A stretch of DNA of 40,942 nt from Acidilobaceae archaeon (GTDB lineage Archaea; Thermoproteota; Thermoprotei_A; Sulfolobales; Acidilobaceae): contig JAPYWV010000003.1 of NCBI GenBank assembly GCA_028276165.1, positions 1 through 40,942 on the forward strand, in the 5' to 3' direction. The notes under the pieces were generated by a model. That model was not told the DNA's origin, made no database searches, and saw only the letters and a list, made by a program, of their open reading frames with translations. Positions 1-40,942 of this stretch are shown piece after piece; the first letter of the stretch is position 1, and each line of letters starts with the position of its first letter. The position numbers and the translations under genes were made by a program.

Positions 1-47
1 CGATTTTGTAACCTTGTACCATTAGAGCCAAGCCCCAGCACCACCAC
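1..47 (-). CDS. Possible 5' end of a minus-strand gene running off the window
   Basis: Three consecutive GTG codons at 47, 44 and 41 open a minus-strand frame with no stop to the window edge (about VVVLGLGSNGTRLQN). A TATA-like element (ATTTAAGC on the minus strand, 61-68) lies just upstream. The fragment is too short to identify. In many crenarchaea mre11 and rad50 sit with herA and nurA, but this fragment does not show which gene it is. It may equally be non-coding. Confidence 0.25.
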   Translation of the reverse strand, partial: MVVLGLGSNGTRLQN

Positions 48-381
48 CAGATACTTCCAAGCTTAAATACACAAGTATATACTTGATTCTGTGTTTTAAG
101 CCTTAAGCATGATGAGGTCTAATACCGGGGGTTACCTAGAGCTCCTAGCATAGGGTTGTAGTCTCGACTACTGGAGCTCCCAACCCTTCAAATTCTAAGA
201 TTTCAGTCTAGGGGCTACGTTACCTCCTATTGGCTCTGAGCTCTTAGATCATGGGGTTTCATGGGGGTGTTGTTGAGCGGGAGGTTACTCTAGGGAGTGG
301 GGCCCCCTATTAGGGGTTGTAAGCCTGGGGTTTGTGTCCCCCGGGTGTTTCATGTTTTAAGGTTTACCTTCCCACCAGTAT
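48..381. other. Intergenic region upstream of mre11, with a hairpin
   Basis: I find no convincing gene here. It holds a TATA-like stretch near 61-68 and TTTTAAG copies near 94-106. There is also a nested hairpin at 139-179: outer arms GAGCTCC/GGAGCTC enclose an inner GTAGT-CTCG-ACTAC stem-loop. A C-box-like ATGATGA lies at 109-115, but no D box (CTGA) falls at the right distance, so a C/D sRNA is not supported. A short structured RNA is possible but unproven. Confidence 0.3.
355..361 (+). promoter_or_regulatory. TATA box for mre11-rad50
   Basis: TTTTAAG lies about 24 bp before the ATG at 382. That spacing puts transcription start at or very near the start codon, so a leaderless mre11-rad50 message is expected. 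Confidence 0.5.
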
Positions 382-1599
382 ATGGGGGCTTGGTTGTTTA
401 GGTTTATCCATGTTTCTGATACTCATCTTGGTGCTAGGCCTTACGGTCTTATCGAGAGGGAGAAGGATTTCTATGAGGCTTTCAGGTGGGTTGTTGATAG
501 GGCTTTGGAGCTCCGCGTTGATGCTGTGCTTCACGCTGGCGATATGTTTCACAGTTCTACCCCCAGGCCTGTGACCTACATCCATGCTATTAGGGAGTTG
601 AGGAGGCTTACTGGGGCTGGTGTTAGGTTCATAGTTGCTCCTGGTAACCACGAGTTGCCCAAGGCCGAGGCTCTCGGCTCCCCTATCAGGGTCTTGGAGG
701 ATCTGGGTTTAGCCTATGCCCCCAGGGATCCTGGTAGGCCTCATGCGGTCGAGTTCGAAGGTCTATCGGTTATAGTGTTCTCGGAGTGGGCCTCAGAGCA
801 TCTCAGCAGGGTCGACCCGGCATCCCTAACCAGGTCTAAGGTCAGGGTGGGGCTCGCCCACGTAACCCTCTGCGACGCCCTAGCGGAGGCTGAGGGCGTC
901 CCCTTGGAGAGGTGTGGTGGGCCTCGTAGGATGCTATCCTCCATGGTGAGAGGCGGCTACAGCTACCTAGCGTTAGGTGACATACACACGCCCTGGGAGC
1001 ACAGGGTTCCAGGAGCTCCCCCCATGGTCTACCCTGGTTCAACGGAGTACCTTGACGTAGACGAGTACAGGAGGAATAGTAGTAGGTACGTGTACCTCGT
1101 CGAGCTAGACGAGGGGGGCCTCGTTAGAGCTGAGAGGTTGAAGATAGAGACTGTGAGGCCTTGGATCGTAGTCGAGGGGGGTTACCAGGAGGTTTCAAGG
1201 ATCATTGAATCCGTTAGGAGGCCTCCCGGCAGTAAGGAGCCGATAGTCTACGTGAAGGTTAAAGGCACGCTAGACCAGGCTAGGAGGAGATCGCTCAAGG
1301 CAAGGCTCGACGCTCTCAGAGGAGATGGTGTGATATTGCACTATGATCTTGTGGTAGAGGAGAGGGGGGAGCCTAGGCGTGTATACACACCTCAAACCCT
1401 AAGCTTGGAGTCCATGTTGGAGAAGCTACTTGAAAGGTGTGGTGAGGGTATTAGGAGGGATCTGGTACACTTGCTAACAATGTTGTTAAACAACCCTGGG
1501 GATAGAGCTGTAGTTAGTAGCTTTGCCAGAGCCCTAGAGGAGAGGGGGGATCTGGTGGAGTGCATCAATAGAGCTTTTGGAGAGGGGTTTCCGAGATGA
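382..1599 (+). CDS. mre11: DNA double-strand break repair nuclease Mre11
   Basis: Metal-dependent (Mn) nuclease that, with Rad50, resects and tethers DNA double-strand breaks for homologous recombination. All metallophosphoesterase motifs are visible: DTH in HVSDTHLG (residues 10-17), AGD (52-54), GNHE (88-91), a histidine in LAHVT (about 160) and GDIH (199-202), followed by the capping region. At 405 aa it is of normal archaeal size. The ATG at 382 fits the upstream TATA box and places the first motif ten residues in, as in the family. Its TGA overlaps the rad50 ATG (ATGA), so the two are translationally coupled. NurA and HerA, the usual partners, are not in this window. Confidence 0.95.
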   Translation: MGAWLFRFIHVSDTHLGARPYGLIEREKDFYEAFRWVVDRALELRVDAVLHAGDMFHSSTPRPVTYIHAIRELRRLTGAGVRFIVAPGNHELPKAEALGSPIRVLEDLGLAYAPRDPGRPHAVEFEGLSVIVFSEWASEHLSRVDPASLTRSKVRVGLAHVTLCDALAEAEGVPLERCGGPRRMLSSMVRGGYSYLALGDIHTPWEHRVPGAPPMVYPGSTEYLDVDEYRRNSSRYVYLVELDEGGLVRAERLKIETVRPWIVVEGGYQEVSRIIESVRRPPGSKEPIVYVKVKGTLDQARRRSLKARLDALRGDGVILHYDLVVEERGEPRRVYTPQTLSLESMLEKLLERCGEGIRRDLVHLLTMLLNNPGDRAVVSSFARALEERGDLVECINRAFGEGFPR

Positions 1600-3908
1600 T
1601 AATTAGGGAGGTTGAGTTAAAGAACATACTATCGCATGAGAGTACTAGGGTTGAGTTCACACCTGGAATCAACGTCATAGTCGGGCCTAACGGTTCTGGT
1701 AAGAGCTCCATCATAGACTCGATACTACTATCCATGCTTGGAGCCTGCACTACATCAAGGGAGGTTGTGAGATCTGATCTAGGCGAGATCCTAAGGGTTG
1801 GAGCTCAAAGCGGCTACATAAGGGTTAAGTTCGAGATTGGTGGTTCAACGTATGTCGTGGAAAGGGTTATATCAAGGGATCTAGGTAGGACTACCTCCAC
1901 ATTGAAGCTAGAGAAGCTCGACGGCTCAACTCGTAAAACGCTAGCCTCAGGCAGGGAGCAGTTTTGCATGTGGATCCAATCACTCCTAGGCATAAGCGAC
2001 CCCCTCGTGCTAACATCAACACTTGTAGCTAGGCAGGGTTACCTAGCCGAGTTCATTGAGATGGAGCCTTCTAGGAGGAAGGAGAGGGTGTTAGACCTCG
2101 TGGGTTTAAGTAGGCTTGAGGAGGCTAGGGATGCTCTAGCTGATGAGGTTAAGAGGGTTACAGCTGAGGTGGCAGTCCTCGAGTCTAAGCAGAGGGATTA
2201 CAGGGAGAAGGAGAAGCGTGTTAAAAGCCTAGAGCAGGAGGTAGCTAGGATTGAGAAGAGCCTTGAGGATGCTAGGGGGCTTAGATCGAGGATCCAGAGT
2301 GAGCTAGAGAGGGTTAAGGAGGAGCTTGGAAGGCTGGAGGAGGCTCTAACGATAATAGCTAAGCTCAAGCCGTTGGAGGAGCTACGCAAGCAGATAGAGG
2401 ATGAGGAGTCTAGGGTTAGGGAGCTCGAGTCAAGACTATCAAGACTTGGAGATGTGGACGTCAAGGGGGTGGAGAAGCTCCTAGAGATGTGGGGTAGCGT
2501 GAGAACCCTAAACTCAAGGCTTAAATCAGACTCTGAGAGGCTTAGAAACCTGGAGTCAACCATAGCAAGGGTTGTAGAGGATCTTAGGAGGCTTGGGTTA
2601 AACCCTGAAGGTGACATCGTAGAATTCATATCTAGAGCTCTCCACGAGGTGGAAGAGGAGGAGTCAAGGCATAGAGAGCTCCTAGGATCGCTTGACGGTG
2701 AGCTGAGGACTCTAAACAACATTGTTAACGTGTCAGTTGAAAGCGATAGGTGTCCCCTGTGCGGGTCGCAGATTGGGAGGGATAGGCTTGAGCACATACT
2801 CATGGAGCATAGGGGTCGCCTAGAGGAGCTCAAGAGGAGGAGGGCTGAGGTTAGCTTGAAGCTCAGCCAGCTATCTAAACGGAAAGCTGTCCTCGAAGAT
2901 CTTAGGAGGAGGGCTGAGGTGGCATACATGGAGCTCCCACAGGTGAGGGAGAGGGTTCTAGAGGCTGAGAGTGAGATTAGAAGATTCCTAGAACTGTGCT
3001 CCAGCATAACCAGGACTAGTGTTAAAAAGGTTGAAGAATGCCCGGTAGAGGATCTTAGGATGCTCGTCGACGAGGTTAAATCGGTGAACGTAGCTCTAGC
3101 AGAGTCTAGGAGGAGGCTTGAAGAGCTTAAAGCTAGGTTCGATGAGGGTGAGTACAAGCTTTACAAGAGCTCCCTAGAGAAGCTCGGTGTAAGCGTGGAG
3201 GACGTGGAGTCCAGGTACCAGGAGGCTAGGAGGCTTCGTGGCAAGCTTGAGTTGGAGCTCTCGAAGGCTAATGAGAGCGTGCACAGGCTTGAGGGTGAGC
3301 TTAAGGCTAGGGTTGAGGAGCTCTCAAGGCTTAGGGTTGAGGTTGAGGGTTTAAGGGGGGAGCTCTCAAGGCTACAGGCTAAGAAGTCCACGCTAGCCGC
3401 CTTAGAGCTCCTAAGGGGTAGGGTTCTAGGTAAGAATGGCGTCCTAGCCAGGGTTCTAACGAGCACGCTTAGGGAGGCTCTCGAGGCTAACGTTAACAGT
3501 ATACTCGAAGCACTTGGTAGAGAGTTTAGGGTTAGGGTTACGGAGGGCTTCGACATAGAGGTTTCTAGTGGCGGTGCAACCCTCTCAACGAGATCCCTTA
3601 GCGGGGGTGAGAGGACACTATTATCAATAGCGTTCAGGCTAGCCCTAGCATCCATACTAGTCAAGAAACAGCTATCGATACTGGTGCTCGACGAGCCGAC
3701 AGAGTACCTGGATGAGAATAATAGGAGGCAGGTCTTCGACGTCATAGCTAGGGTTGCTGGTAGCGTGGATCAAGTGATAGTGGTGACACACGACGTAGAG
3801 GTTGAGGAGATAGCTGATAGGATAATCAGGGTCTACAAGGTTGGTGATAGGAGTGTAGTTGAGGTTGAGGAGGTGGCTAGAGCTCCAACCGCTCAAGCCT
3901 CCTCCTAA
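1596..3908 (+). CDS. rad50: DNA double-strand break repair ATPase Rad50
   Basis: SMC-like ATPase partner of Mre11. Visible parts in order: Walker A GPNGSGKSS (residues 30-38), Q-loop region near 140, long charged coiled coil (about 165-385), zinc hook CPLC (about 386-389), return coiled coil (about 395-640), ABC signature SLSGGERT (about 667-674), and Walker B LVLDEPTEYLD (about 693-703). It has 770 aa, at the shorter end for archaeal Rad50 because the coiled coil is modest. The start overlaps the mre11 stop by 4 bp. Its 3' end overlaps the convergent minus-strand gene by 32 bp, so the two transcripts can pair at their ends. Confidence 0.95.
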   Translation: MIIREVELKNILSHESTRVEFTPGINVIVGPNGSGKSSIIDSILLSMLGACTTSREVVRSDLGEILRVGAQSGYIRVKFEIGGSTYVVERVISRDLGRTTSTLKLEKLDGSTRKTLASGREQFCMWIQSLLGISDPLVLTSTLVARQGYLAEFIEMEPSRRKERVLDLVGLSRLEEARDALADEVKRVTAEVAVLESKQRDYREKEKRVKSLEQEVARIEKSLEDARGLRSRIQSELERVKEELGRLEEALTIIAKLKPLEELRKQIEDEESRVRELESRLSRLGDVDVKGVEKLLEMWGSVRTLNSRLKSDSERLRNLESTIARVVEDLRRLGLNPEGDIVEFISRALHEVEEEESRHRELLGSLDGELRTLNNIVNVSVESDRCPLCGSQIGRDRLEHILMEHRGRLEELKRRRAEVSLKLSQLSKRKAVLEDLRRRAEVAYMELPQVRERVLEAESEIRRFLELCSSITRTSVKKVEECPVEDLRMLVDEVKSVNVALAESRRRLEELKARFDEGEYKLYKSSLEKLGVSVEDVESRYQEARRLRGKLELELSKANESVHRLEGELKARVEELSRLRVEVEGLRGELSRLQAKKSTLAALELLRGRVLGKNGVLARVLTSTLREALEANVNSILEALGREFRVRVTEGFDIEVSSGGATLSTRSLSGGERTLLSIAFRLALASILVKKQLSILVLDEPTEYLDENNRRQVFDVIARVAGSVDQVIVVTHDVEVEEIADRIIRVYKVGDRSVVEVEEVARAPTAQASS

Positions 3909-5112
3909 CATATGCCTCGAAAATATCCGGCATAGTCTTCCTGACTATCTCGGCCACCTCAGTATCGCTCAGAGGCCTCCTCCTACCATTACTGAAAGCC
4001 TCTAAAACCATGTTGTATGCCTTGGAAACCCTCTCATCATCCTTCTCCACGAGCCCCTCAGGTACTCCGTGCTGTCTAAGCCAGAATACTATCGATGACC
4101 TCCCGGAGTAGGGTGTGATCTCGATGGTGTAGGGTACTCCTAGCACCTCCTCCGGGTCGAAGGGTAGGTAGACCTCGGGGTTCTTTAGGAGACCGTCAAT
4201 GTGTATACCAGCCTTCGTCTTAAAAGCGTTAGCTCCCACAAGTGGCTGGAACTCTGGGACCCTGAACCCGGCCTTCTCCAACACCCTAACAGCCTTCCAC
4301 ACAGCCTTTAGGTTAACCCTCTCCCCCTTTATGGAGGCGTAGTGTAGTAGCATAACCTCCAGCGGGCAGTTTCCAGCCCTCTCACCCACGCCTAATAGCG
4401 TGCAGTTTGACTCGAAAGCACCGCTCATCCAGGCCGAGAGGTGGTTTGTTACAACTAAACCCATATCATTGTGACCATGGAACCCTATGTTCTCAGGCTT
4501 GAAACCCAAGCTTCTAACGAGAGCTACAAGCCTTGGAATGCTCCTAGGTAGAGGAGCCTCCCTGAAGGGCACACCTAGCCCTAGTGTATCGGAGAGCCTA
4601 ACCTTAGCCTCGAAACCCTCCCTCTCAGCAAGCCTAAGGTACCTCTCAAGGAACAGGGCTACGAAGCCTGGATCAGCTCTAGTAACATCCTCAAGAGCAC
4701 ACTTAACAGTTAAACCCCTCCTATAAGCCTCACCGATCACCCCAAGGTACCTCTCAAGAGCCTCACTCCTGCTAAGACCAAGCTTGTAGTATATATGGTA
4801 ATCGGATATCGAGGTTAGCACAACAGTCTCCTCAAGACGGGCCTCTGATACGAGGCTTAGATCACTCCTGGAGGCCCTAATCCAGCCAACAACCCTAGGG
4901 TATTCGTAGCCTAGCTCTAGAAGCCTCCTAGCAACAACCCTATCCTTATCAGTGTACAGGAAGACCTCAGTACTAACAATAGCCCTGCCACCATTATTAA
5001 GCTCTACCAGGACCTCGTACAACTGGAGGGACTCCTCGACAGTGAAGTAACCGAAACCCTGCTGGCCGTCACGGAGAGTTGTGTCGGTCAAATAGATACC
5101 GTTAAGCTCCAC
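3877..5112 (-). CDS. DRE-TIM metallolyase, Re-citrate synthase / isopropylmalate synthase-like
   Basis: Acetyl-CoA-condensing aldolase-type enzyme. It shows the DRE-TIM signature DTTLRDGQQ (residues 10-18 from the start chosen here) and the metal-binding HGHND (about 212-216). Segments such as EVFLYTDKDR, GWIRAS, LTSISDYHIYYKLG and GERAGNCPLE resemble, from memory, the Re-citrate synthase-like branch rather than classic LeuA. There is no C-terminal LeuA regulatory domain. The listed ORF begins at 5256, but a TATA box (5138-5147) lies inside it, about 30 bp before an in-frame GTG at 5112. Starting there removes a Cys-rich, non-conserved 48-residue leader. The product could be citrate, homocitrate, citramalate or isopropylmalate. 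The family is secure; the substrate is not. Confidence 0.8.
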   Translation of the reverse strand: MELNGIYLTDTTLRDGQQGFGYFTVEESLQLYEVLVELNNGGRAIVSTEVFLYTDKDRVVARRLLELGYEYPRVVGWIRASRSDLSLVSEARLEETVVLTSISDYHIYYKLGLSRSEALERYLGVIGEAYRRGLTVKCALEDVTRADPGFVALFLERYLRLAEREGFEAKVRLSDTLGLGVPFREAPLPRSIPRLVALVRSLGFKPENIGFHGHNDMGLVVTNHLSAWMSGAFESNCTLLGVGERAGNCPLEVMLLHYASIKGERVNLKAVWKAVRVLEKAGFRVPEFQPLVGANAFKTKAGIHIDGLLKNPEVYLPFDPEEVLGVPYTIEITPYSGRSSIVFWLRQHGVPEGLVEKDDERVSKAYNMVLEAFSNGRRRPLSDTEVAEIVRKTMPDIFEAYVRRRLERLEL

Positions 5113-5137
5113 ACCATCGAAAACAAGCCTAGGCAGA

Positions 5138-5147
5138 CTATTTAAAA
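5138..5147 (-). promoter_or_regulatory. TATA box for the DRE-TIM metallolyase gene
   Basis: On the minus strand the element reads TTTTAAATAG, centred about 30 bp before the in-frame GTG at 5112. It supports that start over the longer ORF starting at 5256. A second AT-rich element (CTTAAATACC on the minus strand) lies farther upstream, near 5190-5200. Confidence 0.5.
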
Positions 5148-5278
5148 GACATCCCTCCAACACCGAGATTCCAGTAAGAATACTTAGACAGGTATTTAAG
5201 CGTTTCCACCGACATCTGTCGAAAATAATAGTTTTTAGGCAAGAGCCCCCTATCACGTTAAGTTCTAGGAGGGGTGTT

Positions 5279-6151
5279 TCACGCCACCACCAGTACAGAT
5301 CCTATTAGGGTTAACAGGGAGGATGTTAGAGTACTCAACTTGAACACCTCCCCCGTGCGCCTCGATAGTAGGCTGGCTGTCACGGTGGCCGCCACAGGCC
5401 TGGTGTTCTGTAACGGTGTTACCATGCTCACACCAACACCCATTAGTGCAACGTACCTGGCAGCCTGCCCTAGAGCTGCTAGTAGACCAGCTAACGCGAT
5501 GTAGGTTAGCTGTCCTCTCCCTAGAGCTCCAACCCCGATCCCACCACTCCTAAGTGCTAGGAGGACCTCTACGAGTAACCCCGAGCTGTAAGCTATGAGG
5601 ACACCCGCTATCGGATTCCCACTCTCAAGGTTACCAAGCCTCCCCAGGGTTATAGCGATAGCCATTGAGAGCCCTGCTAGGAGCCCGAAGAACACGCCGG
5701 TCAAATCAAGCCTCCCCAAACCCCCACCTTGGACCAGGAGCACTACAGCGAGGAGGAGTAGGAGGGATCCAGCTATCCTCGGGAGACCTATAGGCTCTCC
5801 GAGAGCCAACCCTATAAGGAGATTGTAGATAACACTAGTGGACACCAGAACACTGGTAGCCCCAGCTCCAATCCTACCAATAGCACGGTACATAGAAGCC
5901 CTCCCCACAGGGAAGTTGACAACACCGGCCAACACATAGAAGGTGAAAGCCTTCAAACCAACAAGCTCGAAACCACCAAGAGCGAAGGCCAAGATGAGTA
6001 TAACAGGGTAACCAGCAATAAGGGAGACCAAGACCCCACTACCAGCATCCCTTAAACCGGAGACCCTCACGGTAACATCGTGTAAGCCGAAGAGCAACCC
6101 AGTTGACACTGCAGCTGGAATGGCCAGGTAGGCGGTGTCCACGCGAAGCAC
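5279..6151 (-). CDS. EamA/DMT-superfamily transporter, ten membrane helices
   Basis: A very hydrophobic 290-aa protein with about ten transmembrane segments arranged as two similar halves, each with the Gly/Ala-rich helices and an internal P-rich turn typical of EamA (drug/metabolite transporter) proteins. The region SVIYNLLIGLALGEPIGLPR and the repeat region near TPLQNTRPVAA match the conserved helix ends of the family. The substrate cannot be told. The GTG start at 6151 follows TTTAAG-like boxes at about 6168-6182 (minus strand), consistent with a leaderless message. It runs in the same direction as the metallolyase but is separated from it by 166 bp with its own promoter, so co-transcription is uncertain. 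Confidence 0.8.
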   Translation of the reverse strand: MLRVDTAYLAIPAAVSTGLLFGLHDVTVRVSGLRDAGSGVLVSLIAGYPVILILAFALGGFELVGLKAFTFYVLAGVVNFPVGRASMYRAIGRIGAGATSVLVSTSVIYNLLIGLALGEPIGLPRIAGSLLLLLAVVLLVQGGGLGRLDLTGVFFGLLAGLSMAIAITLGRLGNLESGNPIAGVLIAYSSGLLVEVLLALRSGGIGVGALGRGQLTYIALAGLLAALGQAARYVALMGVGVSMVTPLQNTRPVAATVTASLLSRRTGEVFKLSTLTSSLLTLIGSVLVVA

Positions 6152-6292
6152 CCTTATAGCATAATGTCTTAAATCTTAAAAGCTGGTGTTAGCGCAGTTA
6201 AACCTCATACAAGGACATCTGCGGGGGAGCTCAGGCTTCTACTCTAGGAACGTGGTGATGTACGTCGGAACCACGTTTTAAGCTCAAATTAG

Positions 6293-6636
6293 GATTGGAA
6301 ATCTAGGGTAGCAGGAATTGTTTTAAAGAAATACAGGCTCGTCAAAGACCCCCAATGTAGGAATGTAGGTGAAGCTGTGGAGGTAGCGTTTCCCAGCTGG
6401 CATTTAACCCAGCATTCTAGTAGAACGGTGATGGTTTTAGAGAAGGATGTTAAGGAGTTCGGCTAGACTATAACTTACATGCTCCGATTGAAGAGGTTTA
6501 AGGTGGTATAGCCTGTTGTATCTCGATGCACTCGAACTCAGCTGGGTATCTTAGGAGAAGGGGTTATGAATTCAGGGTGAAATGTGAGGTAGGTATGGAG
6601 GTGTTGAGGCTAGTTAAACAGAGCTCACAATACTAA
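6293..6636 (+). pseudogene. Possible decayed gene fragments
   Basis: A plus-strand frame of 57 sense codons (6293-6466, ending TAG) encodes an ordinary-looking stretch (for example VGEAVEVAFPSWHLTQHSS, EKDVKEFG) but has no good start. Beyond it, another frame gives a short piece (DYNLHAPIEEV). A third frame (ATG 6526 to TAA 6636) gives MHSNSAGYLRRRGYEF and continues to VLRLVKQSSQY. The order and strand suggest one gene broken by frameshifts, but I recognise no family. Chance open frames remain possible. Confidence 0.25.
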
Positions 6637-6781
6637 GATCAGTATAATCCAATCACCTCAGCGTCTTTCCCCTCTTCCCTTGATCTAGGAGTACTCCGAA
6701 TGTCTGAAAGTTTGTTTTCCGAGAGTGTGTCTCCTAGAGTGTTTGAGGTTTTAGTAAGCACGTTGCCTGTTATATACACTA

Positions 6782-6790
6782 TTTTATAAT
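6782..6790 (+). promoter_or_regulatory. TATA box for the 2-oxoacid:ferredoxin oxidoreductase operon
   Basis: TTTTATAAT lies about 26-34 bp before the GTG at 6816. It would drive the gamma-delta-alpha-beta genes, which are spaced at most 2 bp apart or overlap and show no internal promoter. Confidence 0.5.
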
Positions 6791-6815
6791 TTCTCACCTA
6801 CTAATAGGTATTTGG

Positions 6816-7367
6816 GTGTTTGGTTGTTTGTTGCGGGAGCTCCTCATACTTAGTAGGGGTGGTCAGGGGGGTGTTACTGCTTCTAGGATTCTAGCTAGTG
6901 CTGTTGCCCTTGAGGGTAGGTGGGCTCAGGCTATTCCTGAGTTTGGTGCTGAGAGGAGGGGTGCTATTGTTAGATCATACCTACGCATCTCCGATAGGCG
7001 TATTCTCAGGCATTCTAGTGTTAGGAGGCCTGAGGGTGTTGTGGTGTTTAGTAGTAGGATTCTAGAGCTTATAGATGTTGATAAGGTGATTCCCGTTGAT
7101 TCAACTGTCCTCGTTAACTCCCCTGTTAAGCCTAAGCTGGAGGGTAGGGTTGTGTACAGTGTTGATGCTACTGGTATCGCTCTTAAGCTTGGCCTCGTCA
7201 TAGCTGGGTGGCCTGTTGTTAACACTGCTATGGCCTCGGCTACGGCCAAGGTCTTCGGTATAGCCTCCCTCGATAGCATTGTTAGAGCTCTAGGCGAGTA
7301 CTTCAGGGGCAAGCTTCTCGATGTCAACGTTGAGGCTGCCAGGATAGCCTGGGGTGAGGTGGCCTAG
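6816..7367 (+). CDS. porG: 2-oxoacid:ferredoxin oxidoreductase, gamma subunit
   Basis: First gene of a four-subunit pyruvate/2-oxoacid:ferredoxin oxidoreductase, which oxidatively decarboxylates a 2-oxoacid to acyl-CoA with ferredoxin as acceptor. The N-terminus [16 protein letters not shown] is the hallmark of the gamma domain and is followed by FGAERRGA, also conserved. It is 183 aa, typical. The start is GTG 6816; TTG 6828 or 6831 would bring the conserved motif closer to the N-terminus. It ends 2 bp before the delta gene. Gene order gamma-delta-alpha-beta is the usual archaeal one. Pyruvate is the likeliest substrate; 2-oxoisovalerate cannot be excluded. Confidence 0.9.
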
Positions 7368-7369
7368 GG

Positions 7370-7684
7370 GTGGGCTCGGTCTACGAGCCTGTGGATCTTG
7401 AGAGGGAGGCTCTAGAGGATCTCAAGGCGTTCGTTGACAAGCTCCTCTCGAAACCAGCCCCGGGCTCCGCAGGCCCTACCGGGACTTGGAGGCTCTACAA
7501 GCCTGTCATTGATAGTGTTAAGTGTATAAGGTGTGGTATATGCTGGCTATACTGCCCCGATGACGTTATAAACTGGGCTCCCAGGGAGCTCCCAGTGGTG
7601 GACTACATATACTGTAAGGGTTGTGGCATATGCTCTAACGTGTGCCCCGTTAAAGCCATAGACATGGTCTTGGAGGGTGAGTAG
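7370..7684 (+). CDS. porD: 2-oxoacid:ferredoxin oxidoreductase, delta subunit (2x[4Fe-4S])
   Basis: A small ferredoxin-like subunit that carries electrons from the thiamine-bound intermediate to external ferredoxin. Two four-cysteine motifs are clear: [14 protein letters not shown] (about residue 51) and [15 protein letters not shown] (about 80), giving two [4Fe-4S] clusters. 104 aa, normal for PorD. GTG start 2 bp after the gamma stop; its TAG shares one base with the alpha GTG (TAGTG), so all four genes should be read from one message. Confidence 0.93.
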
Positions 7685-8871
7685 TGTTGAGGGTCAAGGT
7701 TTTAATGGGGAATACTGCTGTAGCAGAAGCCGTTAGGATGGCCGGGGTTGAGGTTATCTCAGCATACCCCATAACACCTCAGACTATAATCGTTGAGAGG
7801 ATAGCTGAAATGGTTGAAAGGGGGGAGCTTAAGGCTAGGTATGTTAGGGTTGAGAGTGAGCACTCAGCCCTAGCGGTGGTCTACGGTGCTAGCGCTAGCG
7901 GGGCCAGGGTTTTCACAGCGACATCAAGCCACGGCCTCCTCTACATGTACGAGATGCTATGGTGGGTTGCTAATAGCAGGCTCCCCGTGGTGATGGCGGT
8001 TGTTACAAGGGCCATAGGGCCCCCGTGGAACATACATAGTGATCACCAGGACGCTCTAACAGTTAGGGATGCAGGGTGGATCATAGGGTTCGCTTCCAGC
8101 GTTGAAGAAGCTTTCGACATGACCCTACAAGCCTATAGGGTGGGGGAGGATAGGAGGGTTCTACTACCGGTAATGGTGGCCCTCGACGGCTTCACGTTAA
8201 GCCATACATGTGAGCCCGTTAGGCTACCAGAGGAGTCTGAGGTTAGAGGGTGGCTACCACCACGCGAACCCCTACCATTCAAGCTAGAGCCTGGGAGCTA
8301 CTTCGCTGTAGGCAACCTAGGCCCCGACGAGGTTACAATGGAGCTTAGATGGTACATCTGGAGGGCTATGGAGAGGGCTAAGCATGTCATAAGGGAGGTT
8401 TCAGCTGATTACGCTAGGAGGTTTGATAGGAGTGTTCACGGCCTCATAGAGGGGTTTAGGGTTGAGGATGCGAAATACCTGGTAGTCCTAGCTGGTGCTT
8501 GGAGCGGTGATGCCATGGAGGCTGTCGACATGCTAAGGGATGAGGGTTACCCCGTTGGCCTGGTAAGGCTGAGGTATGTAAGGCCCTTCCCCGTGGAGGA
8601 GTTGAGGGAGCTAGCTTCAAGTGTTAGAGCTGTACTCGTCGTCGATAGAGCTGTATCGATGGGCCACATGGGGGTTATAGCGGGTGACCTAGTATCAGCG
8701 GTAAGAGGCAAGGTTACGGTTAAGAACGTGATAGCGGGCCTCGGTGGTGTCGATGTAAGCCCCGACGACTTCAAGACCATGATAAAGGGGTTTATCGAGG
8801 AGTACGAGAGCGGAGCTCTGGATAGCTGGTTCTACACTGAATGGTACATGCCCTGGGTGAGGAGGGGATGA
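7684..8871 (+). CDS. porA: 2-oxoacid:ferredoxin oxidoreductase, alpha subunit
   Basis: The subunit that binds the pyrimidine side of thiamine diphosphate and the 2-oxoacid. The diagnostic AYPITPQT motif is near residue 27, followed by VESEHSALAVVYGAS and TATSSHGLLYMYE, all strongly conserved in PorA. The C-terminal half holds the transketolase C-terminal-like domain (VLAGAWSGDAMEAVD, VRPFPVEEL). 395 aa is typical. The start GTG overlaps the delta stop by one base and the end overlaps the beta ATG (ATGA). Confidence 0.93.
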   Translation: MLRVKVLMGNTAVAEAVRMAGVEVISAYPITPQTIIVERIAEMVERGELKARYVRVESEHSALAVVYGASASGARVFTATSSHGLLYMYEMLWWVANSRLPVVMAVVTRAIGPPWNIHSDHQDALTVRDAGWIIGFASSVEEAFDMTLQAYRVGEDRRVLLPVMVALDGFTLSHTCEPVRLPEESEVRGWLPPREPLPFKLEPGSYFAVGNLGPDEVTMELRWYIWRAMERAKHVIREVSADYARRFDRSVHGLIEGFRVEDAKYLVVLAGAWSGDAMEAVDMLRDEGYPVGLVRLRYVRPFPVEELRELASSVRAVLVVDRAVSMGHMGVIAGDLVSAVRGKVTVKNVIAGLGGVDVSPDDFKTMIKGFIEEYESGALDSWFYTEWYMPWVRRG

Positions 8872-9788
8872 GCGTACCCTGGCTCGCCTCTAGGAGGACT
8901 AGGGGAGTGCTACCAGGTAACCCTGCATGCTCCGGATGCCCCCACAACATAGGTTTAAAGGTTCTAGGTAGGGTTCTGGGGGATAAAGCTGTACTAGTAG
9001 TCCCAGCAGGGTGTACGAGCATCATAGCAGGTTACTGGCCTAGAGGGGGGCTCGAGTTCCCCCTACTCCATGTTCCATTCGCCTCCGCGCCAGCAGTGGC
9101 ATCAGGTGTTAGAGCAGCATTAGACCTCGGGGGGAGGGGTGACGCTATAGTAGTGGTATGGTCTGGTGATGGAGGTGCAGCTGACATAGGATTCGCTACC
9201 CTAAGCGGTGCAGCCACGAGAAACGAGGATATACTGGTTATAGTGAGCGATAACGAGGCCTACATGAACACAGGGGTTCAGGCTAGCGGGACGACGATGT
9301 GGAAAGCCCTAACAACAACAAGCCCCATAATAGGGAAGACGGAGGAGAGGAAGGATATAGCGTTGATAATGCTAATGCACAAGGTGCCGTACGTCGCAAC
9401 AGCATCGATAGGATACCCATCAGACTTAGCGGAGAAGATAAGGAGAGCGAGCGAGGTGAAGGGATTCAAGCTAATACACCTACACTCACCATGCCCACCT
9501 GGGTGGAGGTTCGATTCAGACAAAACAGTGCTAGTAGCTAAGCTAGCGGTTGAAACAGGAGCATGGATACTATGGGAGTACGATAGGGGGAACTTCAGGA
9601 TAAGCCCGCCAAGCACACCCTACAGGGATAAGAGTAGGAGGAAACCACTAACAGAGTACATAAAACTACAAGGGAGGCTAGCACACCTAACAGAAGAGGA
9701 TGTAAGAGAGATAGAGAGGAGGATAGACGAGAACTGGAACCTGATACTAGAACTAGAGAAATACTACACAAGCCATGTAAAAGCTTAA
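8868..9788 (+). CDS. porB: 2-oxoacid:ferredoxin oxidoreductase, beta subunit
   Basis: Thiamine-diphosphate-binding catalytic subunit. Visible features: CSGCPHN (Cys 21 and 24 of the chosen start), a third Cys in PAGCTS and a fourth in HSPCPPGW, the four ligands of its [4Fe-4S] cluster. The TPP/Mg motif GDGGAADIG plus SDNEAYMNTGVQASGT is also present. The track starts the ORF at 8841, but ATG 8868 overlaps the alpha TGA (ATGA) and gives the usual short N-terminus before the CxxC, so I use it (306 aa). The stop codon TAA lies inside the TATA-like box that probably serves the following tRNA gene. Confidence 0.92.
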   Translation: MSVPWLASRRTRGVLPGNPACSGCPHNIGLKVLGRVLGDKAVLVVPAGCTSIIAGYWPRGGLEFPLLHVPFASAPAVASGVRAALDLGGRGDAIVVVWSGDGGAADIGFATLSGAATRNEDILVIVSDNEAYMNTGVQASGTTMWKALTTTSPIIGKTEERKDIALIMLMHKVPYVATASIGYPSDLAEKIRRASEVKGFKLIHLHSPCPPGWRFDSDKTVLVAKLAVETGAWILWEYDRGNFRISPPSTPYRDKSRRKPLTEYIKLQGRLAHLTEEDVREIERRIDENWNLILELEKYYTSHVKA

Positions 9789-9791
9789 AAA
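9783..9791 (+). promoter_or_regulatory. TATA box for tRNA-Asp, overlapping the porB stop
   Basis: The sequence around AGCTTAAAAAC overlaps the last codons and stop of porB. It lies about 30 bp before the first base of the mature tRNA at 9819, the normal distance for an archaeal tRNA promoter. Confidence 0.45.
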
Positions 9792-9818
9792 CACAGGCAA
9801 ACAGTATAGGGAGAGGAA

Positions 9819-9896
9819 GCCGCGGTAGTATAGCCTGGACGAGTATGCGGGCCTGTCAAGCCCGTGACCCGGGTTCAAATCCCGGCCGCGGCGCCA
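9819..9896 (+). tRNA. tRNA-Asp (anticodon GTC), CCA encoded
   Basis: The full cloverleaf can be drawn. Acceptor stem GCCGCGG (9819-9825) pairs with CCGCGGC (9886-9892). Anticodon arm is CGGGC-CTGTCAA-GCCCG with anticodon GTC. T arm is CCGGG-TTCAAAT-CCCGG. The discriminator is G (9893) and CCA is encoded (9894-9896). No intron is present. It delivers aspartate to GAC/GAU codons. The GatCAB operon farther downstream acts on mischarged tRNA-Asn or tRNA-Gln, not on this tRNA. Confidence 0.97.
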
Positions 9897-10176
9897 CCCG
9901 ATAACCTCCATCCATCATAACCCACACTTAGTTTAGACTACTCACACTCAACAAAGCCTATACAAGTTCCACGCGTCAACCATAGGGTAAACGTTTAAGG
10001 ATGCAGACGAGGGGTTACTTAAAACCCCCTAGTTAAGTGGGAGGTTCGCCAGCCTAGAAGGTAGCCGAGGATCCTCTTAATTGGAGGGGTCCAGTAAGGT
10101 TTATGAAGTACATCTAATTAGACACGAGCATCTACGGTTCTTTTAAGTCTAACAATAGGGTTTTGGTGTTCTCAGC
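9897..10176. other. 280-bp intergenic region after tRNA-Asp
   Basis: I see no ORF of note. A small hairpin GGGGTT-ACTTAA-AACCCC occurs near 10013-10030 and a palindrome GAGGATCCTC near 10067-10076, neither followed by a T run. TATA-like TTTAAG copies occur near 9990 and 10142. No function can be supported. Confidence 0.3.
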
Positions 10177-10602
10177 CTACCCTCCCACGGAGTAGCGTCT
10201 GAGCATAAGCACGTCTATGTACTCCCTAATGGTTTCATCGACAACCTCCACCCTCTTCCTCTCATCCCTTGAGAAGAGTAGCCTACCTTCACTAAAGACG
10301 GAGTACTTAAATGGTAGAGGAGCTTCGTTTAGTACGTGAACATCTACTGGTATCCCGAGGGTTAAGCTTAGCTTTACCGCTAGGTCCACCTCATACTCAT
10401 GGGCTCTACTAGGGTCCTCCACCCAGATGGCGATATCCACGTCTCTGAACTTATCCCTTTTAACGAACCCGCCATAGATGTATGCGAAGGAGACCCCTTC
10501 TACTCTCTCCAATAACTCTCTCAACCTACATACAATGGCCTCCCTCTCGCTCTCACCAACCCTAAAATACCTAAGCTCGGCATCAGCAGACGTGCTAACC
10601 AC
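10177..10602 (-). CDS. mntA: MNT-type minimal nucleotidyltransferase (antitoxin of HEPN/MNT pair)
   Basis: A small polymerase-beta-like nucleotidyltransferase. Motif YIYGG (about residues 40-44) with downstream RDVDIAIW gives the GG plus DxD active-site pair, and VDVHVLN supplies the third Asp, so the catalytic set appears complete. In the characterised HepT-MntA system the MNT protein AMPylates a tyrosine of the HEPN RNase and silences it. That mechanism is inferred here. It starts 8 bp inside the end of the HEPN gene, so the toxin gene comes first and the two are coupled. No signal or membrane segment is seen. Confidence 0.85.
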   Translation of the reverse strand: MVSTSADAELRYFRVGESEREAIVCRLRELLERVEGVSFAYIYGGFVKRDKFRDVDIAIWVEDPSRAHEYEVDLAVKLSLTLGIPVDVHVLNEAPLPFKYSVFSEGRLLFSRDERKRVEVVDETIREYIDVLMLRRYSVGG

Positions 10603-10960
10603 CCTCTAGGAGCAACCTCACATACCTAATATAGCTTTCGAAATCGCTTAAACCTTCTCTAACACTCTCATAGACTCTCGCATCAGATACAGCCCAGTAA
10701 CGATGTACAAGGAGATTTCTAAGCCGAGCAGCTAAGGCTAACCTATGGGCTAGGTCGCCTGGGATAATACCTTTAACGGCCATCCTATGAAAGCATTGCG
10801 CGTAGCCCTCAACGCTCTCATTATACAAGCTTAGAAGAATCCTCACACAAATGCTTACAGATGCTTCAACCAACTGTATGACCAGGTATCTAATGGAGAT
10901 CCTCTCGCAGATTGAAAGATCATCGAAGCCCTTTAACACTAGGCCACTTAACAATTGCAA
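10595..10960 (-). CDS. hepT: HEPN-domain (HepT/DUF86) RNase toxin
   Basis: An all-helical HEPN protein with the catalytic RNLLVHRYW segment, an exact R-x4-H-x-Y motif: Arg and His cut RNA, and Tyr is the AMPylation target in HepT-MntA. 121 aa. The TTG start at 10960 is the earliest in frame after a TAG at 10988-10990. The codons between (DRIRDINDAL) look like a natural continuation of the family's N-terminal helix, so the real start may have been lost to a frameshift (see findings). The region KGFDDLSICERISIRYLVIQ aligns with what I recall of crenarchaeal homologues. Confidence 0.85.
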   Translation of the reverse strand: MQLLSGLVLKGFDDLSICERISIRYLVIQLVEASVSICVRILLSLYNESVEGYAQCFHRMAVKGIIPGDLAHRLALAARLRNLLVHRYWAVSDARVYESVREGLSDFESYIRYVRLLLEGG

Positions 10961-11195
10961 AGCATCATTGATATCCCTAATCCTATCCTACTCTCTATCA
11001 TCTCACGGTCGGAGAGACTCAGCCTTCTTCCGCTACATGAGTGTTCCCCGTTAGCCGCACGTGCGTAATTCAAGTGTCCTTCAACCCACATTACAATGGT
11101 GAAGATGGTATTTAAAAAGTTTAATCTCCACCTGGGGGGTAGGATGTGGTATGCCTCTTCAAATTGAATCACGAGCTTAGCTCTCATAAGCGTTG
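10961..11195. other. Intergenic region upstream of the HEPN gene
   Basis: It contains a minus-strand TATA-like box (TTTTTAAATACC, about 11107-11118). The box is followed some 25 bp later by an ATG opening a short frame (MWVEGHLNYARAANGEHS and onward, about 47 aa, ending 10948) that overlaps the HEPN start. This frame is not similar to anything I know and may simply be the leader of the HEPN/MNT transcript. Confidence 0.3.
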
Positions 11196-12050
11196 CTACT
11201 GACGGTTTACTCGTTTATATGTGCTTAATAGCTCTCTTATGGTTTTCCCTGTTGCTATTATTGGTGCGTTCTTCGGTATCTTGAACATTGCCGCTAATAC
11301 GTTGCACTTTGCTCTTAGTAGGTGTAGCGTCTCTTTAGTCTCCTTGTCTTCTAGGTGTGCTTCTAGGTTTGCTATACCCTTTGCTATTATGAACCCCTCG
11401 TTTAGGTACAATACTGGTGGTTTGTTGCCAGGTGTTTTGACCACCTCTATCTCCGTTGTACTCTCCAGCTCCTCCCATGTCACGTCTATCTCGTAACTCT
11501 CACTTCTAACAGCTAGTTTAACCTTATAGCCGTTCGCTCTAAGAGCCTCCGCTAGTACCATGTCAACAGCCGCTTCCCCGGCATTATCAACTGCAATGTA
11601 GACGATCTCATCCCTTGGTATCTCTGGTATCTCCTCTACCCAAGGCCTATCCCATAAGGCCTTCTCTAGATCCACAGGCTCATAGCCTAAGACACTTGTA
11701 TCGATTATGTTCGCTGCAGCGGCTAGCCTTAACGCTTCATCTAATCTCCAGCCTACCGCCCTAAGGTAATCCTCGACCCTCCTTGCAATCCTCCAGCCTA
11801 GGGTCCAGAGCTCCCTCTTATAACCCGCATATGGATCTTTAGACCTAGCAATCCTCCTAACCAGGTTGAACGACCTTGTGAAAGCCTCAGTTCTACTCTG
11901 CTCCTCTAGGAGCTCCGAGAGCTCCCTCAGGAGGCGGGGGGCCTCGCTATCCAGGTTGAGTCTGTATAAGTCACTAAGCCTTGAGCTTACAAGACAGATT
12001 CTACACAGCTTCTCGTCAATCCACAATGTTGTTAACCACCTCCACGACAC
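11196..12050 (-). CDS. DUF89 / damage-control phosphatase (ARMT1-like)
   Basis: A metal-dependent phosphatase fold of the DUF89 family. The signature VDNAGE (about residue 154) gives the Asp-Asn metal ligands, EIDVTWEE (about 191) the expected third acidic ligand, and AKGIANLEA and LLRAKCNVLA match the conserved blocks. DUF89 proteins remove phosphate from damaged or overflow sugar and cofactor phosphates. Here the gene is last in an operon with serA and an aminotransferase and overlaps the latter by 35 bp (GTG start; TTG 12026 would cut the overlap to 11 bp). A role in serine synthesis, perhaps dephosphorylating phosphoserine, is my inference from context only. Confidence 0.75.
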   Translation of the reverse strand: MSWRWLTTLWIDEKLCRICLVSSRLSDLYRLNLDSEAPRLLRELSELLEEQSRTEAFTRSFNLVRRIARSKDPYAGYKRELWTLGWRIARRVEDYLRAVGWRLDEALRLAAAANIIDTSVLGYEPVDLEKALWDRPWVEEIPEIPRDEIVYIAVDNAGEAAVDMVLAEALRANGYKVKLAVRSESYEIDVTWEELESTTEIEVVKTPGNKPPVLYLNEGFIIAKGIANLEAHLEDKETKETLHLLRAKCNVLAAMFKIPKNAPIIATGKTIRELLSTYKRVNRQ

Positions 12051-13035
12051 GTCTTAGATCATCTATGCTCACATCCCCTAGCACACCAACCCTAATCATC
12101 CTATCCTCGTAGACCCCCATGCCCTTAGCTATTATGTAACCGTGCTTGCGAAGCTCTCTAACGATTAGATCTGGGTTTGGAGCCCAGAATGCTGTAACAG
12201 TATAACTCCTATAAGGTTCCCTGGCTACGGGTTCGAGCCTTAGGCTACTGTATAGGGTTTGAGCTCTCAGCCTGTGAACTTCATGGTATCCTTCTACCCC
12301 AAGCTTTAGTATCATATCCAGGGATACGTCGAGCCCGTATAACACGTTTATAGGTGGAGTGTAGGGTGGGTTTAAGGTTGTGGATCCCTTGATCAGCCTC
12401 CTTAAGTCCATGGATGGTGGCACCTTGGCCTTAACTCTGGGTTCTACGCTAACATATAGTATTGAAGCTCCGGGTGGTGCTAAGAACGCCTTGTGTGACG
12501 CCGTTGCTATGACATCAACCCTACCTCTAATGGGCTCAGCTGGCATCCCAGATACGCTATCAACAATCAATATGGCCCCTAGGCTCTCTGCAACCCCCTG
12601 GAGCTTCTCAACACGCCTATTAGCTACACCCATGCTAGTCTCGTTGTGAACCACAGCTACGACCTTAACGTCGCCAATCCTCCTAGCGTAATCCTCTACA
12701 ATATCGGGCTCTACATGGTCTAAGTTTAGCTTGTACACAACCCCGCCTCTGGATTCAATGCTTTCCGCCAACCTCTCCCCGAAGACACCGTTAACCACTA
12801 CTAGAACCCTATCACCGGGGTCTACGTAGTTGTACACAGCTATATCAACAGCTAGGGTGCCCGTACCAGGTGCTATAACGGGGGTTGAGTTGTGGTCGTA
12901 CACCATTCTAAGCTTCTCCACCACCCTCTCAAGCACTTCTCTAAACTCAACACTCCTATGGAAGAGTGGTTGCCTGGCTACAGCCTCTAGAACCTCTCTA
13001 GGTAGCTGGACTGGCCCTGGGGTTAGGAGCTTCAA
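12016..13035 (-). CDS. Class V PLP aminotransferase (phosphoserine / serine-glyoxylate type)
   Basis: A fold-type I, class V aminotransferase. The N-terminal LLTPGPVQLP motif is typical of the alanine/serine:glyoxylate and archaeal phosphoserine group. PGTGTLAVD binds the cofactor phosphate, VDSVSGMPAE holds the PLP-contacting Asp, and ATASHKAFLAPPG contains the Schiff-base lysine. I use the TTG at 13035, giving MKLLTPGPV as in relatives; the track starts five codons earlier. It overlaps the end of serA by 38 bp and the start of the DUF89 gene. With 3-phosphoglycerate dehydrogenase upstream, conversion of phosphohydroxypyruvate to phosphoserine is the likeliest role; glyoxylate or pyruvate amination is the alternative. 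Confidence 0.85.
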   Translation of the reverse strand: MKLLTPGPVQLPREVLEAVARQPLFHRSVEFREVLERVVEKLRMVYDHNSTPVIAPGTGTLAVDIAVYNYVDPGDRVLVVVNGVFGERLAESIESRGGVVYKLNLDHVEPDIVEDYARRIGDVKVVAVVHNETSMGVANRRVEKLQGVAESLGAILIVDSVSGMPAEPIRGRVDVIATASHKAFLAPPGASILYVSVEPRVKAKVPPSMDLRRLIKGSTTLNPPYTPPINVLYGLDVSLDMILKLGVEGYHEVHRLRAQTLYSSLRLEPVAREPYRSYTVTAFWAPNPDLIVRELRKHGYIIAKGMGVYEDRMIRVGVLGDVSIDDLRRVVEVVNNIVD

Positions 13036-13963
13036 CCCCAAGCACCTCAAGTATACCCGCTAAAAGCTCCTCCCCAACCCTCTCCATGGCCTCGATGGTT
13101 TCAGCCCCTATATGGGGGGTTACTATGACCTTAGGGTGTTCTACGAGCTTCCTCAGGGTAGGTGACCTAGGTGGCTCCTCATCCAGCACATCCAAGGCTA
13201 CAGCCCCGAGCCTGTCAACGTGCTTGAGTAACGCTTCGTAATCCACAACAGGCCCCCTACTAGTGTTAACCAGGATAGCATCATCCTTCAGTAGCCTCAG
13301 CCTATCCTCATTCATCATCCTATAGGTTGAAGGTGTTAGTGGGACATGTAATGTCACGATATCGCTTTCCACGAGGAGCTCTTCGAGGCCTACAAGCTCG
13401 CCACCAACACTCTCAACAGCCTCCCTCACATCCCTAACATCGTAGGCTAGAACCCTGGCCCCCATTGCGGTAGCAAACCTAGCAACCCTACTCCCAATCC
13501 TACCAAACCCTATGACACCAAGCTTCTTACCGTAAAGCTCCCTACCCTTGTAAAAACCCTTACTCCAAACACCCCTCTTAACACTATCAATGTGGAGGTG
13601 TAGGCTCCTCAAAGCAACTATGATCAAGCCTATTGTTAGCTCAGCAACACTCTGAGATGAAGCAGTGGGGGCGTTAACAACAGCGATACCCCTGCTAACA
13701 GCGTAATCAACATCAACATTGTCAAGGCCAACACCATACCTAGCTAGAACCCTAAGCCTCAAACCCCTATCTATAACCTCCCTATCAACAACAACACCCC
13801 CCCTAAACACTAGGACATCGAAGCCCTTGATAATGTCTAGGAGCACACCACGAGGGATACCAGGACGGTACTCTACCTCTAAACCAGCCTCCCTCAAACC
13901 CTCAAGAAACCTACCTGAAACCCTATCAACAACAAGAACCCTATACCCGACAAAAGCAGACAC
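12998..13963 (-). CDS. serA: D-3-phosphoglycerate dehydrogenase (2-hydroxyacid dehydrogenase)
   Basis: NAD-dependent D-2-hydroxyacid dehydrogenase, first step of serine synthesis from 3-phosphoglycerate. Visible: ARYGVGLDNVD (about 75), Rossmann motif GFGRIGSRVA (about 152), LHVPLTPST, catalytic Arg in NTSRGPVVD (about 233), Glu in LDEEPP (about 262) and His in TPHIGAET (about 282). 321 aa means no ACT regulatory domain, so no serine feedback through ACT is expected. The GTG start at 13963 lies about 28 bp after a TTTTAAG box (13989-13997, minus strand), indicating a leaderless operon: serA, aminotransferase, DUF89. Confidence 0.88.
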   Translation of the reverse strand: MSAFVGYRVLVVDRVSGRFLEGLREAGLEVEYRPGIPRGVLLDIIKGFDVLVFRGGVVVDREVIDRGLRLRVLARYGVGLDNVDVDYAVSRGIAVVNAPTASSQSVAELTIGLIIVALRSLHLHIDSVKRGVWSKGFYKGRELYGKKLGVIGFGRIGSRVARFATAMGARVLAYDVRDVREAVESVGGELVGLEELLVESDIVTLHVPLTPSTYRMMNEDRLRLLKDDAILVNTSRGPVVDYEALLKHVDRLGAVALDVLDEEPPRSPTLRKLVEHPKVIVTPHIGAETIEAMERVGEELLAGILEVLGVEAPNPRASPAT

Positions 13964-14097
13964 CAGAGTATAGGAAAGCGGAAGCCCTTAAAAGCTATTA
14001 AGCCTAAAAACCCGATACAATCTACGCCTGTACACAGCTATGTCTACAAGCACGCTTATTAGCTCTGTCTACGCAACGTAAGTTTGGAGATCATCTT

Positions 14098-14322
14098 ATG
14101 AGTGTCGTCATTAGCGTGAGGGTTAAGAGGGAGATTAAGGAGCTCCTGGAAAGTGAGGGTATAAACATAGCAGAGGAGGTTAGAAGGTTCTTAGAGGAGC
14201 TAGCATACAAGGTTAGGATTAGAAAGTATGTTGAGAAATGGGATAGAATGTTAGAGGGTGTAAAGCCTAGCCCGAAAGGTTTCTCTGTATCATCCGTGAG
14301 GGAGGATCGTGAGAGTCATTGA
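14098..14322 (+). CDS. vapB: VapB-type antitoxin
   Basis: A 74-aa protein with an N-terminal beta strand (VISVRVKREIKE) followed by helical, charged sequence (IAEEVRRFLEELA), the layout of a ribbon-helix-helix VapB antitoxin. It should bind VapC through its C-terminus and repress its own promoter. GGAG at 14086-14089 is a good ribosome binding site 8 bp before the ATG, in contrast to the leaderless genes nearby. It overlaps vapC by 14 bp. Confidence 0.8.
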   Translation: MSVVISVRVKREIKELLESEGINIAEEVRRFLEELAYKVRIRKYVEKWDRMLEGVKPSPKGFSVSSVREDRESH

Positions 14323-14704
14323 TTCCTCTGCGTTAGTGAAATACTTTGCACGGGAAGAGGGTTGGGAGAGGGTGAGAGAGCTCATACTAGAGGGGGTTGT
14401 AACATTAGATTTGGCGATTAAGGAGGTTGCGAACGCTCTCTGGAGGAAGGTTAGAAGGGGGGATATGAGTGCAGATGTAGCTTTAGAGATAATACGGGAT
14501 CTTTCAGAGTCTAAGGCTGTGAGGGTTATGGGCCAGGACGAGTACATTGAGGATGCTTTTAAGATAGCTTTAGAGTACGGAATAACAGTCTACGATTCCC
14601 TCTTCATTGCTCTTGCAGAGAGGCTCGGAGTAGAGCTTATAACATGTGATGGGGTTCAGGGTGGGAAGGCTGTGGCTCGTGGTATTAATGTTGTTTTGTG
14701 TTGA
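14309..14704 (+). CDS. vapC: VapC-type PIN-domain RNase toxin
   Basis: A 131-aa PIN-domain ribonuclease. The four acidic residues are in place: Asp in VIDSSALVKYF (about 5), Glu in IKEVANALW (about 38), Asp in YDSLFIALA (about 96) and Asp in TCDGVQG (about 114). The GTG start lies inside the end of vapB (14-bp overlap), the standard coupled toxin-antitoxin arrangement. The target RNA is unknown; several VapC proteins cut tRNA or rRNA. Confidence 0.9.
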   Translation: MRVIDSSALVKYFAREEGWERVRELILEGVVTLDLAIKEVANALWRKVRRGDMSADVALEIIRDLSESKAVRVMGQDEYIEDAFKIALEYGITVYDSLFIALAERLGVELITCDGVQGGKAVARGINVVLC

Positions 14705-14728
14705 TTAGCGTTGCATGACTCTATGCTT

Positions 14729-15886
14729 CTATGGTTTGCTAATGTTTACTCTAACTTTGCCTACTTCTATTCTCTCTATCTTCTCGTTGCACGTTGTGTA
14801 TAGTACTATTGATCTCGTCCTGTAGTCTATCCTCTCTATTACCGCTGGTCTTACTTGGTTGTTGCAGTGTACTGCTGCTAGCAGGTTTTTCTCCCAGTCT
14901 AGTGGTATTAGTATTCCGTCTAAGCTAGGTGGTGTCACCCCCTTGTAGACGGCTACTAGTACTCCCTCCTGTTGCTCAGCGTAGACGAGTTTAGGGTTTA
15001 TGCTCCTCACCATGTTGTACTCTAGGGTGTTCCCCTTGAATATAGGGGCTCCCTCTACCTCCACCTCGTCAACCTTCACTTTAACCTGCCTAGCCCCCAG
15101 TAGCCTTAGGGTTATCAACCTCTCCCTGTGGACTCTCCTCTCCTCAACGGTTTTCCCTCTCCCCTCTACGAGCTTCGGTAACCTCACCACCTTAGCCTTA
15201 ACGTCTTCAAGGTACCTCATAGCATCATCACCAAGACCTATGGCTACTATAACATCGGCTCCAACCTCCTCAGCAAGCCTAACCTTAACCCTAACACCCT
15301 CCCCCGACGCCCAGCCATCGGTGTCAACGACTAGAGGGCCCTCGGCCATCCTAGCTAGCCTTGAGGCACATGATATGTACCTCTCGGTCGAATCACTTGG
15401 GGTGAAGGAGCCTACGAAGCAAGGCTTTATGTCCGTGAAGGATCCCGAGTAGCCTGGCACGACGGGAGGGCTGGTCTTAGCTAGAGCCTCGAACCCGGGG
15501 CAGAAGACCTCATTCTGTCCTACATCGGTTGTCAAATAGTAGGCTGTAGACCCCCTCAAGGCAATCCTATTAGAGATCCACGCTGCAAGAGTACTCTTAC
15601 CGGAATCCGTAGGCCCTACCAGGAGGATCCTCTCGTAGGCTGAGAGCTCCCCGGCTATGGAGTCAAAGACATTGTAGACATTAGCATCCAGGGGCTTAAG
15701 CTTAGACGGATCACTGGCGTTAAAAGAACCGGAGACCTTAACACTAACACTCCTACCAAGAGGTACCACAATGGTAGAGCCGACCCCAACGGGGAAACCG
15801 AGAACCTCAACAACACCCTCAACAACCCTAATACTCAAAGGCCCCGAGGCTAGGTAGAAGCTCAAAGCAGAACTCCCACCACCCAT
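14729..15886 (-). CDS. Clp1/Grc3-family polynucleotide 5'-kinase
   Basis: RNA 5'-OH kinase of the Clp1/Grc3 family. Walker A GPTDSGKST is near residue 88 and TTDVGQNE, the characteristic Clp1-type lid/Walker B segment, near 115. VVDTDGW follows, then a C-terminal domain with conserved strands ending in VGKVRVNI. Known archaeal members phosphorylate RNA ends and are thought to act in tRNA or rRNA maturation. The track ORF starts at 15922, but a TTTTAAG box (15900-15906, minus strand) lies inside it, so I take the ATG at 15886 (385 aa). It follows the Cys-rich unknown in the same direction after about 45 bp. Confidence 0.85.
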   Translation of the reverse strand: MGGGSSALSFYLASGPLSIRVVEGVVEVLGFPVGVGSTIVVPLGRSVSVKVSGSFNASDPSKLKPLDANVYNVFDSIAGELSAYERILLVGPTDSGKSTLAAWISNRIALRGSTAYYLTTDVGQNEVFCPGFEALAKTSPPVVPGYSGSFTDIKPCFVGSFTPSDSTERYISCASRLARMAEGPLVVDTDGWASGEGVRVKVRLAEEVGADVIVAIGLGDDAMRYLEDVKAKVVRLPKLVEGRGKTVEERRVHRERLITLRLLGARQVKVKVDEVEVEGAPIFKGNTLEYNMVRSINPKLVYAEQQEGVLVAVYKGVTPPSLDGILIPLDWEKNLLAAVHCNNQVRPAVIERIDYRTRSIVLYTTCNEKIERIEVGKVRVNISKP

Positions 15887-15931
15887 AGGACACAGTATAA
15901 CCCTTAAAACCTCTAAGATCACACAATAGCT

Positions 15932-16444
15932 CTAAGTAACCGTTGGTAGAGACTGCAATGGGTGGGTGTGCCGAGTATAAGCGCTATAGAGTAGTAGGGG
16001 AAGCTCTCTAGCGTGCTTGTTGTACGAGAGGGGGCTCAGCCTGGGAGGCCCCAGATCCAGGAGCTCCACCCCCGTGGCCTCAGACGCCATTTTCAATGCC
16101 AGCCTGTACGCTTTGACGTTGACGTAGAAGGCTATGACCCCGTACTCCAGCGCCAGCCACCTCAGATCCCGAGCCACGGCCCCCGCCAGGAGCTCCAGTT
16201 TAACAGGATCCCTACCGTAGCCCCTATTCCATCTCGGGTTGCGATCACACCACCTTAAACCCCTCTCCTCACCCCACAAGACCACCCCCGGCTTGCAACT
16301 GTCCACAGCCGCCAGGTCTAGGATCCCGGACTCCACCAGCGGCCTCACATGCTTCAAGACGATACGCCAGTTGGAGCACAAACTGTAGTCCCCGAGCCTG
16401 ACGCAACCGTTGCACGGTAATATGAGGAGCATTCTTCTAGTCAT
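15932..16444 (-). CDS. Cys-rich protein of unknown function
   Basis: I do not recognise a family. The 170-aa product begins with a beta-strand-like LLILPCNGC and has six cysteines: PCNGC, a Cys in DYSLCSN, DSCKPG and RWCDRN. The spacing could suit a metal or disulfide site. The middle (DPVKLELLAGAVARDLRWLALEYGV) is helical, and a strand IAFYVNVKAY follows, so an alpha/beta fold is likely. Possible starts are GTG 16453, ATG 16444 and ATG 16432; the last places the conserved-looking strand at the N-terminus. It sits upstream of the Clp1-like kinase on the same strand and diverges from alaS, so an RNA-related role is a guess from context. Confidence 0.6.
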   Translation of the reverse strand: MTRRMLLILPCNGCVRLGDYSLCSNWRIVLKHVRPLVESGILDLAAVDSCKPGVVLWGEERGLRWCDRNPRWNRGYGRDPVKLELLAGAVARDLRWLALEYGVIAFYVNVKAYRLALKMASEATGVELLDLGPPRLSPLSYNKHARELPLLLYSAYTRHTHPLQSLPTVT

Positions 16445-16493
16445 CGTGTACACCCATGGCTTTTACGTGGTTTGTTTTGAGAGTTTTTAGGTT

Positions 16494-19259
16494 TTGGTGT
16501 TCATTAACCCTTTTGAGGTGCTTGGGTTGCGTGTTGATCCTAGTGAGTACGAGGTTCCATTCTTTAAGGAGATGGGTTTTGTGAGGGTTAGGGGTGAGAG
16601 TTGCGGTGAGTACTACTGGACTCTTGACCCTGATCGTTTCAGGGAGCCTCAGGACGTTCCATGTGTTGACTACTGGTTTGACTCTATACCCTCTAGGGGT
16701 GGTCTTAGTGTTTCCGATGCTAGGCGTGTTTTCATAGACTTTTTCGTTAGGAGGGGTCACACGTACGTCCCCCCAAGGCCTGTTGTTGCACGTTGGAGGG
16801 AGGATTTGTACCTTACGATTGCTAGTATTGTTGTGTTCCAACCCCATGTTACAAGCGGCCTAGTCCCTCCCCCCGCTAACCCTCTTGTTATAAGCCAGCC
16901 TAGTATTAGGCTTGAGGATATTGATAATGTTGGTTTAACGCTTGGAAGGCATCTTACGAGCTTCGAGATGGCAGCACATCACGCCTTCAACTACCCTGAT
17001 AAGCACATCTACTGGAAGGATGAGACCGTTAGGTACGCCTACGAGTTCTTCACAAAGGAGCTCGGGATACCAGGGGACCTCATAGTGTTCAAGGAATCAT
17101 GGTGGGAGGGTGGTGGTAACGCCGGGCCGTGTTTCGAGGTAGCCGTGGGGGGCCTTGAGCTTGCAACACTAGTCTTCATGGTATACAAGGTTGTTGACGG
17201 TCGCTACGAGGAGATCCCGATTAAGATAGTTGATACAGGTTATGGTGTTGAGAGGATCTCCTGGTTCACCCAGAAGACCCCAACAGCGTTCCACGCAATC
17301 TACGGTAACCTCGTCGAGAAGTTCAGGGACATCATTGGCGTCGATAGGCCCGATGAGCTCCTGCTAAAGGCGGCGTTCAAGGCTGCTGGTAAGCTTGAGC
17401 CCAAGGATCCAGCTTCCATAGAGAGCTTCTACTCTAGGGTTTCAAGTATAGCTGGCGTCGATGTAGAGTATGCTAGGAGAACTCTGGTCAACGAAGCTAG
17501 GCTCTACAGCCTCCTAGACCACACTAAGACCCTAGCCTTAATGCTAGGCGACGGGATTGTACCCAGTAACGCTGGGGAAGGCTACCTAGCGAGGCTCGTT
17601 GCTAGAAGGGCTTTAAGGCAGTTGAGACTCCTAGGCTCTAACGCTAGGCTCTCAGACTTAGTAGACCTACAGATATCATTCTGGGGTGGAGACTTCCCAC
17701 AGCTTGTCGAGAATAGAAGCTACATACTTGAAGCTGTTGAGCTGGAGGAGTCTAGGTTTAAGGAGTCCATTGAGAGGGGGTTGAGGGTCCTAGAGAGGGA
17801 GGTTAGGAGGAAGGGTAGCGTGTCTGTAGGCGACCTCATCAAATACTATGATAGCATGGGCGTCCCACCCGAGATTGTAGCTGAGGTTGCCTCGAAGATG
17901 GGGATCAGGGTCGAGGTGCCCCACAACTTCTACTCAATGGTAGCCGCTATGCATAGAGCTCCACCAACAATAAAGCCTGGCTACGCTGGTATTGAGGTTG
18001 AAGAGAGTGTAGCTAGGTGGGCTTCAAACCTAGGGGCTACGAGGAAGCTTTACTACGAGAACCCGTACTTGAAGGAGTTCGAGTCAACAATCGCGGGGGT
18101 TATGGGTAACTATGTTGTCCTCGACTCGACAGCATTCTACCCCATCGGGGGAGGGCAGGTCTACGATGTAGGGTTACTTATAGCAGGTGATAGGGTTTAC
18201 AGGGTTAAAAGGGTGTTCCTGGTAGGCGACGTTGTTGTCCACGAGGTCGAAGATGCTAGTGGGCTGGGCGAGGGTATCAAGGTCAGGGGGGTTATTGATT
18301 GGAGGAGGAGGTATAAGATCATGAGGCATCATACCGCAACGCACGTGATACTAGCTGCTGCGAGGAGAGTCCTAGGCCCCCACGTGTGGCAGGCTGGAGC
18401 GGAGAAGACTGAGGAGAAGGGGAGGCTTGATATAACACATCATAAGCCTTTAACAGAAGAGGAGGTTAGGAGGATAGAGGAGCTAGCTAACATGGTTGTC
18501 GATGAGAGGAGGCCTGTCAAAGTCTACTACATGGACAGGGGTGAGGCCGAGTCCAAGCTAGGCTTCACAATATACCAAGGTGGGGCTCCGCTAGTGAGAA
18601 CACTCAGGATTGTGGAGATCGAAGGGTGGGATGTCGAGGCTTGCGGCGGAACGCACCTAGCTAACACGGGTGAGATCGGGGGCATTAAGATAGTTAACGT
18701 TGAGAGAATACAGGATGGTGTTATCAGGCTTGAGTACATTGCTGGAACAAGGGTCGTGGATAGGGTTGAAGAGCTTGAGATGAAGCTTGGTAGCATAGCA
18801 TCCATAGTGGGAGCTGGTAGAGGGCAGGAGGTTGAAAGGGTTAAAGCTCTAGCATCAAGCCTAGAAGGGCTTGAGGTTACCCTAAAAGCGTATAGGAGCT
18901 TGTGGCTTAAGGCTTTGAGGGAGGAGCTTGCTAGGACAAGCCCGGTCAAGGGGGTTAGAATCCTTGTTGTTGAAAGCCCTGAGAGGGATAGGAGCTTCAT
19001 ACAGGAGGCTCTCAGGAGGCTTACCGAGGAGTTCGCAGACTCCCTCGTAGCTGTAGTGTACAGTGTCGGCGATCAAACCGGTGTTGAGATTGCTTGCGGG
19101 AGCTCAGCTACAAGGATAGTCAACGTGGGGAGCCTGGCTAGGAGTATTGCTGAAAAGCTTAACGGGAGAGGTGGCGGCTCTGAAAGCTATGGTAGCCTCA
19201 CGGTTAAGGGTAGAGTGGATGTAGAGAGGGTTAAGGAGGTTTTAGAGGAGCTCCTCTAG
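16494..19259 (+). CDS. alaS: Alanyl-tRNA synthetase (archaeal type)
   Basis: Charges tRNA-Ala and edits mis-activated Ser/Gly. Domains in order: class II catalytic core (SQPSIRLEDIDNVG, LTSFEMAAHHAFN, GGGNAGPCFEV, about residues 50-260), tRNA-recognition helical domain (to about 480), editing domain with zinc-type motifs HHTATH (about 612) and CGGTHL (about 716), then the C-terminal helical/oligomerisation part. The N-terminal extension before the core (RVDPSEYEVPFFKEMGF) is typical of archaeal AlaRS. 921 aa. The start is TTG 16494 or the adjacent GTG 16497, both followed by FINPFEVLG. A GCTTTTAC element about 31 bp upstream may be the promoter. Confidence 0.95.
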   Translation: MVFINPFEVLGLRVDPSEYEVPFFKEMGFVRVRGESCGEYYWTLDPDRFREPQDVPCVDYWFDSIPSRGGLSVSDARRVFIDFFVRRGHTYVPPRPVVARWREDLYLTIASIVVFQPHVTSGLVPPPANPLVISQPSIRLEDIDNVGLTLGRHLTSFEMAAHHAFNYPDKHIYWKDETVRYAYEFFTKELGIPGDLIVFKESWWEGGGNAGPCFEVAVGGLELATLVFMVYKVVDGRYEEIPIKIVDTGYGVERISWFTQKTPTAFHAIYGNLVEKFRDIIGVDRPDELLLKAAFKAAGKLEPKDPASIESFYSRVSSIAGVDVEYARRTLVNEARLYSLLDHTKTLALMLGDGIVPSNAGEGYLARLVARRALRQLRLLGSNARLSDLVDLQISFWGGDFPQLVENRSYILEAVELEESRFKESIERGLRVLEREVRRKGSVSVGDLIKYYDSMGVPPEIVAEVASKMGIRVEVPHNFYSMVAAMHRAPPTIKPGYAGIEVEESVARWASNLGATRKLYYENPYLKEFESTIAGVMGNYVVLDSTAFYPIGGGQVYDVGLLIAGDRVYRVKRVFLVGDVVVHEVEDASGLGEGIKVRGVIDWRRRYKIMRHHTATHVILAAARRVLGPHVWQAGAEKTEEKGRLDITHHKPLTEEEVRRIEELANMVVDERRPVKVYYMDRGEAESKLGFTIYQGGAPLVRTLRIVEIEGWDVEACGGTHLANTGEIGGIKIVNVERIQDGVIRLEYIAGTRVVDRVEELEMKLGSIASIVGAGRGQEVERVKALASSLEGLEVTLKAYRSLWLKALREELARTSPVKGVRILVVESPERDRSFIQEALRRLTEEFADSLVAVVYSVGDQTGVEIACGSSATRIVNVGSLARSIAEKLNGRGGGSESYGSLTVKGRVDVERVKEVLEELL

Positions 19260-19266
19260 GGGGGAA

Positions 19267-20061
19267 GTGAATGGCGTGAGCTACCTGGAATCCATCAACG
19301 TGCTAGTCGTGGATCTCGACGGGGTAGTATGGATCGGAGGGAAGGCTATAGGGGCTAACGTTAGAGCGCTGAGGAGACTCCAGGAGCACATGAGGATATA
19401 CTATGTAACAAACAACTCGACCAAGAGCAGGCCTGAGTACGCTTCAAAGCTTAGAAGCCTAGGCCTGGAGGCATGGGAGTCCAATGTTATAACGAGTGGT
19501 AGAGCTGCAACACTATGGCTTAAAAGGTTTACCAAGGCTAGGAACGTCTACCTCATAGGAGAGGAGGGCCTTAGGTGGGAGCTGGAGGTGGAAGGCTACC
19601 ATATGGTGGATAGAGGCTTGGAGGCGGAAGCAGTAGTAGTAGGCCTAGACAGGAGGCTCACATACCATAAGCTAGCGGAGGCACTAAAAGCACTGCTAAG
19701 AGGAGCATACTTCATAGCAACAAACCCAGACCACATACTACCAGAAGAGGAAACTCCAATACCGGGAGCAGGAGCAATAATAGCAGCCCTAGAGACAGCA
19801 TCGAAGAGAAAACCAGATGTGATAGCGGGGAAGCCAAACCCATGGATACTAGTATCAACACTAGGGGACATAGACTATAGTAGGGTAGCAGTAGTGGGGG
19901 ATAGAGTAGACACAGACATAGAACTAGCGCTCAGGATAGGAGCAAAACCAATCCTAACACTAACAGGGGTAACGAGAAACCTAGACGAGGAAACCCTGAG
20001 AAGGCTAAGGGAGGCTAATGCAATAGTAGTCAAAGACCTGGGAGAGCTCTTAGCTAGATAA
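19267..20061 (+). CDS. HAD-family phosphatase (NagD / phosphoglycolate-phosphatase-like, type IIA)
   Basis: A 264-aa HAD hydrolase. Motif I is VVDLDGVVW (nucleophile Asp about 16), motif II TNNSTK, then the C2-type cap, AGKPNPW with the motif III lysine, and motif IV VGDRVDTDIELA. This pattern is that of archaeal 4-nitrophenylphosphatase/NagD-like enzymes acting on small phosphate esters; the physiological substrate is unknown. It begins 7 bp after alaS, probably in the same transcript. GTG 19267 is very close to the GGGGGG that could bind the ribosome; GTG 19276 (MSYLESI) would have better spacing. Confidence 0.85.
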   Translation: MNGVSYLESINVLVVDLDGVVWIGGKAIGANVRALRRLQEHMRIYYVTNNSTKSRPEYASKLRSLGLEAWESNVITSGRAATLWLKRFTKARNVYLIGEEGLRWELEVEGYHMVDRGLEAEAVVVGLDRRLTYHKLAEALKALLRGAYFIATNPDHILPEEETPIPGAGAIIAALETASKRKPDVIAGKPNPWILVSTLGDIDYSRVAVVGDRVDTDIELALRIGAKPILTLTGVTRNLDEETLRRLREANAIVVKDLGELLAR

Positions 20062-20201
20062 CTACCCCCTCCCACTCCACGCGTTACACTCCTCGAACCC
20101 CAGAGGATTTCACGTGTTTCCTACTCCACGTGCTGTATCCGAGCTTAGGAGGCCCGGCCCCCAGGTATTTGACGTGTAGATTGAAGGGATGGGTATACAG
20201 C

Positions 20202-20882
20202 TTATTTCCCTGATCGAGGCATGAACTTTGCTAGTAGTTGTGCTAGTGGGGGTAATACACGTGTTTGAACAAAGACTCTACCAGGCCCTGTTACCTCTAT
20301 AACTAGGCCTTCGCCTCCGAAGGCTAGTGTTTTAAGTCCGCCTAACCTTCTAACATCCCATTTAACAGTGCTATCCATTGCTACAAAGTGCATGTTATCT
20401 ATTGTAACCTTCTCGCCTAAACCTAGTTCTAGAAGTTCCAAGCCTCCATAGGCGTTTACGAAGACCAAGCCCCTACCCTCGGCTTTAAGCCATACAAGCT
20501 CGCCTTCAGCAATCAAGCCCTTCAAACCCCTCCATCCCACTGTTAGCTTCACATCCCCCACGTGAGCTAGGTATGATGTATCCTGTATGTACAGGGATCC
20601 GTTTAACTCAACAACACCAATATCACCTGGGGTACCTGGTGCAATCCACACCTCTGCCCCCCTCCCTTTAGCTCTAAACGTGTTCAAGAAGAGGCTTTCA
20701 CCACCAAAAAGCCTCCTAGCTATGGCGCTCCCAATGCCACCAGTTCCAGTTGATACCTCAACTTCACCCCTATGCAACATATAGGATCCAGGCTCAACAG
20801 TAATAGACTCCCCCGGCTCAAGCCACACCTTGAGGATAGAGTACGCAGGCCTACCTTCAATGACATACCTCAACCTAAACAC
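20202..20882 (-). CDS. AIM24/DUF124-family protein
   Basis: A 226-aa beta-rich protein of the AIM24 family. Its characteristic features are EPGESITVEPGSYMLH near the N-terminus, GGESLFLNTFRA, and VFVNAYGGLELLELG, alternating Gly-rich strands that form a trimeric beta-barrel-like fold. No catalytic motif is seen; the molecular role is unknown, and the mitochondrial AIM24 is linked to membrane organisation. The C-terminal PPLAQLLAKFMP is mildly hydrophobic. The GTG start lies about 27 bp after TATTTAAAGG (20906-20914, minus strand), so it has its own promoter although upp lies just upstream on the same strand. Confidence 0.85.
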   Translation of the reverse strand: MFRLRYVIEGRPAYSILKVWLEPGESITVEPGSYMLHRGEVEVSTGTGGIGSAIARRLFGGESLFLNTFRAKGRGAEVWIAPGTPGDIGVVELNGSLYIQDTSYLAHVGDVKLTVGWRGLKGLIAEGELVWLKAEGRGLVFVNAYGGLELLELGLGEKVTIDNMHFVAMDSTVKWDVRRLGGLKTLAFGGEGLVIEVTGPGRVFVQTRVLPPLAQLLAKFMPRSGK

Positions 20883-20919
20883 CGAGATACGTTCGACCCG
20901 TAACCTTTAAATACTATTA

Positions 20920-21567
20920 CTAGGCAGTAACCCCTAGTGCTCTATCTCCGGCATCTCCCAAGCCGGGTACTATAAAGTACCTGTTGTTGAGCTCTGGATC
21001 CACAGCTAACGTATACACTGCTACGTCCTGGTGGTTCTCCACTATATATCTTAGGCCTTGGGTGGACGCTATCACTGATGCTACTATGATCTTCGACGAG
21101 CCCATCCGCTTAGCCTTACTGATAGCCAGTCCCACAGTGGTCCCCGTTGCTAGCATGGGGTCGACGACTATAGCGGGTCCGCTCCACTCGCCTGGTAGTC
21201 TCTCGTAGTACATGTCGACTTCAACCCCTCTACTGGTTTCCCTCCTCTTAGCCGCTATCAATGCTATCGGTGCATCTGGGTAGACTTGCTGGAAGCCTTC
21301 TAGCATGTGTAGCGATGCACCAAGTATGCCTATGAGTAGTGGTTTCCTCTCCAACTCTAACTCCACCGTTTCAACCCCTAGGGGTGTCCTTACTGTAGCG
21401 GGCTTCCATGAGAGCTCTCTGGAGGACTCGATAGCTAGCAGTACACCTGCAAGTGTCATAGCTCTCCTGAACTCCCCTACACTGGTCCTCTCATCCCTTA
21501 GTACCCTGAGAATCCACCTGGCTATGGGTAGGCGTTCGGCTACCACGTGGATGTTTTGAGCGAGCAA
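20920..21567 (-). CDS. upp: Uracil phosphoribosyltransferase
   Basis: Makes UMP from uracil and PRPP in pyrimidine salvage. The PRPP-binding loop VVDPMLATGTT (about 134-144) and the uracil-specific FIVPGLGDAGDRALG near the C-terminus are diagnostic. 215 aa matches the family. The TTG start at 21567 has no strong competitor. The promoter is the near-symmetric TTTATAAGC/GCTTATAAA box at 21599-21607 shared with divergent pus10. Confidence 0.93.
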   Translation of the reverse strand: MLAQNIHVVAERLPIARWILRVLRDERTSVGEFRRAMTLAGVLLAIESSRELSWKPATVRTPLGVETVELELERKPLLIGILGASLHMLEGFQQVYPDAPIALIAAKRRETSRGVEVDMYYERLPGEWSGPAIVVDPMLATGTTVGLAISKAKRMGSSKIIVASVIASTQGLRYIVENHQDVAVYTLAVDPELNNRYFIVPGLGDAGDRALGVTA

Positions 21568-21598
21568 CCGAAGCCTTCCATCATGGTAGTTTTAGGGG

Positions 21599-21607
21599 TT
21601 TATAAGC
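21599..21607. promoter_or_regulatory. Shared bidirectional TATA box between upp and pus10
   Basis: TTTATAAGC on the plus strand reads GCTTATAAA on the minus strand. It lies about 29 bp before the pus10 GTG (21632) and about 36 bp before the upp TTG (21567). No other TATA-like element exists in this 64-bp gap, so one box may serve both directions. Confidence 0.5.
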
Positions 21608-21631
21608 ATTTAGGTTCTAGGGGGTGTACGT

Positions 21632-22975
21632 GTGCTTGGTACAGATTTGATTGGGAAGGCTTTGGAGGTTTTGAAGGCTAGGCCTTTATGTGATAGGTGT
21701 CTTGGCAGGCTTTTTGCCGGTCTCGGCTACGGCTGGTCTAACCTGGAGAGGGGTGCTGCTCTTAAGAAGGTTATCGTGATGAGTTACCATGAGAGGATTA
21801 GGGAGGGGGATGAGGGGGCTCTTAGGGAGTTTGGGGAGGTTGCCGGTAATATTGGTGCCCACGCTTCCAGCCTCTACAGGCTCTTGTTTGATAACGAGCT
21901 GGAGGTTAGAGAGTGTAGTCTATGTGGTGGTAGGCTTGATGGTTTCATAGAGGAGGTTGCTGTGAGGGGTTCCAAGCTCCTATCGCTCTACAACATTTCA
22001 AGGTTTGTTGTTGGGGTTAGGGTGCCTAGGGGTTTGCTTGAGCTCGAGGAGTCTATAGCTCTACAGCATGGTTTGAGATACTGGGAGTCTATTAGGAGTG
22101 AGATTAGGAGGGAGGTTGGTAAGGCTATCCAGTCCAGGTTCGGGCTTAAGGTCGACTTCGAGGATCCCGAGGCTATGCTAGTCGTAAGCTACCCGGATCT
22201 CTCGTTAGAGGTCGTCATCTCCAGCCTCTACATTAGGGGTAGGTATTGGAAGGTTGGTAGGATGATCAGCCAGGCTTACTGGCCCACGGTTGGGGGTGCT
22301 AGGTACTACTCCATAGAGCAGGCCCTCTATGGAATCCTAGAGGTTCTCGGTGGTGAAAGTGTCGTCCTACATGCTTCAGGTCGAGAGGATGTAGATGCTA
22401 GGATGCTGGGGAGCGGGAGGCCTGTCATAGTGGAGGTGAAGGCCCCCAGGGTTAGGAGGCCTGATCTCGGCCTACTCGAAAGGGTTGTTAGAGAGAGTTC
22501 CGGAGGCCTTGTTATGGTTAAGCTTGAAGGCCTAGCTAGGAGGAGGGATGTTAAAGCCTATAAGGAGGAGGTAGCTGTTAGAAGTAAGGTTTACAGGGCC
22601 CTTGTAGCAGTCGATGGCGGTGTAAGCCCAGAGGATCTAAGGATGCTGGAGCTCCTAAACGGTGTAACAGTTCTACAGAGGACGCCGAAGAGAGTTCTAC
22701 ATAGGAGAAGGGATATGGTTAGGTCTAGGAAGCTCTACGAGGTGAAGTGCAGGCTCATAGCGGGGCCGCTCGTAGAATGCCTTATAAGGGCTTCGGGGGG
22801 GCTTTACGTTAAAGAACTCGTAAACGGGGATGATGGTAGGACTAAGCCTAGCTTCACAGAGGTGCTAGGTAGGAGGGCTGAGTGCCTCGAACTGGACGTG
22901 TTGTACGTTGAAGAGCACCCAGCTCTACAGCCTCCTACGCAGCAAAGCCAGGAGTCTAGGCCTCAGCAGGGCTAG
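21632..22975 (+). CDS. pus10: tRNA pseudouridine synthase Pus10
   Basis: Archaeal Pus10 makes pseudouridine at tRNA positions 54 and 55. The N-terminal zinc module is formed by CDRC (about 20-23) and CSLC (about 92-95) in a THUMP-containing domain. The catalytic part has ASGREDVDARMLGSGRP with the nucleophilic Asp, and conserved RTPKRVLHRR and KELVNGDDGRTKPS further on. The family normally ends just after the ECLELDVLYVE strand. Here a 20-residue P/Q-rich tail follows, which is antisense to a minus-strand micro-ORF. Start GTG 21632, leaderless from the shared TATA box. A TrmY-like gene, which would act after Pus10, lies about 1.5 kb away. Confidence 0.92.
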   Translation: MLGTDLIGKALEVLKARPLCDRCLGRLFAGLGYGWSNLERGAALKKVIVMSYHERIREGDEGALREFGEVAGNIGAHASSLYRLLFDNELEVRECSLCGGRLDGFIEEVAVRGSKLLSLYNISRFVVGVRVPRGLLELEESIALQHGLRYWESIRSEIRREVGKAIQSRFGLKVDFEDPEAMLVVSYPDLSLEVVISSLYIRGRYWKVGRMISQAYWPTVGGARYYSIEQALYGILEVLGGESVVLHASGREDVDARMLGSGRPVIVEVKAPRVRRPDLGLLERVVRESSGGLVMVKLEGLARRRDVKAYKEEVAVRSKVYRALVAVDGGVSPEDLRMLELLNGVTVLQRTPKRVLHRRRDMVRSRKLYEVKCRLIAGPLVECLIRASGGLYVKELVNGDDGRTKPSFTEVLGRRAECLELDVLYVEEHPALQPPTQQSQESRPQQG

Positions 22976-23062
22976 TAGTGCTACGAGTACAGCTGCTATA
23001 GCTAAACCTATCGACGCTATCCCCGGTAGGTCGCATAGTATGAGCTCCAAGGGCCCCCTCAC
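22925..23062 (-). CDS. 45-aa single-pass membrane micro-ORF coupled to gcvT
   Basis: Not in the ORF track because it is short. GTG at 23062-23060 overlaps the gcvT stop (GTGA). The frame runs 45 codons to TAG at 22927-22925. The product starts MRGPLELILCDLP, then has a clear hydrophobic span of about 20 residues (IASIGLAIAAVLVALLALL), and ends in an Arg-rich tail (RPRLLALLRRRL). The positive tail suggests the C-terminus stays in the cytoplasm. It overlaps the 3' end of pus10 by 51 bp. I know no homologue. The stop-start overlap and well-formed helix argue for a real gene; the short length argues for caution. Confidence 0.5.
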   Translation of the reverse strand: MRGPLELILCDLPGIASIGLAIAAVLVALLALLRPRLLALLRRRL

Positions 23063-24180
23063 CTTCTTATCAGGGGGAAGTCTGATATCCTAGCTTCGTA
23101 CCTCACACCTCTAACCTCGATCTCAACACTCTCCCCTATCAAGGCGTGCCCCGAGCTTATGTAAGCCTGGCCAACCCCCCTCCCTAGCACAGGGCTGTAA
23201 GTCCCACTTGTAACCCACCCTACCTCTAGATCTTCTATGTAGATCTTGTAGCCATGTCTAGGTATTACTCTTGCAGCCTCCTTCCTCATTATAATCCCAA
23301 CCCTAACCCACCTAGCACCCTCCCTCCTACAAGCTCTTAAAGCCTCCTCTCCAATGTAACCCCTCTTGCTCCAGTCTATGGCCCCCATACCGTACCTTAG
23401 GCTGTAGGCGCAGGGGAACCTTTCAGGATCCTCGCCGTACTCGAAACCGCCTAGAGCAAACCCCATCTCTATCCTAAGCGTATCCCTTGCAGCTATCCCA
23501 GCAGGTTTAGCCCCCGCTCTTATAGACTCCTTCAGGATTACGGCTGCGGCCTTAGGCTCGGCTATCACCTCAAACCCATCCTCCCCAGTCCACCCACTCC
23601 TACTAACGATGAAGGTTTTAACCCCGGCTACAACCTCCCCAACCCTAAACTCGAGTGGTTTAAGTGATGAAGCCCACGGGGCTCCAAGCTTCTCCATAAC
23701 ATCAACAGCCCTAGGACCCTGTATAGCTAGCATCGCATAATCGTCCCTTAGATCGACTATATCAACCTTAAACCCCCTGCTTGCAGCTAGACCCCTCATG
23801 TAATCCCTCATGTGATCTGCTACAGCAGCATTAGGTACAACAAGCCATCTCTCACCATCAACGTTATACGGCATCTCGTCATCCTTAACCCTAGCATACT
23901 CGTTAAGAGCGAGAGTAGGGCCACTCATAAACCCAACCTTCGTCCTCGAAACCCTCTTAGTGTAGATAAGCTCAAGCAACTCCAAGACATCAGGGCCGCT
24001 TAGGAGGAGCCTACCCATATGGCTTATATCGAATACACCAACAGAACCCCTAACAGCCATATGCTCCTCAATAGTACTAGTGTAGACCATAGGGACTTCC
24101 CAGCCGGCGAACTCCCCGAAAGAGGCGCCTAGGTCAACGTGGACATCGTGAAGTGGGGTAACCCTCACCACCGCCACCAA
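23059..24180 (-). CDS. gcvT: Glycine cleavage system T protein (aminomethyltransferase)
   Basis: Transfers the methylene of glycine, held on the H protein, to a tetrahydropterin cofactor, releasing ammonia. Conserved features: FAGWEVPMVY near residue 23, GVFDISHMGR (about 48), AIQGPRAVDV, SRSGWTGEDGFE and the C-terminal beta-barrel (GWVTSGTYSPVLGRGVG). 373 aa is normal. The start is TTG 24180 or the GTG codons just after it; a CTTTAAGG box about 28 bp upstream suits 24180. The other gcv genes are not in this window. Its stop overlaps a membrane micro-ORF. Confidence 0.93.
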   Translation of the reverse strand: MVAVVRVTPLHDVHVDLGASFGEFAGWEVPMVYTSTIEEHMAVRGSVGVFDISHMGRLLLSGPDVLELLELIYTKRVSRTKVGFMSGPTLALNEYARVKDDEMPYNVDGERWLVVPNAAVADHMRDYMRGLAASRGFKVDIVDLRDDYAMLAIQGPRAVDVMEKLGAPWASSLKPLEFRVGEVVAGVKTFIVSRSGWTGEDGFEVIAEPKAAAVILKESIRAGAKPAGIAARDTLRIEMGFALGGFEYGEDPERFPCAYSLRYGMGAIDWSKRGYIGEEALRACRREGARWVRVGIIMRKEAARVIPRHGYKIYIEDLEVGWVTSGTYSPVLGRGVGQAYISSGHALIGESVEIEVRGVRYEARISDFPLIRR

Positions 24181-24247
24181 TAAAGCTTTGTAAGAGCTCC
24201 CCTTAAAGAATATTAACTTCCTACTACCCTACATATTGTACTTGGTG

Positions 24248-24448
24248 GGATAGCGGGGGAGGACTATGCATTGTTCTTGTCGGGAAGACTGGTTGGGGGT
24301 GTCCATGAGGCCTGTGCATTGTTTTTGCCAGGAAGACTGGCTTTCTAGGCATTGTTCTTGTCAGGATAGCGAGGGGAGGACTATGGATTGTTTTTGTGAA
24401 GGGTAGGACTATGGATTCTTCTTGTCAGGATAGCCGGAGGCAGTTATG
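24248..24448 (+). repeat. Degenerate direct repeats with GGAGG-ATG modules
   Basis: Five copies of a core like GCATTGTTCTTG begin at 24268, 24316, 24349, 24385 and 24413, with accompanying blocks like GGATAGCGAGGGGAGGACT before ATG (24248, 24364, partial near 24402, 24429). Intervals are 48, 33, 36 and 28 bp. The first four cores are in one reading frame and encode C-x-C units; the fifth is out of frame and leads into the ATG of the TrmY-like gene. The units differ at many positions, so this is not a recent tandem array, and it lacks the regular spacers of a CRISPR. Confidence 0.7.
24266..24406 (+). CDS. 46-aa Cys-rich repeat micro-ORF
   Basis: Too short for the track. ATG 24266 to TAG 24404 encodes four repeated [HD]-C-[SF]-C units: HCSCREDW, HCFCQEDW, HCSCQDSEG and DCFCEG, eight cysteines in 46 residues. 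The repeats stay in frame although their spacing varies (48, 33, 36 bp), and some differences are silent (TGT/TGC, TTG/CTT). Both facts favour coding. GGGGGAGG directly precedes the ATG, and a weak TATA-like CATATTGTA lies about 30 bp upstream. A small metal- or cluster-binding peptide is conceivable; no known family comes to mind. It could also be an accident of a DNA repeat. Confidence 0.4.
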   Translation: MHCSCREDWLGVSMRPVHCFCQEDWLSRHCSCQDSEGRTMDCFCEG

Positions 24449-24937
24449 GGGGTAGGGTTCGAGGTTAAAGGGTATAGGAGGGTTCATGTATACACGGATC
24501 CACAGGATTTACTTGATGTAGCTAGGTTTATAGCTGGGGCTTTACTCCTCTCACATGGTATCAGACGTGACACAGTTGCAGTGGTTAAACTGGGGGACTC
24601 GTGGCTGGTAGCGCCGGGGGATAAGGTTAGACATTTGAGGCCTGATGAGGAGACCCTTGAGGGCTGGATTAAGGCTGTCCTAAGGGGGGCTAGGCTGGGT
24701 GTTGCTATGGTTAAGTCCGAGCCCTCCTACGATGGTTACAGGGTGTGTCTTAGCCTGGAGGGCTCACCTCTCATAGAGATGCTTAGGATGCCCAAGAGGG
24801 ATACCTACGTGCTGGACTACTCCAGCATGGAGGAGTGCGATGTAAGGTATAGGAGGCCTGGTAGGCTGAGGGAGTACATGTTAGCACCCTTGGTTAACAT
24901 GATAATCGATAACATCGAGTGGAGCTCCCCGGGGTAA
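24446..24937 (+). CDS. Divergent TrmY/DUF358-like SPOUT protein (short)
   Basis: A 163-aa protein. The stretch LLLSHGIRRDTVAVVKLGDS followed by RHLRPDEETLEGWIKAVLR resembles, from memory, the FLSHxIRRDV and SPDERxxxxIKKAL blocks of TrmY, the SPOUT methyltransferase that makes N1-methylpseudouridine at tRNA position 54. The C-terminal APLVNMIIDNIEW could correspond to the last helix. However, the protein is about 40 residues shorter than TrmY and the Gly-rich AdoMet loop (IGDHxG type) is not evident, so methyltransferase activity is doubtful. The context with Pus10, which makes the substrate pseudouridine 54, supports a link. The ATG lies in the last copy of the upstream repeat. Confidence 0.45.
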   Translation: MGVGFEVKGYRRVHVYTDPQDLLDVARFIAGALLLSHGIRRDTVAVVKLGDSWLVAPGDKVRHLRPDEETLEGWIKAVLRGARLGVAMVKSEPSYDGYRVCLSLEGSPLIEMLRMPKRDTYVLDYSSMEECDVRYRRPGRLREYMLAPLVNMIIDNIEWSSPG

Positions 24938-24986
24938 AACCAGCCCTTTTAGCCCCCCAACAGCCACCTATGATGGGGGGTTTGGG

Positions 24987-25664
24987 GTGTTGAGACCCTA
25001 CACTATCATATTCTCCACGGAGACGGTTGATGGTAGGATTGCTAGTAGGACTGGGTTCTCCAAGCTTAGCTGCCACGAGGACCTAGTGTTACTCCACAAG
25101 CTTAGAGCCTGGAGTGATGCTGTCATGGTCGGGGCTAACACTGTACTAGTAGACAATCCAAGCCTGACATTGAGGCTAGCAACTGGTAGGAGCCCCTACA
25201 GGGTTGTCGTTGACGCCAGCCTCAGGGTACCCCCCACTGCGAGGGTGTTCACGACACCGGGTAGAGGTGTACTGGTAACCCTTGAAAGGTGGGGTGAGGA
25301 TAGGCTGAGAGAGTACCTCGATAGAGGGGTCGTAGTCGTTAGGGCTGGCTCCGAGAAACTAGACCTTGTCAAGGCGATGCAGGAGCTCTACAAGCTAGGT
25401 GTGAGAAGGCTCCTAGTGGAGGGAGGTGGGATGCTAAACTGTAGCCTACTAGCGGAGGGGCTCGTAGACGAGGTTAGAGTAACAATAGCACCATACATAT
25501 TCGGCTCAGGGACATCACTAGCAACATGCGAGGCATTCGACGGGGAGAGGAGTAGAGTAGAGCTAGCTCTAGAAAGCTACCACGAAGTATGCCCGGGCTG
25601 GATCCACATAGCATACAGGGTCCTAAAACCAAGACAACCCATACCCATACAAGCCCCATCCTAG
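24987..25664 (+). CDS. 2,5-diamino-6-ribosylamino-pyrimidinone phosphate reductase (RibD C-terminal type)
   Basis: Archaeal riboflavin-pathway reductase that reduces the ribosyl side chain of the diaminopyrimidine intermediate using NAD(P)H, before deamination. Diagnostic parts: STETVDGRIASR near the N-terminus (dihydrofolate-reductase-like fold), MVGANTVLVDNPSLTLR (about 47-63), PYRVVVDASLRVP and VRRLLVEGGGMLN (about 143). 225 aa, as expected for the stand-alone archaeal enzyme without a deaminase domain. GTG 24987 is used. The 49-bp gap before it contains a C6/G6 inverted repeat (CCCCCC...GGGGGG) that could hide or expose the ribosome site. Confidence 0.88.
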   Translation: MLRPYTIIFSTETVDGRIASRTGFSKLSCHEDLVLLHKLRAWSDAVMVGANTVLVDNPSLTLRLATGRSPYRVVVDASLRVPPTARVFTTPGRGVLVTLERWGEDRLREYLDRGVVVVRAGSEKLDLVKAMQELYKLGVRRLLVEGGGMLNCSLLAEGLVDEVRVTIAPYIFGSGTSLATCEAFDGERSRVELALESYHEVCPGWIHIAYRVLKPRQPIPIQAPS

Positions 25665-25802
25665 CACTAGCACACCTTGAAGCAACCACCATTAAACCTT
25701 AAGCTTATCCTCTGAGGGAGCACCACCCATAATCCCTCTATAAGCGTGTTCCCGAAGGCTAAGGGCTACACGAGCTCCACGACGGCTCTAAGGCATCCCT
25801 TC
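25665..25802. other. Short convergent intergenic gap
   Basis: This 138-bp gap lies between the 3' ends of the reductase and the membrane protein. I see no gene and no clear hairpin with a T run. Confidence 0.3.
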
Positions 25803-26573
25803 TCACGCTAGGATACGATAAGCTATTGCTACGGCGATGACCACTATGAGTAGGACTACGATGAGGTACTGTAGACTAGTCGTTATGCGGAATAGCCTTC
25901 CAGCCACAATTGAGCTTATAGCATCACAGTAGACATAAGCTCTAACAGCGTAAACAGTGGCAGACACTATTACAGCGGTAAAGAGTGCTAGTACGAGGCT
26001 GAGGTTGAAGTTGCCGGAGATAGTGTGGAGGAGGAGCGTGAGTGCGAGGACTAGTGGAGGCGCTATTAACGCGTAATAGTATGTAAAAAGAAGCCTTCCA
26101 AGCAGATCGGCCTCTCCTCTATCCATGGAACTCCACCAAACCCTACAATACTCCACCCTCTCCTCCCAATCCTTCATCCAAGGTAGCTTAGGGATTCTAG
26201 GCTGTGGCTCAGTACCGGAGAGCCTCGTAAGTAAACCAAGGGGTATTAAGGCTATGAATACTAGGCCGAGAGCTCCGAGAGCTAGAGCTAGGTAGGGGTG
26301 AGTCTCATACACATGACGTCCAAGGCGGCCTGTTAAACCCCAGTATGCCATTAAACTAAAGAGTGCTATCCCTAGAACAGCGAAGAGAATCTCACCTAGC
26401 CTAAAAAGCGGGATCAAAAACCTGGGAAAACCTATCCTCCCTAAAAACCTAGCCATAACCCCCTCGTTTAAGAGAGCATTGCGTAATCGAGTAACTCCAA
26501 CGAGAACCCCTGCAACCCCAAAGAATAATCCTAAAACGTTTACCACTAGTATAGCCGTGTCTGTAAAGTCCAC
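25803..26573 (-). CDS. Multi-pass membrane protein of unknown function
   Basis: I do not recognise a family. The 256-aa product has about six hydrophobic segments: AILVVNVLGLFFGVAGVLVG at the N-terminus, ILFAVLGIALFSLMAYWG, LALALGALGLVFIALIPLG, then a 45-residue soluble stretch (SGTEPQPRIP to EADLLGRLL, rich in Trp and charged residues), then three more (YALIAPPLVLALTLLL, LVLALFTAVIVSATVY, QYLIVVLLIVVIAVAIAY). There is no transport signature motif. GTG start. A TTATTTAGG box on the minus strand lies about 35 bp upstream. It stands alone between convergent and divergent neighbours. Confidence 0.7.
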   Translation of the reverse strand: MDFTDTAILVVNVLGLFFGVAGVLVGVTRLRNALLNEGVMARFLGRIGFPRFLIPLFRLGEILFAVLGIALFSLMAYWGLTGRLGRHVYETHPYLALALGALGLVFIALIPLGLLTRLSGTEPQPRIPKLPWMKDWEERVEYCRVWWSSMDRGEADLLGRLLFTYYYALIAPPLVLALTLLLHTISGNFNLSLVLALFTAVIVSATVYAVRAYVYCDAISSIVAGRLFRITTSLQYLIVVLLIVVIAVAIAYRILA

Positions 26574-26758
26574 GCTTTCACCAATGCTATACTGGATAGC
26601 CTAGCCTAAATAAGTTATATGTCCATGTTATTGAACTCACCATTAGGTTATGCTAAGCACCCTCTACAATAGAGTCCTCGCGTGCAAAACTCAGTCATAT
26701 TTGAAGAGTCTTAGCTGGTGGTGCTCTTAAAAGGTTTAGGGGACAATATCTTTGATGG
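26574..26758. other. Divergent intergenic region
   Basis: This 185-bp region carries the promoters of the two flanking genes: TTATTTAGG near 26605-26615 for the minus-strand membrane gene and CTTAAAAGG near 26725-26733 for the plus-strand gene. Nothing else is evident. Confidence 0.35.
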
Positions 26759-27442
26759 ATGGGAGCTGGGGATAGGGGAGTCGTAGGTCTCTCTGCGACT
26801 CCACGATCTTGCGGGTCTCCGGGGTTGATAGTCTTGTCCCGTAAGGGGGATGAGGATGTCGTCGAAGTCGAGGTTGAACTCGGGGAGTTCGTCGAGCTTA
26901 GAAAGGAGGGTGATCGTTATGTGGTTGTTTTTGAGCATGCGAGGGTAGAGGTCCCCGAGGATTTGATTAGATATGTAGCCCTCTACTATGCTGCACCTCT
27001 ACGTGGGTTCTTCCTAGTAGGTGATCCTGGAGATGAGGAGTTGAAGCTTTTCGAGAAGGATGGGGTTAAATACATATCAATACCATCACTTGAAGAGGGT
27101 AACCCCCTGGTCTTAAAGTATGAGTCCGAAGAGTACGATGAGGAGTTTGCTAGAAACTTCAATAAGTCATATAAGGCGGTATGGGTTAAATACGATCCAT
27201 ACAAAGGCTGGGAGGCGGTACTCTCCTACGGGAGCTCCGAGGATGAGGCCTTTGAATCGCTACTGGAGAGAGTGGTAGATGATATGGTAGAGTGGGTTAA
27301 TAGAGAGAAGAGGATAGACTTCGTATTCGAGATAGCCAGTGCAGACCCCCGGGAAGCATTTAGGATAGCTGATGAGTATAGGCGTAAAGGTTCATCTAAA
27401 CCTGGGAAGCAGGTGAGGAAGCGTAGGAGAGTACATCGCTAG
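26759..27442 (+). CDS. Acidic protein with basic C-terminal tail, unknown function
   Basis: I do not recognise a family. 227 aa. The main body is strongly acidic and beta-rich (DEDVVEVEVELGEFVELRKEG, YESEEYDEEFARNFNK), while the last 20 residues are basic (SSKPGKQVRKRRRVHR), a tail that could bind nucleic acid or the ribosome. No membrane segment or cysteine motif is seen. ATG 26759 lies about 30 bp after CTTAAAAGG; the overlapping ATG at 26755 is in another frame. It is monocistronic by position. A hairpin with a T run follows about 150 bp downstream. Confidence 0.65.
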   Translation: MGAGDRGVVGLSATPRSCGSPGLIVLSRKGDEDVVEVEVELGEFVELRKEGDRYVVVFEHARVEVPEDLIRYVALYYAAPLRGFFLVGDPGDEELKLFEKDGVKYISIPSLEEGNPLVLKYESEEYDEEFARNFNKSYKAVWVKYDPYKGWEAVLSYGSSEDEAFESLLERVVDDMVEWVNREKRIDFVFEIASADPREAFRIADEYRRKGSSKPGKQVRKRRRVHR

Positions 27443-27592
27443 AGGAATTATACCCCACTAAAAAGAGTGAAAGACTTTTAAGATGGAGAGCGACCCGTAG
27501 AAATTAGTGTTAAAAACTCTGGTATTAAGGGTTACTTTGGTCGAGAGATCTTATGGAGTTCAGTTCTAGGCGTGCTATCACGTCATGGTAGG
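27443..27592 (+). other. Intergenic region with TATA-like box and repeated GGGTTACTTTG
   Basis: No ORF of note. GACTTTTAAG near 27473-27480 is TATA-like. GGGTTACTTTG occurs near 27529 and again as the left arm of the terminator hairpin near 27593. A short non-coding RNA between the box and the hairpin is possible but unproven. Confidence 0.3.
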
Positions 27593-27629
27593 GGGTTACT
27601 TTGAGCTCTAGCTCTAGTAACCCTTTTCT
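27593..27629 (+). terminator. Hairpin with T run
   Basis: GGGTTACT (27593-27600) pairs with AGTAACCC (27616-27623), with an inner GAGC-TCTA-GCTC stem, followed by TTTTCTC. On the plus strand this is a textbook stem plus T-tract. It lies between the convergent ends of the acidic-protein gene and tatD, so it probably ends the former or a small RNA. On the minus strand it has no T run. Confidence 0.6.
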
Positions 27630-27644
27630 CTACCTCCCTACGGG

Positions 27645-28502
27645 TTAAGGCGGTTTAACGCCATATGTTTTCGTTATGTTGTCTACGTTGATTCTGTACA
27701 CTTTCTCCTCTATATCCTTTGATTTTGTAGCTATTCTTGCTATGTTGTTCGCCATATCCCATGGTGTTGTGACCGCTCCCGGTCTTTTCGGATCGTCTAG
27801 GTAGTCGCTTTCCAGCGTGTATGTTGGTTCTAGGTTCTCTAGTACGTGTTCTAGTAGTCTCGGTATCCCCGGTATTGTTGCTTGGTAGCCTCTTCTCGCT
27901 GCTTCCACCGCTACCCTTGGCTCTGCATGGTGGAATACCAGTTTTCCTCTTTTAGCGTTAAGCCTTCTCGTTATAACGTCCACTAGTTCTACTGTCGCCT
28001 CCCCTGCTTGCTCTAGGTGCATGTGCACTACTATGTCTTTGTCTCTCGCTATTTCTACCGCCTTCTCTAGTATCATGTTTGCTACCAACACCCTCTCACT
28101 CGTGGTCTTATAGTGTTGCCTCCCAACCTCCCCTATTCCGTCTATCACACCTCTATCAACTAGCTTCGAGAGCTCCTCTAAGACCTTAAACCCCAGTTCT
28201 AGGACCTCCAGTGGTTTCAACCCGTTCTTGTCTATCAGCTTGTCCACCTCAGCTGGGTGGAAGCCCGCTAGACAGTACACGATAAGCCCCTCCTCTCTAG
28301 CCCTCCTACACTCCCCTGCATGTATGAGGGCTGCCTTAACGTAAGCTTCTACACTGGAACCCTCCACACCGTAGGCTGACGGTGGTAGCGATACAAGGGC
28401 TATAAACCAGCCCCCAACACTCCTAAACCTCCTAGCGACCTCCCCAGCACCAAGCCCCCTGACTGGGTTGATGTGCGCATGTGAGTCGGCCACGGGGATC
28501 AA
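27645..28502 (-). CDS. TatD-family metal-dependent hydrolase
   Basis: A TIM-barrel metallohydrolase of 285 aa. Metal ligands are visible in order: DSHAH (about 7-11), GIGEVGR with the bridging Glu (about 124), HMHLEQ (about 160), a His in VFHHAEP (about 192) and the Asp in ESDYLDDP (about 236). TatD proteins are Mg-dependent nucleases or related hydrolases; the substrate here is unknown. TTG 28502 follows GGAGGGTG, a good ribosome site, 15 bp after gatB, so it is probably the last gene of the gatCAB operon. GTG 28493 is an alternative start. Confidence 0.85.
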   Translation of the reverse strand: MIPVADSHAHINPVRGLGAGEVARRFRSVGGWFIALVSLPPSAYGVEGSSVEAYVKAALIHAGECRRAREEGLIVYCLAGFHPAEVDKLIDKNGLKPLEVLELGFKVLEELSKLVDRGVIDGIGEVGRQHYKTTSERVLVANMILEKAVEIARDKDIVVHMHLEQAGEATVELVDVITRRLNAKRGKLVFHHAEPRVAVEAARRGYQATIPGIPRLLEHVLENLEPTYTLESDYLDDPKRPGAVTTPWDMANNIARIATKSKDIEEKVYRINVDNITKTYGVKPP

Positions 28503-28517
28503 GGGATTGCACCCTCC

Positions 28518-29969
28518 CTAGCCTCCAGCCCCCATAGCACTCTTAATCCTCTTCTCCAACGCCTCCCTTATAACCCTTGGGTCTACAGCCTTCCTCCCAA
28601 TCTTCTTTATAACCCTTCCTACAAGGTAGTTTAGAGCCTGGGTTTTACCCTGTAGGTAGTCTCTGACAGCTTTAACCTCCTCCCTTAGAACCTCCTCTAC
28701 GGCCACATCTATATCGCTCGCTCTCTCAGGTAGGATTGTTTCAAGCCTAGCCTGTGGGTTTGACGCTAGAGCTGGTATTACGAGGCCTTTGATCGTATCG
28801 TACGTATAGACCCCTGATATGGTTAGCTTAACCAGCTCTAACACCGTCTCCGGTGGAGGCCAGTTTGATGGATCATAGGGGTCCTTGCCCTGCTCTCTAA
28901 GCTCCCCCTTGTAGTCTACAGCTAGTATCCTAGCTGTCAACTGCGGGTCGCCACCCAAGCTTACAGTCTTCCTGAAGAGCTCTAGCGATGGCCTCGTTGT
29001 TAGAAGGCTCCAAGCATGTTCTGGAGGCACGTTGAGCTTCAGGAGCTCCCCTAGCAACGCCCGTAGATCAGCCTTCGCAGCCATCCCCATAGCTTTCTCC
29101 AACATCTCCCCCGTTATAGCTATTGGTGGTAGATCGGGGTCTGGGAAGTAGAGGTACTCCTCCTCATACTCCTTATGCCTTAGGGGCCTCGTAACCCCCC
29201 TCATTGCATCCCAATGCCTCGTCTCCCTCTCTATGAGGCCCCCAGCCTCCCTGATCTTAGTCTGTCTTAGGATCTCGTAGTTTAAAGCCTTCTCTACATC
29301 CAGTGTGCTACCAATGTTCTTAACCTCAACCCTCTCCCCACCATTAACACTTATGTTAGCATCGACCCTGAAGACCCCCTCAAGCCTTGGGTTTGTAACC
29401 CCGAGGTACTCTAGCATGAGGAGTAGGTGCTCTACTAGGAGCCTTGCATCCCTAGGCGTTCTTATGTCGGGTTCTGTTACAATCTCTAGTAGTGGGACGC
29501 CACTCCTATTGTAGTCTACGAGTGCGTAGGGGCTCCCCGTTATGCCCCCCTCCTCGTAGACAGTCCTTCCGGGATCCTCTTCTATGTTAATCCTCCTTAT
29601 CCTACAGGTCTTCCACTCCCAGGTTGAGGGGTCTAGGAAGCTTATAACCCCGTTCCTACATATGGGTACACCGCCTGCCCTCTCGAACATGCTAATCTGG
29701 TAGTTCTTGGGGAGGTCTGGGTAGAAGTAGTGCTTTCTAGTGAAGACTATAAACTTCGGTATCTCGCATTTCAAAGCTAGAGCTGTGGCTAGAGCGAGCT
29801 CCACACTCCTCCTACTAACAACGGGTAGAGCTCCTGGTAGCCCTAGGCATACGGGGCATACATTGGTATTAACATCTAACCCCCTGTAGTTAGCCTTACA
29901 GTTGCAGAATAGCTTTGAGCCGGCCTCGCTCATCTGAACATGTATCTCAAGCCCAATGGTCACCTTCAA
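28518..29969 (-). CDS. gatB: Asp/Glu-tRNA amidotransferase subunit B
   Basis: Kinase and tRNA-binding subunit of GatCAB, which converts mischarged Asp-tRNA(Asn) and/or Glu-tRNA(Gln) to the amide form. Visible: IGLEIHVQ at the N-terminus, zinc cysteines CNC and CPVC (about 22-41), the GatB signature [13 protein letters not shown] (about 82-94), INIEEDPGR, and the C-terminal YqeY-like tail domain (about 350-483). 483 aa. The TTG start overlaps the gatA stop (TTGA). Archaea usually use GatDE for Gln, so Asn-tRNA formation is the likelier duty. Confidence 0.95.
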
Positions 29970-31420
29970 TCCACGACAACCCCCGCTAGCCCCGTTAGCT
30001 CTTCGACGAGGAGCCCAAGGGATACAAGCTCCTCCTCTCCCAGCGGTTTACCCATCCACTGGATCCCTATGGGTAGCCCATTGTGGAACTCTATAGGTTG
30101 GACTAGGGCTGGAACCCCTGCTAGGTTGGCTATAACAGTGTACACGTCCATAGCGTAGAGCTTCAGAGGGTCGTCTAGCCTCTCCCCAAGCCTTGGTGGT
30201 AGTATTGGCGACGCCTGGGATGCTATTATGCAGTTCCTCGTTATCCTTAGAACCTCGTCTCTTAAAACCCTCCTGATCTTGGTAGCAGCCACGTAGTACT
30301 CATCCCTATAGCCTTCGCTTAGAGCGTAAACCCCCATTAGTATCCTCTTCTTAACCTCCCTACCAAAACCCTTCATCCTAGCTAGCTCCACATCCTCCTC
30401 CCAGGAGCTCCCACCACCCTTCATGGGGTAGAATACACCATCATATCTAGCCAGGTTACTTGACGCCTCGGCGAAGGCTATGGTGTAGTATGCTGGGAGA
30501 GCCTTGGAGGCGATGGGGAGCTCCTCCTCCCTCAACTCGACCCCCTCTGATTCAAGCCTCTTAAGGATCCTCCAGTAGGCCCTCTCTATAACCTCATCAG
30601 CTCCCTCCGCCAGCTCCTTAACAATACATATTGTAACCCTCCTTGGGTCGGCTTTGCTAGCTGTAAACGTTCTAGGCTTATCAACCCTTAAGCTAGTGGC
30701 ATCCAGGGGGTCCCAGCCTCCTATAACGTCTAGGAGTAGGGCTACATCCCTTACGCTCCTAGCCATAGGTGATATTTGCTCTAGGCTATTACCATAGGGT
30801 ATGAGGCCGTACCTGCTGACAAGACCATATGTCGGTTTAAAACCTACTGTTGCGGTGTAAGCTGCGGGGAGCCTAGCGGAACCACCTGTATCACTACCCA
30901 GGGATAGATCTGAACCGCCATAGGCTAGGGATGCAGCACTACCACCACTACTACCGCCAGGAACCCTCTCGGGATCCCAGGGGTTCCTTGTGGGGCCGAA
31001 GGCGCTGAGCTCCGTCGTGGAGCCCATCGCGAACTCGTCTAGGTTAGTCTTACCAATGATTATGGCGTCCTCGCCTAGGAGCCTCTCCACAACAGTTGCA
31101 TTGAAGGGTGGAATGTAGGGGTCTAGCATCCTAGAACCAGCTGTTGTTGGTAGGAAGCTAGTGCAGATGTTATCCTTGACGGAGACTAGTAGGCCTGCAA
31201 GCTTACCAACCCTCTCCCCGGCTCGAATACCTCTAGCTACCCTCTCTGCCTCTTCAACAACGAGATCCGGGGATTCAAGGGATATGTAGGCGTTAACAAC
31301 CCCCTCCCACCTGCTAATGGCTTCAAGGACTTTGTACGCGTGTTCAACAGGATCCTCAACCCCCTCCCTGAAATCCCTAGCTAGCTCCCATGCCTGCTTA
31401 AGCCTCCTCAACCCTCCCAC
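29966..31420 (-). CDS. gatA: Asp/Glu-tRNA amidotransferase subunit A
   Basis: Glutaminase subunit of GatCAB with the amidase-signature fold. The Ser-cisSer-Lys triad is visible: Lys in VSVKDNI (about 82), Ser in GGSSGGSAA (about 158) and Ser in [12 protein letters not shown] (about 181). The downstream [15 protein letters not shown] and NAYVT-like [16 protein letters not shown] blocks are also conserved. 484 aa. GTG 31420 overlaps the end of gatC by 23 bp; TTG 31411 would overlap by 14 bp. Ammonia released from glutamine is channelled to GatB. Confidence 0.95.
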
Positions 31421-31712
31421 CCCTCCAGGGTACCTTCACGTAGCCATCCTTAGTATGTACAGGTAGATCTGCTATGCTAATAGTTCTAGGCTCCCCGGGA
31501 TCCCTCAAGGGCCCCCACTCGTCCCAGACATAGTATAGAGGCTCTACGTTCAAACTCTTGGAGATATCACTAACGCTCCTCAGGAACTCAGCTGTCCTCT
31601 CCAAGTCCCTGCACAGGCTCTCAGCCTCCTCACCGGACAACCTTATCTTAGCTAGTGAGGCGAGCTTCCGTAGGAGCTCGTAATAGTTGCACCTCGTCAT
31701 CCCAAACCCCAA
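31398..31712 (-). CDS. gatC: Asp/Glu-tRNA amidotransferase subunit C
   Basis: Small GatC subunit that wraps between GatA and GatB and stabilises them. The [20 protein letters not shown] helix at the N-terminus and the conserved [11 protein letters not shown] segment identify it. The [13 protein letters not shown] stretch corresponds to the usual LREDxV region. 104 aa. The start is TTG 31712, about 27 bp after a TATAATAGC-like box on the minus strand, or ATG 31700. It is the first gene of gatC-gatA-gatB-tatD. Confidence 0.88.
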
Positions 31713-31860
31713 GGTTCACGTACTAGTAGGAGCTATTATAGCTATAGTCTTCCAACCACGTCACCTCTCAACCCCACATCCATGCCAGGGTGTAAGAGTT
31801 TGATAAACGGTGGCTTGAGTGCATAATACTCCCCTTCTTCCACACCACTAGGGGGTTGGA

Positions 31861-32754
31861 GTGTCAGAGTTGAAGTATGGCTTAGACAGGTGCAGTGCAA
31901 CTACCTTGATAGCTCAAGGGCTCTACCTGGAGCCGGTTATACACCCTAAGCCGGGAGCCGTAACATGCCTTAGACCTCATGGCGATAAGAGTGTTGTAGA
32001 CTTCATAGTTAATGCTTCGCTAGCTGAGATTGCATTACACGAGGCGTGCACCTGGAGGCTTAGGGGTTTAGAGTCCCCCATTGCTAGGGGTTTCGAGGTT
32101 TACAGGCTTCTAGCTTTAAGGGCTGGCTTGAGGACTAACATTGCGCTTGGATCTCTAGTTCTAGCTCTACCCATAGCCTCAGCCCTCTCATCCAAGGCCG
32201 GGGCCCCTGTGGTGGATGTTGTTAGAGAAGCGCATTCAATAGTGGTTAGCGAGACTAGCTCAAGGGATGCAGTGGAGTACTACAAGTTGCTAGAGCTCCT
32301 CAGACCATCACATCTAGGGAGGTACGAGGGCCCAGTACCGGGCATTGGATCAGGCTACCCCACATCCTTCACGGAGGTTCTAAGAGCGGCGTCCTGGGAT
32401 CTAGTTCATAGGGAGCTCCTAGAAGGTTACCCTGTAACACTTGAAGCATTTAAAACGATGTTAGAGAGTAAAGGTTCCATGCACGAGTCCTTTCTCCACA
32501 CTCTACTAGAGCTCCTAGCACGCTACGGTGATACGCTTATAGCGAGTAAGTTCGGGTTCTCCGCCTATAGGAGAGCTAGGATGGAAGCCTTAGAGGCTCT
32601 TAGGATAGCAATGGTGGATAACGTGTACGAGGCTGTAGAGTGGCTCGATAGACTCTGGAGACCACGCGGCTGGAACCCCGGGGCCGTCCTAGATGTAATG
32701 GCGGTAGCCTTAGGCTTACTCTTCTACCATAAAATAGTTGAGGAAAGGAGTTGA
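31861..32754 (+). CDS. CitG/MdcB-like triphosphoribosyl-dephospho-CoA synthase family protein
   Basis: An all-helical protein of 297 aa resembling the CitG/MdcB family. EPVIHPKPGAVTCLRPHGDKS (quoted in part, residues about 24-40) matches the family's substrate-binding N-terminus, LRTNIALGSLVLALPIA (about 94) the N-x-x-L-G motif, and DTLIASKFG (about 220) the conserved D-x-L-I-x-x-K-x-G. In bacteria this enzyme makes the prosthetic-group precursor of citrate or malonate lyase, but no lyase genes are visible here. Convergent with citrate synthase, with 25 bp between stops. The archaeal substrate is unknown. GTG start, with GGGGG just upstream. Confidence 0.75.
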   Translation: MSELKYGLDRCSATTLIAQGLYLEPVIHPKPGAVTCLRPHGDKSVVDFIVNASLAEIALHEACTWRLRGLESPIARGFEVYRLLALRAGLRTNIALGSLVLALPIASALSSKAGAPVVDVVREAHSIVVSETSSRDAVEYYKLLELLRPSHLGRYEGPVPGIGSGYPTSFTEVLRAASWDLVHRELLEGYPVTLEAFKTMLESKGSMHESFLHTLLELLARYGDTLIASKFGFSAYRRARMEALEALRIAMVDNVYEAVEWLDRLWRPRGWNPGAVLDVMAVALGLLFYHKIVEERS

Positions 32755-32779
32755 GAGGGTTGGGGGTTGAGGATCCTTT

Positions 32780-33991
32780 TTACCTCCTACACCTAACCTC
32801 CATGGGCTGGTATTTGAGGCCTACAGGGCCCACGTACTTCTCGGTTGGCCTTATAAGCCTGTTATCGAGCACCTGCTCTATGTAGTGTGAAGTCCACCCT
32901 ACAACCCTGCCCATCGCGAATATTGGGGTGTACATGGGTATGTCTATTCCAAGCTGGTAGTATAGGATCGCGGTGTACAAGTCTATGTTTGATGGGAGCC
33001 TCTTAGACTCCCACATGACCTTCTCGGCGTTCTTCAGGACCTTTAACCACATATCTCCATCCTTAAGCTGTTTTATGTAGTAGGCTGCAACATCAGTTCT
33101 AGGATCTTTGATCTTGTAAACCCTATGCCCAAACCCCATAATCCTCTCCTTCCTAGCAAGCTTCTCCTTGATATACTCTACAATGTACTCCTCCAGGGGT
33201 ACACCCTTCTCCACAGCCTTCCTCCAAGCATCAAGGAACATCTTCATAGCCTCCTCGTTAGCACCACCGTGTAATGGGCCTTTCAAAGCAGCTATACCCG
33301 CTGCTATAGCACTATACATATCGCTTAAGGTGCTAGCTACAACTCTTACAGTGAAGGCTGAAGCGTTGAAACCATGGTCCATGTATAGTACGAGGCTTGA
33401 CTCGAAAGCTCTAGCTTCGAGAGCCGAAGGCTCCCTCATGGTTATCATCCTAAGGAGATCCCAGGCGTGATCAGCTCCACTCTCAGGCCTCACAAAGGTT
33501 CCATAATACGCTAGGTTATATGCTGCAGCGAATATAACTGGAAGCTGAGCTATAAGCCTTATCTGGTGCTCGTAGAGCGAGTCCTTATCTAAGCTCCACT
33601 CTGGAGCGTAGAGCTGGCCTAGTAGTAGGGCTCCATAAGCGCCATAGTACATGGGGTGAGTCTTAGGTAACATCTTAAGAGCGTCGTAAACCTTCTCTGG
33701 AACCCTACCCCTCCAGTAATCAACCCTCTTCTTAAACTCCTTGTACTCATCCTCACAGGGTAGAACACCACGTGATATGAGGTATGCTGCTTCGTAGAAG
33801 TTAGCATTCATCCCTAGATCCTCTATAGTGTAACCCCTGTAGAGGGTCTGCTCCCCCCTGGGGTCAACACCACTTATAGCGGTGGTATCAGGTATAACCT
33901 GCTCCAACCCCTTGGGGACGACTATGAAGGTACCAAGACCTGGTATCTCCTCAAGCTTACACTCAACACGTTTAAGTAGCTCGCCACTCAT
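32780..33991 (-). CDS. gltA: Citrate synthase (Si type)
   Basis: Condenses acetyl-CoA with oxaloacetate. Catalytic residues are in GPLHGGANEEAM (His about 239), MGFGHRVYK (His about 277) and SNIDLYTAI (Asp about 329). DHGFNASAFTVRV and LYRGYTIEDL are also conserved. I take ATG 33991 (MSGELLKR, 403 aa), preceded by GGGG and lying 26 bp after a start expected from TTTATTAGG (minus strand, about 34031-34040). TTG 34030 from the track is the alternative, with a more distal AATATAAG-like box. 2-Methylcitrate synthase activity cannot be excluded from sequence alone. Confidence 0.93.
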   Translation of the reverse strand: MSGELLKRVECKLEEIPGLGTFIVVPKGLEQVIPDTTAISGVDPRGEQTLYRGYTIEDLGMNANFYEAAYLISRGVLPCEDEYKEFKKRVDYWRGRVPEKVYDALKMLPKTHPMYYGAYGALLLGQLYAPEWSLDKDSLYEHQIRLIAQLPVIFAAAYNLAYYGTFVRPESGADHAWDLLRMITMREPSALEARAFESSLVLYMDHGFNASAFTVRVVASTLSDMYSAIAAGIAALKGPLHGGANEEAMKMFLDAWRKAVEKGVPLEEYIVEYIKEKLARKERIMGFGHRVYKIKDPRTDVAAYYIKQLKDGDMWLKVLKNAEKVMWESKRLPSNIDLYTAILYYQLGIDIPMYTPIFAMGRVVGWTSHYIEQVLDNRLIRPTEKYVGPVGLKYQPMEVRCRR

Positions 33992-34081
33992 ACCAGACCC
34001 CCTAGGCCAGGGTAGTTTGTAGTTATTCAAACCTAATAAACATTATTCTTATATTAAGATATATACTTTTCGATGTACGAA

Positions 34082-35221
34082 CTATACTGTTAGGATCCTG
34101 AGAGGGTCGAGTTTGAGATCCTCGATGAGACCCGAGTATCCTAGGATTCCTGTTACTAGTAGCCTTGATGCATCCTCATCGCTTAAACCTCTTGATCTTA
34201 GGTAGAATCTCTGCTCCTCCAGGATATGTGAGACTCCTGCTGCGTGATTCGCTTTAGCCACATCTCCTGAGTGTATCTCTAGTACTGGTACAGCATACCC
34301 TTTAGCCTCCTCCCCCATTATCACTACTTGGATCTCGATCTCCGAGGAGGCCCATCTAGCCCTATCATCCACTATGGCTGAGCCTCTTAGCGCAAGGTAA
34401 CCCTTATCTAGCACTGCCCCTCTGGCATTTACTGTCACCTCGCTCTCAGGCCCCTTGTTAACGGAGTTTAATATGACATCGGATCTAGCACGCTCTCTGG
34501 CAACAGCACTAGCTAGGGTTGAGAGTTTAGCCCTCTCCCCCTCGACCACATAGTCGACCTGAACCCTACTCATAGCACCCCCAAGGCTTAACACTCTCGA
34601 TCTAACGGTACTCTCATCGGCTGACACTATGTGGGTTAAGCTGTAAACAGCATGGTTCCTCGAGTGTAGGGATACAATGTCCAGGTCTACGTCAGCCTCC
34701 CTCCCCACTGTAGCCTCGACTACAAAGGTCTTAAGCCCCCTACTTGGCCCAGCGTAATCCACGAGGAGTATCCTACCTTTAGCCCTTTCACCAACCCTGA
34801 GTATTAGATGGTGTCCTGTGTAAGCGTTACCCCCAAGGCTTAATACTATGAGCTTCCCGAAGTGCGCTCCCTCGCCAACGTCTACCAGTAGCCCGGTATT
34901 CCACCTATAAGCGTGGTAGGCGTGCATCCTACTATGAACTCCTACCAGGCTCATAGGCTTAAGATCCCCATCGTAATCCCCTCTAAGTACCCTCACCTCA
35001 ACCCCCTTAGGCTCTCCTAGAATCCTAGCCTCAACGCCTAGTACCGCGTTATAGCTTAGATGTTCTAAAACCTCCGGTACTCTGTCCTCCTCCGTTGAAC
35101 TCTCGAGATTCAATCTCTCCTCGAAAACCCTCCAGTCTGTGTAGTATTTAACTGTAGGTGTGTCAGCTATATGCTGGAATGGTAGCTCTTTGGCGAGCCT
35201 CTGGTACGCCTCTCTGCTCAT
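34082..35221 (-). CDS. sufD: Fe-S cluster assembly protein SufD
   Basis: Partner of SufB in the SufBCD scaffold. The beta-helix core shows repeating Gly-rich strands. The C-terminal region holds the SufB/SufD signature EIHSGDVAKANHAAGVSHI followed by LEEQRFYLRSRGLSDEDA (His at about 342 and 347). 379 aa. It follows sufB by 17 bp without its own promoter, so sufB-sufD form one transcript. The N-terminal region (FQHIADTPTVKYYTDW) is SufD-like rather than SufB-like. Confidence 0.92.
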   Translation of the reverse strand: MSREAYQRLAKELPFQHIADTPTVKYYTDWRVFEERLNLESSTEEDRVPEVLEHLSYNAVLGVEARILGEPKGVEVRVLRGDYDGDLKPMSLVGVHSRMHAYHAYRWNTGLLVDVGEGAHFGKLIVLSLGGNAYTGHHLILRVGERAKGRILLVDYAGPSRGLKTFVVEATVGREADVDLDIVSLHSRNHAVYSLTHIVSADESTVRSRVLSLGGAMSRVQVDYVVEGERAKLSTLASAVARERARSDVILNSVNKGPESEVTVNARGAVLDKGYLALRGSAIVDDRARWASSEIEIQVVIMGEEAKGYAVPVLEIHSGDVAKANHAAGVSHILEEQRFYLRSRGLSDEDASRLLVTGILGYSGLIEDLKLDPLRILTV

Positions 35222-35238
35222 CCCGATCTTCCACCCTG

Positions 35239-36681
35239 TTAGCCGTAGCCTCCTATCTTCTTGAACTCCAGCTGTATGACTTTGGATAGCACGTTAACGT
35301 ACTCGAACGGTAGGTCGACCATTATCTCGTCTAGGAAGCCTAGTACTATTAGGCTCTTAGCCTCATCCTCCTCCAGACCCCTACTTTGTAGGTAGAATAG
35401 CTGGGCTTCGCTTAGCCTCCCAGTCCTAGCCTCATGGCTTACGGTTGCTGTTGGCTCGTCAACCTGGTTATGGGGGTATGTGAAGGCCTGGCTCTTGCTA
35501 TCAAAGATCATAGCCTCGCACTCCACGTTTGAAGTTGCATACTTAGCCCCCTTGACAACCCTTATTATGCCCCTGTAGGTGTTAACCCCTCCGTCGGCGC
35601 TAATAGACTTGTTTATAATCTTGCTCTTCGTCATCCTCCCAACGTGTATAGCCTTACTCCCGGTATCCTTCAAGACCGGGCCTTTAGCCAACTGTATTAC
35701 AGTATTCCTAGTACTACTATAGTCCCCCTTGAGTATGGTGCTTGGGTACACGTACGTCATCTTACTCCCAATACTACCCTCAACCCAGTCAACCCTAGCG
35801 TAATCCTCAGCTATACCCCTCTTGTTGTTGAAGTTTATAACATCCCTACTCCAGTTCTGTAACGTAACGATCTTCACGAAAGCGTTCCTGTGAGCGTAAG
35901 CTTCAACCATACCATCGTGGAAGCTATACCTACTAAGCCTTGGAGCACTACACCCCTCAATCCATGTAATCTCAGCACCCTCACCAGCTACTATCAGCGA
36001 GTGCTCGAACTGACCCTCAGCAGATCTGCCTATTAGGAAGAAGGACTCTATAGGCTCCCTTATCTTAACACCTGGAGGCACGTATACGAAGACACCCCCA
36101 CTCCATAGTGCACCGTGGAGAGCTGCAAACTTATGCTCTGTGAACGGGAACACTCTGAGGAAGTACTCTTTAACGAGATCCGGGTACCTGGATACGGCTA
36201 CCTCCATGGGTAATACTATGACACCCTTCTCCTCAAGATGCTTTTTAACCTTAGCGTATATCGTTTCACTCTCGAAGACAGTTGTAAGACCTGCTAGGAG
36301 CTTCTTCTCTATATCGGGTAGACCAAGCTTGTCGTAATACTCTCTAATCTCGGGTGGGAGGTCGTCCCAGTCTCTAACCATCTCTACATCGGGCTTAACG
36401 TAGAATACTAGCTCCTCCAAGTCTATAGCCTCAATCCCCCTAACCCATTTAGGCATTGGGAGCTTGTAGAAGAACTCAAGACTCCTAAGCCTTAACCTCG
36501 TCATCCACTCAGGCTCCTTCTTAATCCTACTTATCTCCTCTATCATATCCCTCGTTATCTTACCCCTGAGCTCCACCTGTGCCTTAAAAGGCCTCTCGTA
36601 GCCTAGGAGCTCCACCGCGGCCTCAGTACTCTTAAATATCTCCTCTCTAAGCTCAACAGGCTTCCCCATGGCATACACCAC
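35239..36681 (-). CDS. sufB: Fe-S cluster assembly protein SufB
   Basis: Core scaffold subunit on which Fe-S clusters are built. Visible: YVPPGVKIREPIESFF (about 205), WIEGCSAPRL with a Cys, NVECEAMIFDSKSQAFTYPH with the conserved Cys, then DEPTATVSHEARTGRLSEAQ and FYLQSRGLEEDEAKSLIV, the SufB signature. 480 aa. Start choices are GTG 36681, GTG 36678 and ATG 36669. The TATA box (TTATTAACC, minus strand) suits the GTGs, and the palindrome 36682-36698 lies directly in front of them. Confidence 0.95.
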   Translation of the reverse strand: MVYAMGKPVELREEIFKSTEAAVELLGYERPFKAQVELRGKITRDMIEEISRIKKEPEWMTRLRLRSLEFFYKLPMPKWVRGIEAIDLEELVFYVKPDVEMVRDWDDLPPEIREYYDKLGLPDIEKKLLAGLTTVFESETIYAKVKKHLEEKGVIVLPMEVAVSRYPDLVKEYFLRVFPFTEHKFAALHGALWSGGVFVYVPPGVKIREPIESFFLIGRSAEGQFEHSLIVAGEGAEITWIEGCSAPRLSRYSFHDGMVEAYAHRNAFVKIVTLQNWSRDVINFNNKRGIAEDYARVDWVEGSIGSKMTYVYPSTILKGDYSSTRNTVIQLAKGPVLKDTGSKAIHVGRMTKSKIINKSISADGGVNTYRGIIRVVKGAKYATSNVECEAMIFDSKSQAFTYPHNQVDEPTATVSHEARTGRLSEAQLFYLQSRGLEEDEAKSLIVLGFLDEIMVDLPFEYVNVLSKVIQLEFKKIGGYG

Positions 36682-36698
36682 CTTTAACAGTGTTAAAG
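36682..36698 (-). promoter_or_regulatory. Palindromic operator over the sufB start site
   Basis: CTTTAACAGTGTTAAAG is a perfect 8+1+8 palindrome. On the minus strand it lies immediately downstream of the TATA box and ends at the sufB start codon, where a bound repressor would block initiation. A near-identical element stands in the same place before sufC. Confidence 0.65.
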
Positions 36699-36711
36699 TA
36701 GGTTAATAAGC
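36699..36711 (-). promoter_or_regulatory. TATA box for sufB-sufD
   Basis: The minus strand reads AAGCTTATTAACCTA, about 25-28 bp before the GTG starts. The sufC promoter has the matching AAGCTTAATAACCTT, so the two promoters look like copies. Confidence 0.55.
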
Positions 36712-37500
36712 TTAGGTATTGAGTGTCTGCGATTGCAATCCACCATACTTCCTCCTTATACCATCGTATCCTAGCTCTTCAACCTCGAATGCTAGCTCAG
36801 GCCCTCCTCTGGCTACAACCTCTCCTCCAATAAGTACTGTTACCACATCTGGTTTAACGAAGTGTAGCATCCTAGCATAGTGTGTTATCAACACCACTGC
36901 TTTCCCACCAATCCTCATGCTATCCACGTATGAGGCGACCTTCCTAATACCGTCTATGTCTAAGCCTGAATCAGGCTCATCTAGGATGACGACCTTAGGG
37001 TCTAACACTACGGCTTGAAGCAGCTCCCCCCTCTTCCTCTCCCCACCACTAAAGCCTACGTTAACCTCTCTCTGGAGGAGCTCTAAGGGTAACCCTATAT
37101 CGGAGGCTACCTTCTGCATTGTCTTGACAACACGTGGATCGGATATGCGTGTTAGCTCGCTAGCACCCCTCTTCTTATTCATAGAAGCTATTATCAGTGT
37201 GCTAAGCCTAACACCCGGCACTACTGGGGGATCCTGCATGCTAAGGAATATCCCTTTCAAAGCCCTCTCGTGTGTTTCAAGACCCAGTATGCTCTCCCCA
37301 TCTAGCCTTATATCACCCTCTAGGACCTCGTAGCCCTCTCTACCTAGTATTGCGTATGCTAGGGAGGACTTCCCACTACCGTTAGGCCCCATGACAACGT
37401 GTATGGTCCCATAGTCTACCTTTAAATTCACCCTCCTAAGAACCACCTTATCCCTAACCCTCACCGTTAGATTCAAAACCTCTAGGCCCAATACCCACAC
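36712..37500 (-). CDS. sufC: Fe-S cluster assembly ATPase SufC
   Basis: ABC-type ATPase that drives SufB-SufD. Motifs: Walker A GPNGSGKSS (about 38-46), Q-loop SMQDPP, signature FSGGERKR (about 147), Walker B VVILDEPDSGLD (about 168-179), H-loop ITHYARM. 262 aa, normal. The GTG start lies about 28 bp after the TATA box, with the palindrome between them. The gap to sufB (30 bp) contains a full second promoter, so sufBD can be made without sufC. Confidence 0.95.
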   Translation of the reverse strand: MWVLGLEVLNLTVRVRDKVVLRRVNLKVDYGTIHVVMGPNGSGKSSLAYAILGREGYEVLEGDIRLDGESILGLETHERALKGIFLSMQDPPVVPGVRLSTLIIASMNKKRGASELTRISDPRVVKTMQKVASDIGLPLELLQREVNVGFSGGERKRGELLQAVVLDPKVVILDEPDSGLDIDGIRKVASYVDSMRIGGKAVVLITHYARMLHFVKPDVVTVLIGGEVVARGGPELAFEVEELGYDGIRRKYGGLQSQTLNT

Positions 37501-37503
37501 CTA

Positions 37504-37521
37504 CTTTAACGCGTGTTAAAG
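37504..37521 (-). promoter_or_regulatory. Palindromic operator over the sufC start site
   Basis: CTTTAACGCGTGTTAAAG has inverted arms CTTTAAC/GTTAAAG (7+4+7). It lies between the TATA-like CTTAATAACC (37523-37532, minus strand) and the sufC GTG at 37500, the same layout as before sufB. A shared transcriptional repressor sensing iron, Fe-S status or oxidants is the natural reading. Confidence 0.65.
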
Positions 37522-37528
37522 AAGGTTA

Positions 37529-38338
37529 TTAAGCTTTTAGCTTAAACCCGAGGCTCTCCATGTAGCTTGTGTACAGCATGTCCTTGAATATGGTCTCCTG
37601 CTCCCTTCTAACCCTATCCAGTATCCTGTAACCCTCAGACTCCACAATGCTGGATACAAGCCTGACCCCCTCCCTGTTAGCCAGCACCAGGGGGTTACCT
37701 GGAAGGCCAACCCTACCTATGCCAGCCTTAGCTATAAGCCATGAGAGAATAGAGGTCTCATCAGCCCTCCTCCTCAACTCCTCCTCTCCAACCAGGCCCC
37801 CGCTAGCCCAGTAGAGGTCCCTGACGTAGTTAACCGAGATAACCTTAGCTAGCTTAAGCTCAACCTCCTCGTACAAGCTCCTCCCATTAACCCTAACGAC
37901 TCTCACAACCTCAGCAACATCCAGGCCTGTGAAGGGAGCTCTAAGAGATGCTTCAACAAGCTCCTTGAAAGCAGCGTAGGCTAGGTCGCCGTGCAGGAGT
38001 GCTATGGAGGATGCATAGGAGCTTGAGAGTAGTGTTTCAACGAAAGCCCTCAAGGGATCCCCTATGCTAGGCTTATACGAACCTCTAATCATAGCCTCAA
38101 CCTCCTCCCCCGAGACGGGATCTGCCGCTACAACACTATAGCCAATCTTAACCCATGGAACACTGAGGATTAGCTCGCCAAGATCTGAGACCCTCGATAC
38201 ATCAACAACATCAATGCTATCAGCTAACCCTCTCTCAAGCAGATACCTTATGAGGGAGTAGCTGGAATAACATGAAGCATGAGCGTACACCTTAAGCCTC
38301 TCCCCTCCAGACACTCGCAGACACCCTCCTCGTCTCAC
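37529..38338 (-). CDS. Thioredoxin-fold-like protein of unknown function next to suf
   Basis: Not firmly recognised. Of 269 aa, the N-terminal 90 (LKVYAHASCYSSYSLIRYLLERG, quoted in part, then VDVVDVSR-like and VPWVKIGYSVVAADPVSGEE) look like a thioredoxin/glutaredoxin fold with one Cys where the CxxC would be and a Val-Pro at the cis-proline place. The rest is helical with charged stretches (EELRRRADETS, RVRREQETIFKDM). It ends 28 bp before sufC, overlapping the sufC promoter. GTG 38338 lies about 30 bp after a TTAAATATA box shared with the divergent peptidase gene; GTG 38314 and 38290 are alternatives. A thiol or sulfur-delivery role in Suf is an inference. Confidence 0.6.
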   Translation of the reverse strand: MRRGGCLRVSGGERLKVYAHASCYSSYSLIRYLLERGLADSIDVVDVSRVSDLGELILSVPWVKIGYSVVAADPVSGEEVEAMIRGSYKPSIGDPLRAFVETLLSSSYASSIALLHGDLAYAAFKELVEASLRAPFTGLDVAEVVRVVRVNGRSLYEEVELKLAKVISVNYVRDLYWASGGLVGEEELRRRADETSILSWLIAKAGIGRVGLPGNPLVLANREGVRLVSSIVESEGYRILDRVRREQETIFKDMLYTSYMESLGFKLKA

Positions 38339-38363
38339 GTTCTCCCGAATGGTTAAATCACAG

Positions 38364-38374
38364 TATATTTAAGC
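38364..38374. promoter_or_regulatory. Shared bidirectional TATA box (thioredoxin-like gene / peptidase)
   Basis: TATATTTAAGC on the plus strand (GCTTAAATATA on the minus) sits midway in the 54-bp gap, about 24 bp before GTG 38393 and about 30 bp before GTG 38338. It is the only clear TATA element for either gene. Confidence 0.5.
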
Positions 38375-38392
38375 TCCCAGGTCGAACCCCCC

Positions 38393-40186
38393 GTGTGGTG
38401 CTGGGCTGTGAGCTTACAGCCGTCAAGGATGGTAGACGTTCTTGAAAGGATAGTTAGGGCACCCGTATATAGCATCCTAGGCTTAGTCAATGGGGGTAAG
38501 CTCCTCCTATACTCCAACGAGGAGGGGGTTGCAAGCCTGGTTCTACTAGATCCAAGCACGGGGGGTAAGATGAGGATCACTAGGGAGCCTATACTGTGGG
38601 TTGCAAAACCCCCCATCAAAGCCCATAGAGTCGTGTACACCAAGGATGTATCGGGTGGTAGGGAGCTTCAACAGCTATTCCACTATGACGTGAGTAGTAT
38701 GCGCGAGGAGCCTCTCGCACCAATGGAGCCCGTGAGGGTGTTCGGGGTCGCGGATGACGGTGTTAACGTGGCGTTCACGGGAGTCACTAAGGAGGATCTA
38801 GCAGTCTACATTTCAAGGAGGGGGTCTGTGGAGAAGGTCTACAGGCTACCCGGCCTCGCCATAGTGTCGGATGTCTCAGGGGATCTCATCGTCGGTTTCG
38901 GTATCCTAGCCGGGAATCCCCTGTCCATGGAGGTTTTCATCCTCGATGTTTCTAGAGGGGAGTTTAGAGTTTACACTCCTAGGAGTGGTAGCGTCAACAA
39001 GAACCCGGTCATAGTAGGGGATAACATTGTATTTGAGAGCAACGCCTTCAGCCTTAAGAGGAATGAGCTTCTAAGACTAGACTTGAATACATTCGAGATT
39101 AGCAAGCTTGAATTCAAGTTCAAAGACTACGAGGAGTACGCTCCAGTAGAGCATCCCCTATACAAGCTCCAAGATGGTAGGTGGGTTGTTGTCGGGAAGA
39201 GGGAGGGGAGGGCTAGGCTCTTCCTCGATGGTAGGCTAACGTACGTAGCCGATGGTGTTATAAACGGTGCTGTATACAATGAAGGTAGAGTCTACCTAAG
39301 CTACACAAGCCTAAGGATGCCGTCGAGGCTCGTTGAGCTTAACCTGGAGCAGGGTACCGAGAGCGTCATCTTAGAGTCTAGGCTTCCGGGTGACATTGAG
39401 GAGTCTTTCGCCAACCTAGGCTTCACGTATGTTAGCTCATTTGATGGAGTTCAAATCCCCGTATTCTACGTTGAAAGTAGGCTGGCGGGCAGACCCGGGC
39501 CGACTGTAATCTATGTTCACGGGGGTCCTTGGGATGAAGTTGACAGTTCGTGGGATGCTCTTATAGCGTCTCTTGTGGCAACGGGGTTCAACGTCGTAGC
39601 CCCCAACTTTAGAGGATCCACGGGGTATGGTGAGGGCTTTAGGCAACTTGATATAGGCGATCCTGGTGGCGGAGATCTAGAGGATGTCGCGGTAGCGTCA
39701 AGATGGGCTTGGGAGAGCGGGTTGGCGGACAGACTCTTCATAATGGGCTATAGTTATGGTGGCTACATGACACTATGGGCTATGGCTAGCAAGCCTGATC
39801 TCTACGAGTGTGGTGTAGCCGGAGCTAGTGTAGCCGACTGGGAGGAGATGTACGAGCTTAGTGACGCTGTATTCAGGTTCTTCATAGAAACACTCTTCGC
39901 CGGCAATAGGGAGTTACTCAGAGAGAGATCGCCCATACACAAGGTTGATAGTATTAGGAAGCCTGTATGCATAATACACCCCCAGAATGATACGAGAACA
40001 CCTCTAAAACCAGTGCTAAGACTCCTAAACCTCATGCTGGAGAAGGGTAAGGTGTTCGAAGCCCACATAATACCCGACATGGGCCACGTGGTGAACACGG
40101 TCGAGGATGCAATGAGGATACTACTACCTGGCATAATGTTCCTACATAGGTGCCTTAGGAAACCCTACGAAACCTCATCGCGCTGA
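38393..40186 (+). CDS. Acylaminoacyl-peptidase-like serine peptidase (S9 family)
   Basis: Prolyl-oligopeptidase-family enzyme that removes acylated N-terminal residues or cleaves short peptides. The first about 330 residues form a beta-propeller. The C-terminal alpha/beta-hydrolase domain has YVHGGPWDE (oxyanion region, about 375), the nucleophile in GYSYGGYMT (Ser about 452), Asp in PQNDTRTP (about 532) and His in DMGHVVN (about 564). 597 aa, close to the well-studied Aeropyrum enzyme in size. No signal peptide, so it is cytoplasmic. Start GTG 38393; GTG 38408 and ATG 38429 are alternatives. Monocistronic by position. Confidence 0.92.
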   Translation: MWCWAVSLQPSRMVDVLERIVRAPVYSILGLVNGGKLLLYSNEEGVASLVLLDPSTGGKMRITREPILWVAKPPIKAHRVVYTKDVSGGRELQQLFHYDVSSMREEPLAPMEPVRVFGVADDGVNVAFTGVTKEDLAVYISRRGSVEKVYRLPGLAIVSDVSGDLIVGFGILAGNPLSMEVFILDVSRGEFRVYTPRSGSVNKNPVIVGDNIVFESNAFSLKRNELLRLDLNTFEISKLEFKFKDYEEYAPVEHPLYKLQDGRWVVVGKREGRARLFLDGRLTYVADGVINGAVYNEGRVYLSYTSLRMPSRLVELNLEQGTESVILESRLPGDIEESFANLGFTYVSSFDGVQIPVFYVESRLAGRPGPTVIYVHGGPWDEVDSSWDALIASLVATGFNVVAPNFRGSTGYGEGFRQLDIGDPGGGDLEDVAVASRWAWESGLADRLFIMGYSYGGYMTLWAMASKPDLYECGVAGASVADWEEMYELSDAVFRFFIETLFAGNRELLRERSPIHKVDSIRKPVCIIHPQNDTRTPLKPVLRLLNLMLEKGKVFEAHIIPDMGHVVNTVEDAMRILLPGIMFLHRCLRKPYETSSR

Positions 40187-40299
40187 CAGAAGCATCTCTA
40201 GAGCTTAGAACACTATTCAGCTGGGTCCCTCTCCTTCTAGGAAACCTAACGTTGAACTTTAAAGCTCAGGAGCTACGTTAGCTAGGATAGGGTTGCGTC
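40187..40299. other. Intergenic region after the peptidase
   Basis: It contains a TATA-like CTTTAAAGC (40257-40265) that would start transcription around 40288, shortly before the micro-ORF and the deacetylase gene. Nothing else is seen. Confidence 0.35.
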
Positions 40300-40386
40300 G
40301 TGATAGTTATGGATTACATAGTGTACGCGGTAACCTTCTATTGGAGCACTGTATACCTCATAGCGTCTAGGAGGTTGAGTATATGA
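40300..40386 (+). CDS. 28-aa hydrophobic micro-ORF upstream of the deacetylase gene
   Basis: GTG 40300 to TGA 40384-40386 encodes 28 residues (MIVMDYIVYAVTFYWSTVYL, then IASRRLSI), a single hydrophobic span with a basic end. Its TGA overlaps the ATG of the next gene (ATGA). It may be a tiny membrane peptide, a coupling leader, or simply the transcript leader read by chance. No family is known to me. Confidence 0.3.
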   Translation: MIVMDYIVYAVTFYWSTVYLIASRRLSI

Positions 40387-40942
40387 AGCCAACGGGCATG
40401 AAGATAGTATACGATGATATCCACAGGTTGCACTCGGACCCCTCGGGTAGGCATCCTGAGAGCCCTTGGAGGCTAGAGGTAGCACTATCATCCCTTAAGG
40501 AGTCTAGTGCTTGGAGTGCTGTAGAGGTTGTACCTACACCTGAAGCCGACCCTAAGCTGTTGGAGTTAGTGCACTCAAGCAACTACATTAGATTCATCGA
40601 TGAGGAGTCGAGGAGGGGGTTCCACTACCTAGACCCGGATACATACGTGACTGAGTACACGTACACTGTAGCATCTAGGTTTGCAACTGCAGCTTACAAC
40701 GCGGCCCTTAAATCCCTTGAGAGTGGGGAGCCGTGGCTTATAATGCCTAGACCTGGAGGTCATCACGCTGGCCGGGATGGGTGGGCTATGGGGGCTCCTA
40801 CACTGGGCTTCTGCATATTCAACTACGCTGCCATGGCAGCTAAGGCTCTAGAGGATCGGGGCTTGAGAGCTCTCATCGTAGACTTCGATGCACACCACGG
40901 CAACGGAACACAGGATATATTCTGGGACGACCCTCGTGTCGT
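40383..40942 (+). CDS. Histone deacetylase / AcuC-family metal-dependent deacetylase (3' truncated by the window)
   Basis: Zinc-dependent arginase-fold deacetylase of the HDAC/AcuC/acetylpolyamine family. The frame is open to the window end, so it is absent from the track. Visible: RLHSDPSGRHPESPWRLE at the N-terminus, PGGHHAGRDGWAMG with the catalytic HH pair (about residues 125-126), FCIFNYAAMAA, and VDFDAHHGNGTQDIFW with the Asp and His zinc ligands (about 165-167). In archaea, targets may be acetylated proteins (such as Alba) or small amines. ATG 40383 overlaps the micro-ORF stop; ATG 40398 is an alternative. About half of the gene is present. Confidence 0.88.
   Translation, partial: MKPTGMKIVYDDIHRLHSDPSGRHPESPWRLEVALSSLKESSAWSAVEVVPTPEADPKLLELVHSSNYIRFIDEESRRGFHYLDPDTYVTEYTYTVASRFATAAYNAALKSLESGEPWLIMPRPGGHHAGRDGWAMGAPTLGFCIFNYAAMAAKALEDRGLRALIVDFDAHHGNGTQDIFWDDPRV

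Follow-up and report, generated by a model that had tools for sequence, protein, structure and literature searches.

Why would a heat-loving archaeon that possesses a Si-citrate synthase also carry, on the same stretch of DNA, a gene resembling those for the unrelated Re-citrate synthases? The window analysed here (the whole stretch of DNA, 40,942 nucleotides) is an entire contig, one of 158 in a draft archaeal genome of 1.71 Mb with 87% completeness. A first-pass annotation, made from the letters alone, had singled out a DRE-TIM enzyme gene at 3877-5112 and proposed either a second enzyme for citrate formation or another product such as citramalate or homocitrate. From comparative sequence analysis and structure modelling, we consider it quite probable that 3877-5163 encodes a Re-citrate synthase, that this solitary gene was apparently acquired separately, and that it probably duplicates the citrate-forming step of the Si enzyme. 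The relevant features are the following, with the basis of each in brackets.

3877..5163, minus strand: DRE-TIM acyltransferase of the Re-citrate synthase clade (open reading frame, Pfam, tree 100/100, start codons, AF2 order)
5059..5085, minus strand: DTTLRDGQQ, the catalytic DRE motif, in which Q replaces the E of LeuA/HCS (alignment)
4939..4968, minus strand: EVFLYTDKDR, a clade-specific block; AG[FHW]P in LeuA/HCS/CimA (alignment)
4870..4887, minus strand: GWIRAS block (alignment)
4777..4812, minus strand: SISDYHIYYKLG block (alignment)
4534..4548, minus strand: PRSIP, whose leading PR belongs to an insert specific to this clade and missing from LeuA/HCS/CimA/NifV (alignment)
4465..4479, minus strand: HGHND, the HxH metal-binding motif of DRE-TIM enzymes (alignment)
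1596..3908, plus strand: rad50, convergent with the enzyme gene and overlapping its 3' end by 32 bp (Pfam, congener match)
5279..6151, minus strand: EamA-family transporter gene, upstream of the enzyme gene on the same strand (Pfam)
32780..34030, minus strand: Si-citrate synthase (PF00285) with its catalytic residues kept (Pfam, alignment)

The DRE-TIM gene is intact. The open frame on the minus strand extends over 3877-5256 (459 codons, GTG start, from the listing of open reading frames), and its product matches the Pfam family HMGL-like at 110 bits and HCS_D2, the post-barrel domain of homocitrate synthases, at 36 bits. Profile searches of the draft genome recovered no other PF00682 gene. 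The GTG at 5163 is the likeliest start codon and would yield a protein of 428 aa; it is favoured because homology begins at about residue 38 (LLNSLPRLVFDG), residues 1-37 are predicted to be disordered, and most relatives are 423-451 aa long. The start at 5112 chosen in the first-pass annotation is an in-frame GTG but probably leaves the gene too short, as homology reaches upstream of it. The AF2 model (mean pLDDT 89.7) finds its best structural matches among proteins of the homocitrate/isopropylmalate synthase type, and the nearest solved structures, by sequence as well as by fold, are the homocitrate/isopropylmalate synthases 6ktq and 6e1j.

To which branch of the superfamily does this protein belong? 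In a maximum-likelihood tree of 67 rows (LG+C20, PMSF), 47 Re-type rows including the window protein separate from 20 rows on the LeuA/CimA/HCS/NifV side with support of 100/100, the main outgroup rows having been assigned by NCBIfam cut-offs. The phylogeny that had been proposed as a check thus places the window protein outside LeuA, CimA and HCS and within the Re-citrate synthase clade, together with bacterial Re-citrate synthase relatives and a protein of Ignicoccus hospitalis. None of the NCBIfam equivalogs for LeuA, CimA, HCS and NifV came near its cut-off with the window protein (the best, NifV, gave 169 bits against 463), and an identity as any of these four enzymes was rejected on the tree and the HMM cut-offs. 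A residue fingerprint agrees with this placement: at columns that are at least 90% constant among clade members and whose residue hardly occurs in other proteins, scored over RDGQQ, E.FLY, WIRA, S.SDYHI, the PR insert and T347 in place of H, the window protein carries 25 of the 27 clade-marking residues and the other families carry 0-3. Likewise, of 74 columns with at least 95% conservation across bacteria and genomes devoid of Si-citrate synthase, it matches 72; its two deviations, P201L and E258G, count against the Re reading. Three of the blocks first cited as diagnostic (EVFLYTDKDR, GWIRAS and that at 4777..4812) do mark the Re clade; the fourth, NCPLE, is a weak marker, E. coli LeuA having NCSLE.

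The bacterial reference sequences came from a search of GTDB genomes with an alignment headed by an approximate consensus bait, which served for this search only and enters no tree or other later analysis. This search yielded 558 candidate stretches with relatives, and the best 80 of the 558, which are 67-76% identical to the bait, were retained; they derive from anammox bacteria, Desulfovibrio, Syntrophales, Lachnospiraceae, Paenibacillus and others. The tie to the biochemically proven enzymes of C. kluyveri and Syntrophus, whose sequences lie outside the tree, runs via Kuenenia (L105), in which genes for both subunits of an ADP-forming succinate-CoA ligase follow the Re-type gene. The same succinate-CoA ligase neighbours are reported for the K. 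stuttgartiensis gene, which shares 55.1% identity with the Re-citrate synthase of C. kluyveri (PMC8027424). Two clades of Re-citrate synthases, about 28% identical to one another, have been described, the second being the HM1_2993 type of Heliomicrobium, Thermoanaerobacter and C. difficile (PMC12016533). Several bacterial Re-like genes have features of their own: frames of about 600 aa in L085, L087, L091, L108 and L124 compared with 430-460 aa elsewhere; on two Deinococcus plasmids (L039:4664-7242, L040:2609-5211), a Re-like gene divergent beside a gene annotated 'citrate/2-methylcitrate synthase', so that the two unrelated types are neighbours; and, in strain QL22, a Re-like gene broken into two CDS. 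A PF00285 citrate synthase is also found in 6 of 14 Re-bearing bacterial genomes (G154-G156, G159, G160 and G167), three Paenibacillus species among them.

The distribution of the clade among class Thermoproteia speaks to the reaction that its members catalyse. Among 147 genomes of the class, 35 have the Re gene and 70 a Si-citrate synthase. In the 100 that carry genes of both the aconitase family and the isocitrate/isopropylmalate dehydrogenase family, 61 have only Si-citrate synthase and 25 only the Re gene, whereas 9 have both and 5 have neither, a tendency to mutual replacement with a Fisher p of 1.6e-11 when kinship is ignored; in the other 47, Si is found in 0 and Re in 1, a draft. Re-only genomes turn up in a large number of families, and in f1, f3 and f10, which are mixed, sister genera differ in state. 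By this pattern of presence, the Re gene takes the place of Si-citrate synthase. It stands first in an operon in about 15 relatives, where it is followed by genes for LeuC-like and LeuD-like subunits, which would form a two-subunit aconitase, and for a dehydrogenase (about 345 aa). Nearly all of these dehydrogenases have S-x-N in the substrate loop (e.g. SVNVLIRRELDLYANIRP), as true isocitrate dehydrogenases do, and the LeuB proteins of the same genomes, used as a control, do not. The two positions are those of Ser113 and Asn115 in E. coli isocitrate dehydrogenase, which bind the gamma-carboxylate of the substrate. No NCBIfam equivalog cut-off is reached by the operon dehydrogenase, whose assignment as isocitrate-type rests on the S-x-N motif. 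In bacterial relatives with the same gene order, the partner is either an NADP-isocitrate dehydrogenase that exceeds its cut-off (L108) or a true aconitase (L119). Two Re-like genes each occur in G039 (L069:5601-6884 and L046:7585-8883, one of them within the operon and the other outside it) and in G050 (L064, L065).

The operon context and the replacement of Si-citrate synthase support citrate as the product of the clade enzymes. Citramalate and homocitrate, the alternatives first entertained, are disfavoured by the tree, by the residue fingerprint, by the operon partners of the relatives and by that same replacement. In this superfamily, the metal held by the HxH motif binds the 2-oxoacid, and the DRE barrel supplies general acid/base residues: the acetyl-CoA enolate attacks the 2-oxoacid, and the resulting CoA thioester, here citryl-CoA, is then hydrolysed. 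The enzyme would be a divalent metal-dependent TIM-barrel member in which acetyl-CoA attacks oxaloacetate from its Re face, with release of citrate and CoA, and in most of the Re-bearing relatives among Thermoproteia it would be the only citrate synthase, supplying aconitase and isocitrate dehydrogenase for formation of 2-oxoglutarate and glutamate. We infer from its clade and context that the window enzyme would likewise accept oxaloacetate; its catalysis and stereochemistry, its expression and any motive for retaining two synthases are likewise conjectured, and what was observed directly is the clade, the residue fingerprint, the predicted fold, the operons of the relatives, the replacement pattern and the intact frame.

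Ignicoccus hospitalis provides a control. An archaeal Re-citrate synthase has been reported for Ignicoccus (Jahn et al. 2007, as cited in PMC12016533). The I. hospitalis genome (G035) contains four full-length DRE-TIM acyltransferase genes; one each scores above the NCBIfam cut-off for IPMS, HCS and CimA, and the fourth falls in the clade of the window protein. A Pfam search of this genome found no PF00285 gene. With IPMS, HCS and CimA already assigned to the other three, the fourth gene (G035:C1:225373-226656) would, by elimination, be the Re-citrate synthase.

In the window genome, the Si-citrate synthase lies 28.9 kb from the Re-type gene, start to start, in keeping with the normal gltA noted at about 29 kb. 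It matches Pfam Citrate_synt at 367 bits, a family-level match that stays under the NCBIfam equivalog cut-offs, and its alignment retains the LHGGAN and GFGHR catalytic blocks and the Asp of the last block. Other contigs of the genome encode AcnA (L070) and an NADP-isocitrate dehydrogenase (510.6 bits, NCBIfam cut-off 484), and the window Re gene has no aconitase or isocitrate dehydrogenase neighbours. For AcnA and isocitrate dehydrogenase the two synthases are redundant, as citrate from either is the same molecule. Mis-binning was rejected as the source of the coexistence: both genes are on one 41-kb contig, and the Re gene is flanked on both sides by DNA matching members of the genus. The pair had been judged potentially notable, and both genes do reside on one contig, but such coexistence is already known from C. 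thermocellum and C. kluyveri. In C. thermocellum, both enzymes were found to be active by 13C labelling, and the Re gene adjoins that for aconitase (PMC6115520); C. kluyveri is cited there as a second species with two citrate synthases. The same study calls the reason for the coexistence an open question; for clostridia, oxygen sensitivity of the Re enzyme has been proposed (PMC6115520).

The presence of a Si-citrate synthase could also have freed the Re copy for another task, with a longer dicarboxylic 2-oxoacid or some other acceptor and a different product. The window gene is an orphan in a Si-bearing genome, and divergence of this kind is visible elsewhere. In G006 and G112, which belong to the same family as the window genome and also have both enzymes, the Re-like protein (L063:6744-7985; L067:706-1917) is strongly diverged (Q65M, S151G, D152P and Y153L, hence the loss of Q65, D152 and Y153), and its gene adjoins those for aconitase-like subunits in an operon that lacks the dehydrogenase. 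In the Si-bearing genomes G094 and G100 (L073:4838-8944; L057), SITL replaces S-x-N in the dehydrogenase encoded by the Re operon, the N being lost, and it is possible that the whole Re module has been retooled there; G100 also has a cluster of Si-citrate synthase, isocitrate dehydrogenase and AcnA genes apart from its Re operon (G100:C1:1897027-1901329). For the window protein, a change of task is nevertheless rather unlikely: the G006/G112 proteins deviate at 10-11 of the 74 conserved columns, the SDYHI block included, and the window protein, with its near-complete set of both clade-specific and conserved residues, is far above them. The window copy thus looks functional; retooling may have befallen other copies that share a genome with the Si enzyme.

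Where did the window copy come from? Genome searches found no Re gene in five congeners. G098, the nearest congener, has both flanking regions (88-98% identity), though not adjacent to each other, different genes being found upstream of the ferredoxin-oxidoreductase genes. The window rad50 gene is 98% identical to that of G098 at the amino acid level over 215 residues, tying the enzyme gene to the genus at its 3' end. Forcing the window protein into one clade with its family-mates in G006/G112 lowers the likelihood (p-AU 0.0126, for a group picked after inspection of the tree), and on this test the family-mates were rejected as the source of the gene. The window copy is therefore probably a separate acquisition, given its absence from the five congeners, its solitary position in a genome that also encodes the Si enzyme, aconitase and isocitrate dehydrogenase, and the p-AU value. 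The missing operon partners weigh against the Re-citrate synthase reading; no LeuC-like one was found in the window genome, whose one PF00330 match in the 87% complete draft is AcnA. An operon with the EamA gene was considered and rejected, this arrangement being seen in the window only and without support. Further along, a tRNA-Asp (GTC) gene at 9819-9896, after the 2-oxoacid:ferredoxin oxidoreductase genes, accounts for the many dispersed DNA matches around it.

The same absence from congeners, the rearranged flanks in G098 and the separation from the family-mates in the tree would also suit a recent acquisition that has no role, is decaying or is an artefact of an assembly join, and a join may lie between 3.9 and 6.7 kb in the window. 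This is improbable on the whole: the frame is full-length and its conserved residues are in place, no foreign base composition was seen in the Re gene, whose G+C is like that of the rest, the flanking DNA on either side is that of the genus, and rad50 is overlapped by the gene. Least likely of all is that an enzyme of the leucine, isoleucine or lysine pathway (LeuA, CimA or homocitrate synthase) has been mistaken for a Re-citrate synthase, a very remote prospect despite the common fold, the DRE and HxH motifs and the nearest solved structures, since it is contradicted by the tree and the equivalog scores, by a genome with AcnA and no LeuC-type PF00330 gene, and by I. hospitalis, which carries all three enzymes plus a Re-clade gene.

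A probable Re-citrate synthase at this locus touches on a broader gap. Pyrodictium and most Desulfurococcales are said to lack citrate synthase, and the cycle of Pyrodictium delaneyi, whose genome was described as lacking the gene, was inferred to run backwards (PMC5556600). In several of the sampled families that are devoid of Si-citrate synthase, the Re gene is part of an operon for the steps from citrate to 2-oxoglutarate, and the Re clade probably fills the missing citrate synthase gap of many Thermoproteia, offering a sequence-based answer to it. When the tree is rooted on LeuA/HCS/CimA, all bacterial rows nest in an archaeal grade (branches 96/88, 100/99 and 99/99), although the bacterial sample behind an archaeal origin is skewed by the bait used. 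It is tempting to speculate, with distinctly less assurance, that the Re enzyme with a LeuCD-type aconitase and isocitrate dehydrogenase was the older citrate route of Thermoproteia, that the bacterial enzymes of the C. kluyveri type are archaeal-derived, and that the window lineage regained the gene. The kind of enzyme, an archaeal case and Re/Si coexistence are already known. No account of how widely the operon occurs in Thermoproteia, or of archaeal genomes with both Re and Si genes, was found in the open-access literature searched, which is weak evidence. These genomes provide archaeal cases in which to study Re/Si coexistence, several with visible divergence of the Re module.

Of the known systems, the C. 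kluyveri-type Re-citrate synthase (EC 2.3.3.3; Li et al. 2007, as cited in PMC12016533, PMC8027424 and PMC6115520) shares with the window protein its DRE-TIM clade, by way of bacterial relatives such as that of Kuenenia, and its fingerprint; the window protein differs in being 35-39% identical to the bacterial members, archaeal, probably thermophilic and encoded by a solitary gene. The I. hospitalis enzyme is a fellow archaeal member of the clade, 44% identical, but its genome, unlike that of the window, has no Si-citrate synthase, and it lies nearer to the bacterial proteins in the tree. The homocitrate, isopropylmalate and citramalate synthases have the fold and the DRE and HxH motifs in common with the window protein, yet are 25-29% identical to it, form a separate clade and share at most 3 of the 27 clade-specific residues. 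A parallel in gene content is C. thermocellum, in which two unrelated citrate synthases also coexist in one genome; there the pair is known by its activity and the Re gene sits beside that for aconitase, whereas the window pair is known from its genes and has no aconitase neighbour.
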